Below, piece by piece: positions 1-64,000 of a stretch of 64,000 nt of DNA. The notes below the pieces were generated by a model. The model was not told the DNA's origin and made no database searches. It saw only the letters and a program-made list of their open reading frames with translations. The stretch's first letter is position 1; every line of letters starts with the position of its first letter. The position numbers and the translations under genes were made by a program. The stretch spans positions 1,364,001 through 1,428,000 of the forward strand of contig NZ_CP083723.1 of NCBI RefSeq assembly GCF_020150815.1, written 5' to 3'. Source of the DNA: Haloprofundus salilacus (lineage in GTDB: Archaea > Halobacteriota > Halobacteria > Halobacteriales > Haloferacaceae).

Positions 1-1071
1 CGAATCTACACCGACGCGGGCGTCGTCGGCACCGGTGAGGCGTACTGGGGCGCGGGCGTCCCTGAACTCATCGAGCGGATGCGACCGTTCCTCGTCGGCG
101 AGAACCCGCTCGACATCGACCGGCTCTTCGAGCACCTTGTCCAGAAGATGTCCGGCGAAGGCTCCATCGCCGGCGTCACCGTCACGGCCATCTCGGGCAT
201 CGAAATCGCGTTGCACGACCTCGCGGGCAAGATTCTCGACGTGCCCGCCTACCAGCTGCTCGGCGGGAAGTACCGCGACGAGGTCCGTGTCTACTGCGAC
301 TGCCACACCGAAGACGAGGCCGACCCCGAGGCGTGCGCCGACGAGGCCGAGCGCGTCGTCGAGGAACTCGGCTACGACGCGCTGAAGTTCGATCTCGACG
401 TCCCCTCGGGCCACGAGAAGGACCGCGCGAACCGCCACCTCCGACCGGGCGAGATCCGCCACAAGGCCGAAATCGTCGAGAAGGTGACCAAGCGCGTCAA
501 GGACCGCGCCGACGTCGCGTTCGACTGCCACTGGACGTTTTCCGGAGGTAGCGCCAAGCGCCTCGCGAAGGCTATCGAGGAGTACGACGTCTGGTGGCTC
601 GAAGACCCCGTACCACCGGAGAACCACGACGTCCAGCGCGAGGTGACGCAGTTCACCTCGACGCCCATCACCGCCGGCGAGAACGTCTACCGCAAGCACG
701 GTCACCGCCAACTGCTCGAGTCGATGGGCGTCGACATCATCGCACCGGATATGCCGAAGGTCGGCGGCATGCGAGAGACGCGCAAGATCGCAGACCTGGC
801 TGACACGTACTACGTACCCGTGGCGATGCACAATGTCGCCTCACCCGTCGCGACGATGGCCTCCGCGCACGTGGGCGCGTCCATCCCGAACTCGTTGGCC
901 GTCGAATACCACTCCTACGAACTCGGCTGGTGGGAGGATTTGGTGCAGGAAGACGTCATCGAGAACGGCTACATCGAGATCCCCGAGAAGCCCGGTCTCG
1001 GCCTGACGCTCGACATGGACGTCGTCGAAGAGCGCATGGTCGACGGCGAAGAGCTGTTTGACGAGGCGTAG
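1..1071 (+). CDS. Mandelate racemase/muconate lactonizing-family sugar-acid dehydratase (5' partial)
   Basis: The gene is cut by the window start; the frame is open from base 1, leaving 356 residues. The enolase-superfamily barrel is clear: KFDLD holds the catalytic Lys region, and metal ligands lie in DCHW, WLEDP and ITAGEN. The family His sits in AMHNVASP near the C-terminus, and MPKVGGM precedes it. This pattern fits acid-sugar dehydratases such as galactonate, gluconate or xylonate dehydratase, which dehydrate aldonic acids to 2-keto-3-deoxy acids. A galactokinase lies convergently downstream, so galactonate is an attractive substrate, but the sequence alone does not fix it. Confidence 0.9.
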   Translation, partial: RIYTDAGVVGTGEAYWGAGVPELIERMRPFLVGENPLDIDRLFEHLVQKMSGEGSIAGVTVTAISGIEIALHDLAGKILDVPAYQLLGGKYRDEVRVYCDCHTEDEADPEACADEAERVVEELGYDALKFDLDVPSGHEKDRANRHLRPGEIRHKAEIVEKVTKRVKDRADVAFDCHWTFSGGSAKRLAKAIEEYDVWWLEDPVPPENHDVQREVTQFTSTPITAGENVYRKHGHRQLLESMGVDIIAPDMPKVGGMRETRKIADLADTYYVPVAMHNVASPVATMASAHVGASIPNSLAVEYHSYELGWWEDLVQEDVIENGYIEIPEKPGLGLTLDMDVVEERMVDGEELFDEA

Positions 1072-1230
1072 CCTCGTCATACCGCCGGCGCGAAAGGCGT
1101 TCACACGACGAGAAAATTTGCTTCTGGTACGTCTGAGCCGTCCGTTTTCGCGCAGTAGCTGGCTTATATACGGTTCAAACGTCGATACGACATCCAAGAC
1201 GCCTGTGAGTCACCCGATTCGTGGGTTCGG

Positions 1231-2406
1231 TCACCGTTCCACCGCGTACCCGCCGACGACGTCGCAGTCGTAGATATCCGGTTCGACGCCGGTCCGCTCG
1301 GGATACTCCCGTCGAATCGCCGCCTCGAACTCGGCGACGGCCTCCGGCGCGACGAGCGAGACGACAGAGCCGCCGAACCCCGCGCCGGTGAGTCGCGCGC
1401 CGTAGACGCCCTCGGTTTCGCGGGCGACATCGACGACCAGATCCAGTTCCGCACAGCTAACCTCGTAGTCGCCGCGCAGGCTCTCGTGAGAGTCGAACAT
1501 CAACTCGCCGACGGCGGTAAAATCGCCCTCCCGGAGCGCCGCGGCGGCGCGTCGAACGCGCTCGTTTTCGGAGACGACGTGTCGACAGCGGCGACGGATC
1601 GTCTCGGGAAGTGCGTCGGCGTGGGCGTTGAGCGCCGCCGGAGAGACGTCCCGGAGCGACCCGATTTCGGCGTCGAGTCGGTCGTCCAGCAGGTCGACGC
1701 CCCGAGCGCACTCCCGAACCCGGTCGTTGTACGCCGAGTCGACGAGTTCGTGTTCGACGTTCGTGTCCACCGCGACGATGCGAGCGCGGTCGCCGTCGAA
1801 GGGGACGAGTTCGGTCGAGCGGTCCCGGCAGTCCAGAAACAGCGCGGCGTCGGCCTCACAGAGTGCGACGGCGTACTGGTCCATGATGCCGCAGTCGAGA
1901 CCGACGAACTCGGTCTCGGCGCGCCACGCGAGATCGGCGAGGCTCCGGCGGTCAACGTCCAACTCGAACGCGGTCACGAGCGCGCCGCCGACGGCGAGTT
2001 CTAGCGCCGCTGAGGAAGAGAGTCCGGCCCCGCGAGGGACATCGCCGACGATGGCGAGCTCCGCGCCGCGGACCGCCTCTCCTCCGTCGACCGCCCGGAG
2101 TTCTGCGACGACGCCCTTCACGTAATCGACCCACTCGGCGGCGTCGGGCGGGTCAAGTTTCGAGAGTTCGAACGTCGCCGCCTCGGCGAAATCCGCCGAA
2201 TAGACGCGAATTGTCTCGTCGTCGCGAGCGCGCGCGGCGACGGCGGTGCGGCGGTCGATAGCCGCTGGAAGGACGAAGCCGTCGTTGTAGTCGGTGTGGC
2301 CGCCGACGAGGTTGACGCGGCCGGGCGCTGTCGCGCCGACTATACGTCCGCCTTCGCCGAACTGAGCGACGAGTTCGTCGGCCGCTCGGTCGAGTTGCTC
2401 CGACAT
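1231..2406 (-). CDS. galK: Galactokinase (GHMP kinase)
   Basis: The 391-residue protein matches the length of galactokinases. The N-terminal signature APGRVNLVGGHTDYNDG (about residues 27-43) is the sugar-binding motif, with HTD in place of the common EHTD context. The GHMP phosphate-binding loop is GAGLSSSAALE, and the C-terminal GAGFGGS motif is intact. It should phosphorylate galactose at C1 with ATP in the cytoplasm. It converges on the sugar-acid dehydratase upstream and is divergent from the acetamidase gene. A related sugar kinase of the same family remains possible. Confidence 0.88.
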   Translation of the reverse strand: MSEQLDRAADELVAQFGEGGRIVGATAPGRVNLVGGHTDYNDGFVLPAAIDRRTAVAARARDDETIRVYSADFAEAATFELSKLDPPDAAEWVDYVKGVVAELRAVDGGEAVRGAELAIVGDVPRGAGLSSSAALELAVGGALVTAFELDVDRRSLADLAWRAETEFVGLDCGIMDQYAVALCEADAALFLDCRDRSTELVPFDGDRARIVAVDTNVEHELVDSAYNDRVRECARGVDLLDDRLDAEIGSLRDVSPAALNAHADALPETIRRRCRHVVSENERVRRAAAALREGDFTAVGELMFDSHESLRGDYEVSCAELDLVVDVARETEGVYGARLTGAGFGGSVVSLVAPEAVAEFEAAIRREYPERTGVEPDIYDCDVVGGYAVER

Positions 2407-2505
2407 CTGTTGTGCTTCTAACGACGCCCGTCCGTATTAGTGTACGTCCGGAAACCCTGTATCTGCTGTATCGACGCCGTCGCACATCGGTCGCGAGCGA
2501 CGGGG

Positions 2506-2513
2506 AATATTTA
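2506..2513 (+). promoter_or_regulatory. TATA-like box of the acetamidase/formamidase gene
   Basis: An aatattta element is centred about 27 nt before the ATG at 2537 in the galK-acetamidase divergent gap. The spacing implies a leaderless or nearly leaderless transcript, as is common in haloarchaea. Confidence 0.5.
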
Positions 2514-2536
2514 CTCTCATAGGTCCATGATACCGT

Positions 2537-3496
2537 ATGTCTCGGAGTGAGTACGCTGTCGACTACGAACTGAGCGACGACGACGTGAACGTCCACCACG
2601 TTTGGGACAACGAAATCGATCCGGTACTGACCGTCGAACCCGGCGACGTGATTCGGTTCGAGTGCCGCGACGCGCTCGACGGACAGGTGACGAAAGACTC
2701 GACGGCCGAGGATCTCGCCAACGCGAATTTCGACCCAATCCACCCGCTGACCGGGCCTGTTGCCGTCGAAGGCGCCGAACCCGGCGACGTGCTCGCCGTC
2801 GAACTGCTGGAGTTCGAGCACAAGGGCTGGGGCTTCACCGGCTACTTGCCCGGCGAGATGGGTCTCGGACTTCTCCCCGACGAGTTCGAGGAGCCGGGTC
2901 TGTACATCTGGGACCTTGGCGAGGAGACGGCCGAGTTCGTCAACGGCATCGAGATTCCACTCGATATGTTCCCCGGAATCATCGGCGTCGCGCCGGGCGC
3001 ACCGGGCGAACACGACACGCTCCCGCCGAGAGACACCGGCGGTAACATGGACGTCAAACACATAACCACTGGGTCGACGGTGTACCTCCCCGTCGAGACC
3101 GAGGGCGGCCTCTTCTCGACGGCGGACTGCCACGCTGCGCAGGGCGACGGCGAGGTGTGCGTCACGGGCATCGAGGCACCGATGTTCGTGACCGCGCGCT
3201 TCGACGTGCGAAAGGACACGAACATCGAACAGCCGCAGTTCGAGACCGACGGCCCGTTCACCCCGACGGGGCAGGACGAGCGGATGTACGGGACGACGGG
3301 CATCGACAGCGACCTGATGGAGGCGACGAGGAAGGCGGTCCGGCACATGATAGACCACCTGCACGACGAGCGCGGCCTGACGCGCGGGGAGGCGTACATC
3401 CTCTGCTCGGCGGCCGTCGATCTGAAGATAAGCGAAGTCGTCGACGCGCCTAACTGGACTGTCACGGCGTACCTGCCGGAGAGCATCTTCCCGTAG
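2537..3496 (+). CDS. Acetamidase/formamidase family protein
   Basis: This 319-residue protein has the FmdA/AmdA family layout: a beta-rich N-terminus with GDVIRFECRDA, then GNMDVKHITTGSTVYLPV, and the signature DCHAAQGDGEVC. The family hydrolyses short amides such as formamide or acetamide to the acid plus ammonia, using a zinc site built from Asp, His and Glu residues in these motifs. It is a stand-alone gene with its own TATA-like box and a leaderless arrangement. The exact amide cannot be told from the sequence. Confidence 0.88.
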   Translation: MSRSEYAVDYELSDDDVNVHHVWDNEIDPVLTVEPGDVIRFECRDALDGQVTKDSTAEDLANANFDPIHPLTGPVAVEGAEPGDVLAVELLEFEHKGWGFTGYLPGEMGLGLLPDEFEEPGLYIWDLGEETAEFVNGIEIPLDMFPGIIGVAPGAPGEHDTLPPRDTGGNMDVKHITTGSTVYLPVETEGGLFSTADCHAAQGDGEVCVTGIEAPMFVTARFDVRKDTNIEQPQFETDGPFTPTGQDERMYGTTGIDSDLMEATRKAVRHMIDHLHDERGLTRGEAYILCSAAVDLKISEVVDAPNWTVTAYLPESIFP

Positions 3497-3529
3497 TCTC
3501 GCACTCGCCCGTCGCTCCCACAGCGGTCT

Positions 3530-4036
3530 TTACAGCCCCAACCGCTCGGCTATCTTCCGACCCATCATCTGCGGGTCCTCCTCGACGATTTCGAGTTCGT
3601 CGCCGGCGCGGATCGTCCCCGGTTCGACGACGTCGGCGCAGATGCCGCCGCGTCGGTTCTTCAGCGCCTGCGCGACGCCTTCCTCGTCCGCCACTTGCTC
3701 GACGTGCGCGCAGGGCGGCCGGGGACGCGTCCCGCGGAGGAGAGCGTCGCCGACGCGGAACGTCGAGTGCAGCAGGTCGTGGACCTCGACATCGCGGGTG
3801 ACGACGTTTCGGCGGTGGCGGCCGTCTGTCAGGTCGATGCCGAACTCCTCGCGAATCTCGTCGATAGCCTCGGCTTCGATGAGCGTCACCTCGCAGACGT
3901 CGTACGGCGAGTAGTAGCCGCGCCCCGTCTGGTAGCGGTCGCCGCTGAGTCCTCCCTCGACGGCGTCGACGCTGTCGAGTTCTTCCATCGGGGCGCTGTC
4001 CTCAGCGGTGACGAAGATGGTTTCGACGTGTGCCAT
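3530..4036 (-). CDS. MOSC domain-containing protein
   Basis: The 168-residue protein begins MAHVETIFVT. A longer frame upstream to 4156 is arginine-rich and unlikely to be coding. The MOSC beta-barrel features are visible: GLSGDRY near the N-terminus, NVVTRDVEVHDL in the middle, and the conserved Cys in RPRPPCAHVEQ that binds molybdenum-cofactor sulfur in this superfamily. Stand-alone MOSC proteins are thought to carry or transfer sulfur for Mo enzymes or act on N-hydroxylated compounds. The specific role here is unknown. It is divergent from the SDR gene. Confidence 0.82.
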   Translation of the reverse strand: MAHVETIFVTAEDSAPMEELDSVDAVEGGLSGDRYQTGRGYYSPYDVCEVTLIEAEAIDEIREEFGIDLTDGRHRRNVVTRDVEVHDLLHSTFRVGDALLRGTRPRPPCAHVEQVADEEGVAQALKNRRGGICADVVEPGTIRAGDELEIVEEDPQMMGRKIAERLGL

Positions 4037-4197
4037 ACTTCGGCTATTACGCCCACTCACAAAGCGGTTCGTCGGCGCGGGTCGAACTGGTGAGTCGTCG
4101 TCGATGAGAGTCGCACGCTCACCCGCGACGCATCGCCCAGTTGCACGCGGTGCCACCGCGCGCCCGATTTATGTGCTACACGTGAGTATCGGAAGCC

Positions 4198-5028
4198 GTG
4201 ACACGGGTTGTACTCATCACCGGTTGCGACGAGGGTACCGGACGACGGGCGGCGCGAGCGTTCGCGGACGCCGACTGGACCGTCTACGCAACGGGTCTCG
4301 ACGAGGATGCGCTCGAACCGCTCGAAGACGAGGGCTGCGAGACGGCCGTCCTCGACGTGACCGACGCCGAGGCGGGGTCGGTCGTCGACGACGTCGCCAA
4401 GGAGGCGGGCCGTCTCGACTGCGTTGTCAACAACGCCGGCGTCGGCCACCTCGGGGCCGTCGAGGAGACCGACGCCGGGGACGTCTCCGACCTCTTCGAG
4501 GTGAACGTCGTCGGGATGCACCGCTTGACCAGAGCCGCTCTCCCGCACCTCCGCGACTCCGAGATCGGGCGCGTCGTGAATCTGTCGAGCGTCGTCGGTC
4601 GCTACCCGCTGCCGGGGATGGCCGCCTACACCGCCTCGAAGTTCGCCGTCGAGGGCTGGACGGAGGCGCTCCGCGCCGAACTCGAACCGTTCGGCGTCGA
4701 CGCGATACTCGTCGAACCCGGCGTCATCGGCACTGGGTTCGTCGACGACCTCTTCTCGGAACTCGACGACCGAGTCGCCGAGGGCGGCCGGTACGCCGAC
4801 CTCTACCGGATGCTCGACTACTGGTTGCCGGACCTCGCCGACCTCGGCGGCGACGCCGACGAGGCGGTAAAGACCATCGTTCGCGCTGCCAGCGCGCCGA
4901 AACCGCGCGAGCGCTATCCCGTCGGGATGCAGGGTCGAGCGCTCGTTCTCGGCGGTCACCTCCCGGGCTGGGTCCGCGACGCGGGATGGCGCGTCGCCCG
5001 CAATGTCTCGCGCGTGTTCGGGAAGTAA
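4198..5028 (+). CDS. Short-chain dehydrogenase/reductase (SDR)
   Basis: The 276-residue protein starts at GTG. It has the classical SDR nucleotide-binding motif TGCDEGTG (residues 8-15), NNAG (78-81), catalytic Ser in NLSSVVG (about 131) and YTASK with Tyr144 and Lys148. The C-terminal part, with PERYPVG-like RERYPVGMQGR, resembles the subgroup annotated as retinol-dehydrogenase-like or fatty-acyl SDRs. It should be an NAD(P)-dependent oxidoreductase, but the substrate is unknown. A TATA-like element is not obvious; the GTG lies about 160 bp from the divergent MOSC gene start. Confidence 0.87.
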   Translation: MTRVVLITGCDEGTGRRAARAFADADWTVYATGLDEDALEPLEDEGCETAVLDVTDAEAGSVVDDVAKEAGRLDCVVNNAGVGHLGAVEETDAGDVSDLFEVNVVGMHRLTRAALPHLRDSEIGRVVNLSSVVGRYPLPGMAAYTASKFAVEGWTEALRAELEPFGVDAILVEPGVIGTGFVDDLFSELDDRVAEGGRYADLYRMLDYWLPDLADLGGDADEAVKTIVRAASAPKPRERYPVGMQGRALVLGGHLPGWVRDAGWRVARNVSRVFGK

Positions 5029-5060
5029 CGGCGGACCTTTTCGAAATTCGACGCTCTGGT

Positions 5061-5350
5061 TCAGTCGAATTTAACGGCGGTCCCGTACGCCAGCAACTCC
5101 GCCCCGCTCTGGGCGATGTTGGAGGTGACGAACCGCACGTTTACGACGGCATCCGCGCCCAATTCCTCGGCTTCTGCTTCCATTCGAGAGCCTCCTCGCG
5201 GGCGTCGGACATCAGTTCGGTGTAGCCTTTCAGTTCTCCGCCGACCACGTTTCGCAGACCTTGGGTGATGTCGCGGCCGATGTTGCGGGCGCGGACCGTG
5301 TTTTCGCGGACGACACCGAGCGTCTCGGTGATTTCGCGACCTGCGGTCAT
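5061..5350 (-). pseudogene. UPF0145/YbjQ-family protein, frameshifted
   Basis: The ATG at 5350 begins MTAGREITETLGVVRENTVRARNI, typical of the YbjQ/UPF0145 family, a small pentameric beta-barrel fold of unknown function. The reading frame leaves the family pattern after EEALE near 5174. The expected continuation, MEAEAEELGADAVVNVRF through LAYGTAVKFD, is present in another frame and ends at the TGA at 5061-5063. Restoring a four-base cgaa repeat unit at the junction joins both halves, so loss of one tandem unit is the simplest cause. A sequencing or assembly error would look the same. The remaining open frame as it stands ends at 5141. Confidence 0.85.
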
Positions 5351-5394
5351 ATCACTTCTGGAGAGTTACAATCTCCCCGAGCTGTCGTTCGGGG

Positions 5395-5402
5395 ATTTAT
5401 CT
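5395..5402 (+). promoter_or_regulatory. TATA-like box of the methylmalonyl-CoA epimerase gene
   Basis: An atttatct element is centred about 26 nt before the ATG at 5425. Just upstream, ccccga and tcgggg form a small inverted repeat (about 5374-5393) in the 74-bp divergent gap shared with the UPF0145 pseudogene. It could be an operator. Confidence 0.45.
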
Positions 5403-5424
5403 TTTCACCCGACGAAGCCCGGGT

Positions 5425-5808
5425 ATGCAGTTCGATCACGCTGGCGTCGCCACCCCCGACGCCGACGCGCTCGCGGAGTTGTTCGGAGAGTTGTTCGACG
5501 CCCCAGAGGCCCACCGCGAGGAGTTCGACGGGATGACCGTCGTCTTTCTCGAACTCGACGACGGCTACTTCGAACTCCTCGAACCGCACGCCGACGGCGC
5601 TATCGCGCGCTATCTCGACAACACCGGACCCGGACTCCATCACTTCGCCCTCGCGACGGAGGACATCGAGTCGGCGCTCGAAACGGCCAAAGCGGCGGGC
5701 GTCGAACTCATCGACGAGAAACCGAGACCCGGTGCGTGGGGACATCAAGTCGCCTTCTTGCATCCGAAATCGACCGGCGGCGTCCTCGTCGAGTTCGTCG
5801 AGCACTGA
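5425..5808 (+). CDS. mce: Methylmalonyl-CoA epimerase (VOC family)
   Basis: The 127-residue protein is a single glyoxalase/VOC unit pair. It begins MQFDHAGVAT with the first metal-binding His, continues with YFELLEP, then GPGLHHFAL, and ends GVLVEFVEH with the last metal Glu. These are the four ligand positions of methylmalonyl-CoA epimerases, which interconvert the (R) and (S) forms of methylmalonyl-CoA between propionyl-CoA carboxylase and methylmalonyl-CoA mutase. The mutase is not in the window. The length is normal for the family. Another VOC enzyme is the main alternative. Confidence 0.85.
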   Translation: MQFDHAGVATPDADALAELFGELFDAPEAHREEFDGMTVVFLELDDGYFELLEPHADGAIARYLDNTGPGLHHFALATEDIESALETAKAAGVELIDEKPRPGAWGHQVAFLHPKSTGGVLVEFVEH

Positions 5809-5934
5809 GCGGGAGACGCGTTTTATTCTCCGACACCTCGACGTTCGTCTAAGCTGTACAGCCGGTTACGACAGCCGATACCGTCGGGAGATGCCGATGC
5901 AAAGACAGTTGTGCTCCGACTGCCATCCGGAGGT

Positions 5935-7797
5935 ATGCGCGATTGGCTCTCGCACCGGGCACAGACGTCCCCGACGGCGACGGCGCTCGTCGTCGCCGAT
6001 TCGGGGGCCGAGTGGACCGTCGCCGAACTCGACGCCGCCGTCGAGGAGACGGCGGGCCGCCTCGCCGCCCTCGGCGTCGAACCGGACGACCACCTCGGCG
6101 TCCTCATGGACAGTCGGGTGGCGTACGTGCTGTTCGTCCACGCCTCGATGCGACTCGGTGCGACGCTCGTCCCCCTGAACGACCGCCTCACCGCCGCCGA
6201 ACTCGGCCCGCAGATAGACCGCGCCGACCTGACAGCGCTCGTCTGCGGTGAGACGACCGAGGAGACGGCCGTCGAAGCGGTCGAGCACGCCGAAGGGACC
6301 GGAGCGGACGGAGAGACCGCAGCGGCGGTCCCGCTCGTCTCGGTCGACGAACCGCAGACGAGCGCCGTCGAGTCGTTCAAAGACGTGACCGCCGAATCGT
6401 TCGTCCCCGCCGAGTGGGAGCGCTCGGACCCGCTTCTGGTGCTGTTCACGTCGGGAACGACCGGCGACCCGAAAGCCGTCGTCCTCGAGATGGGGAACGT
6501 GCTGTCGAGCGCCGTCGCCTCCGCGTTCCACCTCGGCATCTCGCCAGACGACCGCTGGTTGGTGCCGCTGTCGCTGTACCACATGGGCGGCATCGGTCCG
6601 ATTCTGCGCGGTCCGCTCTACGGCATCACCGTTGTCCTCCGCGAGGAGTACGAACCCGGGTCGACCGCCGACGACGTCGGGCAGTACGACATCACGTGCG
6701 TCTCGCTCGTCCCGACGATGCTCACGCAGATGCTCGACACGCGCGGGACGCTCGCCGACTCGCTGCGAGTCGTCCTCCTCGGCGGCGCGCCGGCCCCGCG
6801 GTCGCTCGTCAAGCGCTGCCGCGACTACTCCGTCCCGGTGCATCCGACGTACGGGATGACCGAGACGGCTTCGCAGATAGCGACCGCCCGCCCGCAGGAG
6901 GCGTTCGACAACCCCGGGACGGTCGGTCGCCCGCTCTACTGGACGCAACTGACCGTCGTCAACGAGGACGGCGCCGAACTTCCGCCGAACGAAGTCGGCG
7001 AGTTGGTCGTCGACGGCCCGACCGTCTCGCCGGGCTACTACGACGACGAGGAGGCCACGGAGGCGGCGTTCGGCCCGAACGGACTCCACACCGGCGACGT
7101 CGGTTACCGCGACGAGGAGGGTCGCGTCTACGTGCTCAACCGCCTCGACGACCGCATCATCACCGGCGGCGAGAACGTCGACCCCGGCGAAATCGTCGAG
7201 ACGCTCCGCTCACACCCCGACGTCGCCGACGCCGCCGTTGTCGGCGTCCCCGACGACGAGTGGGGCGAACGGGTCGCGGCGCTTCTCGTCCCGAAGAATC
7301 CCAATCTCACCGTCGAGGAAGTCGAATCGTTCTGTCGGGAGCGGCTCGCGGGGTTCAAACTCCCACGGACTATCGAGTTCGACCACGAACTCCCCCGAAC
7401 GGTCTCGGGGACCGTCGACCGGGCGGCGCTCCGAGACCGGTTGGACGACGGCGTCCGCATCGAGGACGCCGAGTCGTCGGAACCGACGCGCGAACTTAGC
7501 GAACCGGAGGGCACGGCAGAAGACGAGGCTACCACCGACGCCGAAGCGACGCGAGTATCAGCCGAGCTGGCGGAGTCGGCCGACGACGGAGCCGACCACG
7601 TCGGAGACGTGGTCGAAGAAGCCGAGTCGACCGAAGATTCCCCCGAAGACGACTCGCCGGCCGACGACGCGCTCGAACCCTCTGACGAAGCCGACCGCAA
7701 TACCATCGACGACGCTGACGAGGCCGACGATACTGGCGACGCCGACGACGTCGTCGGCGTCGACGAGTCACGAGAGTCGTCGACCGACGACCGCTGA
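5935..7797 (+). CDS. menE: o-succinylbenzoate-CoA ligase-like AMP-forming enzyme with acidic C-terminal tail
   Basis: The start is the ATG in MRDWLSHRA; an in-frame GTG at 5911 would add eight residues. Adenylate-forming motifs are complete: LFTSGTTGDPKAV (phosphate loop), YGMTETAS, HTGDVGYRDEEG, and LNRLDDRIITGGENV. The catalytic Lys region near FKLPRTIEF and SGTVDRAAL closes the core at about residue 500. The overall pattern is MenE-like, activating o-succinylbenzoate for menaquinone synthesis, though other acyl-CoA ligases cannot be excluded because no other men gene is nearby. After about 7465 the protein continues for roughly 110 residues of almost pure Asp/Glu/Thr/Ser/Ala, which is not part of the enzyme fold. 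Confidence 0.8.
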   Translation: MRDWLSHRAQTSPTATALVVADSGAEWTVAELDAAVEETAGRLAALGVEPDDHLGVLMDSRVAYVLFVHASMRLGATLVPLNDRLTAAELGPQIDRADLTALVCGETTEETAVEAVEHAEGTGADGETAAAVPLVSVDEPQTSAVESFKDVTAESFVPAEWERSDPLLVLFTSGTTGDPKAVVLEMGNVLSSAVASAFHLGISPDDRWLVPLSLYHMGGIGPILRGPLYGITVVLREEYEPGSTADDVGQYDITCVSLVPTMLTQMLDTRGTLADSLRVVLLGGAPAPRSLVKRCRDYSVPVHPTYGMTETASQIATARPQEAFDNPGTVGRPLYWTQLTVVNEDGAELPPNEVGELVVDGPTVSPGYYDDEEATEAAFGPNGLHTGDVGYRDEEGRVYVLNRLDDRIITGGENVDPGEIVETLRSHPDVADAAVVGVPDDEWGERVAALLVPKNPNLTVEEVESFCRERLAGFKLPRTIEFDHELPRTVSGTVDRAALRDRLDDGVRIEDAESSEPTRELSEPEGTAEDEATTDAEATRVSAELAESADDGADHVGDVVEEAESTEDSPEDDSPADDALEPSDEADRNTIDDADEADDTGDADDVVGVDESRESSTDDR

Positions 7798-7980
7798 GTT
7801 CGGGGTGGCGAACCGCCGAGAGCGCTGACAGATGCGGAAACCACCAACGCGACGTTTACTCCGGGTCGGTTCGGCGGTTCTCGACGCGACAACGTTTGGA
7901 ACCACCCGTTTCGCCGGATAAACGGTTCTACGCAGACGTGCAGAGTAAACCTCACGCACGTTAGTTACCGTTCCACGAGC

Positions 7981-7987
7981 TATTTTA
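7981..7987 (+). promoter_or_regulatory. TATA-like box of the acyl-CoA dehydrogenase gene
   Basis: A tatttta element is centred about 27 nt before the ATG at 8011. The upstream 180 bp after the MenE-like gene holds no gene that I can support. Confidence 0.55.
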
Positions 7988-8010
7988 CCACGTGCCACAG
8001 AGGTGTCACC

Positions 8011-9159
8011 ATGGACCTTCTGGACGACACTATCGTCCCGGAGCACGCCTGCGAGGTCAAGCAGGCGGCCCGGGAGTTCGCCGAGGAACAGATCGAACCG
8101 AACGCCGAGGAGTACTTCCGGGCGGGCGACTACCCGTGGGAGGTTCTGGAGGCGGGGCAGGAGGCGGGACTCATCGCCCAAGACATCGGCGAGGAGTACG
8201 GCGGCAAAGGGTACGACATGTACCAAGTACTTGCGCTGGCCGAGGAGTTCTACCGCGCCGACGCCGGTATCGGTCTCACGCTCATGCTCGCGAGTTTCGG
8301 CTGCGAAATCGTCGAACACTACGGCAGCGAAGAACAGAAGGAGGAGTACCTCCGACCGGTCGCCGAGTGTGAGCAGATTTCGGGGCTCGCCGTCTCCGAA
8401 CCCGACACCGGGTCGGACATGGCGGGGATGACGACCACGGCCAAAAAAGTCGACGAGGGCTACGCGCTCAACGGCGAGAAGTACTGGGTTGGCAACGCTG
8501 TCGAAGCCGACTGGCTCACCGTCTACGCGAAAACCGGCGACGCCGAGGACCGCTACTCGAACTACTCGATGTTCATCGTCGAGACCGACACCGACGGCTA
8601 CGAGGCCGAGCACATCCCCGAGAAGATGGGGATGCGCGCCTCCAAACAAGGCCACATCGTCTTCGACGACTGCGTCGTGCCCGAGGAGAACCTCATCGGC
8701 AGCGAGGGCGGCGGCTTCTACATGCTCGCGGACTTTTTCAACCACGGCCGCGTCGCCGTCGGCGGTCACGGTCTCGGCCTCGCCGCGGCGGCCATCGAGG
8801 AGGCGTGGTCGTTCGTCCACGACCGCGAGGCGTTCGGCCGCAACGTCTCGGAGTTCCAGGCCGTCCAGCACATCCTCGCCGACATGCGCATGGAGTTCGA
8901 GGCCGCCCGCGCGCTCAACTGGCGCGCCGCCCAGAAAGTTCAAGACGGCGAGAACGCCGGCTTCTGGGCAGCGGCAACTAAAACGAAGTCGACCGAAGTC
9001 GCGAACTTCTGCGCAGAACGCGGGATGCAGCTGCACGGTGGGCGCTCTATTCTCACCGACCGCCGCATCGCCCGCGTCTACCGCGACGTGCGCATCCCGG
9101 TCATCTACGAGGGCGCGAACGAGATACAGCGCAACCTCATCTACCGGCAGTCGAAGTAA
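8011..9159 (+). CDS. Acyl-CoA dehydrogenase
   Basis: The 382-residue length is typical. Family signatures are present: SGLAVSEPDTGSDMAGM (FAD/substrate loop), the middle beta domain with GEKYWVGNA, and the C-terminal helical bundle with FGRNVSEFQAVQHILADM. The segment RIPVIYEGANEIQRN has the catalytic-base Glu (about residue 367). The enzyme should introduce the 2,3 double bond in acyl-CoA esters, passing electrons to ETF in the cytoplasm. The chain-length preference cannot be read from sequence. Confidence 0.92.
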   Translation: MDLLDDTIVPEHACEVKQAAREFAEEQIEPNAEEYFRAGDYPWEVLEAGQEAGLIAQDIGEEYGGKGYDMYQVLALAEEFYRADAGIGLTLMLASFGCEIVEHYGSEEQKEEYLRPVAECEQISGLAVSEPDTGSDMAGMTTTAKKVDEGYALNGEKYWVGNAVEADWLTVYAKTGDAEDRYSNYSMFIVETDTDGYEAEHIPEKMGMRASKQGHIVFDDCVVPEENLIGSEGGGFYMLADFFNHGRVAVGGHGLGLAAAAIEEAWSFVHDREAFGRNVSEFQAVQHILADMRMEFEAARALNWRAAQKVQDGENAGFWAAATKTKSTEVANFCAERGMQLHGGRSILTDRRIARVYRDVRIPVIYEGANEIQRNLIYRQSK

Positions 9160-9288
9160 GCGAGTTCGCTCCGCCTTCTCGCCCGTCACACTCTCCGTCG
9201 GGAGTCACCTACCAGCGAACGCGACAAAATCCTTAGACACGTCGGCGACGTTTCCGAGCGCGTCGACCGTCTTGCCGACGGTCCGACG

Positions 9289-10464
9289 ATGGAACCGACC
9301 GTGTCACCCGAACTCACCGCCGCCACCGCCGCCCGCTACCGCCTCCGCTCGCAGCGTCTCGTGCCGCGCACAGACGACCAGACGACCGTCTCGAACCTTC
9401 TCACCGCCGTCTCCGGCATCCAGGCCCAAGAGAAACCGGCGGCCGCACTCGGCGTGCGCGCACGAAGTAGCACGCTGACCAAGGCGGACCTCGAACGCGC
9501 GCTGTACGAGGAGCGGTCGGTCGTCAGGACGTGGTGCATTCGCGGAGCGCTCCACCTCGTCGCCGCTTCGGATCTCGCGCTGTTGCTCCCGATATTCGGG
9601 TCGACGTTCGTCTCCCGGGGACCGGAGCCGAAACGACTCGAAGCGATGGGTCTCGACGAGGCCGCAATCGACCGCGCGATGGAGGTGATCCGCGACGCAC
9701 TCCGCGAGGAAGGACCGCTCACCCGCGAGGAGATCGCTCGCGTCCTCCGCGAAAGCGGCGTCGGCGTCGACTCCGAAAGTCAAGCGCCGTATCATCTGGT
9801 CCGCCGCGCCGCGCTGCTCGGGATTCTCTGCGAAGTCGCGCCCAAGGAGGGACAGACGGCCTACGACCTGCTCGACGAGTGGGTGCAGTTCGACGACCCG
9901 CCGGACAGGCAGGACGCGCTCGTCGAACTCGCCCGCCGCTACCTCCGGGCGTTCCAGCCCGCGTCGATGGACGATTTCGCGGCGTGGTCGGGGCTGTACG
10001 TGCGCGATGTGAAGCTCGCGTGGGGCCTCGTCGCCGACGAAACGACCGAGGTAACCGTCGACGGAACGCAAGCCGCGATGCTCACTGACGACCTCGAAGC
10101 GTACGAGTCGGCGACGAAGCCGACGAACTCGACCGATTCGCGCGGTGCGGCCGACGCGGCCGACCGCGTCCGACTCGTCCCTGGCTACGATTCCTACCTG
10201 CTCGGCTACGAGAAGGAGAACCGCCCGATACCGAGAGAACACGAATCGCGCGTCTGGCCGGGTGCGGGCATCATCCGTCCGACGCTCGTCGTCGACGGCC
10301 ACGTCACCGGAACATGGCGACTCGACCGCTCGCGAGCGACGACGGCAGCCGTCGTCGACCCGTTCGAGCCGTTCGACCCCGACCTCGAAGTGCCGCTCCG
10401 AGACGAAGTCGAGGACGTGGGCCGGTTTCTCGACATCGAAATCGAACTCCGATTCGTCGACTGA
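9289..10464 (+). CDS. Winged-helix DNA-binding protein, AlkZ-like DNA glycosylase candidate
   Basis: The 391-residue protein matches the winged-helix family that includes Streptomyces AlkZ and E. coli YcaQ, which unhook alkylated or cross-linked bases. The family QxQ catalytic motif is visible as GIQAQ (Gln45 and Gln47), followed by RTWCIRGALHLV (about residues 80-91) at the expected place. Further winged-helix stretches include GPLTREEIARVLRE and a C-terminal region with LVPGYDSYLLGY. It converges with an MFS exporter that ends 16 bp away. Function as a glycosylase is an inference from family motifs. Confidence 0.75.
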   Translation: MEPTVSPELTAATAARYRLRSQRLVPRTDDQTTVSNLLTAVSGIQAQEKPAAALGVRARSSTLTKADLERALYEERSVVRTWCIRGALHLVAASDLALLLPIFGSTFVSRGPEPKRLEAMGLDEAAIDRAMEVIRDALREEGPLTREEIARVLRESGVGVDSESQAPYHLVRRAALLGILCEVAPKEGQTAYDLLDEWVQFDDPPDRQDALVELARRYLRAFQPASMDDFAAWSGLYVRDVKLAWGLVADETTEVTVDGTQAAMLTDDLEAYESATKPTNSTDSRGAADAADRVRLVPGYDSYLLGYEKENRPIPREHESRVWPGAGIIRPTLVVDGHVTGTWRLDRSRATTAAVVDPFEPFDPDLEVPLRDEVEDVGRFLDIEIELRFVD

Positions 10465-10479
10465 ACGCGGTTTCGCGGC

Positions 10480-11769
10480 TCAGTCCGCCGTCGCCGCTCG
10501 CGCCGCCCCGTTCTCGGCGGGCGTCACGCGACGCTCCAGCGCCAGCACGCCGACGGCGAGACCGACGCATCCGAGCGCGAGCGTCGGCCACAGCCAGACC
10601 TCGATCCCCAGATCGAAGAACGCGCCGCCGAGAGCTGCGCCGATACCGAAGCCGAGCCGTTTGGCGATTTCGACGAGCGAGAGACCTGTCCCGCGCTTGG
10701 CCTCGGAGGAGATGTCGCTGGCGAGCGAGGAGACAAGCGGCGAGTGTAGAATCTCGCCGAGCGTCCGGAGCACGAGAAACGTGCCGACGAGTGCGACGCC
10801 TGCAGCGACCGGAATTGACGCGCCGACGACGGGGCCGAGCGCAACGACCCAGACGGCGAGCATCGCCGCCGCCCAGAAACCCGCCGAGACGACCAGTCCC
10901 CGGGTCCGTCGCCAGTCGGCGACGGCGGCGACGAGCGGCAACTGGAGCGTGACGATGACTATCGGGTTGAGCACGTAGAGCGTCCCAAGTTCGGCCGACG
11001 TAAGGCCGAGCGTCTCGGTAGCGACAACGGGGACCGTCGCCTGCATCTGTGCGTACATTACCGCGAAGCCGACGTTGAGAAGCGCGAGAAAGACAATTCG
11101 CGGTCGCGTGACAGCGCGTCGCCAGTCCGACAGCGCCGACGCCAGTGAGGACGCCGCGGTGGTCTCCGAACTCGTTCCGTCGTCGCCGCGTCGAACCCGC
11201 GGCAGCGTCGCCCAGAGCAACACTGCGACGACGCCGCAGGTGAGTCCGTCGGCGACGAAGACGGCCAACTGCGCGATGGTGTAGAGGACGCCGCCCACGA
11301 CGAATCCGAGACCGAACCCGGCGTTGTTGGCGACCTTCAGGAGCGCGAAGGCTCTGTCGCGTTCGCTCCCGTCGGTCAAATCGGCTATCATCGCCTGACT
11401 CGCGGGCGGAAAGAGACCGAGCGTCAGTCCGGCGGCCGTCGCAACGGCGACGAAACCGGCCGCGTTCGTCACCGCGGCGTAGGCGGCGAGGGTCAGCGTC
11501 GACAGCGCCATGCTCGTCACCATCACAGGCTTGCGGCCGATTCGGTCGGCGGCGAACCCGCCGACTGCGGTGCCGACCGCGGTGGCGACGTTGTTGAGGA
11601 GGAGACCGAAGCCGACGACGCCGAGCGAGATGCCGACCTCGAGGTGGAAGTGAACCGTCGCGAACGGGTAGACGAGACCGGAGCCGAACAGGTTGACAAG
11701 TTGGCCGAGCGAGACGAGATAAACCGGCCGACGAAAGCCGCGCACGGCGTCCAACGATGGGGTTCGCAC
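10480..11769 (-). CDS. MFS transporter (DHA1-like efflux protein)
   Basis: The protein has about 12 hydrophobic helices and the MFS loop motif FAADRIGRKPVM after the second helix. It begins RRPVYLVSLGQLVNLFGSG. I chose the GTG at 11769; an ATG at 11898 is also in frame but would overlap the upstream gene by 47 nt and adds an arginine-rich stretch atypical of this genome. It is probably a proton-driven exporter in the cytoplasmic membrane. The substrate is unknown. Confidence 0.8.
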   Translation of the reverse strand: MRTPSLDAVRGFRRPVYLVSLGQLVNLFGSGLVYPFATVHFHLEVGISLGVVGFGLLLNNVATAVGTAVGGFAADRIGRKPVMVTSMALSTLTLAAYAAVTNAAGFVAVATAAGLTLGLFPPASQAMIADLTDGSERDRAFALLKVANNAGFGLGFVVGGVLYTIAQLAVFVADGLTCGVVAVLLWATLPRVRRGDDGTSSETTAASSLASALSDWRRAVTRPRIVFLALLNVGFAVMYAQMQATVPVVATETLGLTSAELGTLYVLNPIVIVTLQLPLVAAVADWRRTRGLVVSAGFWAAAMLAVWVVALGPVVGASIPVAAGVALVGTFLVLRTLGEILHSPLVSSLASDISSEAKRGTGLSLVEIAKRLGFGIGAALGGAFFDLGIEVWLWPTLALGCVGLAVGVLALERRVTPAENGAARAATAD

Positions 11770-11851
11770 GTCGGCCGGTTCTCCGGCGCTCCTCCTGAAC
11801 GATTCGGTGGCGGCCCGCGTTTCCGCGATTTGCCGCGCGCTTCGCGACTCC

Positions 11852-12190
11852 TCACTCGTCCTTCGAGGCGAGCACCCGGTAGCTCTCCAGCGTCGCACGC
11901 ATCGGCTCCGCCCCGTTGGTTCCCTTTCGCTCAGTGCCGTAATTCATCCAGCGCGCCCCGTCGTTGTCGCGGGTGTAGCTGTACATGCGGTACTCGTCGT
12001 CGGTTTCGAGTACGATTTCGATAATCGCCTCGTCCGGGCCTGGGTCGTCGTCTCTGAGTACGACGCCGCGGGTCGCCGGGTCGTGGTCCATCACGTGGAC
12101 GACGCGGGTCTCGTCGTCCAGCAACCCGCGCGCTTCGTCGCCGCTCAGTGGGCGGTCGGGCCACTCCTCCGCCACGGTCGGTTCGTCCAT
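11852..12190 (-). CDS. Conserved haloarchaeal protein of unknown function
   Basis: The 112-residue acidic protein begins MDEPTVAEEWPDRPL and has no transmembrane segment or cysteine motif. Its middle, VVHVMDHDPATRGVVLRDDD and EYRMYSYTRDNDGARWMNYG, looks like a small folded beta-rich domain. It lies upstream of the MFS gene on the same strand, so the two may be cotranscribed. It is divergent from the MBL hydrolase, 85 bp away. I do not recognise a function. Confidence 0.7.
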   Translation of the reverse strand: MDEPTVAEEWPDRPLSGDEARGLLDDETRVVHVMDHDPATRGVVLRDDDPGPDEAIIEIVLETDDEYRMYSYTRDNDGARWMNYGTERKGTNGAEPMRATLESYRVLASKDE

Positions 12191-12275
12191 ACCTACTATT
12201 CGAGGTGTGAGGACTTTGCTCGTCGCATCTCTCGGCGTGCTGAACAGTTATCGCTCGCCCGACCCAAGATGCGGT

Positions 12276-13079
12276 ATGGTTGACGCCAGCATCCACTTGC
12301 TCGACCGCGGACGTGTCCGCGCAGACATGAACTACGTCGTCGACGGCTACGCGATGGCCAGCGCCGAGAACCCCGACCCCGACCACGATATCGCGGAGTT
12401 CGTCGTCTGGAGCGCCGTCGTCGACCACCCGGAGGCGACGGTGCTGTGGGACACCGGGTCGCACCCGGAGGCGGCCGACGGCTACTGGCCCGCGCCACTG
12501 TACGGCGCGTTCGAACATTACGACGCCGCCGACCACGACCTCGAATCCGACCTCGACGCCGCGGGCTACGACCTCGGCGACGTCGACGCCGTCGTGATGA
12601 GCCACCTGCACCTCGACCACGCGGGCGGCCTCCGCAACTTCGCGGACACCGACGTCCCCGTCTACGTCCACGAGGAGGAACTGAAGTTCGCCTACTACAG
12701 CGCGAAGACGACGGAAGGCTCCGTCGCCTACCTCGCCTCGGACTTCGACCACGATCTGAACTGGGAGATAGTCCACCGCCACCGGACGACGCTGTTTGAC
12801 GACTTCGAACTCCTCCACCTGCCCGGTCACACCCCCGGCGTGATGGGCGCGAAAATCGACCTCCCCGACGAGACAGTGCTCGTCGCCGGTGACGAGTGTT
12901 ACGTCGACGCCAACTACACTGACGAGGTGCCGTTGGGTCCGGGCCTACTGTGGAGCGACCGCGACTGGTTCGACAGCCTCCAACTCGTCAAGGAACTCCA
13001 GCGTCGCCACGACGCGGACGTGCTGTACGGCCACGACCTCGAACGGTTCGAGTCGTTCGACGGCGGGTGGAACCGCTAA
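12276..13079 (+). CDS. Metallo-beta-lactamase-fold hydrolase, N-acyl homoserine lactonase-like
   Basis: The 267-residue protein begins MVDASIHLLDRG, with the ATG at 12276. The zinc-binding signature HLHLDHAGG is complete. Additional ligands are in LPGHTPGVMG, LVAGDECY and the late GHD, as in AiiA/AttM-type lactonases of this fold. The fold class hydrolyses lactones and other esters in the cytoplasm. A quorum-signal substrate is only one possibility; no synthase is present in the window. Confidence 0.83.
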   Translation: MVDASIHLLDRGRVRADMNYVVDGYAMASAENPDPDHDIAEFVVWSAVVDHPEATVLWDTGSHPEAADGYWPAPLYGAFEHYDAADHDLESDLDAAGYDLGDVDAVVMSHLHLDHAGGLRNFADTDVPVYVHEEELKFAYYSAKTTEGSVAYLASDFDHDLNWEIVHRHRTTLFDDFELLHLPGHTPGVMGAKIDLPDETVLVAGDECYVDANYTDEVPLGPGLLWSDRDWFDSLQLVKELQRRHDADVLYGHDLERFESFDGGWNR

Positions 13080-13224
13080 GTCGATCGGACGACGTATTCT
13101 ATCGAGCTATACAGAAACCCATACAGAAATCTCCCCGGAAATCTAACTGTAGTCGCGGCGACCGTGACGCTCACATTCGGCTCACCGTGGCGCTTACACC
13201 GCTTCGGCCCCAAGAACGGGCGTT

Positions 13225-13467
13225 ATGAAAAAGCAGGAACTCGTCCAGTTCCACTCCCTGCTCGTCCTCCTTGGCCAGGAGTACATCCGGCGCGGCGACG
13301 CGACCCGGGCGGACTTCGAGCCGTACCGCGACATCGGCGTCACGCCGATGTCGCTGCAGGCGTCGCGGGCCGACCACGAGGAGGCAGTGTCGACGCTGGC
13401 TCACATTCTCGCCTCGCTCTCGGTGTCGGGCGAGACGACGACTCGCTCGGCAGTCTCGTTCGAGTGA
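13225..13467 (+). CDS. UPF0058 family protein
   Basis: This 80-residue protein begins MKKQELVQFHSLL. It has the all-helical pattern of the archaeal UPF0058 family, including a short charged first helix and the region HEEAVSTLAHILASL. Function is unknown. The intergenic region upstream contains two near-identical copies of atacagaaa at about 13110 and 13122, a possible regulatory repeat. Confidence 0.8.
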   Translation: MKKQELVQFHSLLVLLGQEYIRRGDATRADFEPYRDIGVTPMSLQASRADHEEAVSTLAHILASLSVSGETTTRSAVSFE

Positions 13468-13559
13468 CTCGTGTTTTCTCCGACTCTCGCCGGTTCTAGA
13501 TCGTCCTCTCCTCGGCGCCGAACGAGTACCACTAAGACGCACCCGCGTCAGCCACGACC

Positions 13560-15308
13560 ATGCGACTGCAGGAGTACTGGGGGGTCGGACCGAAGACGAG
13601 CGACAGATTGCAGCGGACGCTCGGCGTCGACGCCGCCGTCGAGGCCATCGAATCCGCCGACGTGCGAGCGCTGACCGAAGCAGGCATCCCCGCCGGACGC
13701 GCAACGCGCATCCTCCGGCGGGCCAAAGGCGACGCCGGGATGGCGACGCTCGGAACGAGAGACGCGCGCTCGGTCTACGACGAGCTACTCTCGCTGGCAG
13801 GCGAACACGCCGTGACGCGTCACGCGGGCGACCGAATCCGCGTGCTCACGCCGCTGCCGGAGCGCTCCGCCCGCGACGCGCGACTCGACAAGATAGAGGC
13901 CGCCCGCGAAGCGTGGGCTGCATTGAACGCCGACGAACGGGACGAGGTTCTCGCGGCGTTCACCACCTACGACGAGGCGGGCGGAACCGAACGCGCCGCC
14001 GTGGAAGCGGCGCTCGCGCTTCGCGACATTGGTCTCGACGCGGGACCGTTCGCCGCGCTGGCAGACGTCGACGAGGGCGCGCTCTCGGAGGCCGTGGGGG
14101 CGCTCGGCTACGTCGACGGCGACGACGTGCTCGAAGGCGCCGACAAGAAACTCGACCGCCTCCGGGACCAGTTGGCGGCCGCGGAGCGCCTCGAATCCGG
14201 CGCGTTCGACCTTCTGGAGACGGTCCGCGAGGCGGGCACACGCCGCCTCGACGACTTCGAGCACGCGGTGGCCGACTACGTCGCCGCCGAGACGGAACTC
14301 TCGCGCGAAGACGTGCTCGGCGCGGCGGCCGACGACCCCGTCGACGCCGCCGACTTCGTCAGCACCACGCTCCGGACGCTCACCGCTGATCTCCGCGAAC
14401 AGGTCGACGAGCGCAAGGAGACCGTCGCCGCGGAACTCCGCGAGAGTATCGAGACCGCCCGCGACGACATCGACGCCGCCGTGAGCGCGGTCGAAGACAG
14501 CGCGTTCGCGCTCTCGCTGGCGCGGTTCGCCGACGCGCACGACCTCGTCCGTCCGGAGCTGGGCGGCGACGATGGACCCTTCGGCGTCGCCGCCGTCGAC
14601 GCGCGACACCTCTTTCTGGACGACGACGTGCAATCGGTGACGTACGCGGTGGGTCACCACACGCTCTCGTCGGAGCCGCAACCGCCCGCCGACGAGCGCG
14701 TAACCGTCCTGACGGGCGCGAACTCCGGCGGGAAGACGACGCTGCTCGAAACGCTCTGTCAGGTGGCGCTGTTGGCCGCGATGGGCCTCCCCGTCCCGGC
14801 GAGTCGCGCACAGGTCGGCGACTTCGACACCGTCGTCTTCCACCGTCGGCACGCGAGTTTCAACGCCGGTGTGCTCGAATCGACGCTCAAATCCATCGTG
14901 CCGCCGCTGTCCGGGGAGGGACGGACGCTGATGCTCGTCGACGAGTTCGAGGCCATCACCGAACCCGGCCGGGCAGCGGATTTACTGGGTGGGCTCGTCG
15001 GACTGACCGTCGACCGAAACGCGGTCGGCGTCTACGTCACGCACCTCGCGGAGGACCTGAGCCCGTTACCTGCCGCGGCGCGCATCGACGGCATCTTCGC
15101 GGAGGGACTGACGCCCGACCTCGAACTCCGCGTCGACTACCAACCGCGGTTCGGAACGATCGGTAAGTCGACGCCGGAGTTCATCGTCTCGCGACTCGTC
15201 GCGAACGCGAAGAACAACGTCGAGCGACAGGGATTCGAGACACTCGCCGCGGCCGTGGGCGAGGAGGCGGTGCAGCAGACGCTGTCGGACGCGCGCTGGC
15301 GGGAGTGA
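13560..15308 (+). CDS. MutS-like DNA repair ATPase with N-terminal helix-hairpin-helix region
   Basis: The 582-residue protein carries a MutS-type ATPase domain. Walker A is TGANSGGKTT (residues 385-394), Walker B is LMLVDEFEA with Asp461-Glu462, and a MutS helix-turn-helix-like C-terminus follows. The first about 50 residues (GVGPKTSDRLQ, GIPAGRATRIL) look like helix-hairpin-helix DNA binding. There is no mismatch-recognition domain, so it belongs with MutS5-like or related proteins. Its last 22 codons are repeated 2.67 kb downstream, at 17909-17977, on the other side of a foreign-looking cassette. Confidence 0.85.
   Translation: MRLQEYWGVGPKTSDRLQRTLGVDAAVEAIESADVRALTEAGIPAGRATRILRRAKGDAGMATLGTRDARSVYDELLSLAGEHAVTRHAGDRIRVLTPLPERSARDARLDKIEAAREAWAALNADERDEVLAAFTTYDEAGGTERAAVEAALALRDIGLDAGPFAALADVDEGALSEAVGALGYVDGDDVLEGADKKLDRLRDQLAAAERLESGAFDLLETVREAGTRRLDDFEHAVADYVAAETELSREDVLGAAADDPVDAADFVSTTLRTLTADLREQVDERKETVAAELRESIETARDDIDAAVSAVEDSAFALSLARFADAHDLVRPELGGDDGPFGVAAVDARHLFLDDDVQSVTYAVGHHTLSSEPQPPADERVTVLTGANSGGKTTLLETLCQVALLAAMGLPVPASRAQVGDFDTVVFHRRHASFNAGVLESTLKSIVPPLSGEGRTLMLVDEFEAITEPGRAADLLGGLVGLTVDRNAVGVYVTHLAEDLSPLPAAARIDGIFAEGLTPDLELRVDYQPRFGTIGKSTPEFIVSRLVANAKNNVERQGFETLAAAVGEEAVQQTLSDARWRE
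15243..15308 (+). repeat. Left copy of the mutS 3'-end repeat flanking the cassette
   Basis: These are the last 22 codons, including stop, of the MutS-like gene. A homologous copy lies at 17909-17977 in the same orientation. The longest identical core is 26 bp (15276-15301 against 17942-17967), within a region that is mostly identical at codon level. The two copies differ at several silent positions and have different stops (TGA here, TAG there). Confidence 0.85.
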
Positions 15309-15566
15309 CGGTCGAACTCGAAAGAGGGCGCGGTCGCGGGAGCGGGTCAAAACGGGAGAGTTGGTACGGTCGAGGGGAGAGAGATGATATGGACGGAAGA
15401 CGACCGTTCCCGTCGTTGGAGTTCCCACCACCAAAAGTCGTAGTCTGGGCACCGTCGACTGGAGCCACTGAAGGGCCGAAGCCAGCTCCGAGGTACGACA
15501 TAAACTGATTACGACAGGACGTGAGACGAGGAGAACAATTATGAATCGTGTGGACCAATCTCAAGC
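15309..15566. other. Intergenic region between the MutS-like gene and the cassette
   Basis: This 258-bp stretch has no supported gene. It is less GC-rich near its right end and contains cataaactgatta and caattatgaat elements that may carry the cassette promoter. It is the left junction zone of the inserted cassette. Confidence 0.5.
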
Positions 15567-16613
15567 ATGACAGCGTATGAGCCAGTAGAATCACCGGACG
15601 AAACGACGGTGTTTCCCTATCACGATCTCACACCTCCAACGCTCGTGGACGTCTTCAGAGCACGACAAGTCACCGACCACCACCTCCCAAAGACTCCTCT
15701 CGTCCGAAGCCAGTACCTCTCTAGCGAACTGGACGCAGACGTGTATCTGAAGAGAGACGATACCCTCCCGACGGGCGCCTTTAAAGTTCGAGGGGGGCTC
15801 AATCTGTGCTCCCAACTCGACCCCGAATTCCACGACCGTGGCCTGATAGCGGCGAGTACGGGGAACCATGGCCAGTCCATCGCATATGCCGGGCAGACGT
15901 TCGATATCCCTGCCGTGATTGCAGTTCCCGGGGATCCGAACGAGGACAAAGTCGAGGCGATCGAGCGATTCGGAGCGGAGGTTCACAGGGAGGGACGTGA
16001 CTATGACGACGCCCGAGAGTGGGCCGAGCAACAGGCAAGCGAGCACGGGTATCGGTACGTCCACTCGGCCAACGAACCACTTCTCATCGCCGGCGTCGGT
16101 ACGGCGGGATTGGAAGTTCTCGACGACCTTCCGGATGTCGACACCGTCATCTGTCCCATTGGCGGGGGGAGCAGTGCGTCAGGGTACTGTCTGACCGTCG
16201 GTGACGTGGCGGACGCGGACGTCGTTGGTGTCCAGTCCTCTAACGCGAACGCGATGTACCGAGCGTGGAACGAGGGGCACCTCGATCCCCAGCCGAGTGC
16301 GGACACCCTCGCGGAGGGGCTCCAGTCGCGCGTGCCGTTCGCGTTGACCTCCGAGATTCTCAGTGAGAAGCTAACAGACATGTTGACCGTTTCGGACGAA
16401 GCGATATGGAGGGCCGTCCGGACCATGGTCGAACGAGAGCACATCCTCCTCGAGGGTGCTGGGGCCGCGAGTGTCGCGGGAGCGTTGGCATTAGCCGACG
16501 AAATCGCCGGGAAAACTGTCGTCCTCCAACTCTCTGGCCGAAACATCTCCAAAGAGAAGTTAGATTGGGCGTTCGACATCGACGCCGACGCTGGGGAACT
16601 CGACGATGAGTGA
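15567..16613 (+). CDS. Threonine dehydratase-like PLP-dependent enzyme
   Basis: The 348-residue protein has the fold-type II PLP pattern: TGAFKVRGG with the Schiff-base Lys73, ASTGNHGQSIAYA, and the phosphate-binding CPIGGGSSASG. The C-terminal Ser-type region LQLSGRNIS completes the core. No ACT regulatory domain is present, so it is the catabolic, unregulated type of serine/threonine ammonia-lyase. It shares 8 nt with the following amidohydrolase gene, so they are translationally coupled. Codon choice is less GC-biased than in neighbours, supporting lateral transfer. The substrate could be threonine, serine or another 3-hydroxy amino acid. Confidence 0.87.
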   Translation: MTAYEPVESPDETTVFPYHDLTPPTLVDVFRARQVTDHHLPKTPLVRSQYLSSELDADVYLKRDDTLPTGAFKVRGGLNLCSQLDPEFHDRGLIAASTGNHGQSIAYAGQTFDIPAVIAVPGDPNEDKVEAIERFGAEVHREGRDYDDAREWAEQQASEHGYRYVHSANEPLLIAGVGTAGLEVLDDLPDVDTVICPIGGGSSASGYCLTVGDVADADVVGVQSSNANAMYRAWNEGHLDPQPSADTLAEGLQSRVPFALTSEILSEKLTDMLTVSDEAIWRAVRTMVEREHILLEGAGAASVAGALALADEIAGKTVVLQLSGRNISKEKLDWAFDIDADAGELDDE

Positions 16614-17886
16614 TGAGTTCGTTCGGGACCGGTTGCGTAAGCTTCGCCGGCAGTTCCACCGGTACCCGGAGCCCGCATGGTGTGAGTACTATACGACGAG
16701 TCGCATAGTCGACGAGGTAGAACGAATCGGCGTCGACCAGCTCTATATCGGAGAGGAGGCGTACGCGAGTGAACATCGGATGGCCGTCCCGGACAGCGCG
16801 ACGCTCCAGGAGTGGTACGACAGTGCCGCAGACGCCGGAGCACGGCCGGACGTCTTGGAATTGACAGATGGCGGACACACAGGGGCTATCGCGGTCCTCG
16901 AGAAGGGGACTGACGGCCCTACGGTCGCTCTCCGTGTTGATATCGACGGGATCCCCCAACGGGAAGCGAACGATTCGGAACACCTGCCCTCTGTCGAGGA
17001 GTTCCGATCGACGAACGAAGGCGTGATGCATGCCTGTGGCCACGACGCGCATATCACGATAGGGCTCGGAGTGCTCGAAGCCGTGAATCGGAGCGACGAG
17101 TTTGACGGGACGTTTAAGCTCATCTTCCAGCCTGCCGAGGAGCGCGCCGGCGGTGGAAAACCGATGGCGCTCTCTCAGCACACCGATGACATCGACTATT
17201 TCCTCGGGCTCCACGTCGGTCTGGGTCACCCGACAGGAGAAGTCGTCGGTGGGATCGTGAAACCACTCGCCGTCGCGAACTTCGAAGCTCGATTCCACGG
17301 TGAGTCCGCCCACTCGGGTAAGAATCCGAATCAGGGGCGGAACGCCATGCAATCAGCGTCAACAGCCGTCCAGAACTTGTACTCGATATCCCGTCACACC
17401 AACGGAGTGACCCGAATCAACGTCGGCCGTATCGACGGTGGAACTGCGCCGAACATCATCGCGGAGGAGGTGCGTATCGAAGGGGAGGTCCGAGGGGAAA
17501 CGAACGAACTCCTCCAGTTCCTGCGTGTGGAGACAGAACGGATCATCGACGCGGCCGCCGAAATGCACTCCTGCGTCAGCGAATTCGAGGTCACGGGCGA
17601 AGCGCCACGAGCCGACAGCGATCCCGAGTTTAGCAGGACTATCGCCGACGTTGCACGGGAACATAGTTCTGTCATGAACGTTACGGAGACGAGTGAATTC
17701 GGAGCGAGCGAGGACGCCACCTACCTCATGAAGACCGTCGAGGAACAGGGTGGGACGGTCTCGTACGCGATTATCGGTACCGACCACCCTGCACCACATC
17801 ACTCGAGCAGGTTCGATGTCGACGAACGAAGCTTGACCATCGGTGTGGAGGTCATCTCCGAGACGGTGACGACGCTCAGTTCCTGA
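16606..17886 (+). CDS. M20 family amidohydrolase (AbgA-like)
   Basis: The 426-residue protein is an M20D-type metallo-amidohydrolase: LRRQFHRYPEPAWCEYYT at the N-terminus, the metal Cys/His in HACGHDAHITIGLG, FQPAEERAGGG with the catalytic Glu, a lid domain with HGESAHSGKNP, and TDHPAPHHSSRFDVDE with the last metal His region. The extra segment between about residues 45 and 85 resembles the aminobenzoyl-glutamate hydrolase AbgA. It should cleave an N-acyl or amide bond of an amino-acid derivative. It starts 8 nt inside the upstream PLP enzyme gene and has the same lower-GC codon usage. Confidence 0.86.
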   Translation: MSDEFVRDRLRKLRRQFHRYPEPAWCEYYTTSRIVDEVERIGVDQLYIGEEAYASEHRMAVPDSATLQEWYDSAADAGARPDVLELTDGGHTGAIAVLEKGTDGPTVALRVDIDGIPQREANDSEHLPSVEEFRSTNEGVMHACGHDAHITIGLGVLEAVNRSDEFDGTFKLIFQPAEERAGGGKPMALSQHTDDIDYFLGLHVGLGHPTGEVVGGIVKPLAVANFEARFHGESAHSGKNPNQGRNAMQSASTAVQNLYSISRHTNGVTRINVGRIDGGTAPNIIAEEVRIEGEVRGETNELLQFLRVETERIIDAAAEMHSCVSEFEVTGEAPRADSDPEFSRTIADVAREHSSVMNVTETSEFGASEDATYLMKTVEEQGGTVSYAIIGTDHPAPHHSSRFDVDERSLTIGVEVISETVTTLSS

Positions 17887-17908
17887 CGGTTCGGTATCTG
17901 GTCTGTGT

Positions 17909-17977
17909 TTCGCGGCGGCCGTCGGCGAGGAGGCGGGTCAACAGACGCTGTCGGACGCGCGCTGGCGCGGCGAGTAG
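17909..17977 (+). repeat. Right copy of the mutS 3'-end repeat (gene remnant)
   Basis: In frame it reads FAAAVGEEAGQQTLSDARWRGE followed by TAG, nearly the C-terminus of the MutS-like protein at 15243-15308. No upstream mutS sequence accompanies it. It is therefore either an old mutS end left by insertion of the cassette, or an arriving copy from another strain. Confidence 0.85.
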
Positions 17978-17990
17978 CGGCGTCGGCGAG

Positions 17991-18209
17991 TTACCGCATT
18001 GATTCGAGACCGACGAACGCGCTGCGGTCTGCGGTGAGCCAGACGGTCACCCGCTCTTCTGCGGGCGTGTCTCTGGGGTATATCGTACAGCGGTCCGGAC
18101 CGTTCTCGTACCGGACGGTGACGCTGTGGAGGTCGAACGCGCGGCCGTCCATCTGGTAGTCGTGTGCGGGAGGAACGTCGGACAGGTCGTCGCTCGTAGG
18201 CAGGCTCAT
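17991..18209 (-). CDS. Small conserved haloarchaeal protein (DUF7511-like)
   Basis: The 72-residue protein contains VRYENGPDRCTIYP and ends VWLTADRSAFVGLESMR. This matches a widespread small haloarchaeal protein family that I recall as DUF7511, of unknown function. It has no transmembrane segment. The ATG at 18209 overlaps the stop of a possible small upstream ORF as ATGA. Confidence 0.7.
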   Translation of the reverse strand: MSLPTSDDLSDVPPAHDYQMDGRAFDLHSVTVRYENGPDRCTIYPRDTPAEERVTVWLTADRSAFVGLESMR

Positions 18210-18445
18210 GGAGAGTCGTCCCGTAACCGGGTGAGAAGAACTCCCACAGCCGAGTACATGACTGCTGCTAAGACCGCTCTATAGTACGCTATACCGGTAG
18301 TGAGTCTCCCCGAGCGTTTCTCATGGGACGAGAATCCGGCGTTTTCGTGCTTTGCAGTCCTCGGTGTCGGCGTCCTGCCGACCCGACTCTCTATCTCTGT
18401 TCGGAAGCAGGTACTCGATGCCGCGTCCTCGATGAGTGTCACCAC
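18206..18445 (-). CDS. Possible small single-span membrane protein
   Basis: The frame encodes up to 79 residues. Only the last 30 look protein-like: a single hydrophobic helix (YYRAVLAAVMYSAVGVLLTRL) followed by RDDSP. Its stop overlaps the start of the DUF7511-like gene in an ATGA arrangement. The N-terminal half is arginine-rich and atypical, so the true start may be later. It could also be a chance frame. Confidence 0.3.
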   Translation of the reverse strand: MVTLIEDAASSTCFRTEIESRVGRTPTPRTAKHENAGFSSHEKRSGRLTTGIAYYRAVLAAVMYSAVGVLLTRLRDDSP

Positions 18446-18485
18446 ACCGCGAGTGGGTTATCTCCGCTGCCCCCGTACAAGAGGT

Positions 18486-18932
18486 ATGAGTTCTATCACA
18501 CCCGCCCACGAGCAACTCGTCGACCGAGTCACTGCTGACGCCTCGACGTGGCCCGGTATCGAAGTCAACCCGCACCGCTTCGACGGCAGCGAGTTCACGC
18601 TCGGCCCGCGAGAAATCGGCCACGTCCACCGATTCGGAATCCTCGACATCAACTACCCGAAGCGTCTCCGCGATGCGCTCGTCGACGAGGGTCGAACGGG
18701 CGAGCACCACGTCGTCCCCGACTCGGGGTGGACGACGTTCCGACTCCGGACCGACGCGGACGTCGACGACGCGCGGTGGCTCCTGCGCCTCTCGTATCTC
18801 TACCACGCAGCGACGCTGCGCCGCCGCCCCGAAATCGCCGCCGCTGTCGGCGAGATAGACGTCGAAAGTGAACTCGAGGCGATGGGACCGAGCGCTCGCG
18901 TGCGAGAGATTTTCGACGGCGTGCTGCGGTGA
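18486..18932 (+). CDS. Luciferase-domain (DUF5519-like) protein
   Basis: The 148-residue protein starts at the ATG in MSSITPAHEQL. The pattern EVNPHRFDGSEFTLGPREIGHVHRFGILDINYP, then DEGRTGEHHVVPDSGWTTFRL, fits the family annotated as luciferase domain or DUF5519, with conserved His and Trp. Despite the name there is no evidence for light emission, and function is unknown. The gene is preceded by GAGGT just before the ATG. Its stop overlaps a possible 33-residue ORF as GTGA. Confidence 0.7.
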   Translation: MSSITPAHEQLVDRVTADASTWPGIEVNPHRFDGSEFTLGPREIGHVHRFGILDINYPKRLRDALVDEGRTGEHHVVPDSGWTTFRLRTDADVDDARWLLRLSYLYHAATLRRRPEIAAAVGEIDVESELEAMGPSARVREIFDGVLR

Positions 18933-19030
18933 CCGAGAGCGACGCACCGGTCCCCGCTCGGCGACCCGAAGCCGAAGACGGCGGCGAATTTGAATCTGAC
19001 GACGACACCCGAGACCGTCTACTCTTATAG
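18929..19030 (+). CDS. Possible 33-residue acidic ORF coupled to the DUF5519-like gene
   Basis: A GTG at 18929 overlaps the upstream TGA and opens a 33-codon frame ending TAG at 19030. The predicted peptide begins VTESDAPVPARRPEAEDG and is acidic, like real proteins of this genome. The overlap suggests translational coupling. It is too short to judge by composition alone and could be chance. Confidence 0.3.
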   Translation: MTESDAPVPARRPEAEDGGEFESDDDTRDRLLL

Positions 19031-19050
19031 TCGGGTCGACTGGAACAGGT

Positions 19051-20418
19051 GTGTTCGAGGAGCGTTCGGAGTTACTCGCCGCCAACCCCTCGTTCAAGGG
19101 GTACGGCGCTGCGGTCACCGTCGGTCCGCGGGGACCGCTCACGTACGTCACCTCCAGTAGTGGCGCGAACAAGCTCCTCCGATGGGACCGAGAGCAAGGA
19201 GACGACGGCGCGCTCGTCGACATCGCTACCGGCATCATCGCCGACAGGCGGCGGCGCGGAATCGCCGTTGCAGCCGCCGACTTAGACGGCGACGGCCGCG
19301 AGGAGGTGTACGTCCAGAACGCGGGCAGCCATGGCCGGACGGGCGGGGCCTTCGACCGCCTCTTCGACTGCAACGACACCGAGTGGGTCGACGCGTTCTC
19401 GCTCGACGTGAACGCGGGCCGGAGCAACCGACGCGACGGCTGGTCTGTCGCGGCCGTCGACCGCCACGGAACCGGCCGCTACGGGATGCTCGTCGCCGGC
19501 GACGGGTCGCCGATGCGGTGTTACGAACTCGGCGACAACCGCGAGGTAACCGACATGGCCGAATCCGTCGGGCTGGACGTCGAAGCGGACGTTCGCGCGC
19601 TCGCGAGCGGCCCGTTCGTCACCGAGCGGATGGATGTGTTCGCGGCGACAGAGCGCGGCCCGAACCGCCTCCTCAGAAACGACGACGGCCGGTTCACCGA
19701 CGTGGCCGCCGAAAGCGGCGTCGCTGATGCCACCTGCGACACCCGCTGTCTCTCGTTCGTCGGGAGCGGTGCGGAGCCGACCGGCGAGTTCGTCTGCGGC
19801 AACTGGGAAGGCCCGGCGCGCCTGTTCGCTCGAACCGGCGACCGGTTCCGCGACGTCGCGCCGCCCGAACTCGCACAGCCGACCCGGACGCGATCCGTCG
19901 TCGCCGCCGACTTCGACAACGACGGGGCGCTCGAACTGTTCGTCAACGCGCTCGGCGCACCGAACCGGTTGTTCAGACGGAGCGACGACACTTGGAGGCG
20001 GGTCAGCGCGGGCGACGCGTCCGAACCGCGAGGGTTGGGAACGAGCGCGACCGTCGCCGACTTCGACGGCGACGGGACGCTCGAACTGCTCGTCGTCCAC
20101 GGCGAGGCGGGGGCCCAACCGCTCTCTCTCTTCCGCGCGCCGAACGACAACGACTGGCTCAGAGTTCGTCCCCTCACCGAGGCGGGTGCGCCCGCTCGCG
20201 GCGCGAGCGTGACGCTGGAGACGAGCGACGGCGTCCAGTCACGACTCGTCGACGCCGGCAGCGGCGGGCACAACCAGTCGGAACCCGTCGCTCACTTCGG
20301 TCTCGGCGAGGCGAGGCCGACGCGCCTCGTCACGCGGTGGCCAGACGGGCACGTTCGCGTCGTCGACGACCCGACGCCGCGTACCGAGCAGACGGTCACC
20401 CACCCGTCGAGCGGATGA
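19051..20418 (+). CDS. FG-GAP/VCBS repeat protein with ASPIC/UnbV-type C-terminus (CRTAC1-like)
   Basis: The 455-residue protein starts at GTG, with cttatag about 25 nt upstream as a possible TATA box. It has repeated calcium-binding-like FG-GAP blades: AAADLDGDGREEVYV, AADFDNDGALELFVN and ADFDGDGTLELLVVH. The C-terminus, DWLRVRPL through SQSEP-like NQSEPVAHFGLGEA, is the ASPIC/UnbV module. CRTAC1-type proteins normally have a signal peptide and act outside the cell; here the N-terminus MFEERSELLAANPSFKGYG has none. It therefore appears cytoplasmic, or the start is misread. The ligand is unknown. Confidence 0.8.
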   Translation: MFEERSELLAANPSFKGYGAAVTVGPRGPLTYVTSSSGANKLLRWDREQGDDGALVDIATGIIADRRRRGIAVAAADLDGDGREEVYVQNAGSHGRTGGAFDRLFDCNDTEWVDAFSLDVNAGRSNRRDGWSVAAVDRHGTGRYGMLVAGDGSPMRCYELGDNREVTDMAESVGLDVEADVRALASGPFVTERMDVFAATERGPNRLLRNDDGRFTDVAAESGVADATCDTRCLSFVGSGAEPTGEFVCGNWEGPARLFARTGDRFRDVAPPELAQPTRTRSVVAADFDNDGALELFVNALGAPNRLFRRSDDTWRRVSAGDASEPRGLGTSATVADFDGDGTLELLVVHGEAGAQPLSLFRAPNDNDWLRVRPLTEAGAPARGASVTLETSDGVQSRLVDAGSGGHNQSEPVAHFGLGEARPTRLVTRWPDGHVRVVDDPTPRTEQTVTHPSSG

Positions 20419-20503
20419 GACGAACTCGCGGGTCGGTTTCGGACCTCGGCGAAAGGAGTTACTACGAGAGCAGTAAAGTGCCCGGGTCGCTTACAGCGAC
20501 GAC

Positions 20504-20686
20504 ATGGTCGACCCCACTTCGTCGCTCGGCGACGACGTAGACGAGGAGAACGCCCCCGAGTGTGCCACCTGCGGCGAGAAAATCGTCCGGTCGCCGACGC
20601 ACCGCGTCGTCACGCGGGTCGAAGACGGTACCGTTCAACATCGCCACTTCTGCGACGACGACTGCCGCGACGGCTACGCCGGCTGA
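20504..20686 (+). CDS. Small zinc-binding protein (CxxC and C-x4-C)
   Basis: The 60-residue protein begins MVDPTSSLGDDVD and has the likely treble-clef or zinc-ribbon pair CATCGEKI and HFCDDDC. It matches the widespread small zinc-finger proteins of haloarchaea that I recall as DUF7576. No partner can be deduced from the neighbours; it is convergent with the helicase gene. Confidence 0.75.
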   Translation: MVDPTSSLGDDVDEENAPECATCGEKIVRSPTHRVVTRVEDGTVQHRHFCDDDCRDGYAG

Positions 20687-20714
20687 GCGCCTTGCGCCGA
20701 CTGCGAACGCCGAC

Positions 20715-23111
20715 TTATCGGTTCGACCAGAACCGCTCCAGTCCGAACCCGAGCATGTCCGGGCTGACGGGCTGAAACTCCTCGCGTTCGTACTCGGGGA
20801 AGTACTCCCGCACGCCGTTCCACGACTCGCGCGCGTAACGCGCGTCGACGAGGACGCGCACGCCGACCTCGTCGCTGCCGCGGATGACGCGGCCGACAGC
20901 CTGTCGCGCCTTTCTGACTGCCGGCACCGTCAGCGCCGTCTCGAAGCCCGAACCGTCGAACGCGCGGTCGTACGCCGTCTTCACCGCCTTCGTCCGCGGG
21001 CTCGAGGTGTTGATGAGGGGAACGCCGCAGACGACGGCCGCCGAGAGGCGGTCCCCGCGGTAGTCGACGCCCTCGGTCAGCGTCCCGCGGAGACTGGTGA
21101 CGAGCACTTTCCCGTCGCCGCCGAAGAACTCCGCCTTCAGCGACTCGGTCGTCCCGTCGTCGCTGGACTCGTCCAGTAGCACGGGTTTATCGACGCGCCG
21201 TTCGAGCACACCCGCCATCCACTCGGCCTCGCCGTAACTCGGCATCCCGACGAGGACGTTGCCCGGCGACTGCGCCACCGACGAGACGGCGTCCTCGTAC
21301 GCCTGCCGCGTCGGGTTCTCCTCGCCCGGCGCGCCGCGGTTCGCGTAGGTGAACTTCGGCGCGTCGACGGCGAAACTCGCGCGGTTCTCCTCGGGGAACG
21401 TCAGTCCGTAGGTTCGCTCCTCGACTGGCCGTCCCGACTCCGCGAGCGCGTCGAGTCCCGAGACCGTTCGAAAGATGTCCATCGGCGCGAGCGTTGCGCT
21501 CATCAGTACGCCGCCGCCGAACTCGGCGAGGCGGTCGCCGATGGCGTCCGACGGAACGCAGTTGTAGAGCGCGAGGCGCGCGTTGTACGCGCGCCGCCAC
21601 GAGTCCGGCGGTTCCATCTCGTCCCACGTCCGCTCCAGTTCGAGTTCGCGGAAGTAGCGCTCGTGGTCGTAGCGGTACCACTCGCCGAGAACGCGGCCGA
21701 CGCCCGGCGCGGCGCGGCGTTTGTCGTCCTCCTCGGCGGAGTTCAGGATGCGGCCGACGACGGCCCCGACGGTCTCGGCGCGCACCCACGTCCCGCCGTC
21801 GTACCCCGCTTCTTCGGCCCAATCGCTTATTTCGTCGACGGCGGGTTTCTCGGGGTCTCGGAGCGGAATTTCCGCATCTTCCAGTCGGGTGAGGTCTGCC
21901 CGCCAATCCGGCGTCTCGCTGTCGAGGTGGGCGGTCACTCGGCGGTCGAGTTCCTCGCGCAGGTCGCGGAAAAAGTCGCGCGTCTCCTTCAGTTCGCGGA
22001 GGGTCACGTCGCTCTTCTTCAGTTCGCCGCGGACGAGGTCCGCGTCGGCCGACGACCCGCGCATCTCTCTGCCCGCCTCGTCGAACTCGACGGGCTGGAT
22101 GACGCGCGTCACCTCGTTTTCGGCGTCGCGGAGGCTTCGGTCGCCGATGCCGGAACTTACCAGGTCCCGGACGCGCGGTTCGAGCATGTGCGCCTCGTCG
22201 CAGACGAGAAACGTCGTCTCGTCGATCAAGGGGCCAGTGAACGTCGCCACCGTCGTCGAGTCGAACGCGTGGTAGTAGTTGCCGAGGACGACCTCGACGT
22301 GCGGGAGCACCGCGCCCATCGTCGAGTGCGGGCAAGTGCCGAACCCCGCGGAGAGCGAGACGAGGTCGGTCGGTTCCAACAATCCGGCGTCCTCGAAGTC
22401 GAACGGCACCGCCTCGACCGGCTCGCCGTCCTCGGGAAGGTCGTCGAGAAACTGCGCGTAGAAGGGGCAGAACTCGGAGTCGCCGTGCTTGGGCATCTCG
22501 GGGAGATACGGCGTCGGTTCGCCGGCCGTTTTGAGGTATGAGGGGCCGCCGGCGCCGGTGTCGGCGAGACCGGTCTGGGCCCGTCGGGCCTCGCCGGTCA
22601 GCGCCGCGGCGGTCGTCGGGCCGCTCTCTGCGGCAAGGTTTCTGGTCCGCTCGCGGAGGCCCTCGCAGCGCTCGTAGACGTTCGAGTCATCGACGCCCGC
22701 GGCGCGCTCTCTGCTGTACGGGCAGACGTCTGATTTGCCGACGAGCGTCAGTCCCGAGACTGGTCGCCACTCGTCGGGGAGGTTCGCGTTGATCGTCCGG
22801 AGGTCGTCTTCGAACTGCCGGAGTTGCTGTTTGACGCTGGTGAGGACGACGACGCGCTCGTACGGCGAGTCGGGGTCGCGCACCCGGTCGATACCGGCGG
22901 TCAGCGCGAGCATCGTCTTGCCAGTCCCGCAGGCGCCTTCGACGACGGTGAAGCCGCCGTCGTCGGCCGTCTCGGTGGCGGTTTCGATACCGTCTGCCTG
23001 CTCTGGATACGGCTCGTCGTGTCCGAACACCTCGCGCCAGGTCACGTCCGACTTTCGCCGGGGCGGACGCTTATCGGTGTCGGAGGAACTCCGCGGGTTC
23101 GGTGTCGACAC
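20715..23111 (-). CDS. XPD/Rad3/DinG-like superfamily 2 DNA helicase
   Basis: From the GTG at 23111 the protein has 798 residues; an ATG at 23201 would add an arginine-rich 30-residue stretch and was not chosen. Walker A is GACGTGKT (about 59-66), the DEAH box is in LVCDEAHML, and GVLMSATLAPMD and QAVGRVIRGSDEVG are late helicase motifs. Four cysteines (in DVCPYS, ERCEGL, EFCPFY and FGTCPHS) lie between the motifs where XPD-type helicases hold an iron-sulfur cluster. It is probably a 5'-3' DNA helicase in repair. It is last in a possible same-strand run after the subtilase. Confidence 0.88.
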   Translation of the reverse strand: MSTPNPRSSSDTDKRPPRRKSDVTWREVFGHDEPYPEQADGIETATETADDGGFTVVEGACGTGKTMLALTAGIDRVRDPDSPYERVVVLTSVKQQLRQFEDDLRTINANLPDEWRPVSGLTLVGKSDVCPYSRERAAGVDDSNVYERCEGLRERTRNLAAESGPTTAAALTGEARRAQTGLADTGAGGPSYLKTAGEPTPYLPEMPKHGDSEFCPFYAQFLDDLPEDGEPVEAVPFDFEDAGLLEPTDLVSLSAGFGTCPHSTMGAVLPHVEVVLGNYYHAFDSTTVATFTGPLIDETTFLVCDEAHMLEPRVRDLVSSGIGDRSLRDAENEVTRVIQPVEFDEAGREMRGSSADADLVRGELKKSDVTLRELKETRDFFRDLREELDRRVTAHLDSETPDWRADLTRLEDAEIPLRDPEKPAVDEISDWAEEAGYDGGTWVRAETVGAVVGRILNSAEEDDKRRAAPGVGRVLGEWYRYDHERYFRELELERTWDEMEPPDSWRRAYNARLALYNCVPSDAIGDRLAEFGGGVLMSATLAPMDIFRTVSGLDALAESGRPVEERTYGLTFPEENRASFAVDAPKFTYANRGAPGEENPTRQAYEDAVSSVAQSPGNVLVGMPSYGEAEWMAGVLERRVDKPVLLDESSDDGTTESLKAEFFGGDGKVLVTSLRGTLTEGVDYRGDRLSAAVVCGVPLINTSSPRTKAVKTAYDRAFDGSGFETALTVPAVRKARQAVGRVIRGSDEVGVRVLVDARYARESWNGVREYFPEYEREEFQPVSPDMLGFGLERFWSNR

Positions 23112-23210
23112 GGTGTCTTGGAGTGGTCCCGTCTTCGCGAATAAAGTCGAGGGCAGAAGCCGTCGGCTTCGTCGCGGGAGAGATGTTGGCGAACGCGTCA
23201 CTCCGAGACA

Positions 23211-24572
23211 TTACTCCGCCGCGTCGCAGACGGCGGTTCCGTTGTTCGCCTCAACCCGCTCGATTGCGTCGACGGCGACGACCGACCCGGGTCGGTGCTG
23301 ACTCCCGTCAGCCGCCGACGCCCGAAGCAGTTCGACCATCTCCTCGGAGCGAATTCGCTCCTCGCACGACGCCGACGCGACGAGCGCCACCGTTCCGGCG
23401 ACGTAGGGCGCGGCGGCGGACGTTCCTTCGAGCGACCCGGACTCGGTTCGAACGCTGGCGGGTCCCCACACGTCGACGAACGCGTCGCTCCGGGAGCTGT
23501 AGCCCGTCACTCGACCGCTCTCGACGTCGACAGCGCCGACGGCGATGACGCGTTCGCCCGTCGCCGGCGCCACGACGCTTCCGTTGGCGACGGCGTTGTC
23601 CAGCGACTGGCGACTCGACAGCAGTCTGAGTTGACTCTCGTTCGACCCGTTGTAGGCGTCGATGGCGACGTAGTACTGTCCGGGCGGAACCGAGGCGTCG
23701 ATGGCTTCCCACGATTGGACGGAGTCGTTTGAGGCGTTCGAGGAGTTCTGGCGGCGGACGGATTTAGCGACGACGGGGTCCGGACCGCTCTCGCGATCGC
23801 GGTATAGGTAGAGGTCGTAGTCGGCGGACGTGTTCCACGAGAGACGCAGCGAGACCGCTCCGCCGGTGACGTTGCCGCCGGCCAATCGGTTCCCCTGCGA
23901 CTCGTTCGAGAAGTTCACCCACCCATCCGAGGGTCCCGCGCCGACCCACTGGTTGTTCGCGTAGTTGCCCGCCGACGTGACGAAGACGGTGCCGTTTGCG
24001 GCGGCGCGCTCCGCGACGGCGGTTATCCGCTCGTTCGTCGCGGGGTTCGACGCGAAGTAGCTCCCGGCGTCGACGACGACGGTCACGTCGTTCGCCACTA
24101 GCCACTCGACTGCTGCCTCGTACTCTTCGGGCGTGGGATTGTCGCCGACGGCGGCGAGATACAGCTCGGTTTCCGGTGCCGTTTCGGCGACGACGGCGGC
24201 GACGGCGGTGTCGTGGCGACTGTCGACTCGCCGCGGACCGACAGCGACCTCCCCGTGTCTGCCTTGCTCGGACGCACGGCGGTGACCGGCGACCTGCTCT
24301 TGAATCGACGACCCTTCGGGTTCGAACGACGTGCCGATGACGCCGACGGCGACGCCGCCGCCGGTGATTCCCCGGTCGTGGACGCGTTCTGCCGCGACGA
24401 TGTGCCCGCCGGCTCGACTCACCTGTCCGTATGGGGCGGGCGTCGTCAAGTCGGGTTCCGGCAGTAGCGGCACCGTCGCGGCGACAGAACCGGTCAGCGG
24501 TGCGCTCGACGTCGCGACGAGCACGCAGACGACCACGACACACGTTACGAGGCGCCGGCTCATCGCTCCCAT
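23211..24572 (-). CDS. Secreted subtilisin-like (S8) protein with altered catalytic Asp
   Basis: The 453-residue protein has a signal-peptide-like N-terminus: SRR followed by a hydrophobic stretch, residues about 5-32. AGGAG lies 4 nt upstream of the first ATG, supporting that start. The S8 fold is evident: His120 in DSRHDTAV, oxyanion Asn203 in TSAGNY, and Ser385 in GTSAAAPY. The expected Asp in the first motif is replaced: VAVGVIGTSF has Gly80 where VID is normal. A roughly 110-residue insert (about 213-325) rich in Asn and Ser separates Asn203 from Ser385. It is probably exported; activity is uncertain. Confidence 0.83.
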   Translation of the reverse strand: MGAMSRRLVTCVVVVCVLVATSSAPLTGSVAATVPLLPEPDLTTPAPYGQVSRAGGHIVAAERVHDRGITGGGVAVGVIGTSFEPEGSSIQEQVAGHRRASEQGRHGEVAVGPRRVDSRHDTAVAAVVAETAPETELYLAAVGDNPTPEEYEAAVEWLVANDVTVVVDAGSYFASNPATNERITAVAERAAANGTVFVTSAGNYANNQWVGAGPSDGWVNFSNESQGNRLAGGNVTGGAVSLRLSWNTSADYDLYLYRDRESGPDPVVAKSVRRQNSSNASNDSVQSWEAIDASVPPGQYYVAIDAYNGSNESQLRLLSSRQSLDNAVANGSVVAPATGERVIAVGAVDVESGRVTGYSSRSDAFVDVWGPASVRTESGSLEGTSAAAPYVAGTVALVASASCEERIRSEEMVELLRASAADGSQHRPGSVVAVDAIERVEANNGTAVCDAAE

Positions 24573-24625
24573 CGACTCCTACGGATACCTCGTCGCAGGC
24601 GTGCTGTCGGCTCGGTCGGATCGGT

Positions 24626-25231
24626 TCACCGTTCGACAGCCTCCCACGCCAGCACCGCCGCGAGGACGATAACGCCGCCTGCGAGGAACGCGAGACCCGG
24701 CGAGAGTTGGCCGAGAACCGGGGCGACGCCGTTGCCGACACTGTCGCCGACGCGCGGGGCGGTTCCCGGCCCGCCGAGGTCGGTGACGGTCGTCGCCGCG
24801 CCGAAGAGCCACTGAACGAGCAGCGTCCCGACCGCCAGCAGCGCGGCGACGCCGACGAACTTCCGCAACGAGTCGAGCACTGACGCGCGGTCGTCTTCCT
24901 GTCCAGCGCAGACGACGAGCGGGCCGTCGGCGGGCGCGTACACGTTCATCTCGCGGCCTTTCACCGAGTACTCCGTGCCGACGATCTCGACCAGTCCAGC
25001 GTCCTGTAAGTTTCCGAGGTGGTGCCGGACGTTCTGCAGCGAGGTGTCGACGGCGTCGGACAACTCCGAGGCCGTCGCGTCTCGCTCGTACAGTTCGGTG
25101 AGAATCGACCGAGCGTTCTCCGAGGAGAGCGACGAGATGAGTTGCTCCGCGTCGTCGTCGTCGAGCCACAGGACGCGAGGGGGTCGCGCCTCACGCTCTG
25201 CGTCTCTGTCGGACGGGAGCAGTCCTGACAT
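24626..25231 (-). CDS. ArsR-type HTH regulator with C-terminal membrane helices
   Basis: I use the ATG in MSGLLPSDRD at 25231; an ATG five codons upstream is also possible. An N-terminal winged helix (VLWLDDDDAEQ, SENARSILTELYERDATASELSDAVDTSLQNVRHHLGNLQ) resembles ArsR-family repressors. Two hydrophobic helices follow (about residues 130-150 and the final 25). It is therefore a membrane-anchored regulator. It lies 53 bp upstream of the subtilase gene on the same strand and may control it. Confidence 0.8.
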   Translation of the reverse strand: MSGLLPSDRDAEREARPPRVLWLDDDDAEQLISSLSSENARSILTELYERDATASELSDAVDTSLQNVRHHLGNLQDAGLVEIVGTEYSVKGREMNVYAPADGPLVVCAGQEDDRASVLDSLRKFVGVAALLAVGTLLVQWLFGAATTVTDLGGPGTAPRVGDSVGNGVAPVLGQLSPGLAFLAGGVIVLAAVLAWEAVER

Positions 25232-25339
25232 GGATTCACATTCCATGGACGGGTTAGTAAACCCTTCGACAGATTACGTCCTGCGTCCGTCTCGTTATCT
25301 ACAATTTGCCCGATAGTCAGCCACTCCGGAACGAATCCG

Positions 25340-26530
25340 TCAGTCGGCGACCGCGTCGAGGCTCCCACGCCCCTTCGGAAGCCGTCCTGCGACGTAGAGC
25401 GCGAGCAGGACGGCGAACTCGGCCGCGAGGACGACGGTGAACAGTCGGAACACGGCGTCGAACGGAACGTCCGCGCCCGTGAGGAAGCCGACGGTTCCGC
25501 TGCCACCCGACTCGATGAGGAGGGCGACGCCGCTGTAGACGGCGTAGGCGCTGCCGCGGTTTCTCGCCGGAAGCGCGCCGAGCATGTACGTATCGAGCGC
25601 CGGAAACAGGCTGTGGACGACGTAGCCCAACGCCGCCGTCACGACCAACACCGGGAGAAAACCCGACACAGCCGTCAGCGCGAACAGACACGCGCCGAAC
25701 GCGGCGACGATTCCGAGGACGTAGGGGAGATGCGGGAGGCGGTCGGCGAGACGCCCGCTGAACCAGAACGCCGGGACGCCGGCGGCGAAGACGACGGTCA
25801 GCATCGTGCTCGCCTGCGCTGGCGTGAACCCCTTCGTCGCGGTGAGGTACGGGACGTAGAAGTTGAACAGTCCCTGCCACGCGAAGCCCGCGACGCCGAC
25901 CATCGCCACGCCGGTGACGATGACGCGCCAGTGCGACAGCGCCTCGCGGAAGTTTCGGTCGTCTCCGGCCGACGACGGAACCGTCCCCCGCGCACGAACG
26001 ACCGCCAAGAGGACGACGGTGAGCAGTGACGCGCACACGGCCAGCAGCCAGAACACGTGACGCCACTCGCCGGCGGCTAAGAGCGTCACGACGACAGGGG
26101 CAGCGATGACGGCAGCGACCTGACTCGCAGTGCCGTGGATACCGACGGCCCGCCCGACGGCGTCGGGGTACAGTTCGCCGACGAGTGGAACCGCGGCAAC
26201 GAAGTACGCGCCGGAGGCGATACCGATGGCGAACGCGCCGAGTTGGAGCGCGAGCAGCGACGTCGCCGTCGCGGTGAACGCGGCGGCGACGGCAAGCAAC
26301 ACGCCGGTTCCCAACACGACGCGGTGGCGAGGGATGCGCGTGAGGAGGTAGCCGACCGGAATCCGGGGGACGGCCGTGCCGAACCAGACGAGCGACGTGA
26401 CGAGTCCGATAGCCGCTGGACCGACGCCGAACGCCGCCTGCAGCGGTTCGACGAGAGGGGCGAACGCCGTCCGCCCGAAGTTGACGAGGAGGACGAGTCC
26501 GCAGAGCGTCCCGAAGAGGCGGCGTGTCAC
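25340..26530 (-). CDS. MFS transporter
   Basis: I chose the GTG start giving VTRRLFGTLCGLVLLVNFGR; the longer frame to 26680 is almost all Arg and is unlikely. About 12 helices are predicted, with MFS loop elements PRIPVGYLLTRIPRHRVVLG and SGRLADRLPHLP. It resembles YfkF/YnfM-like or nitrate/nitrite-like MFS members, but substrate is unknown. It is divergent from nnr, 188 bp apart. Confidence 0.82.
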   Translation of the reverse strand: MTRRLFGTLCGLVLLVNFGRTAFAPLVEPLQAAFGVGPAAIGLVTSLVWFGTAVPRIPVGYLLTRIPRHRVVLGTGVLLAVAAAFTATATSLLALQLGAFAIGIASGAYFVAAVPLVGELYPDAVGRAVGIHGTASQVAAVIAAPVVVTLLAAGEWRHVFWLLAVCASLLTVVLLAVVRARGTVPSSAGDDRNFREALSHWRVIVTGVAMVGVAGFAWQGLFNFYVPYLTATKGFTPAQASTMLTVVFAAGVPAFWFSGRLADRLPHLPYVLGIVAAFGACLFALTAVSGFLPVLVVTAALGYVVHSLFPALDTYMLGALPARNRGSAYAVYSGVALLIESGGSGTVGFLTGADVPFDAVFRLFTVVLAAEFAVLLALYVAGRLPKGRGSLDAVAD

Positions 26531-26718
26531 TGCCGCGGCATTCGTCGGGCGACGGTTCAAACGTTGCGGAATCGGACGCTTTCGGCGTTCTTCGACGTCT
26601 TTCGGTCTTCTTCGACGCGCGTCGCTGCTCGTCAGGTCTCTTCGGTACCTCTCGTCGGCTCGGCGACGCCGCCGAGTCAACCCTATCGCTTTTCGCCTGT
26701 GGTTTCGAATATCACCGT

Positions 26719-28167
26719 ATGATAACGTCCCGTCGAATGGCCGCCGTCGACGAGAACGCGGAGGCGCTCGGCGTTCCGCGAAAGCAACTGATGGAGTCGA
26801 GCGGGAACGCCATCGCTCGCGAGGTTCGCTCGCTCGTCGACGACGGCGCGTCGGTGAGCATCGTCGCCGGACGCGGTAACAACGGCGGCGACGCGTTCGT
26901 CGCCGCTCGATTTCTGAAGGAGTACGACGTGACGGTCCACCTGCTCGGCCGTCCGGAGACGATTTCGACCGATATCGCCCGCGAGAACTGGGAGGCGCTT
27001 GGAAACGCCGAGTTCGACGCGAGAGTCGTTCGCGACTCCAAGGCGCTGGAACTCGGCGACCCGGACCTCGTCGTCGACGCGATGCTCGGCACCGGCGTCA
27101 CGGGCGCGCTCCGCGACCCCGAGGCGTCGGCCGCGAAAGCAATAAACGACGCCGACGCGACGGTGCTCGCCGTCGACGTTCCCTCCGGTGTCGACGCCGA
27201 TACCGGCGACTCCGCGGGCGTCGCCGTCGACACCGACCACGTCGTAACGTTTCACGACGACAAACCCGGACTCGGCGGTCTCGACGCGACGGTCACCGTC
27301 GCTGATATCGGCATCCCGGCGGCTGCAGAGCGGTTCGTCGGTCCCGGCGACTTGAACGTCCTCGTCCGGGACCCGGAGAGCCACAAGGGAGACAACGGCG
27401 ACGTACTCGTCATCGGCGGCGGGCCGTTCTCCGGCGCGCCCGCGCTGTCTGCGCGAGCGGTGCTCAGGGCGGGCGCCGACCTCGTCAACGTCGTGTGCCC
27501 CGAGAACGTCGCCGACGCGGTCCGCGGCTACAGCGAGAACTTCATCGTCCACGACCTCGACGGCAATCGTCTCCGACCGGCGCACATCGACGAACTGCTC
27601 GGTCGGGCCGAGAGCAAAGACGCCGTCGTGCTAGGACCCGGACTCGGCGGCGCGGACGAGACGCTCGACGCCGTCCGGCAGTTCCTCTCGGGGTTCGACG
27701 GAACCGCCGTCGTCGACGCCGACGCGCTGCAGGTCGTCCCTAAGGTGGACACCGACGCGACGCTCGTCTGCACGCCGCACCAAGGCGAGTTGCAGAAGAT
27801 GGGCGGCGAGACGGCCGACAACTGGGAGGCGCGCGCCGAGTTGGTCGAGGAGTTCGCCGCCGAACTGGGACAGACGCTCCTCGTGAAGGGAGCGCACGAC
27901 GTGATTTCCGACGGCAAGCGGACGCGCGTTAGCCGAACCGGCAACGCAGGGATGACTGTCGGCGGCACGGGCGACGTACTTGCCGGCGTCACAGGCGCGC
28001 TCGCGGCGACGCAAGACCCCTTCGAAGCCGCGAGCGTCGCCGCGTGGGCGAACGGTCGCGCCGGGGACGTCGTCGCCGAAGAGCGCGGCTACGGACTCGT
28101 CGCGACGGACCTCGCCGACCAGTTACCGAAAGCGATGAACCGCGGCGGCGAGGTTGAAGGAGTATGA
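26719..28167 (+). CDS. nnr: Bifunctional NAD(P)H-hydrate epimerase / ADP-dependent dehydratase
   Basis: The 482-residue protein begins MITSRRMAAVDENAEALG. The N-terminal YjeF/NNRE epimerase part has GRGNNGGDAFVAAR and DAMLGTGV. The C-terminal carbohydrate-kinase-like part, from KGDNGDVLVIGGG, contains GPGLGG, TPHQGELQKM and TGNAGMTVGGTGDVLAG. Together they repair hydrated NAD(P)H. It overlaps moaC by 4 nt (ATGA), so they are translationally coupled. Confidence 0.93.
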   Translation: MITSRRMAAVDENAEALGVPRKQLMESSGNAIAREVRSLVDDGASVSIVAGRGNNGGDAFVAARFLKEYDVTVHLLGRPETISTDIARENWEALGNAEFDARVVRDSKALELGDPDLVVDAMLGTGVTGALRDPEASAAKAINDADATVLAVDVPSGVDADTGDSAGVAVDTDHVVTFHDDKPGLGGLDATVTVADIGIPAAAERFVGPGDLNVLVRDPESHKGDNGDVLVIGGGPFSGAPALSARAVLRAGADLVNVVCPENVADAVRGYSENFIVHDLDGNRLRPAHIDELLGRAESKDAVVLGPGLGGADETLDAVRQFLSGFDGTAVVDADALQVVPKVDTDATLVCTPHQGELQKMGGETADNWEARAELVEEFAAELGQTLLVKGAHDVISDGKRTRVSRTGNAGMTVGGTGDVLAGVTGALAATQDPFEAASVAAWANGRAGDVVAEERGYGLVATDLADQLPKAMNRGGEVEGV

Positions 28168-28823
28168 CCGAAGAACGACGACCAACTGGACCCGCCGACC
28201 ACACCGGACCGGTCGACACTGACGACTCCGGCGACCCCGCAGACCACACCAACCCTGACGACGCCGAATCGGACGCCAAGAGCGGCGCCGACAGCGACTC
28301 TCACGCTGAGAGCAACACCGGCACTGATTCCGACGTTGAAGGCGGTCGCTCGCAGTTGACTCACACCGACGAAAGAGGTAACGTCCAGATGGTCGACGTC
28401 GGCGCGAAACCGGATACGGCCCGGCGCGCGGAGGCGCGAGGCGAGATACGGTTGAGCGAATCCACTCTCGACGCCATTCGGGTCGACGAAATCGAGAAGG
28501 GAGACGTGCTGGCGACGGCCCGCGTCGGCGCAGTTCAGGCGGTCAAACACACGTGGGAAACGATTCCGATGTGTCACCAGATCCCCATCACGAACGTCGA
28601 CACCGAGTTCGACGTGCGAGACGACCGAGTAGTGCTCTCCGTCGCCGTCGAAACTACCGGGAAGACCGGTTGCGAGATGGAGGCGCTCGAAGGCGTCACC
28701 ACCGGACTGAACGTCGTTTGGGATATGGTGAAAGCCGCCGAGAAGGACGACGACGGCCAGTATCCCGGAACCTCGATTCAGGAAGTATCCGTCGTCTCGA
28801 AGGAGAAGCGGACGCTGGAGTAG
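28164..28823 (+). CDS. moaC: Cyclic pyranopterin monophosphate synthase MoaC with acidic N-terminal extension
   Basis: The 219-residue protein has MoaC from about residue 63: QLTHTDERGNVQMVDVG, MCHQIPITNVD, and the C-terminal EALEGVTTGLNVVWDMVKAAEKD. It converts the MoaA product to cyclic pyranopterin monophosphate for molybdopterin. The first about 60 residues are Asp/Ser/Thr/Glu-rich and absent from typical MoaC. It follows nnr in an ATGA overlap. Confidence 0.92.
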   Translation: MTEERRPTGPADHTGPVDTDDSGDPADHTNPDDAESDAKSGADSDSHAESNTGTDSDVEGGRSQLTHTDERGNVQMVDVGAKPDTARRAEARGEIRLSESTLDAIRVDEIEKGDVLATARVGAVQAVKHTWETIPMCHQIPITNVDTEFDVRDDRVVLSVAVETTGKTGCEMEALEGVTTGLNVVWDMVKAAEKDDDGQYPGTSIQEVSVVSKEKRTLE

Positions 28824-29008
28824 GTCGAAGGAACGAGGGCGAACAGACGGCGTACCGTACTTCCGACCGCTCCGCGACCGGGGCGCCGTACTCCCGCCTC
28901 GCCCGAATCGCGGCGCTGCTCAGCGCACGGACCGCAGTGGTCCCGTTCTCGGATTTAAACGCTCGGAGGAGGCATCGGTCGGCAGAGCGCTTCCTGTCGA
29001 AGGTGCGA

Positions 29009-30328
29009 CTACGCCGGGTGCTCGTGCCCGCGACGCTCTTCGGCGATGTCGTACTCTCTGGCTCTCTCTCTGATTTCGTCGGCGTCGGCGCGGACGTGTT
29101 CGCCGTCCTCGTACAGAATCTCGCCGTCGACCATCGTGAACTGCACGTCGTCGCCGTGCGCTGAGAAGACGAGATGGGAGAGCACGTCGTGCAGTGGCGT
29201 CGCGCGTGTGAGGTCCGTCGTGAGGCCGACGACGTCGGCTTTCCAGCCTGCTTCGAGTTTTCCAACCCGCTCGAATCCGGCGGCCTTCGCGCCGTTTCGG
29301 GTCGCCATCTCGAAGATGACTCCTGCAGGGGTCGTCGTCGGGTCGAGCGTCTGCACCTTCTGGAGGAGACTCGCCTGCCGCATCTCGGTGAATGCGTCGA
29401 GCGTGTTGTTGCAGGGCGGACCGTCGTTGCCGAGCGCGACGTTGATCCCCCGGTCGAGGTAGTCGACGATAGGGGCGATACCCGAGGCGAGTTTCATGTT
29501 CGACGACGGGCAGTAGGTGACGTGCGTGCCGGTGTCGGCGAGGACCTCGCGTTCGGATTCGTCGGTGTGGACGCAGTGCGCGAGAATGACATCCTCGCCG
29601 GTCAGTCCGACCTCGTCGAGCCAGTGGATGTTGCGCATCCCGGTCTCGCGTTCGACGGTGGCGATTTCGTCGCGGTTCTCGCTGGCGTGGGTGTGGATTC
29701 TGACGCCGTCGTAGCGGTCGGCGAGTTCGCGCGCGCCGCGAAGACATTCCTCGGTGCAACTGACGGCGAAGCGCGGCGTCACCGCGTAGCGGATGCGGTT
29801 GCCGAACGAGCCGTGATATCTCTGGATGAGTTCCTCCGTCTCGTCGAGGGCGGCCTGCGTATCTTCGACAAGTCCCAGCGGCGAGTCTTTGTCCATGAGC
29901 ACTTTGCCGATTCGCCCACGGATGCCGACCTCGCCGGCGGCCTCGAACGCCTCCTCGGCGTGGCGGACCGAGAGGTGGTCGATGGCGGTCGTCGTTCCCG
30001 ACTCGACGAGTTCGAGGTAGCCGAGTTCCGCAGCGGTGCGCATCCCGTCGGCGTCGAGGTTCGCCTCCATCGGGAGCACGTGGTCGAACAGCCAGTCGAG
30101 GAGGGAGGTGTCGTCTGCGATGCCACGGCCGAGCGACTGCACCGAGTGGATGTGGCCTCCGACGAGACCTGGCAGCAGCACGTCGTACGACCGCCGTTCG
30201 CGGTCCGGATAGCGGTCGAGGAGCTCCGAACGCTCGCCGACGGCCGTGATGCGGTCGCCGTCGACGACGACGGCTCCGTTCTCGATGACGGTCTCCGCGT
30301 CGACGACGACGGTTCCAGAGAGTAGCAT
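29009..30328 (-). CDS. Amidohydrolase-family deaminase (MtaD/SAH-deaminase-like)
   Basis: The start is the ATG in MLLSGTVVVDAE at 30328; the longer frame does not match the family. The HxH metal motif is in GGHIHSVQS, later His ligands are in THASEN and LAHCVHTD, and the Asp motif is GNDGPPCNN. The family deaminates adenosine derivatives such as methylthioadenosine or S-adenosylhomocysteine, or acts on guanine or triazines. I favour a nucleoside-type deaminase. It is downstream of hflX on the same strand. Confidence 0.83.
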   Translation of the reverse strand: MLLSGTVVVDAETVIENGAVVVDGDRITAVGERSELLDRYPDRERRSYDVLLPGLVGGHIHSVQSLGRGIADDTSLLDWLFDHVLPMEANLDADGMRTAAELGYLELVESGTTTAIDHLSVRHAEEAFEAAGEVGIRGRIGKVLMDKDSPLGLVEDTQAALDETEELIQRYHGSFGNRIRYAVTPRFAVSCTEECLRGARELADRYDGVRIHTHASENRDEIATVERETGMRNIHWLDEVGLTGEDVILAHCVHTDESEREVLADTGTHVTYCPSSNMKLASGIAPIVDYLDRGINVALGNDGPPCNNTLDAFTEMRQASLLQKVQTLDPTTTPAGVIFEMATRNGAKAAGFERVGKLEAGWKADVVGLTTDLTRATPLHDVLSHLVFSAHGDDVQFTMVDGEILYEDGEHVRADADEIRERAREYDIAEERRGHEHPA

Positions 30329-30432
30329 TGTCCCCGACAATCGAGGGGAAGCCGCGACAATAAAGCTCCGTTTCAGCGGTGCGAACGACAGAGACGAAAA
30401 AGCGGTCAAATGAGTCGACTACGTCGAGTCGC

Positions 30433-31719
30433 TTACGTCGACTCTACGGCCGTCAAGTCGGCGGCCTTCGCCCGCGCCTGCTCGACGATTGCGGGGCGCG
30501 CCTCGAACTCGACGAGCACGTGCTCGTCGTCGTACTCTTCGGTCTCGACGTGACCGTGGTCGTGAATCCACGAGACGACGCTCATCGTCTCGTCGACGAG
30601 GGGCATCATCAGCCGCTCGTGCTCCCACGGGGGGAGTTCGGCTTCGACGCGCGCTTTGAGTTCCTCGACATTCTCGCCCGTCTTCCCCGACACGGCGACG
30701 GGGCTCGGCGCGAGCGCGGTCAGCGCCGCCTTCTTCTCTTCGAGTTCGTCGTTGTCGACTCGGTCGATTTTGTTTAGGACGGTCACGATGGGTGCTTCAT
30801 TGCGTTCGTACAGGGTGTCGTGGCTCGTCACGAGTTTTTCGCGCATCTCCTCGACGGGTTCGGAGGCGTCGACGACCAACAGTACGAGGTCGGCGCGGTA
30901 CACCGAATCGAGCGTCGACTTGAACGACTCGACCAGCCAGTGCGGGAGGTTCGAGATGAAGCCGACGGTGTCGGTCAGGAGGACATTTCGCTTGCCCGTC
31001 TCTGCCCGGCGTGTCGTCGTTCCGAGCGTCGTGAACAGACGGTCCTCGGACTCGGCTGTCGCGTCCAAGTCCGGGTGTAAATCTTCGTTCTCGTCGACGT
31101 CGAGTTCGGCGGCCAGACGCCGGAGTAGCGTCGACTTCCCGGCGTTCGTGTACCCCGCGAGCGCGACGAGATCGAACCCGGACTCGCGGCGTTGCTCGCG
31201 ACGCGTCTCCTCTTTGTCGGCGATGGCGTCGAGTTCGCGCTTGATGTTCGCGATTTGGGCCTTGATGTCCCGTTCGCGACTCTCGTCGTACTCGCCGAGA
31301 CCCATGAACCCGGGTCGCTCGTCGCGCTTCGCGAGACTCGCCTTCGCCTCCGCGCGCGGGAGTTCGTACCTGAGTTCGGCGAGTTCGACCTGCAACTGTG
31401 CTTTTCGAGTCTGGGCGCGCTGGCCGAAGATGTCGAGGATGAGCGTGAACCGGTCGACGACTTCGACACCTTCGGGCAGTTTCTGGCCGATGTTGTACGT
31501 CTGGTACGGTCCCAACCGGTTGTCGATAATGACCGTCTCCGCGTCGCTACGGCGGACTAACGCGGCGAGTTCGTCAACCTTCCCTTCGCCGAACTCGTAG
31601 GCGGGGTCCTCCTCGCGGCTCTGTGTGAGTTCACCGACCACTCTGTACCCGGCCGCGCGCGCCAGTTCCGTTATCTCGCTGAGGTCCGCACTCCCGGAGT
31701 CGACGCGCTTTGCGACCAC
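30433..31719 (-). CDS. hflX: GTPase HflX
   Basis: HflX N-terminal domain features are clear: YEFGEGKVDELAALV, the LGPYQTYNIGQKL region, a coiled linker, then a G domain with Walker A ALAGYTNAGKSTL, DTVGFISNLPHWLV and NKIDR. The GTG at 31719 begins VVAKRVDSGSADL, where the family usually begins; a further ATG at 31863 would add Arg-rich sequence and was not used. HflX binds ribosomes and GTP and can rescue or split stalled ribosomes in the cytoplasm. Confidence 0.85.
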   Translation of the reverse strand: MVAKRVDSGSADLSEITELARAAGYRVVGELTQSREEDPAYEFGEGKVDELAALVRRSDAETVIIDNRLGPYQTYNIGQKLPEGVEVVDRFTLILDIFGQRAQTRKAQLQVELAELRYELPRAEAKASLAKRDERPGFMGLGEYDESRERDIKAQIANIKRELDAIADKEETRREQRRESGFDLVALAGYTNAGKSTLLRRLAAELDVDENEDLHPDLDATAESEDRLFTTLGTTTRRAETGKRNVLLTDTVGFISNLPHWLVESFKSTLDSVYRADLVLLVVDASEPVEEMREKLVTSHDTLYERNEAPIVTVLNKIDRVDNDELEEKKAALTALAPSPVAVSGKTGENVEELKARVEAELPPWEHERLMMPLVDETMSVVSWIHDHGHVETEEYDDEHVLVEFEARPAIVEQARAKAADLTAVEST

Positions 31720-31876
31720 GGCGGTCCCGTCTTCAGGGATGGGTGCTCTCCACCTCGGTTCGCATGTTCGAGTGTATGTCGTGCGTACTTTTGAACTTTC
31801 CTGGGTCGGGGGGTCGGTTATCGTCCTCGGAACGGAGTTGCGCTCACTTCGTCGAGCCGACACATATCCACAAAGG

Positions 31877-31883
31877 TAATAAG
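31877..31883 (+). promoter_or_regulatory. TATA-like box of the FUN14 gene
   Basis: A taataag element is centred about 26 nt before the ATG at 31906. An almost identical string, taataagttag, also lies before the decayed kinase gene near 60050. Confidence 0.5.
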
Positions 31884-31905
31884 TTAGTTGTGAGGACAGT
31901 CATCC

Positions 31906-32223
31906 ATGTTAGAACTGGACGTGCAACAACTCGCGGTGGAAGCCGGAACTGGCACTATCATCGGAGCCATCGTCGGTTTCGCGGCGAAGAAAGTCGCGAA
32001 GATCATCGCTGTCCTCGTCGGTCTCGAACTCGCGCTGTTCAAATTTCTCGAATCACGCGGGATTCTCACGGTCGATTGGGATCGACTCACCGCCGGCCTG
32101 CTGAAGACCGGGGAGAGTGCCACGACGGGTGCGCCGCCGGACTGGGTAATGACGATTCTGTCGACGCTCTCCATCTCCGCCGGATTCACCGGCGGGTTCC
32201 TCGTCGGCTTCAAGAAGGGGTAG
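31906..32223 (+). CDS. FUN14 family membrane protein
   Basis: The 105-residue protein has two hydrophobic segments. The first (GTGTIIGAIVGFAAKKVAKIIA) has the Gly-rich start followed by KK..K typical of FUN14-family membrane proteins, and the last is TLSISAGFTGGFLVGFKKG. Archaeal FUN14 proteins have unknown function; eukaryotic FUNDC1 is a mitophagy receptor. The gene is divergent from hflX and convergent with a membrane protein gene. Confidence 0.83.
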   Translation: MLELDVQQLAVEAGTGTIIGAIVGFAAKKVAKIIAVLVGLELALFKFLESRGILTVDWDRLTAGLLKTGESATTGAPPDWVMTILSTLSISAGFTGGFLVGFKKG

Positions 32224-32300
32224 TCGTTCGCCTTCTTTTCACTTTCAGCCGGTAGCCCGTTTCACGGCACTTTCCCGCGCGTTAACCAGCCTTTCAGGAC

Positions 32301-33293
32301 TCAGTCGATCGCTTCTTCTTTGGGCACGAACGGACCGACCGACGTACTCTGGCGAGCGATAGTCGCGAACCGAGTCACGTACGACAGAAGGACGGCGAGC
32401 GGGGCGAGCGACGCCGAGAACGCGAACGTGACGAGCAGTAGCAGTCGGTTCCCTGAGACGATCGTGCCGCTGGCGCGGGCGTACACCAGTAGTGCGATGC
32501 CGAGGACGACTAGCGCCGGAAATCCGAGATATAGCACTTGCCGCGACACGCGAGACAGTTCCTGCTGGATGTACAGCGTCTTCAGGTACTGTCGCATGAC
32601 ACTGATGCTCTTGAACAGTTCGACGAGGTCACTCAGCGCTTTGTTCGCCTCCTCCGGGAGCATCTCTCGGTGTTTCCGCTGGATGTCGTGACCAGCCGCG
32701 ATGGTCTCCGAGAAGTCGTGGAACAATACCGTCGAGAGCACGGCGTACGTATCCGGGTCGTCGCCGAGTTCGTCGACGATGTGGTCGACGAGCGGCCGAA
32801 CGCGTTCGACGTATCGCTCCACGTCTTTGACCGTCGCCTCGTCCGTTTCCGCCGACATAGCGTCGGTAAGGGCCTCGCTTCGGTTTCGGACTGCCTTGGC
32901 GACAATTCGGAGAAACGCTCCGGGATCGGTCGGCAGTTCGGTGACGCCCGTCCGGTCCGCGATATCCTCACGGAACTCTATGGACTCGTTCATGCGATCG
33001 AGGAGGTCGCCGGGCTCCCCGAACACCCTAGAGAGGATGAGTTGGTTGATGGTGATGACGACCGTGACCATCGTGAACAGTCCCGAGACGACGGCTCGAA
33101 GCAGCGCGCTGACAGGGCTACTTTTGCTGACCCCGATGATACCGGCGAGACCGAGTCCGTAGATGAGACCGAACGCGAGGAGCCACAGCGCGAAAGCAAT
33201 CGCCGTCCGATTCGCGTCCAAGAACAGATACCGAATCACTCGGTTGCTGATCGGCGTATCGCCAGCTCCCGACCTTTCATCTGCAAAGCTCAT
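32301..33293 (-). CDS. Haloarchaeal membrane protein, function unknown
   Basis: The ATG at 33293 begins MSFADERSGAG. The protein of 330 residues has two transmembrane helices near the N-terminus (AIAFALWLLAFGLIYGLG and GLFTMVTVVITINQLIL), a long soluble helical middle with RNRSEAL and DHIVDELGDD, and two helices near the C-terminus. This hairpin-linker-hairpin topology resembles bestrophin-like or septum-type membrane proteins, but I recognise no domain. It converges with the FUN14 gene. Confidence 0.75.
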   Translation of the reverse strand: MSFADERSGAGDTPISNRVIRYLFLDANRTAIAFALWLLAFGLIYGLGLAGIIGVSKSSPVSALLRAVVSGLFTMVTVVITINQLILSRVFGEPGDLLDRMNESIEFREDIADRTGVTELPTDPGAFLRIVAKAVRNRSEALTDAMSAETDEATVKDVERYVERVRPLVDHIVDELGDDPDTYAVLSTVLFHDFSETIAAGHDIQRKHREMLPEEANKALSDLVELFKSISVMRQYLKTLYIQQELSRVSRQVLYLGFPALVVLGIALLVYARASGTIVSGNRLLLLVTFAFSASLAPLAVLLSYVTRFATIARQSTSVGPFVPKEEAID

Positions 33294-33364
33294 ACCGGGA
33301 GTACTACGAAGTAGACGAAACAAGTTGGGGTGAAATCAGACGGCTGAAGGGAGATTCGACGCTC

Positions 33365-34090
33365 CTATCTCGTCTTCAGGTCGTCTTTGTCTTTGATTAT
33401 CCGCGTCTCGGCTTCGCCGCTGGTGTGTTCGTTGACGAGGTCGTAGAAATCGTTCTGCATCCCGGCAGGGAACGTCATCACGCCGACCCACGACCCGTCG
33501 TTCTGCCACTCCTCGCGCTCTAAGTCGCCGAACTGCCGGACGCGCGCCTGTGCGCTCCCGGCGTACTGTGCGGGAATGTTGACCGCGATAGTCACCTCGG
33601 CAAAGCGAATCGGAATCACTGGTCGAAGCGCTTCGAGCGCGTCGTCGACCTGCGTCTCGACGGGTTCCATCGGGTCGACGCGGAATCCGGCCTCTTCGAG
33701 CGCGCGCTCGATGCGTTCGGGCGGGTGCGGCGCGTCGTCCATCTGCGGGTTGACCGCGTTGCGCGCGATGCGGTTGATGAGTTGGCGTCGCTTCTGCTCC
33801 TGCATCTCGCGGCGTTGTTCGGCGGTAATCTGAATCTCGCCGCGTTCGACGACCTCGGGAATTATCTCCATCGGGTCGGTTGTCCCGAAGACCTTCTCGA
33901 GGTCCTCCTCGGCGGGTCTATCGCCGCGAGAGGCGTCCTCGAAGACGTCCTCAGCGGCGATGACCTCCTCCAGTTCGCCGTCGAACTCGCCGCGTTTCAT
34001 CGCGAGTGCGGCGTCGGGGTCGATGAGTACCTCGAAGCGCGCACCGTGGGATTCGAGTCGGGCCGTCACGGCGTCGTCAAGCGAAATCAT
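33365..34090 (-). CDS. Ribosome maturation protein SBDS
   Basis: The start is the ATG in [14 protein letters not shown]; upstream the frame is not coding-like. The 241-residue protein has the SBDS three-domain order: an FYSH-like N-terminal domain ([31 protein letters not shown]), a middle domain with [29 protein letters not shown], and a C-terminal ferredoxin-like domain with [23 protein letters not shown] promotes release of anti-association factor aIF6 from the 50S subunit. Confidence 0.92.
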
Positions 34091-34277
34091 ACCACGGGAT
34101 ACTCCCTCCGGGGTTAAAAGGACTCCCCGACAATTGGTTTCAATAGCGGTGTTCTGGAAAACGATGAATATCGTGTTTGTACGGATTATGCGACAATTTC
34201 TTACGGAGTAAGTCAAATTCCAGACGATAACAGAAGAATATAAAATATTATTAAGTATCTTGAAATAGTGTCAGTAT
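34091..34277. other. AT-rich start of the accessory islet
   Basis: About 190 bp between SBDS and the first small ORF hold no supported gene. From about 34140 the base composition drops sharply below the genome average and includes A/T runs. A clear TATA element lies at the right end. Confidence 0.6.
34237..34248 (+). promoter_or_regulatory. TATA box of the small membrane-protein gene
   Basis: The string ATATAAAATATT is centred about 35 nt before the ATG at 34278. Compared with other promoters here it is slightly further from the start, so a leader of about 10 nt is predicted. Confidence 0.6.
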
Positions 34278-34698
34278 ATGAATATCAAAGAAATAGAGGG
34301 CATTCATCAGTGGCACACTGTACTGTGGGGCTTTCTTTTGAGGCCTCTGGAAAGGATTGGGTAACCCGTTTAAACAGGTTCTCGTAGAATTGCAATATTA
34401 CCAGTCTCAGGGTCCGTTTACATTCGATGCACTTCAGAGCTATCAAGACGCCAAGTTGCTCCTCATGATAGGGAGTATTATTGGTGCGTTCATGTTCCTT
34501 CGATTCCTTGGTGTATTGGCTTATACAATAGCACATACAGCAGGCTTAGTGATTCTCTCCAATCTTGGGATGCGAGTAGCCTTACTTCTTGTTTCGGGTC
34601 TAATCACGATTTTCGCCTATAATAAACAAAGAATGAATTATAGTGAGAAGTATATTGGAAATCATTCGTATCCTACTGCTTCGATGGGTTTTCGATGA
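34278..34698 (+). pseudogene. Small membrane protein, split by a one-base frameshift (or two overlapping ORFs)
   Basis: The ATG at 34278 opens a 28-residue frame, MNIKEIEGIHQWHTVLWG ending ERIG at the TAA of 34362-34364. The next frame, from the TTG at 34357 to the TGA at 34698, encodes 113 residues beginning GNPFKQVLVELQYYQ. Removing one G from the GGG run at 34359-34361 fuses them to a single 139-residue protein reading LERIGNPFKQ across the junction. The TATA box belongs to the first ORF, which supports one original gene. The second part has two hydrophobic helices, KLLLMIGSIIGAFMFLRFLG and GLVILSNLGMRVALLLVSG. The DNA is AT-rich, unlike its neighbours. No function recognised. Confidence 0.55.
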
Positions 34699-34832
34699 TG
34701 AAAAAAGCACAGGCTGATGGTGGTTATCTAATCATAGTATTAACCGCACTATTACTTTCTACGCTTTTTGTATATAATATCTTCATCTCTGTTCTATGTA
34801 CACTCTTTCAAAGTGGTCCACCCTTGTGTTGA
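34695..34832 (+). CDS. 45-residue single-span membrane protein in the AT-rich islet
   Basis: The ATG at 34695 overlaps the TGA of the preceding ORF as ATGA. The peptide begins MMKKAQADGGYLIIVL, has one long hydrophobic helix (about residues 11-37) and ends FQSGPPLC. The overlap suggests translational coupling with the upstream membrane ORF. It is AT-rich like the rest of the islet. Function is unknown. Confidence 0.5.
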   Translation: MMKKAQADGGYLIIVLTALLLSTLFVYNIFISVLCTLFQSGPPLC

Positions 34833-34903
34833 AACGCCTACTTAAGTATGTCTGACTACATCGATTTCTGAACATCTGGCTTCAAGAACGAGGTACGAAA
34901 CGC

Positions 34904-34908
34904 TATAT
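34904..34908 (+). promoter_or_regulatory. TATA-like box of the nfu gene
   Basis: A tatat core (ctatatctc context) lies about 26 nt before the ATG at 34932, consistent with leaderless transcription. Confidence 0.45.
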
Positions 34909-34931
34909 CTCCCCACCACTTCTCTCTCGGC

Positions 34932-35237
34932 ATGAGCACTGTTGACGCCGAAAAGAGCCTCGAAGATCGCATCGAACTGTTCATGATGCGCAACTTCCCG
35001 CAGATTCAGATGCACGGCGGCAGCGCCGCCATCGAAGCTATCGACGAGGAGACCGGCGAAGTGTGGGTCGCCCTCGGCGGTGCCTGCTCGGGGTGCGGCA
35101 TCTCGCCGATGACCGTCCAAGCGCTGAAGAGTCGGATGGTGTCCGAGTTCGACGAGATCAACGCCGTTCACGCCTCCACGGGAATGGGTGGGTTCGAGAC
35201 GACTCCGGACGACGATTTCTCCGACGTTCCGTTCTGA
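34932..35237 (+). CDS. NifU C-terminal-domain (Nfu) iron-sulfur protein
   Basis: The 101-residue protein contains the Nfu motif ACSGCGISPMTV, with the CxxC pair that binds a [4Fe-4S] cluster between two subunits, and IQMHGGSAAI and VWVALGGAC typical of the domain. It acts as an iron-sulfur carrier or scaffold in the cytoplasm. It stands alone, with its own promoter, immediately right of the AT-rich islet. Confidence 0.9.
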   Translation: MSTVDAEKSLEDRIELFMMRNFPQIQMHGGSAAIEAIDEETGEVWVALGGACSGCGISPMTVQALKSRMVSEFDEINAVHASTGMGGFETTPDDDFSDVPF

Positions 35238-35339
35238 ACGGGAGTGCCGGTAATCTATCAGCACTGTGGCCACAGGGTCACCCAGAACTCGGAAAAGAGA
35301 CGGATAACTATATCCCGTTGTTTCGTTTTCGCGTCCAAG

Positions 35340-35480
35340 ATGAACAAACAGACGTACCACGTCGTCTGTCGCAATTGCCGAACCGAGCATCTTACCGCGA
35401 GCGAGTCCGCGGCGTCGAAATTGTCCGACGAACACGGCAGTCGCTCCGGTCACCGCGTCACGTTCCGTAAAATCGCGTAA
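35340..35480 (+). CDS. Small CxxC protein, haloarchaeal
   Basis: The 46-residue protein starts at the ATG in MNKQTYHVVCRNCRTEHL, with one CRNC pair that resembles half a zinc ribbon. A TATA-like tatat element lies about 30 nt upstream in AACTATATCCC. The frame extends further upstream but that part overlaps the promoter. Function unknown. Confidence 0.65.
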   Translation: MNKQTYHVVCRNCRTEHLTASESAASKLSDEHGSRSGHRVTFRKIA

Positions 35481-35510
35481 CGCTTTCAGTGTCGCTTTCG
35501 AGGGAAGACT

Positions 35511-36308
35511 ATGGACGACCTCGAAGCGCGTCAACGACTGGTGGTCGACGTCGCGCACGAAGGCGGCGAACTAGCGCTCGATTCGTTCCGACAGGAGCTC
35601 TCCGTCGAGACGAAAGCCGGTCCAATGGACGTCGTCACGGCAGTCGACCGAGCGGTGCAACGACGTATCGTCGACCGAATCGCCGAACGATTCCCTGAGG
35701 ACGACATCGTCGGCGAGGAGGACGACGCGGCGAAGCATGTCCCCGAGAACGGCATCGCGTGGGTCATCGACCCCATCGACGGGACGAACAACTACATCGC
35801 CGGCAACAGACGGTGGGCGACGAGCATCGCACTCGTCGAAGACGGCGAGCCGGTGGCCGCGGCGAACTACCTCCCGGCGATCGACGACAGATACGTCGCG
35901 ACCTCTCAAGGCGCGCAGCGAAACGACGACTCGGTTCGCGTCAGTGACACTACCGCACCGGAGACGTTCACCATCGACCCCGTGTTCGGCTTGAGCCAAG
36001 CGGAGCGCCAGGCGCTCGCTCGCGTCTCGCGGACGATAATCACAGAGTTCGGCGACTTGCGCCGGGTCGGAAGCGGACAGACGACGCTGTCGATGGTCGC
36101 GAGCGGCGAGTTGGACGCCGCCGTGTCGACGGTCGATCTCTCCCCGTGGGATACGATTGCAGGGGTGTATCTCATTCGCCGAGCGGGAGGGAGGGTGACC
36201 GACCTGACCGGCGAGCGGTGGCGACACGACTCCGAGGGGTTGGTGGCTTCGAACGGTACCGCGCACGACGAACTCGTCGCGGCGTTCGGGACGTTCGAGC
36301 GGACGTAG
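35511..36308 (+). CDS. Inositol monophosphatase family protein
   Basis: The 265-residue protein has the metal-dependent sugar-phosphatase motifs: GEED, WVIDPIDGTNNYIAG, and WDTIAGVYLIRRAGG near the C-terminus. The family includes inositol-1-phosphatase, fructose-1,6-bisphosphatase and 3'(2')-bisphosphate nucleotidase activities, and archaeal members often have both of the first two. Metal ligands Glu, Asp, Asp and the late Asp are all present. The specific substrate is not determined. Confidence 0.9.
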   Translation: MDDLEARQRLVVDVAHEGGELALDSFRQELSVETKAGPMDVVTAVDRAVQRRIVDRIAERFPEDDIVGEEDDAAKHVPENGIAWVIDPIDGTNNYIAGNRRWATSIALVEDGEPVAAANYLPAIDDRYVATSQGAQRNDDSVRVSDTTAPETFTIDPVFGLSQAERQALARVSRTIITEFGDLRRVGSGQTTLSMVASGELDAAVSTVDLSPWDTIAGVYLIRRAGGRVTDLTGERWRHDSEGLVASNGTAHDELVAAFGTFERT

Positions 36309-36324
36309 AAGCGCGAGTATTCGT

Positions 36325-36663
36325 TTAGGACGAAAGCTGCGAAATCAGCGATTCGAGCGCCGACTTCTCCTGGACGCCGACGACTCGCTCGGCGGCCTCG
36401 CCGTTCGCGTAGAACTCCAGCGTCGGAACGCTCCGCACGCCCGCGGACTGGGCGAGTTGCTGGTGCTCGTCGATATCGAGTTTCGCGACGACGGCGTCCG
36501 TCTCGGCGGCCAGTTCTTCGAGCGTCGGTTCGAGCATCTTACACGGACCGCACCAGTCGGCGTAGTAGTCGACGACGACGACGTCGTTCTCCGCGACGAG
36601 CGATTCGAGGTGGGATTCGTCTTCGACGTACACTGGTTGTTCCGCATTCTTTGGAGTGCTCAT
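36325..36663 (-). CDS. trxA: Thioredoxin
   Basis: The 112-residue protein starts at the ATG in MSTPKNAEQPV; the longer frame to 36756 is not coding-like. The active site WCGPC (Cys38 and Cys41) is followed by the cis-Pro motif VRSVPTLEFY. It is a typical stand-alone thioredoxin, reducing protein disulfides in the cytoplasm. It converges with the inositol monophosphatase gene. The 156 bp upstream hold several short near-repeats of acgttcaca. Confidence 0.9.
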   Translation of the reverse strand: MSTPKNAEQPVYVEDESHLESLVAENDVVVVDYYADWCGPCKMLEPTLEELAAETDAVVAKLDIDEHQQLAQSAGVRSVPTLEFYANGEAAERVVGVQEKSALESLISQLSS

Positions 36664-36819
36664 GTACTTCGAGTTAGTCGTTCGTCGCTGATAAGCGTTG
36701 AGCAGTGTGTCTCGACTCCTGCAATACCGTCGTGAGCCACTGTAGCAAGCGCTCACAGACGGAGTACCAAACGTTCACACGACAGAGAAACAGACGTTCA
36801 CAGGGCACGTACAGAGCAC

Positions 36820-37482
36820 TCACGGTACGGAGTATCGCAGCAGCACGCCGTCGTCGACTCGTTCCATCTCCTCGAGCGCGAGCGCAGGAAACTCATCGAC
36901 GAACCCTTCGCCGTCGGCGAGCGTCGGGGCGTCGCGGCCGCCAATTATCTTCGACCCGACGTAGACGGAGAGTTCGTCGACGAGTGCTTCCTCGAACAGT
37001 GAGAAGATGAGTTCGCCGCCACCTTCGACCATTAGTCGGGCCACACCCTCCCGTTCGAGCGCCTCGAACGCTGCCGAAACGTCGACTCGTTCGTCTCCGG
37101 CGACGATGACGTTCGCGCTGCGAGCGCGCAGGGCGTCCAGGCGGTCCGCGGGTGCGGACTCGGAGACGAGCAGGTAGGTGTCGGCCTCGTCGTCGAGGAT
37201 TCGAGCGTCGAGCGGCGTGCGCGCGCGGGAGTCGGCGACGACGCGGGCCGGATTCTCGGCGCGCCCCTCCTTACGCCGCGCGGTCCGTCTGCGTTCGGCG
37301 TCGAGCGTGAGGTGCGGGTCGTCGGCGAGCACTGTTCCAACGCCGACCATCACAGCGTCGCTGTCCGTGCGGAGTCGGTCGACGCGGTCGAAATCGTCCT
37401 CGCCGCTGATGACGACCTGTTCGCGTCGTCGCGAGGAGAGTTTGCCGTCGACACTCGTCGCCGCGTTGACCACAACGTGCAT
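36820..37482 (-). CDS. arfC: 2,5-diamino-6-(ribosylamino)pyrimidinone 5'-phosphate reductase
   Basis: The 220-residue protein matches the archaeal/fungal RIB7-type reductase: MHVVVNAATSVDGKLSSR, SDAVMVGVGTVLADDPHL, RVVADSRARTPLDARI and LMVEGGGELIFSLFEE. It reduces the ribosyl side chain to ribityl with NADPH before deamination in archaeal riboflavin and F420 precursor synthesis. The absence of a deaminase domain distinguishes it from bacterial RibD. It is the next gene after thioredoxin on the same strand, and is divergent from a glycosyltransferase. Confidence 0.9.
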   Translation of the reverse strand: MHVVVNAATSVDGKLSSRRREQVVISGEDDFDRVDRLRTDSDAVMVGVGTVLADDPHLTLDAERRRTARRKEGRAENPARVVADSRARTPLDARILDDEADTYLLVSESAPADRLDALRARSANVIVAGDERVDVSAAFEALEREGVARLMVEGGGELIFSLFEEALVDELSVYVGSKIIGGRDAPTLADGEGFVDEFPALALEEMERVDDGVLLRYSVP

Positions 37483-37576
37483 GTCACGCGACTCGTTGGC
37501 GGACGGGATGCTCCTTTCGATGCTCGTGTCGGCGTTTGCTCGAACCCGTTGGAACGTCGACAGGGGGTTTCAGCAA

Positions 37577-37589
37577 AACACTAAGTGTT
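37577..37589. promoter_or_regulatory. Palindrome upstream of the glycosyltransferase
   Basis: AACACT-A-AGTGTT forms two 6-bp arms around one base, 21-33 nt before the ATG at 37610. It overlaps the place where a TATA box is expected, so it is a candidate operator. Confidence 0.4.
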
Positions 37590-37609
37590 GTCTCCGAGAA
37601 TCGTGGACA

Positions 37610-38653
37610 ATGCCACCACGCGTTCTCATGCTGGGTTGGGGCTTCCCACCGAACGTCGCGGGCGGTCTGGACACGCACGTCGGCGCGCTGTTCGACGGTC
37701 TCGAAGAGACGGATATCGAAGCCGAACTGATGCTCCCGGCGGAGTACGCGCCCGAAGGCCGCGAGAACATCGTCGGCGTGCCGACCGGCGACGGCGACAT
37801 CGTCACGCGAATCGGTCGTATCAGCAAACGGTTCGCCGAACGCGCGCCCGAGTTCGACGTCGTCCACACGCACGACTGGTTCGGTTACGGCCCGGCGTCG
37901 CGCGCGAAACAACAGGCCGACGTGACGTGGGTCACGACGTTCCATTCGCTCTCGTCGGACCGCAACATCGACCCGCCGCAGCGCGAACTCGAGACCGAAC
38001 GCCGCGTCACCGACCGTTCCGACCACCTGTTGTCGGTGAGCCACCTCCTCGCACGCAACCTGAAAGAGGAGTACGGCGGCGAGTCGACGGTCATCCACAA
38101 CGGCTTCTCGACGCCGGAGACGACCGGGCGCGACTACAAGGAAGAGTTGGGAATCGACGGCCCGATGCTGTTGTACGTCGGTCGACACACCGACCAGAAG
38201 GGCATCGCACACCTGCTGTACGCCATCAAGAAGCTCCGCGACTCCGAAGTGACGCTCGTCATCGGCGGGAAGGGCCACCTGACCGACCAACTGAAGCGGT
38301 TCGCCGAACTGCTCGGCGTCGAAGATCAGGTGATATTCGCCGGCTACGTGCCCGAGGAGGCGCTCGGCGACTACTACGCCTCCGCAGACGTGTTCGTCTC
38401 GCCGTCGCTCGCCGAACCGTTCGGCATCACCATCACCGAGGCGCTGGAGGTGGGGACGCACGTCGTCGCCACCGAGTGCGGCGTCGCCGAAATCCTCCCC
38501 GACGACTGCCTCGTCGAGGTCGAACCGGACTCGGACTCCATCGCCGAGGGCATCGAGGAGGCGCTCTCGCGCGACGAACCCCCGCAATACGAGCGTCGCG
38601 GCTGGGACGAGGTCGTCGAGGAGACGTCCGACTACTACCGAAAGATAGCGTAG
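37610..38653 (+). CDS. GT4-family glycosyltransferase (GT-B fold)
   Basis: The start is the ATG in MPPRVLMLGWGFPP, 347 residues. GT-B features: N-terminal Gly-rich loop GWGFPPNVAGGLDTHVG, DVVHTHDWFGYG, and the C-terminal domain with LLYVGRHTDQKGIAHLLYA, FAGYVPEEALGDYYASADVFVSPSLAEPFGITITEAL. The Glu-x7-Glu motif is intact. It resembles glycogen-synthase-like GT4 and other sugar-nucleotide transferases. Acceptor and donor are unknown; there is no other sugar gene nearby, and a protein glycosylation or compatible-solute role are possible. Confidence 0.88.
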   Translation: MPPRVLMLGWGFPPNVAGGLDTHVGALFDGLEETDIEAELMLPAEYAPEGRENIVGVPTGDGDIVTRIGRISKRFAERAPEFDVVHTHDWFGYGPASRAKQQADVTWVTTFHSLSSDRNIDPPQRELETERRVTDRSDHLLSVSHLLARNLKEEYGGESTVIHNGFSTPETTGRDYKEELGIDGPMLLYVGRHTDQKGIAHLLYAIKKLRDSEVTLVIGGKGHLTDQLKRFAELLGVEDQVIFAGYVPEEALGDYYASADVFVSPSLAEPFGITITEALEVGTHVVATECGVAEILPDDCLVEVEPDSDSIAEGIEEALSRDEPPQYERRGWDEVVEETSDYYRKIA

Positions 38654-38662
38654 AAACCGCGT

Positions 38663-39034
38663 TCAGTCGCCGCGATAGAGTTCGACGTGCGTGACGGGTT
38701 CGGGATGCCTAATCCGCAGCCCGTCGGTGGTTAACGAGACGCCCTTCTTCTTCGGCGCGCTGCTCCGCTGGTACGGACTGTCGGCGCTGCTCTGATAGGG
38801 GCTATCGCTGTCGGCGCTGCTCTGATACGGACTGTCGCCGGAGCTCTGGTACGGGCTATCGCGCGACTGATACGGGCTGTCGTCTTGCCGCTGTCGGTCG
38901 AACCCCTCGGGCGGCAGGTAGATGCGCTCGCCGGAGGCCGACCGGACGACAACGGCGATGGCTCTGTTACCGACCACGTCTATCGTCGTGTCGCCGTCTT
39001 CGTCGATCTTCGTCTCGAAGGTGAATTTGTCCAT
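38663..39034 (-). CDS. Haloarchaeal protein with DSPYQ tandem repeats
   Basis: The 123-residue protein starts at the ATG in MDKFTFETKIDEDG. An N-terminal domain (residues 1-50, with TIDVVGNRAIAVVV and ERIYLPPEGF) is followed by five copies of DSPYQ at residues 52-56, 59-63, 67-71, 77-81 and 85-89. A basic and folded-looking C-terminus (KKKGVSLTTDGLRIRHPEPVTHVELY) completes it. The repeats look disordered; Pro-Tyr elements suggest a protein-binding linker. No signal peptide or transmembrane segment. Function unknown. It is convergent with the glycosyltransferase, 9 bp away. Confidence 0.72.
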   Translation of the reverse strand: MDKFTFETKIDEDGDTTIDVVGNRAIAVVVRSASGERIYLPPEGFDRQRQDDSPYQSRDSPYQSSGDSPYQSSADSDSPYQSSADSPYQRSSAPKKKGVSLTTDGLRIRHPEPVTHVELYRGD

Positions 39035-39148
39035 GCCCAACACTCTCAGCGACGTTACTTAGACGTTTGTCCGCGTGCCGGGTCGTTCGTGGAGTGCGTC
39101 GATTCGTTCGTCGCGGCACGCACCTCTCTCGCGCCCGCGCGTGCAACG

Positions 39149-39155
39149 CTTTTTA
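39149..39155 (+). promoter_or_regulatory. TATA-like box of the rpa1 operon
   Basis: A ctttttaa element is centred about 28 nt before the ATG at 39181, which suggests leaderless transcription of the three-gene operon. Confidence 0.6.
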
Positions 39156-39180
39156 ACACAGCGGGTCGAAACCCCGTCCG

Positions 39181-40488
39181 ATGCAAGTAGACGACCATGC
39201 CGAGGAGCTCGCCTCCGCTCTCGGCGTCGACAAAGAGGAGGTCACACGCGACTTGGAGAACCTGCTACAGTACAGCGTCCCCATCGAGGAAGCCAAACAG
39301 AGCGTTCGCCGGAAGTACGGCGGAAGCGGCGGGGGCGGCGCGACGCCGACCTCCAAGAACGTCGCCGATGTCACCCCCGAGGACGGGAGCGTCACCGTCA
39401 CCGCGAAGGTGCTCACCGTTGGAACCCGCTCGATCCGCTATCAGGGCGAGAACCAGACGATTCGCGAGGGCGAACTCGCCGACGAGTCCGGCAAAATCTC
39501 GTACACGGCGTGGACCGACTTCGGGTTCGAGGCGGGCGACAGTATCACAATCGGCAACGCGAACGTCCGCGAGTGGGACGGCAAACCCGAACTGAACCTC
39601 GGCGAGAGTAGCAGCGTTGCGGTGGCGTCGGAGACGGTCGAGACCGACTACGACGTCGGCGGCGACGCCACCCTCCTGGCGCTCGAACCGGGAGACCGCG
39701 GCCGCAACGTCGAAGTCCGAGTGCTCGAAGTCGAGAACCGGACTATCGACGGCCGTGACGGCGAGACCGAGATTCTCTCGGGCGTCCTCGCCGACCAGAC
39801 CGCCCGACTCCCGTTCACCGACTGGAACCCCCGCGAGGAGGTCGTCGAAGGCGCGAGCCTCCGCATCGAGGACGTGTACATCCGCGAGTTCCGCGGCGTC
39901 CCCTCCGTGAACCTCTCGGAGTTCACCACCGTCACCGAACTGGCCGACTCGGTCGAAGTCAGAGACGCCGCCCCCCGCCTGCCCATCGACGAAGCCGTCG
40001 ACGCCGGCGGCATGTTCGACGTCGAACTCGTCGGCAACGTCATCGCCGTCCGCGACGGCTCCGGCCTCATCGAACGCTGTCCGGAGTGCGGCCGCGTCGT
40101 CCAGAACGGCCAGTGCCGCAGTCACGGCAACGTCGACGGCGAGGACGACCTCCGTGTGAAGGCGATTCTCGACGACGGCACCGACACTGTCACCGTCGTC
40201 CTCGACGCCGAGGCGACGAGCGAGGTGTACGGCGGCAGTATCGAGGACGCGAAACAGGCAGCCCGAGACGCGATGGACAAGGAGGTCGTCGCCGACGACA
40301 TCCGAGAGAAGCTCGTCGGCCTCGAACATCGCGTCCGCGGGAACCTCTCGGTCGACGAGTACGGCGCGAACCTCGACGCCAGCGAGTTCGAGGCGACCGA
40401 CGACGACCCGGCCGAGCGCGCCCGGACGCTGCTCGCGGACCTCTCGACCGCGAACTCGTCGGCCGACGACGAGGAGGTGGCGCGATGA
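39181..40488 (+). CDS. rpa1: Replication protein A, RPA1-type ssDNA-binding protein
   Basis: The 435-residue protein has three OB-fold-like regions: about 65-150 (VTVTAKVLTVGTRSIRYQ), about 165-255 (VEVRVLEVENRTIDG) and about 270-360. A zinc finger, CPECGRVVQNGQC with a following His, sits inside the third. It binds single-stranded DNA in replication and repair. The order rpa, COG3390-type partner, calcineurin-like phosphoesterase is that of the Haloferax rpa1 operon, so this is rpa1 rather than rpa3. The stop overlaps the next start (ATGA). Confidence 0.9.
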   Translation: MQVDDHAEELASALGVDKEEVTRDLENLLQYSVPIEEAKQSVRRKYGGSGGGGATPTSKNVADVTPEDGSVTVTAKVLTVGTRSIRYQGENQTIREGELADESGKISYTAWTDFGFEAGDSITIGNANVREWDGKPELNLGESSSVAVASETVETDYDVGGDATLLALEPGDRGRNVEVRVLEVENRTIDGRDGETEILSGVLADQTARLPFTDWNPREEVVEGASLRIEDVYIREFRGVPSVNLSEFTTVTELADSVEVRDAAPRLPIDEAVDAGGMFDVELVGNVIAVRDGSGLIERCPECGRVVQNGQCRSHGNVDGEDDLRVKAILDDGTDTVTVVLDAEATSEVYGGSIEDAKQAARDAMDKEVVADDIREKLVGLEHRVRGNLSVDEYGANLDASEFEATDDDPAERARTLLADLSTANSSADDEEVAR

Positions 40489-42287
40489 GCGCCGACGCCC
40501 CGGGGCGCCGCGAGGTCGCCTACCGCCTGTTCGCCGCCGAGTACGACGACGCCTCGATGTCGTACTCCGAGAGCGACGAGGAGCGCGCGCCGAACTACGT
40601 CGTCACGCCCACCGGCGCGCGGGTCAACCGCCTGTTCGCCGTCGGCGTGATGACCGAAGTCGAGCAGGTCAACGAGGACGTGCTCCGCGGACGCGTCGCC
40701 GATCCCACGGGCGCGTTCGTCACCTACGCCGGACAGTACCAACCGGAGGCGATGGCGTTTATCGACCGGACGACGCCGCCCGAGTTCGTCGCACTGACCG
40801 GCAAGGCGCGCACCTTCGAACCGGAGGACTCCGACCGGGTGTTCACGTCCGTCCGTCCCGAGAGTGTCAACGCCGTCGACGCCGACACGCGCGACCGCTG
40901 GGTCGTCTCGACCGCCGAGGCGACGCTGCGCCGCGTCGCCGCGTTCGACGCCGCGCTCACCGACGACCGACGCGGCGACGACCTCGAACGCGTGCTGCTC
41001 GCCGCCGGCGTCGACGAGACGCTCGCCGCGGGCATCCCGCGCGCTATCGATCACTACGGAACGACGACGGCGTACCTCGAAGCCGTCCGCCAACTGGCCG
41101 TCGACGCGCTAGAGGTCGTCGCGGGCGACCGCGACGAGGTTCGACCGCTGACCGTCGGTCCCGCGGAGGGCGAGGCGACGGAACTCGGTCCGCTTCCGGC
41201 GGGCGTCGAGCGTCCCGACCTCTCGGCCGTCGAGACTGACGCCGCCGAGCCTGCGGTCGACGAGACCGACGAGGTCGAAGCCGAGGAGGGCGTCGAAACT
41301 CCCGAGGTTACCGAAACCGAGGAAGCCGAGGCCGAATCCGCAGAGACCCTCGAAGCGACCACCGGCGCCGATACCGGCACCGACGCCAGCACCGAAACCG
41401 GCTCCGATACCGAACCCGTCGCCGAGGAGTCGACCGCTGCGGCGTCGACCGAGTCGATGGTCGACGCCGACGAATCAGCGTCCGACACCGCCGCAGAACC
41501 CGCCGAAGCGGTCGCCCCGGACAGGCAGGAGACGGAGACCGAGACGGAAACTGAAGATGTTTCGGCCGAGACAGTCCTCGACTCCGAGGTGAGCGACACC
41601 GGAACGAGCGACACCGATACACTCGGCGATTTCGACGAGGCGACAGACGACGCCTCCGGGCCCGCCGGAACGGCGGAGACGTCGACCGAAGACGCAGACG
41701 AACCGGGAGATGGCGGTCTCGACGACTTCGACGACGGGATGTACGAACTCGACGAGGACGAGCGCCAGGAGGTCGAGGAGGAGTTCGGCACGGAGTTCAC
41801 GAGCGGCGCAGAGGTCGAAGACCCCGGCGACGCGGACATCGATGTCCCGATGGACGACGACTCCGCCGAGGCGTCGGACGAACCGGCCGACCCAGAGACG
41901 ACTACCGCCGAGACGACTGACTCGGTCGTCGACGACAGCGCGGAGTCGACCGAGACCGTTGCCGCCGAACCGGCCGAGGCAACCGATCCGGAGACCGAAG
42001 ATGTCGACACCGCAGACGCCGAAGCCACAGACGCCGCAGACGCTACTCAGGGCGACGAACCAGACGACGAGTCGAGCGAACCGATGGACGAGGCGGACCT
42101 CAAAGCCGCTGCCGTCGACGCCATGTCGGACCTCGACGACGGCGACGGCGCGGACCGCGAGAAAGTCGTCGCCGCCGTCGTCGACGAGTACGGCGCCGAC
42201 CCCGGCAACGTCGAGGACGCAATTCAGGACGCGCTGATGAGCGGGCAGTGTTACGAACCCGCCGACGGGAAGCTGAAAGCCATCTAA
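40485..42287 (+). CDS. rpap1: RPA-associated protein RPAP1
   Basis: The 600-residue protein begins MSADAPGRREVAYRLFAAEYDDAS and overlaps rpa1 by 4 nt. Residues 1 to about 235 are the RPAP (COG3390) core, with VTPTGARVNRLFAVGVMTEVEQV and GAFVTYAGQYQPEAM. A long Asp/Glu/Thr/Ser-rich region follows (about 240-530), predicted disordered, then a small C-terminal domain (DEADLKAAAVDAMSDLDDGD to GQCYEPADGKLKAI) resembling a winged-helix or RPA-interaction module. In Haloferax, RPAP1 co-purifies with RPA1. Confidence 0.88.
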   Translation: MSADAPGRREVAYRLFAAEYDDASMSYSESDEERAPNYVVTPTGARVNRLFAVGVMTEVEQVNEDVLRGRVADPTGAFVTYAGQYQPEAMAFIDRTTPPEFVALTGKARTFEPEDSDRVFTSVRPESVNAVDADTRDRWVVSTAEATLRRVAAFDAALTDDRRGDDLERVLLAAGVDETLAAGIPRAIDHYGTTTAYLEAVRQLAVDALEVVAGDRDEVRPLTVGPAEGEATELGPLPAGVERPDLSAVETDAAEPAVDETDEVEAEEGVETPEVTETEEAEAESAETLEATTGADTGTDASTETGSDTEPVAEESTAAASTESMVDADESASDTAAEPAEAVAPDRQETETETETEDVSAETVLDSEVSDTGTSDTDTLGDFDEATDDASGPAGTAETSTEDADEPGDGGLDDFDDGMYELDEDERQEVEEEFGTEFTSGAEVEDPGDADIDVPMDDDSAEASDEPADPETTTAETTDSVVDDSAESTETVAAEPAEATDPETEDVDTADAEATDAADATQGDEPDDESSEPMDEADLKAAAVDAMSDLDDGDGADREKVVAAVVDEYGADPGNVEDAIQDALMSGQCYEPADGKLKAI

Positions 42288-43069
42288 TGGCGCGACCCGC
42301 GGTCGAACCCGTGCCGGGCGAACCGGCGGCGACCGCCGACCTCGGCGACGAACGGGCGCTCGTCGTCGCCGACTTCCACGCCGGCATCGAGGCCGGACTC
42401 CGCTACGAGCGCGGCGTCGAACTCGCGAGCAACGCCGACGCCCGCCGCGACCGACTGCTGTCGCTCCTCGACCGGACCGACGCCGACCGGGTCGTCGTCC
42501 TCGGCGACATCGGCCACCGAATCGGCGACCCGAAGGGCGACGAACGCGAGGAACTGGAAGCGCTGTTCGACGCGCTCGATTCACGCGGCGTGCCGCTGAC
42601 GCTCGTTACCGGGAACCACGACGGCGGCGTCGCCGACGCGTTCGCCGAGCGGATCGACGCGACGCCCGGCGACGGGGCGCGGATGGGGAACGTCGGATTC
42701 CTTCACGGCCACACGTGGCCGAATCGGGAGGTACTGGGCGCTGAAACCATCTGCATGGGCCACGAACACGTCACCGTGAAACTGCAGGATTCGGTCGGCG
42801 GAAGCCGCGTCGAACCGGCGTGGCTCCGCGGTCCGCTCTGCTGTGAGGTGTTCGCCGAACAGTTCGGCGTTGATGTTGACAACTCCGCGACGTTCGACTG
42901 GGCCGACCCGGAACTCGTCGTCTTCCCGGTGTTCAACGACAGGTCGGGCGGGACGTGGGTGAACGTCGAGGGACAGGAGTTCCTCTCGCCGTTTCTGCCG
43001 GAGGGGTTGGCGTCGGGTGAGTTGTATCTGCTCGATGGAACGCGGTTAGGCGACTATCGGTCGGTGTGA
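42287..43069 (+). CDS. Calcineurin-like phosphoesterase of the rpa1 operon
   Basis: The 260-residue protein starts with a TAATG overlap to rpap1. Metal motifs: DFHAGIEAG (Asp-x-His), VLGDIGH, GNHDGG, HGHTWP and GHEH-like MGHEHVTV. It is the partner phosphoesterase named rpe in the Haloferax rpa1 operon. It probably hydrolyses a phosphodiester; the biological substrate is unknown. The operon likely links DNA-repair functions. Confidence 0.9.
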   Translation: MARPAVEPVPGEPAATADLGDERALVVADFHAGIEAGLRYERGVELASNADARRDRLLSLLDRTDADRVVVLGDIGHRIGDPKGDEREELEALFDALDSRGVPLTLVTGNHDGGVADAFAERIDATPGDGARMGNVGFLHGHTWPNREVLGAETICMGHEHVTVKLQDSVGGSRVEPAWLRGPLCCEVFAEQFGVDVDNSATFDWADPELVVFPVFNDRSGGTWVNVEGQEFLSPFLPEGLASGELYLLDGTRLGDYRSV

Positions 43070-43129
43070 GCGAGGCCGGATTCCTCCACAAGCGCAGGCC
43101 TTAACCCCCTCGCACCGCTAATCTGGTCA

Positions 43130-45997
43130 ATGTCTGAGTCGGAGGCCGCGACCGGAGTTCGGGCCTTCACCGCACTCGGCGACACCGTGCGTGAGGCCCT
43201 CTCCGAACGCGGCTTCACCACGCCCACTGAGCCGCAGCGTCGGGCGCTTCCGCCGCTGGCCGCCGGAAAGAACGCGCTCGTCATCGCGCCCACCGGGACT
43301 GGCAAGACCGAGACGGCGATGCTCCCGGTGTTCGATTCGATCGTCGAGCGCGACGAGAAACCGTTCGGCATCTCCGCGCTGTACATCACGCCGCTTCGGG
43401 CGCTCAACCGCGACATGCGCGAGCGCCTCGACTGGTGGGGAGAGACGCTGGACCTCGACATCCAGGTCCGCCACGGCGACACGACGCAGTACCAGCGCGG
43501 AAAACAGGCCGATAACCCGCCGGACGTGCTGGTGACGACGCCCGAGACGCTGCAAGCCATGCTGACGGGGAAGAAGCTCAGGAAGGCGTTGTCGGACGTT
43601 GAGCACGTCGTCGTCGACGAGGTTCACGAACTCGCCTCCTCGAAGCGCGGCGCGCAACTCACCGTCGGTCTCGAACGACTCCGGGAGGTGGCGGGACCGT
43701 TCCAGCGAATCGGTCTCTCGGCGACCGTCGGCTCCCCCGAGGAGGTCGCGAAGTTCCTCGTCGGCGTCGGCCCGGCGGCGGACCCCGGCGACCGCGACTT
43801 CGAGATCGTCGAAGTCGACGTCGGGAGCAAAGTCGAGTTCACGGTGACGCACCCCGAGGTGACGCCCGAGGACGAGCGCCTCGCGGGAAAACTCGCAACC
43901 GACGCCGAAATCGCGAGCCACGTCCGGACGATTCGGGATTTAGTCCGCGACCACGAGTCGACGCTCGTCTTCGTCAACACGCGCCAGACTGCCGAAGCGC
44001 TCGGTTCCCGATTCAACGCGCTCGGCGAGAACGTTGGCGTCCACCACGGGTCGCTCTCGAAAGAGGCCAGAATCGACATCGAAGACCGGTTCAAAGCTGG
44101 CGACATCGACGGCCTCATCTGCACGTCGTCGATGGAACTCGGCATCGACGTGGGCCGCGTCGACCACGTCGTCCAGTACGGCAGTCCGCGCGAAGTCGCC
44201 CGCCTGCTCCAGCGCGTCGGCCGGGCGGGACACCGCCGAGACGCCGTCTCCCGTGGCACTATCGTCACGAACGACCCCGACGACACCTTCGAGGCGCTGG
44301 CCATCGCCCGCCGCGCCGTCGACGGCGACGTCGAACCCGCCGAGATCCACCACGGCAGTCTCGACGTGCTGGCGAACCAAATCGTCGGAATCGTGATGGA
44401 CACCGGCGAGGTGAGCGCCCGCGGCGCGTACGAACTCGTCCGCCGGGCGTACCCGTTTCGCGAGTTGGAGGAAGAGCAGTTCCGACAGGTCGTCCGCGAA
44501 CTCTCGGGCAACCGCCTGCTCTGGGTCGACGAGGAGAAGGACCTGCTGGAGAAGTCGGGGGGCACGTGGCAGTACTTCTACGCGAACCTCTCGATGATCC
44601 CCGACCAGGAGACGTACGAGGTCCACGACATGAGCTCTCGAAAGCAGATCGGGACGCTCGACGAGCGGTTCGTCGTCAACTTCGCGCAACCCGGCGAGGT
44701 GTTCATCCAGCGTGGCGAGATGTGGCGAATCAACGACATCGACGACGAGGAGGCGCGGGTGAACGTCGCGCCCATCGAGAATCCGGCAGGCGAAGTTCCC
44801 TCGTGGACCGGCCGCGAGATTCCGGTGCCGATGGCCGTCGCTCGGGAGGTCGGCGAGATGCGCGGCGTCGCCGGGCCGCAGTTCGAGTCGGGGGCCTCGG
44901 TCGAGTCGGTCGCCCGAGAGTTCCTCGCCCGCTACCCGACCGACGAACGCACTATGACGGAGGCGCTGACGCTGCTCGACCGCCACGCTGAGACGGGCGA
45001 ACCGCTGCCGACGGCCGACCGAATCGTCGTTGAGGGACAGGGTCGGAGCGTCGTCGTCAACGCCTGCTTCGGCCACCAGGTCAACGAGACGCTCGGACGA
45101 CTGCTGTCGGCGCTCGTCGGCCAGCGAACCGGGTCGTCGGTCGGCATGGAGGTCAGCCCGTACCGCATCGAGTTCGAGGTACCGCCGAAAGTTCGGGCGC
45201 CGGAGTTCGTCGAGGTGCTGGAGTCGACGGACCCCGACCACGTTGAGGCGCTGTTAGAACTCGCGCTGAAGAACTCGGACGCGCTCAAGTTCACGCTCGC
45301 GCAGGTCGCCGCGAAGTTCGGCGCGCTCAAACGATACCAAGGGAACAACCGCTTCGGCGCCGATCGGCTCCTGGCGGCGCTCGAAGACACATCCGTCTAC
45401 GACGAAGCGGTCAGAGAGGTGTTCCACCGGGATTTAGACGTTCCAGGCGCGACCGAGGTGCTCCGCCGAATCGAATCGGGCGAGATCGAACTCGCCGTCG
45501 CCCGCGAGCGCACGCCCGTTGGCGTCGCCGGGCGGTCGAGCGGCCGGGAGTTCCTCGTCCCCGAGAACGCCGACGCGAGCGTCATCGAAGCGATTCGAGA
45601 GCGCATCCGAAACGACCGCGTCATCCTCTTCTGTCTGCACTGTACCGAGTGGCAGCGGAAGACGAAGGTCCGACGCGTCGCCGAGCGACCGGAGTGTCCA
45701 GACTGCGGGTCGACGCGCATCGCCTCGCTGAACCCGTGGGCCGACGAAGTCGTGAAAGCGGTTCGCTCGAACGACAAAGACGACGAACAGGAGAAGATGA
45801 CGCGGCGGGCGTACCGGTCGGCGAGTCTCGTCCAGAGTCACGGCAAGCGCGCCGTCGTCGCGATGGCCGCCCGCGGCGTCGGCCCGCACAACGCCGCACG
45901 CATCATCGCGAAACTCCGCGAGGACGAGGACGATTTTTACCGGGATATCCTCGCCCAAGAGCGTCAGTACGCCCGGACGCAGTCGTTCTGGGACTGA
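43130..45997 (+). CDS. lhr: Lhr-type ATP-dependent helicase
   Basis: The 955-residue protein has RecA1 with Walker A APTGTGKT (53-60), VVVDEVHELASSKRG, and RecA2 with VNTRQTAEALGSRFNA, STMELGIDVG-like SSMELGIDVGRVDHVVQYGSP, and QRVGRAGHR. Winged-helix and Lhr-core domains follow, and the C-terminus has a zinc-type pair CLHC and CPDC. Lhr helicases act in DNA repair of stalled forks and remove RNA-DNA hybrids. It follows the rpa1 operon by about 60 bp on the same strand but may have its own promoter. Confidence 0.92.
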   Translation: MSESEAATGVRAFTALGDTVREALSERGFTTPTEPQRRALPPLAAGKNALVIAPTGTGKTETAMLPVFDSIVERDEKPFGISALYITPLRALNRDMRERLDWWGETLDLDIQVRHGDTTQYQRGKQADNPPDVLVTTPETLQAMLTGKKLRKALSDVEHVVVDEVHELASSKRGAQLTVGLERLREVAGPFQRIGLSATVGSPEEVAKFLVGVGPAADPGDRDFEIVEVDVGSKVEFTVTHPEVTPEDERLAGKLATDAEIASHVRTIRDLVRDHESTLVFVNTRQTAEALGSRFNALGENVGVHHGSLSKEARIDIEDRFKAGDIDGLICTSSMELGIDVGRVDHVVQYGSPREVARLLQRVGRAGHRRDAVSRGTIVTNDPDDTFEALAIARRAVDGDVEPAEIHHGSLDVLANQIVGIVMDTGEVSARGAYELVRRAYPFRELEEEQFRQVVRELSGNRLLWVDEEKDLLEKSGGTWQYFYANLSMIPDQETYEVHDMSSRKQIGTLDERFVVNFAQPGEVFIQRGEMWRINDIDDEEARVNVAPIENPAGEVPSWTGREIPVPMAVAREVGEMRGVAGPQFESGASVESVAREFLARYPTDERTMTEALTLLDRHAETGEPLPTADRIVVEGQGRSVVVNACFGHQVNETLGRLLSALVGQRTGSSVGMEVSPYRIEFEVPPKVRAPEFVEVLESTDPDHVEALLELALKNSDALKFTLAQVAAKFGALKRYQGNNRFGADRLLAALEDTSVYDEAVREVFHRDLDVPGATEVLRRIESGEIELAVARERTPVGVAGRSSGREFLVPENADASVIEAIRERIRNDRVILFCLHCTEWQRKTKVRRVAERPECPDCGSTRIASLNPWADEVVKAVRSNDKDDEQEKMTRRAYRSASLVQSHGKRAVVAMAARGVGPHNAARIIAKLREDEDDFYRDILAQERQYARTQSFWD

Positions 45998-46002
45998 CCT
46001 CA

Positions 46003-46021
46003 GACTCCGACTCGGGTTTTT
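46003..46021 (+). terminator. Poly-T terminator after lhr
   Basis: A GC-rich stretch is followed by five Ts (46017-46021) shortly after the lhr stop, a typical archaeal intrinsic terminator. Confidence 0.5.
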
Positions 46022-46164
46022 GTTGCTCGTCTCGCGTGTTCGTGCCACTATCTAGCACGGTAGAGTAGTTGCCCGTTCAAGAAATATTAGTTACTTTTCA
46101 GGCTCGCGAACTGGTCGAACGGGACCAGACCGCGGCAACCGTGGCTGGAGGCCGCGTAGCCGCC

Positions 46165-46548
46165 TCAGGACCAGTCTTCGAGAACGGGTTCGACGGCCGC
46201 CGCGAGTGACTGGAAGTCCTTCATCGTGATGCCGTCGGTGGTGACGAACACTCCGGTGTCCTCGGTGGTGATGCGGACGAGAAAGCCGTTGTCGAAGACG
46301 CGAATCGTGTAGCGGTACTCGCCCAACTCCGAGTTGTGGTAGGCGTCCTGCGTCGTCTTGAAATCGTGCCACTCGTTGCCGATGAACGAACTTAGGTCGG
46401 CGTCCTGCTGCAAGTCGCTGCGGAGATACACTTGCTCGTAGTCGAATCGGCTGAAGTAGGTGACCGATCGGAGGCTGTCGCCGACGGCGGTTCGACACGT
46501 CGTCGCGAGTCTGTCTTGTGCTTTCTCCGTGAGCAAGCCCTCACTCAT
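46165..46548 (-). CDS. Conserved haloarchaeal protein of unknown function
   Basis: The 127-residue protein starts at the ATG in MSEGLLTEKAQDRL. It has an amphipathic N-terminal half with SVTYFSRFDYEQVYLRSD and a beta-rich middle YRYTIRVFDNGFLVRITTEDTGVFVTTDGI, suggestive of a small roadblock- or regulator-like fold. I recall it as a widespread haloarchaeal DUF (possibly DUF7522). It is convergent with lhr and divergent from the methyltransferase. Confidence 0.7.
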   Translation of the reverse strand: MSEGLLTEKAQDRLATTCRTAVGDSLRSVTYFSRFDYEQVYLRSDLQQDADLSSFIGNEWHDFKTTQDAYHNSELGEYRYTIRVFDNGFLVRITTEDTGVFVTTDGITMKDFQSLAAAVEPVLEDWS

Positions 46549-46670
46549 ACCTCCTCTGTGAGAGCCACTCACAAATAAGCGACGGCGGACGCAACTCCTC
46601 AGAAACGCCCTCGCGAGTCGATACCGAGTCTCGTTACAGAGTTATTACAACTGTGAGCATGTGACGGACT

Positions 46671-47474
46671 GTGACGGAACACGATTCGAGACACGGAAGT
46701 AAATCGGTAGAGAGCGACGCCCCGTCAGTCGAAGCAGACCCGCTCGGACACGCGATGCTCGACTACCGTCGGGGCGGCCTCCGAGGCGTCTGTCGTTACG
46801 TCGACGGTGCGGCGCGAACGGACGGCCGCATCGAGGAACACTACTTCTCGTCACCCGCAGACTGGTCCAATAGCTGGAAGTCGCTTCTCGACTCGCTCGA
46901 CGGTCCGGTTCTCGACCTTGGTTGCGGCGCGGGCCAACACGCACTGTACCTACAGGACGATCGGGAAGTCGTCGCCGTCGACGTGAGTCCGGGGGCGGTC
47001 GAAGCCGCCCGCGACGGCGGCGTCGACGACGTTCGCGTGACGGACATGTTCGCGCTCGACTTCCCGCGGAACCGCTTTCGGTCCGTGCTTCTCAACGGGA
47101 CGCAACTCGGTCTTGCGGGGTCGTTCGCGGGCGTCCGCGCCTTCCTCTCAGACCTCGCGACCGTCACCGACGAGTCGGGCGTCGCCGTCGTCGACAACTA
47201 CGACCCGACCCGCCTCGACTCGGAGTCGTTCTTCGGTCATCGACCGGACCCCCGGCGCGGCGTCGCGCGTCGGGCGTTCCACGTCGAGTACCACAGGAGC
47301 GAAAACGATCGCGGTGACGAGACCGTGCGAGAAGTCGGTCGGACGCTCTCGTTTCTGCTGTTCTCCTCGGAGCGACTCGTCGATGCGACCGTCGGGACGC
47401 GGTGGCGCGTCGCCGGAGTTCTCAGAGACATCGACGAGGCCTACTACAGGGCGGTTCTCGAAAAGAGGAGATGA
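46671..47474 (+). CDS. Class I SAM-dependent methyltransferase
   Basis: Start GTG at 46671, 267 residues. SAM-binding motif I is VLDLGCGAGQHALYL, followed by VVAVDVSPGAVEAA. Motif IV-like LNGTQLGLAGS and the late GTRWRVAGVLRDIDEAYY complete a small Rossmann methyltransferase. Substrate not known. It converges with the CDC48 gene 9 bp away. Confidence 0.85.
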   Translation: MTEHDSRHGSKSVESDAPSVEADPLGHAMLDYRRGGLRGVCRYVDGAARTDGRIEEHYFSSPADWSNSWKSLLDSLDGPVLDLGCGAGQHALYLQDDREVVAVDVSPGAVEAARDGGVDDVRVTDMFALDFPRNRFRSVLLNGTQLGLAGSFAGVRAFLSDLATVTDESGVAVVDNYDPTRLDSESFFGHRPDPRRGVARRAFHVEYHRSENDRGDETVREVGRTLSFLLFSSERLVDATVGTRWRVAGVLRDIDEAYYRAVLEKRR

Positions 47475-47483
47475 CCCAGACGC

Positions 47484-49715
47484 TCACCCGAGCGTCGGTT
47501 CGACCGTCTCCAGCGCCGCGTCGAAGTGCTCCTGCGTGACGAGCACTTCGCCGGTGTGTTCGTTCGCCTCCGGCCCGTCGTAGCGCTCGGCCACATCACG
47601 GATGGCCAAGAGTGTCGCCTCGCGACAGACCGCCGCGATATCCGCGCCGGTGAAGCCGTCCATCCGCGAGACGACGTCGTCGAGGTCGATTTCGCCGTCG
47701 AGCGGTTTGTCGCGGACGTGTACGTCGAGAATCGCTCGGCGACCCACCTCGTCGGGTGCGGGCACCTCGACGTGCGACTCTAGTCGCCCCGGTCGGAGTA
47801 GCGCCGGGTCCAGCGAGTCGCGGCGGTTCGTTGCCGACAGGACGACCAGGTTGGGGTTGTCGCTGAGGCGGTCGAGTTCGGTCAGCAGTTGCGAGACGAC
47901 GCGCTCGCCGACGCCGGAGTCGCCGCCGGCCATGTCTCGGTCGCCCGCGATGGCATCTATCTCGTCGAAGAAGACGATGGCCGGGGCGGCCTGTCTCGCC
48001 CGCTCGAACACCTCACGAACGGATTTCTCGCTCTCGCCGACGTACCTATCCAGCAACTCTGGCCCAGCGACGTGGATGAAGTTGACGCCGCTCTCGCCCG
48101 CGATAGCCCGCGCCAGCAGCGTCTTGCCCGTTCCCGGCGGCCCGTACAGGAGGACGCCCGACGGCGGCGCGGTGTTCGCGGCCTCGAACAGCGGAGCGTA
48201 CGTCAGCGGCCACGTCACCGCGCGTTCGAGCACGTCCTTTGCCTCGTCGAGACCGCCGACGTTCTCGAACGTCGTCGTCGGCGTCTCGGCGACGTACTCG
48301 CGCATCGCGCTCGGGTCGACGGCGGCCATCGCGCCCTCGAAGTCCGCGCGGGTGATTTCGAGTTCCTCGAGTGCAATCGGCTCCGTCCCCTCTCGCGAGC
48401 GACGCAGCGCGGTCATCGCCGCCTCCTTGCCGAGCGATTCGAGGTCCGCGCCGACGAAGCCGTGGGTCCGCGACGCGATGCGGTCGAGGTCCACGTCGTC
48501 GGCCAGCGGCATGTTCCGCGTGTGGACGTCAAGAATCTCGCGCCGTCCCGCCTCGCCGGGGACGCCGATTTCGATCTCGCGGTCGAAGCGCCCGCCGCGG
48601 CGAAGCGCGGGGTCCAAATCGTCGACGCGGTTGGTCGCGCCGATGACGATGACTTCGCCTCTGGCTTCGAGACCGTCCATCAGCGAGAGCAGTTGGCCGA
48701 CAATGCGGTCCTCCACGTCGCCGCCCTCGTCGCGCTTGGGGGCGATGGAGTCAATTTCGTCGAAGAAGACGATTGCCGGGGAGTTGTCGCGGGCCTCCTC
48801 GAACGTCTCGCGGAGGCGCTCCTCGGACTCGCCCTTGTACTTCGACATGATCTCCGGCCCGGAGATGGTGACGAAGTGCGCGTCCACCTCGTTGGCGACG
48901 GCTTTCGCGATGAGCGTCTTGCCCGTTCCCGGCGGCCCGTACAGGAGGACGCCCTTCGGCGGTTCGACGCCGAGTCGAGTGAACACCTCCGGTTCCGACA
49001 GGGGCAGTTCGATCATCTCGCGGACGAGTTCGAGTTCCTCGTCGAGCCCGCCGATATCTTCGTAGTTGATTCCCGTCGCCGGTTTGGCGGGACCGGGACC
49101 GGAACCGGCACTCGTGCCGACACCGGCACCAGTGTTTTCACTTGTGTCGCCGCCGGCCGTCTGCCCTCCGTCTCGCTCGGAGGGACTGTACACTCGGCTT
49201 CCGCTGCCGTCGCCCTTCTCGACGTCGACACGAACCGTCGTGGAGTCGGCGATGCGGACGGTCCCGTCGGGGGTCGTTTCGCTCACGACGAACGGCGCGT
49301 CGCCGAGCTGTTCGATGTGGACCTGCTCGCCTTGCAGCAGGGGGCGGTCCAGCAGCGCGCGCTTGAGAATGCGCCGGAGGAGGTCTTCGTCGTCGGTGCC
49401 GACGCTCGCGGAGACGATGATGGTCACGGAGCGGGCCGTCTCGACAGGAACTTTTCGCACCCGAACGCTCTCGCCGACTTTCGCGCCGGCGTTGGTCCGA
49501 GTGTCGGCGTCGACCTGGACGGTTCCGGCGGGGGCGGTCGGTCCGGCGGGCCACACTTTCGCGACCGTCTCGCGTTCGCCTTCGATGACGACGGTGTCGC
49601 CGCTGAGAACGCCGAGCGTGCGTCGAGCGGAGTCGGGGAGGCGGGCGATGCCACGGCCGGCGTCGCGCTTCTCGGCGGCGCGGACCGTGAGTTCGACGCC
49701 CGAGTCGTCGCTCAT
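47484..49715 (-). CDS. CDC48 family AAA ATPase
   Basis: The 743-residue protein has the VCP/CDC48 layout: an N-terminal double-psi barrel (residues 1-about 180, with ELTVRAAEKRDAGRGIARLP), then AAA domains D1 and D2. Each has Walker A GPPGTGKT and Walker B FFDEIDSIA or FFDEIDAIA, and arginine-finger regions (ALRRGGRFDREIEIG and ALLRPGRLESHVEVP). The archaeal enzyme unfolds proteins, with the proteasome. The insert at about 165-210 is Gly/Ser/Thr-rich. Haloarchaea have several paralogues, so this one is not necessarily the housekeeping form. Confidence 0.93.
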   Translation of the reverse strand: MSDDSGVELTVRAAEKRDAGRGIARLPDSARRTLGVLSGDTVVIEGERETVAKVWPAGPTAPAGTVQVDADTRTNAGAKVGESVRVRKVPVETARSVTIIVSASVGTDDEDLLRRILKRALLDRPLLQGEQVHIEQLGDAPFVVSETTPDGTVRIADSTTVRVDVEKGDGSGSRVYSPSERDGGQTAGGDTSENTGAGVGTSAGSGPGPAKPATGINYEDIGGLDEELELVREMIELPLSEPEVFTRLGVEPPKGVLLYGPPGTGKTLIAKAVANEVDAHFVTISGPEIMSKYKGESEERLRETFEEARDNSPAIVFFDEIDSIAPKRDEGGDVEDRIVGQLLSLMDGLEARGEVIVIGATNRVDDLDPALRRGGRFDREIEIGVPGEAGRREILDVHTRNMPLADDVDLDRIASRTHGFVGADLESLGKEAAMTALRRSREGTEPIALEELEITRADFEGAMAAVDPSAMREYVAETPTTTFENVGGLDEAKDVLERAVTWPLTYAPLFEAANTAPPSGVLLYGPPGTGKTLLARAIAGESGVNFIHVAGPELLDRYVGESEKSVREVFERARQAAPAIVFFDEIDAIAGDRDMAGGDSGVGERVVSQLLTELDRLSDNPNLVVLSATNRRDSLDPALLRPGRLESHVEVPAPDEVGRRAILDVHVRDKPLDGEIDLDDVVSRMDGFTGADIAAVCREATLLAIRDVAERYDGPEANEHTGEVLVTQEHFDAALETVEPTLG

Positions 49716-49868
49716 GTCACCGCCTTTGCAGTGACGGCTCTTTACGCTTCCTCACGGGCGGCCGGCGACGGCGTTGCTGCGGAAGTGGGCAATGTCATGT
49801 CGCCACGGCGTCCTGCCTCGACCCTCCGCCGGGTAACACATTTGTCGGCTGCTACCTTTATTCACAGT

Positions 49869-50003
49869 ATGGTCGCCACGACAGAACGCGACGACATGAC
49901 GTGGTACGAGTGCGAGGAGTGCGGACTCCTCTTCGAGAACGAGGCGGACGCGAAACAGCACGAGGGCAACTGCGACGCCGAGGACCCATCGTACCTCCAG
50001 TGA
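49869..50003 (+). CDS. Small C2HC zinc-finger protein (DUF7128-like)
   Basis: The 44-residue protein begins MVATTERDDMTWYECEEC and contains C-x2-C-x12-H-x4-C, a compact zinc-finger pattern, ending DPSYLQ. It matches a small haloarchaeal family I recall as DUF7128. The ATG is preceded by a TATA-like ctttatt element. It is divergent from CDC48. Confidence 0.75.
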   Translation: MVATTERDDMTWYECEECGLLFENEADAKQHEGNCDAEDPSYLQ

Positions 50004-50032
50004 ACCGCCGCGCCCTCGGTTGCGGGGTCGAA

Positions 50033-50464
50033 CTACTCCTCCGACACTAACTCGAAGCTCTGTTCGCCCCAGTCGTCCTCAACGAAGACGAAGACGCGGC
50101 CGCGGGTCACCTCCGGATCGGCGTCGACTTCGGTGCGCATCCCGCCGACGCGGCGGACGACAACGCCGGGGAACAGTTCCTCCTCGTCGCCGTCGTCGAG
50201 GATGATTCGGCCGACGCCGCTGTCATCGAGGATCTCGTCGTGCGTTTTCAGGTCGTTGACGTACATCATCACTCCCTCGGTCTCGGTGGGGTCGGTGACG
50301 AGGACGTGCGTCTCCTTGCCCGGTCCGGTTCGGAGCGGGCCGCTGTGTTTCTGCGGGACGCCGCGGTACAGCGTCGTTCGACCGTCGAGATACTCGACCT
50401 CGACGCCGATGTCGAGGAGTTCGACGCCGAGCGTGCTCGGCGCGACGTCGTTGCGCGCGCTCAT
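50033..50464 (-). CDS. DUF5796-family-like haloarchaeal protein
   Basis: The start is the ATG in MSARNDVAPSTLGVELLDIG; upstream frame not coding-like. The 143-residue protein is beta-rich (VEVEYLDGRTTLYRGV, HVLVTDPTETEGVMMYV, VVVRRVGGMRTEVD), acidic and soluble. It resembles haloarchaeal DUF5796. Function unknown. It converges with the zinc-finger gene. Confidence 0.75.
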   Translation of the reverse strand: MSARNDVAPSTLGVELLDIGVEVEYLDGRTTLYRGVPQKHSGPLRTGPGKETHVLVTDPTETEGVMMYVNDLKTHDEILDDSGVGRIILDDGDEEELFPGVVVRRVGGMRTEVDADPEVTRGRVFVFVEDDWGEQSFELVSEE

Positions 50465-50582
50465 ACCCGACGTAGAGAGGGGGCGGGCAAAAGCGTCGCG
50501 TCTCGACGACGGGTTCCGGTAGGATAGAAGCGAAATCGGCATCGACCGTCACACCTAATGTGGCGGGTCGCCGCCTCCCGCT

Positions 50583-51491
50583 ATGCACGGCCGCGCGTCC
50601 GCCCTCGGGGCGGGAACCGTTCTGAACGCGCTCGCGACGGGTGTCGGTTCGGCGTTCGCCATTGACGCCGAGACGCGCGCGTCCATCGAACTCGACGACT
50701 CGGGCACCGTTCGCGGCGAAGTCGCCGAGGATCCCGACGCCGACACGCGACTCGTCGAACGCTGCGTCGAACACTGCGTCGAACGCTTCGGCGACGGGGA
50801 AGGCGGCGTCGTCCGCACCGAAAGCGACGTGCCGATGGCCGCTGGACTCAAGAGTTCCAGCGCCGCCGCCAACGCTACCGTGTTGGCGACGCTCTCCGCG
50901 CTCGGCGTCGAAGTCGTCGACGGCGAGGGCGACGACCCGCTCGGAGACGCCGACGAACGCGACGAACCCGTCGTGACTCGCCTCAACGCCTGTCGGATGG
51001 GCGTCGAAGCGGCCCGCGACGCGGGCGTGACGGTGACCGGCGCGTTCGACGACGCTTCCGCCAGCATGCTCGGCGGCGTCACCGTCACCGACAACCGCGA
51101 GGACGAACTGCTCGTCCGCGACGAAGTCGGGTGGAACGTGCTGGTGTGGACGCCGCCGGAGCGCGCCTACAGCGCCGACGCCGACGCCGAGCGGTGTACC
51201 CGCGTCGCCTCCGTCGCCGAGACGGTGGCGGACCTCGCGCTCGCGGGGCGGTACGCCGAGGCGATGACCGTCAACGGCTTCGCCTTCTCGGCGGCGCTCG
51301 GCTTCTCGGCCGAACCAGCGATAGAGGCGCTCCCGGACGCGGCGGGCGTCTCGTTGTCGGGCACCGGACCGAGCGTCGTCGCCGTCGGCGGTGCGGAGGC
51401 GCTCGACGGCGTCCGAAAGCGGTGGGACAAACGCCCCGGCGAGACGCTGCTGACCGAAACGCGAACTGACGGAGCACGCATCCATGACTGA
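50583..51491 (+). CDS. aroK: Shikimate kinase, archaeal GHMP type
   Basis: The 302-residue protein begins MHGRASALGAGTVLNALATG. The GHMP ATP loop is PMAAGLKSSSAAANAT and the C-terminal motif is SLSGTGPSVVAVGG. Archaeal shikimate kinases are of this family, unrelated to bacterial AroK; they phosphorylate shikimate at O3 in aromatic amino-acid synthesis. It overlaps the chorismate mutase gene by 8 nt, so the pair is translationally coupled. Confidence 0.92.
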   Translation: MHGRASALGAGTVLNALATGVGSAFAIDAETRASIELDDSGTVRGEVAEDPDADTRLVERCVEHCVERFGDGEGGVVRTESDVPMAAGLKSSSAAANATVLATLSALGVEVVDGEGDDPLGDADERDEPVVTRLNACRMGVEAARDAGVTVTGAFDDASASMLGGVTVTDNREDELLVRDEVGWNVLVWTPPERAYSADADAERCTRVASVAETVADLALAGRYAEAMTVNGFAFSAALGFSAEPAIEALPDAAGVSLSGTGPSVVAVGGAEALDGVRKRWDKRPGETLLTETRTDGARIHD

Positions 51492-51801
51492 CGAACTCAC
51501 AGAGACAGACCAGCACCGACTGCAACCCGACGAGATGAGTCTCGACGAACTCCGCGAGGAGATAGAGGATATCGACCGCGAACTCGTCGAACTCATCGCC
51601 CGCCGAACGTACGTCGCCGACACCATCGCGCAGGTGAAAGCCGAACGGGACCTCCCGACGACGGACGAGGCTCAGGAGGACAAGGTGATGGAGCGCGCCG
51701 GCGAGAACGCCGAGACGTTCGAGGTGGACGCGAATCTCGTGAAGGCGATTTTCCGGTTGCTCATCGAGTTGAACAAGGTCGAGCAGCGCGAGAGCAGGTA
51801 G
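51484..51801 (+). CDS. Chorismate mutase
   Basis: The 105-residue protein is an AroQ-type all-helical mutase: LDELREEIEDIDRELVELIARRTYVADTIAQVK, then DEAQEDKVMERAGENAE and LIELNKVEQRESR. The catalytic Arg and Lys positions fit the family. It converts chorismate to prephenate for Phe and Tyr, consistent with the upstream shikimate kinase. Standalone, without prephenate dehydratase or dehydrogenase fusion. Confidence 0.92.
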   Translation: MTDELTETDQHRLQPDEMSLDELREEIEDIDRELVELIARRTYVADTIAQVKAERDLPTTDEAQEDKVMERAGENAETFEVDANLVKAIFRLLIELNKVEQRESR

Positions 51802-51939
51802 CCGAATTCGGCCGTTTCAGGCCCCCTATTGACGGCTGCTGGACGAATACATCATTCGAAAGTTGCTCTTTCGATTGTCGCTCGATCAATGAGATCGAAA
51901 ACGAGTGCACAAACGAACCGCTACGACGAAGAAGGTAGC

Positions 51940-52335
51940 TCATTCGACGCTATCGCGAATCACCATCAGCTTCACTCGACGCACGCCGTCGAAATCGCGG
52001 AGTCGGTAGGTCAGCTCGCGAACCCGCTCGGCCGACCCCCGACAGAACAGCGATTCGAGACACCACTCCCCCTGGTGGGTGTGACTCGTGTTAAGGATGA
52101 CGTCCTGATACTCGTGCTGGACGGCGTGGAGTTCCCCTATCACGTCGTGGTGACGGTAGTCGAAGGCGACGAGCGCGACGACTTCCCCGGTCGTCTCTTC
52201 GAGTCGGGAGTGAGCCTCGATGTACTCCAGCATCGCTTCTCTGACCGCCCGAGACCGGTTTTCGAGTTCCTGCTCCCGCCACACCCGGTCGAACTCTTCG
52301 ACGACGTCGTCGGGGATGCTGAAGCTTGTTCGCAT
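51940..52335 (-). CDS. nikR: NikR-type nickel-responsive regulator (CopG family)
   Basis: The 131-residue protein has an N-terminal ribbon-helix-helix (MRTSFSIPDDVVEEFDRVWREQELENRSRAVREAMLEYI). The C-terminal ACT-like domain has the nickel ligands: His residues in HAVQHEYQDVI, HTHQGEWC, and Cys in that last motif, as in NikR. It should repress nickel uptake when nickel is bound. It is divergently transcribed from a NicO-type permease, 109 bp apart, its probable target. Confidence 0.9.
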   Translation of the reverse strand: MRTSFSIPDDVVEEFDRVWREQELENRSRAVREAMLEYIEAHSRLEETTGEVVALVAFDYRHHDVIGELHAVQHEYQDVILNTSHTHQGEWCLESLFCRGSAERVRELTYRLRDFDGVRRVKLMVIRDSVE

Positions 52336-52444
52336 ACGTACACTGGCTCGTCACGGCTCAACAAGGTTTCTCCTGTATGACGATTCACCTGTTTCGGTAG
52401 TAACAACCGTTATCGACCCCCTTGGCCGACAGTTCGGTACCGAG
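52336..52444. promoter_or_regulatory. Divergent promoter region between nikR and the NicO permease
   Basis: This 109-bp gap must hold both promoters and any NikR operator. The closest dyad I see is gtaac-N4-gttat (52400-52413), imperfect. The classical bacterial GTATGA-N16-TCATAC operator is not present as such, although one gtatga half-site is (about 52375). Confidence 0.4.
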
Positions 52445-53356
52445 ATGTTACACAACGAAGCGCTCGGACCGCTCCTCGGCGCGATCGCACTAGGTGCCGT
52501 CCACGGTATCGAACCGGGGCACGGATGGCCCGTCGCCGCGTCGTACGCGCTCGACCAAGCGAACAAGTGGCTGTACGGCTTCGCGGCGAGCGTCATCCTC
52601 GGTCTCGGCCACCTCGTCAGCAGCATCGCGATGGTCGGGGCGTTCTTCTACGCGAAGTCGTACTTCAACCTCACGCAGGTCAACGAACCCATCACGATAC
52701 TCGGTGGCATCCAAATCAACGGGCCGGTCAGTATCGCAGCCGGCGTCTTGCTCGTCGCGCTCGGCGTCCGCGAGTACTTCCACGGCCATTCTCACGGGAG
52801 TCACCGTGACGACCAGAGAGACGGTTCAGACCATCACTGCCGGCACTCTCACGCTGGTGAGCACGGAACCCCGCACGAGTACAAGCACAAACACGGACAC
52901 TCAAACGACGACGATCACGAACTCTCGCACGACGACGCACACGTCCACGGTCATTCCCACCACCACGGCCAGTCCCACCACCACGGCGGTGGACTCATCG
53001 CCCGACTGAAGGGGTTCGTTCCGTTCGTCGGTGGCCACTCTCACTCGCGCGTCAACCCCGACGAGGCCGCCGACCGCGGGCTTCTCGGTATCGCGTGGTT
53101 CGCGTTCGTCCTCGGCTTCGCACACGAAGAGGAGTTCGAGATTATCGCGCTCTGTGCCGGGTCGACTCACTGCCTCGAACTGATGAGCGCGTACGCCATC
53201 ACCGTCGTCGTCGGTATCGTCGGACTGACGATGCTGTTGATCGCGGGCTACCAGCACCACGAGGAGACTGTCGAGCGGTACACGCCGTACCTCCCGGCGT
53301 TCTCCGCCACGGTTCTCGTCCTCATGGGCGGGGGGTTCATTGTCGGCCTGTTCTGA
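52445..53356 (+). CDS. NicO/RcnA-type nickel/cobalt transporter with His-rich loop
   Basis: From the ATG in MLHNEALGPLLG (52445) the protein has 303 residues; upstream frame is antisense to nikR and not chosen. It has about six helices, starting with AIALGAVHGIEPGHGWPVAA, in which HGIEPGH resembles the metal motif of the family, and the late GFAHEEEFE. Between the third and fourth helices a long loop (about 120-195) is extremely rich in His, Asp and Ser. Ni or Co import is likely, given the NikR neighbour, but RcnA-type members export these metals. Confidence 0.85.
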   Translation: MLHNEALGPLLGAIALGAVHGIEPGHGWPVAASYALDQANKWLYGFAASVILGLGHLVSSIAMVGAFFYAKSYFNLTQVNEPITILGGIQINGPVSIAAGVLLVALGVREYFHGHSHGSHRDDQRDGSDHHCRHSHAGEHGTPHEYKHKHGHSNDDDHELSHDDAHVHGHSHHHGQSHHHGGGLIARLKGFVPFVGGHSHSRVNPDEAADRGLLGIAWFAFVLGFAHEEEFEIIALCAGSTHCLELMSAYAITVVVGIVGLTMLLIAGYQHHEETVERYTPYLPAFSATVLVLMGGGFIVGLF

Positions 53357-53434
53357 GCCGTAGTGTCAGGAGCGCCGGGCGCGGCTATCGGTCGCACCGT
53401 CCCCGAGTCGAAAAGTCGCTTCCCGCAGCGAGTG

Positions 53435-53974
53435 CTACGGTCTCGTCTCCCCCTCGGAATCCACCAACCGGGGTTCGGACTGCAGACCCCGGTACGCCAC
53501 GACTGCCCCCACTACGAACACCACCGACGCGAGGTAGATCGGCCCCAGATGCGTTACCCAGTTGTGCGTGAAGAGATCCATGTAGTGCATCGGCAGCGCG
53601 AGCGCCAGTCCGAGTACGGCCGCGACGACTGCCGTCGCCCACGCCCACAGCAGGCCCGATCGAACCCCGTACCACGCCAGTGCCGCGATGGCGATGCCGG
53701 TGGTGATGATGAACGCCGCGGTGGCGACGTGCAGGTGGTTGATGTAGTGCATGACGGCCGGGTCGACGGCGTCAAGGTCGGCCGGTGTGATCCCATTGAG
53801 GGTCGCGACACCGAGTTCGAAGCCTGTGCCGAAGAACGTCCTCGCGAGGAACACTACTCCGTAGCCGACGAAAGCGACGCCTGCGAGCGCCATCAGCAGA
53901 GATCCGGTTCGCGCCCCGCGGCCGAGTTCGTAGTCGGTTCCGTGCTGCTCTGCGGTTGCTTGGTCTACGCTCAT
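53435..53974 (-). CDS. Haloarchaeal membrane protein with four helices
   Basis: The 179-residue protein begins MSVDQATAEQHGTDYELG with four hydrophobic helices (GSLLMALAGVAFVGYGVVFL, TAAFIITTGIAIAALAW, AWATAVVAAVLGLALALP and GPIYLASVVFVVGAVVAY). Conserved-looking His residues lie in YINHLHVAT and MHYMDLFTHNWVTHLG, suggestive of a heme or metal membrane protein, but no known family is recognised. Confidence 0.7.
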   Translation of the reverse strand: MSVDQATAEQHGTDYELGRGARTGSLLMALAGVAFVGYGVVFLARTFFGTGFELGVATLNGITPADLDAVDPAVMHYINHLHVATAAFIITTGIAIAALAWYGVRSGLLWAWATAVVAAVLGLALALPMHYMDLFTHNWVTHLGPIYLASVVFVVGAVVAYRGLQSEPRLVDSEGETRP

Positions 53975-54002
53975 GGTTTGACGGTGTCGTCCATCTCCCG
54001 GT

Positions 54003-54215
54003 TCAGACCTCGACCTCGGTTACGTGCCGTTGTTCGATCTCGTCGAGGCTGTACTCCTTTCCGTGCTGTTCTCTGACGTGGTCGCGCGTGATCTGCAGCA
54101 GTCGGTCTCTGTCGTTTTCCTCCGTTCGCATGAGGAAGACGCACCCCGAAACTTCCGTATCGCACGCTACTTGCAACGCTGTCGTACTCTCGTCCGTTAC
54201 TCGTTCGGTATCCAT
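54003..54215 (-). CDS. DUF1059 family small protein
   Basis: The 70-residue protein has the DUF1059 pattern: two Cys near the N-terminus (VACDTEVSGCVF), a helix with RDHVREQHGKEY, and a short tail. Family function is unknown. It lies just downstream of an HTH regulator gene and upstream of the membrane protein gene, all on the minus strand. Confidence 0.78.
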   Translation of the reverse strand: MDTERVTDESTTALQVACDTEVSGCVFLMRTEENDRDRLLQITRDHVREQHGKEYSLDEIEQRHVTEVEV

Positions 54216-54437
54216 CGTTTGTCTCGTCTCCCGGCGATAGAAGGCACAGTACGAGGAGATATGTAGGCATCTAGTGAACTCCGTGCAGTCGCTGGCTCCC
54301 TTGCAGACGCTGAACAGCGATCACCGCTTGCAAGTCGGTGACTGGTCACTGAACGGAGTTGGGCGAAGAACGGCAAGGGAATGTGCCGAGACGCACCGAG
54401 ACGCACCGCGGTTTCGGCACCGCTCGCGACGGCGTGG

Positions 54438-55247
54438 TCACTCCGCAACCAGTTCGAGACCGAGGGGGCGGGCCTCGCGTCGGTAGTACTCGAAGGTCGA
54501 TTCCGCCCACTCGCGTGCCTCCGGTGAGTCGGTATCGATCAATACTCGGACGATCCCGCTGTCTTGGTTGTAGCAACTGATGGCGATTCGGTCGTCGAAG
54601 AGACTGATGCCGTAAGGCGGTAACTCGTCGTGTACTCGAACCGCGAGGTTGTCGCTCTCGAGGGGTGCGGAGCAATGCTCTCGATAGGTCGAGAGGATGT
54701 ACTTGGCGACGTTCGGCGGGTCGATAATCTCCGTGTGCATTCCGTCGACGATTCGCCGACGAAGTTCGTCCTTACAGGGTTCGAGCAAGGCTATGTCGAA
54801 GCCGACGAACCGAAACCGCTCCGTCTCTCGCAGCAGCGACGCGAATCGGTTGACTGGACAGTACGGAGCGTCGGCCTTCGCGACCGTCACGACTGCGTCG
54901 GAAGCCATCTCGATGGTGAAACTACCCACTTCGTCCGGAAGCCACTGCCAGGCGTCGCGGAGTTTGCGTTCGGTTTCGAATCGACCGACCAGCTCTCGCA
55001 TTCCCGCCGCGACGAACACGCCGAGTTCCGTCGCTTCGTATCGGTTTTTATTTTTGCGAATCCAGCTACGCTCTTCGAACGCACGTAACGTCCGTCCGAT
55101 AGTCGACGACGACGCCCCGGTCTTCGCTCGGAGGTCGGCACGGCTCCTCGGGCGGTCGGCTACTGCGTCGAGTGCGGTAACGCGGTGTTCCGACCGCGCG
55201 AGGAACGCGATGTCGTCGAGCGGTCCACTCGCGGTTTTCGGCATCAT
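54438..55247 (-). CDS. Winged-helix transcriptional regulator
   Basis: The ATG at 55247 gives MMPKTASGPLDDIAFLARS; another ATG lies five codons further upstream. The N-terminal winged helix (HRVTALDAVADRPRSRADLRAKTGASSSTIGRTLRAFEER) precedes a larger C-terminal domain with CPVNRFASLL and a Cys-bearing NQDSGIVRVLID region. This is the haloarchaeal HTH-plus-unknown-domain layout. It is preceded by a 150-bp gap containing a GGGAGC-GAA-GCTCCC hairpin. Target unknown. Confidence 0.8.
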   Translation of the reverse strand: MMPKTASGPLDDIAFLARSEHRVTALDAVADRPRSRADLRAKTGASSSTIGRTLRAFEERSWIRKNKNRYEATELGVFVAAGMRELVGRFETERKLRDAWQWLPDEVGSFTIEMASDAVVTVAKADAPYCPVNRFASLLRETERFRFVGFDIALLEPCKDELRRRIVDGMHTEIIDPPNVAKYILSTYREHCSAPLESDNLAVRVHDELPPYGISLFDDRIAISCYNQDSGIVRVLIDTDSPEAREWAESTFEYYRREARPLGLELVAE

Positions 55248-55414
55248 GGTAAAGATAGGCACACCCCTGATATAGCTGTTCGTCCTTTCAGCGTGGCGGA
55301 CAGTTTCGGTTCAGGCGCCCCGGTCGGGGAGCGAAGCTCCCTGATAGAACAGCGCCCGGTTCTTTGCGCTTCGTCCCCGTAAACGAAGATAGTCGTTCTG
55401 CCGTCCGGTCCGTG

Positions 55415-56095
55415 TCAGTACTCCCAGAGTCGGTCGATTCGCGACTCGATTTCCGGGTAGTCGTCCCGCAGTTTCTCGACGCTCGTCTCGCCGCCGACGT
55501 TGACGACGTGGACCTCCCCGCGACGCCCCGAGTACACGTCCTGAAAGTCGTAGACGACGCCGACGACGTCGACGTGCTTCGGAACGTCGTCGCTCTCGAC
55601 GAGGCACTCGACCTGTCTGTCGACGTTGTACTCGACCAGTCGATTTATGGCTCCCGCGCGGTCCACGTCCGAGGGGAGCGCGTCGATGCCCGCTTCGAGG
55701 CGGGGTTTCAGGAGACTGAGACAGTGTTCGATACCGGCGGCGTCAGAGACGCCGTCGGTCAACGCGTCGTACGTCGCCGTGACGGCCCCGCAACCTGTGT
55801 GTCCCATCACGACGACGATCTCCGTTCCGGTGTGTTCGACCGGATACAGGACGTCGCCGGACACCACTTCTCCGGCGTCGCTTCGCTGCACGACGCGGTT
55901 TCCGATGTTGCTACAGGTGAACAGCTCTCCCGGGTTCTCGTTGCCCCAGACGTGGTCCTGGAGGACGCGCGAGTCCGAACAGGAGACGGTGACTGCGTTC
56001 GGATGCTGGGAGTCCTGCACGTCATCGAACCGGTTCTCGAACTCGCTAGCGTGTTCAGAGTTGCGCCGCAACAACTCGACGAAAGTCCGATTCAT
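55415..56095 (-). CDS. Beta-class carbonic anhydrase
   Basis: The start is the ATG in MNRTFVELLRR at 56095; one eight codons upstream is also possible. The zinc ligands are all present: Cys39 and Asp41-x-Arg43 in VSCSDSRV, and His99 and Cys102 in MGHTGCGAV. It interconverts CO2 and bicarbonate in the cytoplasm. It is divergent from an aminotransferase gene, 170 bp away. Confidence 0.92.
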   Translation of the reverse strand: MNRTFVELLRRNSEHASEFENRFDDVQDSQHPNAVTVSCSDSRVLQDHVWGNENPGELFTCSNIGNRVVQRSDAGEVVSGDVLYPVEHTGTEIVVVMGHTGCGAVTATYDALTDGVSDAAGIEHCLSLLKPRLEAGIDALPSDVDRAGAINRLVEYNVDRQVECLVESDDVPKHVDVVGVVYDFQDVYSGRRGEVHVVNVGGETSVEKLRDDYPEIESRIDRLWEY

Positions 56096-56265
56096 GGTCC
56101 CGTAGACGCGCTCCTCCACCTATAATTCTTGAGTCTTGGCACCGTCGAGCGCGACGCGTACCGCCCAGCGCACCGCGCTCCCGGTTCGGGTGGGGCTGAT
56201 GGGCGATGCGAGACGCCCGCGAGTGCGACCAGAACAGGTAACATCGGCCTCTCCGTCTCACGCGC

Positions 56266-57348
56266 ATGGAACTCCCACCGTTCGAGTTGGAGCGTTGGCT
56301 CGACGAGTACGAACCGAGTGCGGACCTGATGCTCGCCGAGAGCGGCGTCCGGAGTCTTCCGGTCGACCGGTTCGACCTCGACGTCGGCGAACTGGGCTAC
56401 GTCATCCCGACGGACGGCGATCCCGAGTTCAGAGCCGAAATCGGCGAGCGGTACGGTCGGACGGCCGACGAGGTCGTGCTCACCTGCGGCACCCAGGAGG
56501 CGGACTACCTCACGTTCATGGCGTTGTTGGATGCCGGAGACCACGCCGTCGTCGTCTCGCCGACGTACCAGTCGCTAAAGAGCGTCCCCGAATCGATCGG
56601 CTCGATGACCGAGGTTCGAACGGAACCGCCGAACTGGGACCTCTCCGTCGACGCCGTTGCCGACGCAATTCGCCCCGAGACGCGACTGCTGGTGTTGACG
56701 AACCCCAGCAACCCGACGGGGAAGTATCTCGGTCCGGAGACGATGGAGGCACTGTACGACCTCACGGCGGAAAACGACGCCTACCTGCTCGTCGACGAGG
56801 TGTACCGGATGCTCGTCGACGACCCGCACGCTCCCGCCGCCGCGCTCGGCCCGCGGGCGATCTCGACCGCCGGCGTCTCGAAATCCTACGGACTGGCGGG
56901 TGCGCGTGTCGGATGGACTGTCGCCGAACCCGAACTTGCCGACGCAGTCCGAAAGTGGAAAGATTACACCACCATCTCGCCGCCGATGCTCGGCCAGCAC
57001 GTCGCCAAGCAGGCGCTCGGCGAACAGGAAGCCGAGATTCTGCGCGAGAACCGCGAACACGCGAAACAGAATCGAGAGCGCGTCGCGGCGTTCGTCGACG
57101 AGTACGAGTTGGAGTGGTTCGAACCGGTTGGCGTCAACGCGTTTCCGACGGTTCCGGAGGGGTTCGAGGGCGGCGAGGCGTTCTGTCGGTCGGTCTTCGA
57201 AGCCGAGAGCGTCGTCCTCGCGCCGGGCGACGTGTTCGGGTACCCCGACAGATTCCGCCTCGGCTTCGGCCTGCACACTGACGAACTGGAAGAAGGACTC
57301 GAACGCGTCGGCCGCCACATCGAGACGGTCAGAGACGAGTCCGCGTAG
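56266..57348 (+). CDS. Class I/II pyridoxal-phosphate aminotransferase
   Basis: The 360-residue protein has aminotransferase fold-type I features: ILTCGTQEAD-like VLTCGTQEADYL (PLP phosphate site), TNPSNPTGKYL, DEVYR and the Schiff-base Lys in STAGVSKSYGLAGARVGW. The catalytic Arg for the substrate carboxylate is in FRLGFGLHTDEL. Amino-acid specificity is not clear. Next on the right is SurE, convergent. Confidence 0.9.
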   Translation: MELPPFELERWLDEYEPSADLMLAESGVRSLPVDRFDLDVGELGYVIPTDGDPEFRAEIGERYGRTADEVVLTCGTQEADYLTFMALLDAGDHAVVVSPTYQSLKSVPESIGSMTEVRTEPPNWDLSVDAVADAIRPETRLLVLTNPSNPTGKYLGPETMEALYDLTAENDAYLLVDEVYRMLVDDPHAPAAALGPRAISTAGVSKSYGLAGARVGWTVAEPELADAVRKWKDYTTISPPMLGQHVAKQALGEQEAEILRENREHAKQNRERVAAFVDEYELEWFEPVGVNAFPTVPEGFEGGEAFCRSVFEAESVVLAPGDVFGYPDRFRLGFGLHTDELEEGLERVGRHIETVRDESA

Positions 57349-57473
57349 GCGGTCGTTGGGGTGCAAGACGCCGATTAGTTCGGCCGTACCTCCGAAACAG
57401 AGTACCGTAGTGCTCTGGAACGGAGTACCGCGGTGTAGCGTCGAGAATCAGAGCGTCGAGAGAACCGACGAAG

Positions 57474-58262
57474 CTACTGCCGATACGACTCGGCCAGCCC
57501 GTCGAGCGATTCGTGGTGTTCGGTCGTGTGCGGCGCGGTCAGCGGCGACACGCTGATTTTGCCGTCGACGATGGCGCGGCGGTCGGTGCCGTCGGGGTCC
57601 GGAATGTCGTCGTTTCGCATTCGCGTCCAGACGCGGTCGGTGAGCGTGATGTGCCCGTTCTCCGCGTCGTGTTCGGCGGTCATCTCGTACATCGTCGACG
57701 GGCGCGTCACCTGCATCGGCGCGGGACCGTCGTCCGGCAGCGGTGCGTTGACATTGAGGTACTCCGCGTGCTCGAAGACGCCCGCGTCGAAGGCTCTCTC
57801 GACGAGGTAGGTGGTGGCGTCCGTCGCCTCCCGAAAGTCTTCGGTGTCCGTTGCGGCCTCCTCCCACGGCACTTCGCCGGCGGGAATGTACAGCGAGACG
57901 GCGATGGCGGGCACGTCGAAGAAGGCGGCTTCGACGGCGGCGCTGACGGTCCCGGAGCGCCCGAGAACGTACGCTCCGAGGTTCGCGCCCTTGTTGCACC
58001 CGGCGACGACCATGTCCACGTCGGGGCAGAGAGATTCGAGACCCACGACCGTACAGTCGGCGGGCGTCCCCTCGATGGCGTAGCCCAGTTCGTGTTCGGT
58101 CACGTCGACGCGGTGAGACATCTTCCGACCGACGGCGCTCTGGTCGTCGGCGGGGGCGACGGCGGTCACGTCGGCCACCTCCGAGAGCGCGTCGTACAGC
58201 GCGACGAACCCGACGCTCTCGATGCCGTCGTCGTTCGTCAAGAGGATGCGAGGCCTATCCAT
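57474..58262 (-). CDS. surE: 5'/3'-nucleotidase SurE
   Basis: The 262-residue protein begins MDRPRILLTNDDGI, with the metal-binding Asp-Asp. Further SurE motifs: DQSAVGRK, AGCNKGANLGAYVLGRSGTVSAA, and YLNVNAPL. SurE hydrolyses nucleoside monophosphates in the cytoplasm. An ATG three codons earlier is equally possible. It is divergent from the coiled-coil protein gene. Confidence 0.93.
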   Translation of the reverse strand: MDRPRILLTNDDGIESVGFVALYDALSEVADVTAVAPADDQSAVGRKMSHRVDVTEHELGYAIEGTPADCTVVGLESLCPDVDMVVAGCNKGANLGAYVLGRSGTVSAAVEAAFFDVPAIAVSLYIPAGEVPWEEAATDTEDFREATDATTYLVERAFDAGVFEHAEYLNVNAPLPDDGPAPMQVTRPSTMYEMTAEHDAENGHITLTDRVWTRMRNDDIPDPDGTDRRAIVDGKISVSPLTAPHTTEHHESLDGLAESYRQ

Positions 58263-58342
58263 GTCGGACACTCACGCGGCGGCCGCAAAAGCCCTCCGTT
58301 CGCTGTCGGTTTGGCGATCGGCGAAGCGCCGCGTGAGTAGCC

Positions 58343-58416
58343 GCTGCCGTTCGAGTCGACACCACCGTGTGAGTCGACGTCGTGCGAGTTGACACTGCCG
58401 TTCGAGCCGACACACC
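58343..58416. repeat. Degenerate 15-20 bp direct repeats in the surE divergent promoter region
   Basis: Four imperfect copies of a gttcgag/tcgacac-type unit follow one another (for instance ccgttcgagtcgacac at 58347 and ccgttcgagccgacac near 58398). They lie between the surE and coiled-coil gene starts. They may be protein-binding sites or slipped DNA. Confidence 0.4.
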
Positions 58417-58471
58417 AAGCGTTTCGACACAGAGTCGGAACGCACACAAAGCAGCGGACGTATGACCCCCT

Positions 58472-58843
58472 ATGGGACTCGGAAATACGGCACGGACGCT
58501 GCAGAAAGTCGCCGATATGGGCGAGGATGTGTACAAACGACTGAACGAGGTCCGCGAGCAGATGAAGGCGATGCAGGACACGGTCGCGGAGACGAACAAC
58601 CGCGTTTCGACGCTGGAGGCGGAGGTTGCCGAACAGCGCGCGCTCCTCGAAGCCGTCGCGGAGGCACAGGATATCGACGTGGACGCGGTGACCGCCGAGG
58701 CGCACATCGCCGAGGCCGAAGACGAAGCGGCCGACGCCGAGGCGAGCACCGCCGACAGCGAACGGTCGGAAGACGGTGAGGCGGTCTCCGACGATTCGTC
58801 AGCCCACGAAGACGGCGCCCCGACCACGACGGACGGCGCGTAG
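58472..58843 (+). CDS. Coiled-coil haloarchaeal protein (DUF5798-like)
   Basis: The 123-residue protein begins MGLGNTARTLQKVADMGEDVYKRLNEV. Residues about 15-70 form a strong coiled coil with heptads (EQMKAMQDTVAETNNRVSTLEAEVAEQRALLEAVA), and the last 45 are acidic and disordered. It resembles a haloarchaeal DUF5798 family. Function unknown. Confidence 0.7.
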   Translation: MGLGNTARTLQKVADMGEDVYKRLNEVREQMKAMQDTVAETNNRVSTLEAEVAEQRALLEAVAEAQDIDVDAVTAEAHIAEAEDEAADAEASTADSERSEDGEAVSDDSSAHEDGAPTTTDGA

Positions 58844-58919
58844 CCCACCGGTTCTCATTTTCGCCACCGCGTCGCGGGCGATGGTAACACTAAGGTCCGG
58901 GGGCAACTTTTGCCAGCGC

Positions 58920-59900
58920 ATGACCACCCACGCCGCCCCGCTCGACTCGGTGCTGGACGCCATCGCCGAGACGCCGCTCGTCTCGGTGCACGCCGCCCCC
59001 GAAGCGGTGCCCGTTTACGCCAAACTGGAGTCGTTCAACCCTGGCGCGAGCGTCAAGGACCGCATCGGGAAGTACATGCTCGAACGGATGCTCGAACGCG
59101 GCGACGTCGCCCCCGGCGGCACGGTCATCGAACCGACGGCGGGCAACACCGGCATCGGTATCGCCGTCGCCGCCGGGCAGCTAGATTTGAACGCCGTCTT
59201 CGTCGTCCCCGAGCGCTTCAGCGTCGAGAAGCAGCAGTTGATGCGTGCGCTCGGCGCAGAAGTCGTCAACACGCCCAGCGAGGACGGGATGGGCCGCGCC
59301 ATCGACCGCGCCCACGAACTCGCCGAGGAGTTGGACGACGCCGTCGTCCCCCAGCAGTTCTCGAACCCGCTGAACACGGAGGCGCACTACGAGACGACGG
59401 GTCCGGAGGTGTACGAGGCGCTCGACGACGAGGTCGGTGCAATCGTCGCCGGCTGTGGGACGGCGGGGACGCTGATGGGGATGGCGCGCTACGGCCGAGA
59501 GCGGCATCCGGACACCCACGTCGTCGCCGTCGAACCGCAGGGGTCGCTCTACCGGACGCTCACGGGGAAAGAGGCCGAGGAAGGCGAGTACAAGACCGAG
59601 GGAATCGGCACACACGACCCGACGACGAACGAACTGTTCGACCCGGAACTCGTCGACGACGTGGTCGCCGTCGCCGACTGCGACATCCACGCGGAGATGC
59701 AGCGACTCGCCGCCGAGGAGGGTCACCTCGTCGCCTCCAGCGCGGCCGCCAACAGCCTCGTCGCGCGTGACGTGGCCGAAGCCATCGCGGCGGGCGAAAT
59801 CGACGCGCCGTACGACACCGTGGTGACGGTGTTTCCGGACTCCAGCGAGCGCTATCTCTCGAAACGCGTCTACGGATCCTTCGAGGAGTGGGAAAATTGA
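58920..59900 (+). CDS. cysK: Cysteine synthase-like PLP-dependent enzyme
   Basis: The start is the ATG in MTTHAAPLDSV, 326 residues. Fold-type II motifs: NPGASVKDRIGKYM with the PLP Lys, EPTAGNTGIGIA, and GCGTAGTLMG for the phosphate. It condenses O-acetylserine or O-phosphoserine with sulfide, or is cystathionine beta-synthase-like. The length and SSAAANSLV C-terminus fit CysK. Adjacent genes give no pathway context. Confidence 0.88.
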   Translation: MTTHAAPLDSVLDAIAETPLVSVHAAPEAVPVYAKLESFNPGASVKDRIGKYMLERMLERGDVAPGGTVIEPTAGNTGIGIAVAAGQLDLNAVFVVPERFSVEKQQLMRALGAEVVNTPSEDGMGRAIDRAHELAEELDDAVVPQQFSNPLNTEAHYETTGPEVYEALDDEVGAIVAGCGTAGTLMGMARYGRERHPDTHVVAVEPQGSLYRTLTGKEAEEGEYKTEGIGTHDPTTNELFDPELVDDVVAVADCDIHAEMQRLAAEEGHLVASSAAANSLVARDVAEAIAAGEIDAPYDTVVTVFPDSSERYLSKRVYGSFEEWEN

Positions 59901-59910
59901 ATACGTAATT

Positions 59911-59922
59911 TCGCGTGTTTTT
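59911..59922 (+). terminator. Poly-T terminator after the cysteine synthase-like gene
   Basis: Five Ts (59918-59922) follow a short GC-rich stretch 18-22 nt past the stop, a plausible archaeal terminator. Confidence 0.45.
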
Positions 59923-60076
59923 GTATGGGTCGAGAGAGTGTATCTATTACAAAGTCGTTCTCTAGTTCGTTGTCGACTACCGTTGCTGAGATAAATACCA
60001 GACCACAGAATTTCTGACGAAGAGAACCCCTCTAACAGCGGAGGGTTAATAAGTTAGAGTGGCCCGCTACAGGGTA

Positions 60077-60972
60077 ATGGAACGCAACCCGTTGACCGAG
60101 GCACTTCGGGAAACACTCACACTCTTCGACAGCGGCGGGCCTCCGAAGACGACGACCGAGGTGGCGGAACACCTCGGTCTCGGTCGACGGACTACGTACG
60201 AACGTTTGGAACGCCTCGTCGACCAGGGTCGACTTGCTACCAAGAAAGTCGGTGGGAACGGACGGGTGTGGTGGCGACCCTTCCAGGATGCGGCGCTCGA
60301 GACGACATCCGGCACGACGGACGTCGGGAATGACTCGTGTCCGCCCCCCGCCATCGAGAGTCTCGCCCCCCTCGGGACCGTCCTCGACACCGCTGATGTC
60401 GGCGTCTTCGTCCTCGACGCCGACTTCGACGTCGCGTGGATCGACGCGACGGTCGAGCGGTACTTCAGTCTCGACCGCGAGACCGCGGTCGGTCGGGACA
60501 AGCGCGAGCTAATCCGGGACGAGATTCGAGACGTCGTCGCCGACTCCGGAGCCTCCAGGTGCGGATCGAAGAGAGCAACGCGGAGATCGATGTGAAATCA
60601 CTCCCGACGATTACCGCCGACCGCAAGCAGCTAGCGCAGGTGTTCCAGAACCTGATCTCGAACGCGATCGAGTACTGCGACGAGGATCCGCCGCAGATCG
60701 AGATCGGTGCCGAGCGAAACGATGGAGAGTGGGAGCTCAGAGTAACTGACAACGGTATCGGAATGAGACCCGAGCAGACTGAGGCCATCTTCGATATCTT
60801 CCAGCGATTTCACACCCAAGACGAGTACCCCGGAACTGGGATCGGACTGTCGCTCTGCGAGAAAATCGTCGAACGTCACGGCGGCGAAATCTGGGTCGAG
60901 TCCGAACCCGACGAGGGATCCACGTTCTACTTCACCATTCCAACTACCGAAGGAGACTGTCGTTCGATTTGA
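60077..60972 (+). pseudogene. Decayed HTH-PAS sensor histidine kinase
   Basis: The ATG at 60077 begins MERNPLTEALRETLTLFDSG. It encodes a winged helix (TTTEVAEHLGLGRRTTYERLERLVDQGRLATKKVG) and the start of a PAS domain (VLDTADVGVFVLDADFDVAWIDATVERYFSL), but the frame ends at 60595. The next in-frame material, LQVRIEESNAEIDVKSLPTITADRKQLAQVFQNLISNAIEY from about 60553, is a histidine-kinase ATPase domain in another frame and runs to 60972 (DNGIGM, GTGIGLSLCEKIVERHGG). The rest of the PAS domain and the phosphoacceptor-His helix are missing, so this is a deletion plus frameshift. Confidence 0.85.
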
Positions 60973-61091
60973 GTGATACCGCTCGGCGTTCGGCACGCCA
61001 TTCCGTTCTCGTTCTGAGTCCGTGCTTTCATCGCCTTCTACCGTTCGTAGCGCTTCTGCGGTAGTAGTTTCCTCGCGTTCGTAGTCGAACG

Positions 61092-61391
61092 TCAGTCGAC
61101 GTGCGTGGCGTCCCGATAGACGCCATCGGCCCACCCGCGGAGGACGTCCCGGACGGCTTCGAGGTCTTTCGGGTCGTCCGCCGGGCGCTCGGTGACGACG
61201 GTCCACCCCTCCTCGGGGTCGTAGCCGAGTCCGTACAGCGTCTCCTCGTTCTGGAGCGCGAGCAGTCTGATTCTGGGTTCCTGCGCGACGAGCGCCATCG
61301 GGGCCGCCTCGGTGATGGTGTCGCTCTCGCGGAGCGCTCGCAGTTCGGCGTCGGTCAGCGCCCGGTCGGGCAACGACTCGAACAGTCTCAT
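61092..61391 (-). CDS. Conserved haloarchaeal protein of unknown function
   Basis: The 99-residue protein begins MRLFESLPDRALTDAELRAL and has no transmembrane segment. Middle PMALVAQEPRIRLLALQNEETLYGLGYDPEEGWTVV looks like a beta-rich folded domain; the end AVRDVLRGWADGVYRD is helical. I do not recognise it. It is acidic and codon-typical. Confidence 0.65.
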   Translation of the reverse strand: MRLFESLPDRALTDAELRALRESDTITEAAPMALVAQEPRIRLLALQNEETLYGLGYDPEEGWTVVTERPADDPKDLEAVRDVLRGWADGVYRDATHVD

Positions 61392-61460
61392 ACTGCTCGG
61401 TAGTTGCGACGGAAAGAAGAGTGCCGCGTTTCCGCCTGTCTTCCTGTTGTCCGCACCGAG

Positions 61461-61883
61461 TCAGTCCATCAGCCGACCGTGTTCGACTTTCATACAGTGG
61501 TCTTGCGTGATTTCGAGTCCGGCTTCCTCCGCGCGGGCGGCGGCCTCGTCGTCGCTGATTCCGAGCTGGAGCCAGATCGCTTTCACGTCGCCGCGCTCCT
61601 TCTTGCGGGCGACGACTTCGTTGACGATGCCCGCGACTTCCTCGCTCGGGCGAAACACGTCCACGAGGTCGATTTCCTCCTCGACGTTACCTATCGAGTC
61701 GTACGCCTCCCGGCCGAGAATCTCGTCGGCGTAGGGGTTGACCGGAATCACGTCGTACTCGCGTTCTTGGAGGTACGCCGGGATGTCGTGGGCGGCTTTT
61801 CCGGGCGTCGACGAACAGCCGACGACCGCTACGGTGTCGTAGTTGAGTAGCTTTCGCAGTCCGTCGTCGTCGGTGATTGGCAT
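61461..61883 (-). CDS. CoA-binding domain protein
   Basis: The 140-residue protein has the succinyl-CoA synthetase-like CoA-binding fold: VAVVGCSSTPGKAAHDIPAYLQEREYDVIPVNP, EIDLVDVFRPSEEVAGIV, and IWLQLGISDDEAAARAEEAGLEI. The single-domain form is widespread and its role is unknown, though related proteins bind CoA or nucleotides. It lies upstream of the small haloarchaeal gene on the minus strand. Confidence 0.88.
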   Translation of the reverse strand: MPITDDDGLRKLLNYDTVAVVGCSSTPGKAAHDIPAYLQEREYDVIPVNPYADEILGREAYDSIGNVEEEIDLVDVFRPSEEVAGIVNEVVARKKERGDVKAIWLQLGISDDEAAARAEEAGLEITQDHCMKVEHGRLMD

Positions 61884-61946
61884 ACCTAGACGTGGGAGGC
61901 TGCGAGCAAAAGCCTTGGCGGCGGGCGGTGATTCGAACTGTGGGGT

Positions 61947-62549
61947 TCAGAGACGAAGCGTCGGCGGCGCGTCCTCGCTGGTCGTGACGATGCCGTCGAA
62001 AAGCTGTTTGAGCGTGTTCTGCGTTCGGTCGTCGTGGACCGTCGAGTCCATGCAGAACAGTCCCAGACCGTCGACGCTCTGAATTCGTCCCGTAAAGACG
62101 TGGAGGAAGCGAAACACCGTCTGAAGGTTCGAGTACATCAGAAGCGTCGAGAGCGAGTGGACTGCGATGCGGTTCCGCGCGACGTTCTGCTCGGCGTAGA
62201 ACGCCTGGAGAAACTCCGAGAGCTTGATACCGATGCCCGTCATGTCGACCGGCGACGAGGTGTACTTCACCCGGTCGTCGTCCCGCGCGTCGCCGACGCC
62301 GCGCTGCCGGGTGACGCAGTCGACGACGGCGACTGGACGGTCGTCGTAGGCGATTCGCTCGCCGAACTCTTCGAGAACGCGCGTGGCGCTGTCTTTCGTC
62401 GTTACGAAGATGCAGCCGTCGCCGGCACTGGCTCCGGATGCGAGGATGTCCAACGCAATCGTTCGCTTTCCGGTGAGCGGCGGACCGGAGACGAGAAGGT
62501 TCGTTCCCGGTTCGACCTGCTCGTCGAGGACGGGTGAGAGGTCATACAT
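61947..62549 (-). CDS. RecA/KaiC-superfamily ATPase-like protein
   Basis: The 200-residue protein has a Walker A loop, SGPPLTGKRTIALDIL, and a Walker B-like strand with hydrophobics before VVDCVTRQ. The overall order resembles the KaiC/RecA-like proteins of haloarchaea annotated as HTR-like. It lacks the long KaiC N- or C-terminal parts. May serve as a regulator. Its 5' end lies 138 bp from DGGGP synthase on the same strand. Confidence 0.72.
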   Translation of the reverse strand: MYDLSPVLDEQVEPGTNLLVSGPPLTGKRTIALDILASGASAGDGCIFVTTKDSATRVLEEFGERIAYDDRPVAVVDCVTRQRGVGDARDDDRVKYTSSPVDMTGIGIKLSEFLQAFYAEQNVARNRIAVHSLSTLLMYSNLQTVFRFLHVFTGRIQSVDGLGLFCMDSTVHDDRTQNTLKQLFDGIVTTSEDAPPTLRL

Positions 62550-62687
62550 GCGCGCTGCTCACCACCAAGTGCACTGGTCGAGGATAGCGGTCAGCGTGGC
62601 ACAATGCCTCACCCGGAGTCATAGGGTGATCTGACCATATAGTGTCCCGATATTATTCTTTTTGATTAGGTAGCATCTCCCTTTGGC

Positions 62688-63536
62688 TCACAGTAACGTC
62701 GTCGCTCGACCGGCGAGAAACGCCCCCGCAGCCAGAAACATCCCGATTTTCAACCGCCGTTGTCCGGCGGCCGGGTCGCGGAACGACTGGACGGCCGCGC
62801 CGAGCATCACCGCATCGGCGGGAACCACCAACACGAGGTAGACGATGCCGAGCGTGCCGTAGACGTACGGAACCGGACTCACGAGGATCGCGACTGCCAT
62901 CGTGGCGACGCCGACCCACAGCGCCCGCCTCTCACCGACGACGATGGGGAGTGTCCGCAGCCCCTCCTCCCGGTCGCCGTCGACGTCCTCCACGTCTTTG
63001 ACGATTTCGCGGGTGAACGTAGCGACGGCCGCGAGGAGAAACAGGACGAACGCGTCGGCGGGGTCGCCCACAGCCGCCGCGCCGAACAGGAACGTGCTAC
63101 CGGTGAGATACGCGACGACGGCGTTGCCGACGCCGGGGAGCCCTTTGAACAGTTTCGTGTACGCGACCAGCGCCAGCAGGTTCGTCACCGCGATAGCGAT
63201 GGCGAGCGGCGGCAGCACTACCGCCGAGACAACCGCGCCGAGAAACAGCGCGACGCTGAACGCGAGCGCGCCGCCGGGGGAGACGGCACCGCGCGGAATC
63301 GCCCGGTCGGGGCGATTGATTCGGTCGATTTCGTGGTCGAAGTAGTCGTTGACCGCGTTGCCTGCCGCGGTCGCGCAGGCCGTCGCCGCGACCGCCGCCA
63401 ACGCTGCCCTCTGGCCGCCGAGTATCGCGTCCGGGGTGGCGATGAACGCGCCGGTCGCCGTCAGCAACGCCGCCGCAATCGTGTTGCCCGGTCGGGTGAG
63501 ATCGAGCAGACCGCGGAGGCGTTCGCCGAGAGACAT
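62688..63536 (-). CDS. Geranylgeranylglycerol-phosphate geranylgeranyltransferase (DGGGP synthase)
   Basis: The 282-residue polytopic UbiA-family protein has the Asp-rich motif NAVNDYFDHEIDRINRPDRAIPRG and a second in REIVKDVEDVDGDREEG. About eight or nine transmembrane helices follow. This is the archaeal enzyme that adds the second geranylgeranyl chain to make digeranylgeranylglyceryl phosphate, a core step in ether lipid synthesis at the cytoplasmic membrane. The start MSLGERLRGLLDLTRPGNT fits. Confidence 0.92.
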   Translation of the reverse strand: MSLGERLRGLLDLTRPGNTIAAALLTATGAFIATPDAILGGQRAALAAVAATACATAAGNAVNDYFDHEIDRINRPDRAIPRGAVSPGGALAFSVALFLGAVVSAVVLPPLAIAIAVTNLLALVAYTKLFKGLPGVGNAVVAYLTGSTFLFGAAAVGDPADAFVLFLLAAVATFTREIVKDVEDVDGDREEGLRTLPIVVGERRALWVGVATMAVAILVSPVPYVYGTLGIVYLVLVVPADAVMLGAAVQSFRDPAAGQRRLKIGMFLAAGAFLAGRATTLL

Positions 63537-63598
63537 AGCAGGGTCTGCTTCACCGGCGATGATAAATCGCGCGGAGTGGGCGCGACGTCAAACCACGG

Positions 63599-63607
63599 AA
63601 TTTAAAT
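63599..63607 (+). promoter_or_regulatory. TATA-like box of the tRNA-Arg gene
   Basis: An aatttaaat element lies about 30 nt before the tRNA 5' end. Confidence 0.55.
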
Positions 63608-63633
63608 CTCACCCGGTGTTCGGTTATCGTGAA

Positions 63634-63708
63634 GGGCGCTTAGCTCAGTCTGGACAGAGTGCTTGGCTTCGGACCAAGTTGCCGTGGGTTCAAATCCTGC
63701 AGCGCCCA
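63634..63708 (+). tRNA. tRNA-Arg (UCG anticodon)
   Basis: Acceptor stems GGGCGCT and AGCGCCC pair fully, followed by discriminator A. The anticodon stem CTTGG/CCAAG encloses the 7-nt loop CTTCGGA, giving anticodon TCG at positions 34-36, which reads CGA arginine codons. The T loop TTCAAAT and D arm are standard. The 3' CCA is not encoded. A degenerate copy of its 3' end lies 100 bp downstream. Confidence 0.93.
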
Positions 63709-63806
63709 TCGAATTCTGTCGCGAACTACGTGGGTGACTGACGAGAGTATCGCGAAGGATTTGAACGAGACCGAGGTTCTGCGCGAAGCGCAGGTTCTCA
63801 GGCGTA

Positions 63807-63826
63807 GTTCACAATCCCGCAGCGCC
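63807..63826 (+). repeat. Partial copy of the tRNA-Arg 3' end
   Basis: The string gttcacaatcccgcagcgcc matches the tRNA T-arm and acceptor (63688-63706) except for one inserted base and one substitution. It suggests a remnant attachment site or a decayed tRNA fragment. Confidence 0.5.
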
Positions 63827-63875
63827 GCTTGTAGCATTCGCCCGGAGTTCGTTCGTGTTCGATTCCCAGTCGCGT

Positions 63876-64000
63876 TCAGTCCTGGTCGGGAGTCTCCGAA
63901 TCGGCTCGAAATTCGTCCGCGTACTCTTCGACGAACGTCCTCATCTTTCGCGGCTCCCGACCAAGAATCCGGCTCGTATCGTCAGTCACGCGAGCGGCTA
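63876..64000 (-). CDS. NmrA/SDR-family oxidoreductase, C-terminal end (partial)
   Basis: The minus-strand frame from the window end reads ARVTDDTSRILGREPRKMRTF to DSETPDQD and stops at 63876. The TSRILGREPRKMRTFVEEY segment resembles the C-terminal helix of NmrA-like NAD(P)-dependent oxidoreductases. The rest of the gene lies beyond the window. Confidence 0.6.
   Translation of the reverse strand, partial: AARVTDDTSRILGREPRKMRTFVEEYADEFRADSETPDQD

Follow-up and report, generated by a model that had tools for sequence, protein, structure and literature searches.

Insertion of a two-gene operon at the end of a Haloprofundus mutS-like gene

Introduction

How did two metabolic genes come to lie between two copies of the end of a mutS-like gene in Haloprofundus salilacus, and was an integrase involved? 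An earlier note on this DNA had described a pair of coupled, lower-GC genes bracketed by direct copies of the mutS 3' end, and had read the arrangement as a site-specific or homology-driven integration that rebuilds the open reading frame (ORF). In this work, we analysed a stretch of 64,000 nucleotides from this genome (the window; the genome is designated W hereafter) together with four congeners (G001 to G004; G003 is H. marisrubri SB9), giving five species in all. The loci of other haloarchaeal genera were also compared.

Results

Organization of the locus

The features of the locus are listed in Table 1. The description of a lower-GC coupled gene pair between two direct copies of the mutS end was accurate. 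The pair, which encodes a dehydratase of the ammonia-lyase-like type and an M20 enzyme, overlaps by 8 nt and has a GC content of 60% (GC3 70-71%), compared with 64-71% (GC3 79-90%) in the neighbouring genes. The two repeat copies have the same orientation with a spacing of 2666, and 53 of their 58 nt are identical. As had also been reported for the window, the copies share an identical stretch of 26 nt (CAGACGCTGTCGGACGCGCGCTGGCG), located at their right end. All five differences fall within the left 32 nt and correspond, in the mutS frame, to three silent changes and one 2-nt change from Val to Gly. Read in this frame, copy 2 encodes FAAAVGEEAGQQTLSDARWRGE followed by a stop (22 codons plus stop, ending at 17977). 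A chance repeat was ruled out by the ungapped match score of the cassette flanks (43, vs no more than 12 in base-shuffled flanks).

The MutS-like protein is 91-93% identical across the four congeners. In the window, its last codon and stop (GAG TGA) form a new, cassette-side end. The left intergenic interval of the insert shows strong length differences among the carriers (window and loci L095, L096, and L097), and in G001 this part holds an internal tandem repeat (GTCGAACTCGAAAGAGGG / ATCGAACTCGAAAGAGGG).

Table 1. Coordinates of the features at the insertion locus (positions in the window).
Feature	Position	Strand	Basis or remark
MutS-like gene (MutS domain V ATPase, 582 aa)	13560..15308	+	MutS2/MutS-like matches; final codons form the left repeat
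Repeat copy 1 (mutS 3' end in use)	15244..15301	+	Direct-repeat comparison
New mutS tail GGAGTGA (..RWRE, stop)	15302..15308	+	In four of four cassette carriers (stop TGA or TAA); not in the empty site
Left intergenic part of insert	15309..15566	.	Length varies between carriers
PLP-dependent threonine/serine ammonia-lyase-like gene (PALP, 348 aa)	15567..16613	+	Family match
M20 amidohydrolase gene (AbgA-like, 426 aa)	16606..17886	+	Family match
Insert right edge	17887..17909	.	CGGTTCGGTATCTGGTC common to congeners, then TGTGTT filler in W only
Repeat copy 2 (leftover mutS 3' end)	17910..17967	+	Long form in W only
Native mutS tail and stop CGGCGAGTAG	17968..17977	+	3' of copy 2; matches empty site CGGCGA..
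DUF7511 gene	17991..18209	-	Follows the MutS-like gene in haloarchaeal genera (ancestral order)

Empty sites and the two mutS ends

The gene pair occupies the identical junction in three of the four congeners (G001, G002, and G003). In G004, the MutS-like gene directly adjoins the DUF7511 gene without a cassette, and no close homologue of the dehydratase was found anywhere in this genome. The same order without the pair is found in Halogranum, Haloferax, Halegenticoccus, Halogeometricum, Halobium, Salinigranum, and other genera. Because the cassette is absent at the mutS-DUF7511 junction in both G004 and these genera, the empty arrangement is ancestral, and the comparison of loci confirms an insertion behind the MutS-like gene. 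The earlier note had looked to close relatives for such an empty site, and had held that both copies and both genes in every relative would speak against an insertion; an empty site was found in a congener as well as in other genera, and one of the four congeners lacks the cassette.

In all four carriers (W, G001, G002, and G003), the MutS-like gene ends in RWRE and a stop (GGGAGTGA or GGGAGTAA), and the single 3' end at the empty site of G004 reads ..ARWRGETTD before its stop. In the alignment, the right-hand leftovers of the carriers read RWRGE, RWRGEN, or RWPDE before a stop, or frameshifted RWRGDD.., and are followed by the DUF7511 gene like the empty site. Since these leftovers match the empty site and the RWRE end is common to all carriers, the question of which mutS end is native can be answered: judged by this alignment, copy 2 ends in the displaced native tail, and copy 1 ends in a tail that arrived with the insert. 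The locus has features of integrative elements, namely, an empty site in relatives and a short direct repeat at both ends with reconstitution of the ORF. Furthermore, the best explanation would include a single founding event, because the RWRE left tail and a collinear right junction are common to W, G001, G002, and G003.

Short and long right junctions

The right-hand leftover is 16-18 nt long in G001 and G003, reading (G)TCGGACGCGCGTTGGC(G), and G002 has a more diverged stretch of the same length; these three genomes have one collinear right junction. W alone has 48 extra nt at this junction, which consist of the TGTGTT filler and 42 nt of the mutS end. The 58-nt copy 2 and the 26-bp core are found among the carriers only in W. 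The short junction is likely ancestral, because the W cassette groups with that of G001 (99% support).

Only 2-3 nt distinguish copy 2 of W from the mutS ends of G002, G001, and G004, and 5 nt distinguish it from copy 1 of the same genome. In non-coding DNA of genus age, approximately 8-10 changes are expected (Poisson P about 0.003-0.02 for the few observed). Because these changes are too few for an old non-coding leftover, the long copy 2 in W is probably a younger, re-made junction, with an age estimate based on a handful of sites. The idea that the 26-bp stretch served as the integration core thus found no support, as the repeat of the other carriers spans only approximately 12-18 nt and the long copy is W-specific and appears younger.

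Trees and divergence

Among the five species, the tree of eight flanking genes is (G003,((W,G001)81,(G002,G004)100)), in which the split that joins W and G001 has 81/84 support. The cassette tree, (G003,(G002,(G001,W)99)), agrees with the flank tree. In five of six pairs, the cassette has a significantly lower silent-site divergence than the pooled flanks have. For W and G001, the values are 0.168 for the cassette and 0.301 for the flanks (p = 3e-8), and only one of 23 other genes has a lower value. In a gene-by-gene survey of the 54 ORFs of the window, the silent divergence of the cassette is low yet inside the range for all pairs, with the W-G001 pair being exceptionally low and at the extreme. 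On the basis of this survey, we gave up the idea that the species are clearly older than the cassette. A G001-like recombination tract was sought in the mutS of W and was not seen. Taken together, the sequences would best fit a single insertion that preceded the species split and was then handed down for the most part vertically, with an exchange or re-entry that involved the lineages of G001 and W.

The empty allele of G004 is nested beside the carrier G002, its sister with a support of 100, and has a single repeat copy, compared with the repeat pair in the related carrier allele. This absence may have resulted from a repeat-mediated deletion, or a later-spreading cassette may never have reached G004; either would account for it. 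The cassette ages are compatible with a later spread. Elsewhere in the window, the gene at 1231-2406 (minus strand) has its sole counterpart in G001 when the compared regions are considered. The silent divergence between the two is low (0.144), and the gene perhaps represents another recent exchange between W and G001.

Integrases, mobile partners, and reuse of the site

The insert contains only the two metabolic genes. No integrase gene was found in the cassette, and the nearest PF00589 matches are located approximately 167 kb upstream and 260 kb downstream. Six integrase candidates of the host were compared by tblastn with the window and related loci, including the inserts of the four carriers, and gave no match. 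The left intergenic part of the insert was searched for an integrase relic, and none was found. A transposon or casposon is not supported, since the insert has no transposase or Cas1 and a scan for inverted repeats gave nothing but weak GC-rich matches at its ends. An origin from a phage or virus was rejected; there was no phage match and no relative in viral contigs.

The earlier note had suggested a search for the 26-bp core beside other cassettes; no other use of the core was found in the five Haloprofundus genomes. Neither 80 other haloarchaeal loci nor the matching family genomes contain a second copy of the mutS end, and a recurrent hot spot was rejected on these grounds. None of the 80 loci has the cassette beside mutS in another genus as a potential donor. 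In Halogranum amylolyticum (locus L016, approximately 7743-7775), the MutS-like gene is followed, 11 nt past its stop, by a 17-nt partial copy of the mutS end (16/17 identical) that keeps the reading frame (..RQTLADG..). This partial copy may be a scar left by an insertion that was later lost; its score, taken by itself, falls inside the control range.

The gene pair in other Halobacteria

Other Halobacteria also have the two genes side by side as a unit, in unrelated gene neighbourhoods and in one case on a megaplasmid. On this Natrononativus megaplasmid, the pair is located beside genes for an IclR regulator, an RraA-like protein, and a peptide-type ABC transporter; in other Halobacteria, it is located beside BrkB, epimerase, or M81 genes. 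No flanking repeats above those in shuffled sequences were found around the pair in other genera. Because the adjacent unit recurs in different neighbourhoods without flanking repeats, the pair appears to behave as portable cargo that has no mover of its own. Judging from family and context, the M20 enzyme would act on an N-acyl or similar conjugate to set its amino acid free, and deamination of a hydroxy-amino acid by the PLP enzyme would yield a 2-oxo acid and ammonia.

Discussion

We consider it somewhat probable (roughly 0.6) that a portable catabolic operon was acquired once by a Haloprofundus ancestor through short-identity recombination at the 3' end of the mutS-like gene, was inherited mostly vertically afterwards, and had its right junction re-made in W. 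The ancestor would have gained the operon of the PLP ammonia-lyase and M20 amidohydrolase genes in one entry, with recombination over an identity of approximately 12-18 nt (GTCGGACGCGCGYTGGCG at longest, the repeat common to the carriers). The incoming DNA would have brought a new last codon and stop that completed the MutS-like protein again, leaving the native end displaced beyond the other edge of the insert. This DNA has no recombinase of its own and would then have been passed on mostly vertically, with G004 being empty through a repeat-mediated deletion or because the insert was never present there. In the W lineage, a longer stretch of mutS 3' end resembling that of congeners may have been used to re-make the right junction, and there are signs of a recent cassette exchange with the G001 lineage. 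This account is drawn from five species only, its argument on the age of copy 2 uses few sites, and no candidate donor was found in which the cassette adjoins a mutS end.

The short att-like repeat and the replaced stop would also be expected from site-specific integration (PMC6563490). A tyrosine recombinase, either the element's own and since deleted or acting in trans, may have used an att core of approximately 18 bp in the mutS 3' end, such that the two genes are a residue or cargo of an integrative element. The outcome resembles archaeal integrations at the 3' ends of protein genes, with a short att, a replaced stop, and a reconstituted ORF (PMC6563490; PMC8371274), and both ends of the insert are kept in four species. 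However, tblastn with the host integrases found no integrase in the inserts of the four carriers, the core is reused nowhere in the genus, no second mutS-end copy was found in the 80 loci or matching family genomes, and the pair has no flanking repeats elsewhere. We thus regard a tyrosine recombinase as the less likely agent, and prefer a recombination event over short identity, or a shortened circle that entered by a single crossover, to site-specific integration. Of the integration proposed in the earlier note, the empty sites bear out the entry at the 3' end of a protein gene and the rebuilt ORF, but not the site-specific form, for which neither an integrase nor reuse of the core was found. 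A native pair, with copy 2 explained by chance or by old tandem duplication at the mutS end, is highly improbable. The presence of the cassette in four of five species and a silent divergence near the genus norm would fit it, but the empty sites in G004 and all outgroup genera rule out a native pair or an old tandem duplication unless independent losses had removed the pair from every other genus, the repeat scores far above shuffles, and the two tails differ as new and native.

How the long copy arose in W is a sub-question compatible with short-identity acquisition followed by vertical descent. We tentatively entertain a fresh Campbell-type or one-sided homologous integration, in which a circular or linear piece carrying a congener's mutS 3' end and the cassette would recombine into an intact mutS end. 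The left part of copy 2 is nearer to the mutS ends of other species than to its own, the cassette is closer to that of G001 than the flanks are, a 6-nt filler is located at the junction, and single crossovers of shortened circles in E. coli yield such partial gene duplications (PMC3240628). On the other hand, the mutS of W has no G001-like tract, the informative sites are few, and double-strand break repair that copied a mutS allele would yield the same structure. A broader and rather doubtful possibility is that recombinase-free cassettes repeatedly enter, leave, and re-enter this gene end in Haloprofundus by short-homology recombination. If true, the gene end would be a landing site for integrase-less cargo, and the long junction of W would represent a second arrival.

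SCC-type and tRNA-type islands duplicate the 3' end of a gene and leave the gene intact, carry their own recombinase, and reuse their site. The duplicated 3' end and intact gene are alike in the locus described here, whereas a recombinase of its own and reuse of the site were not found in it. The Nitrososphaera element NitEve-E2, with a 13-bp att, replaced eight nt on insertion, the stop codon among them, and the ORF was restored (PMC6563490). The Haloprofundus locus is similar in its 3'-distal insertion in a protein gene, short direct repeat, insert-borne stop, and empty site in a relative (PMC6563490), but differs in having only two metabolic genes, no integrase or mobile-element gene, and a right repeat that varies in length by species. 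In haloarchaea, repeat-mediated deletion over direct repeats of usually <20 bp is documented (PMC3119063). Such repeat-bounded indels likewise have strain- or species-specific DNA between short direct repeats and a single copy at the empty site (PMC3119063); unlike them, the Haloprofundus segment was first gained, as the outgroups show, and its repeat forms the end of a functional gene. Single-crossover or homology-facilitated illegitimate integration in E. coli also involves one homologous anchor and a partial duplicate of the end of the anchor gene (PMC3240628), but was shown with long homology, whereas the short-identity event proposed here is deduced from sequence. The insertion is thus ordinary in kind: archaeal precedents with ORF reconstitution exist, and no new kind of system is added. 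What the locus provides is a traceable case of a small catabolic operon, with no mobility genes, joining an archaeal chromosome and leaving the host gene unharmed: the five species together hold the empty site and both the short and the long junction. The locus makes integrase-free gene gain in haloarchaea testable at one site.
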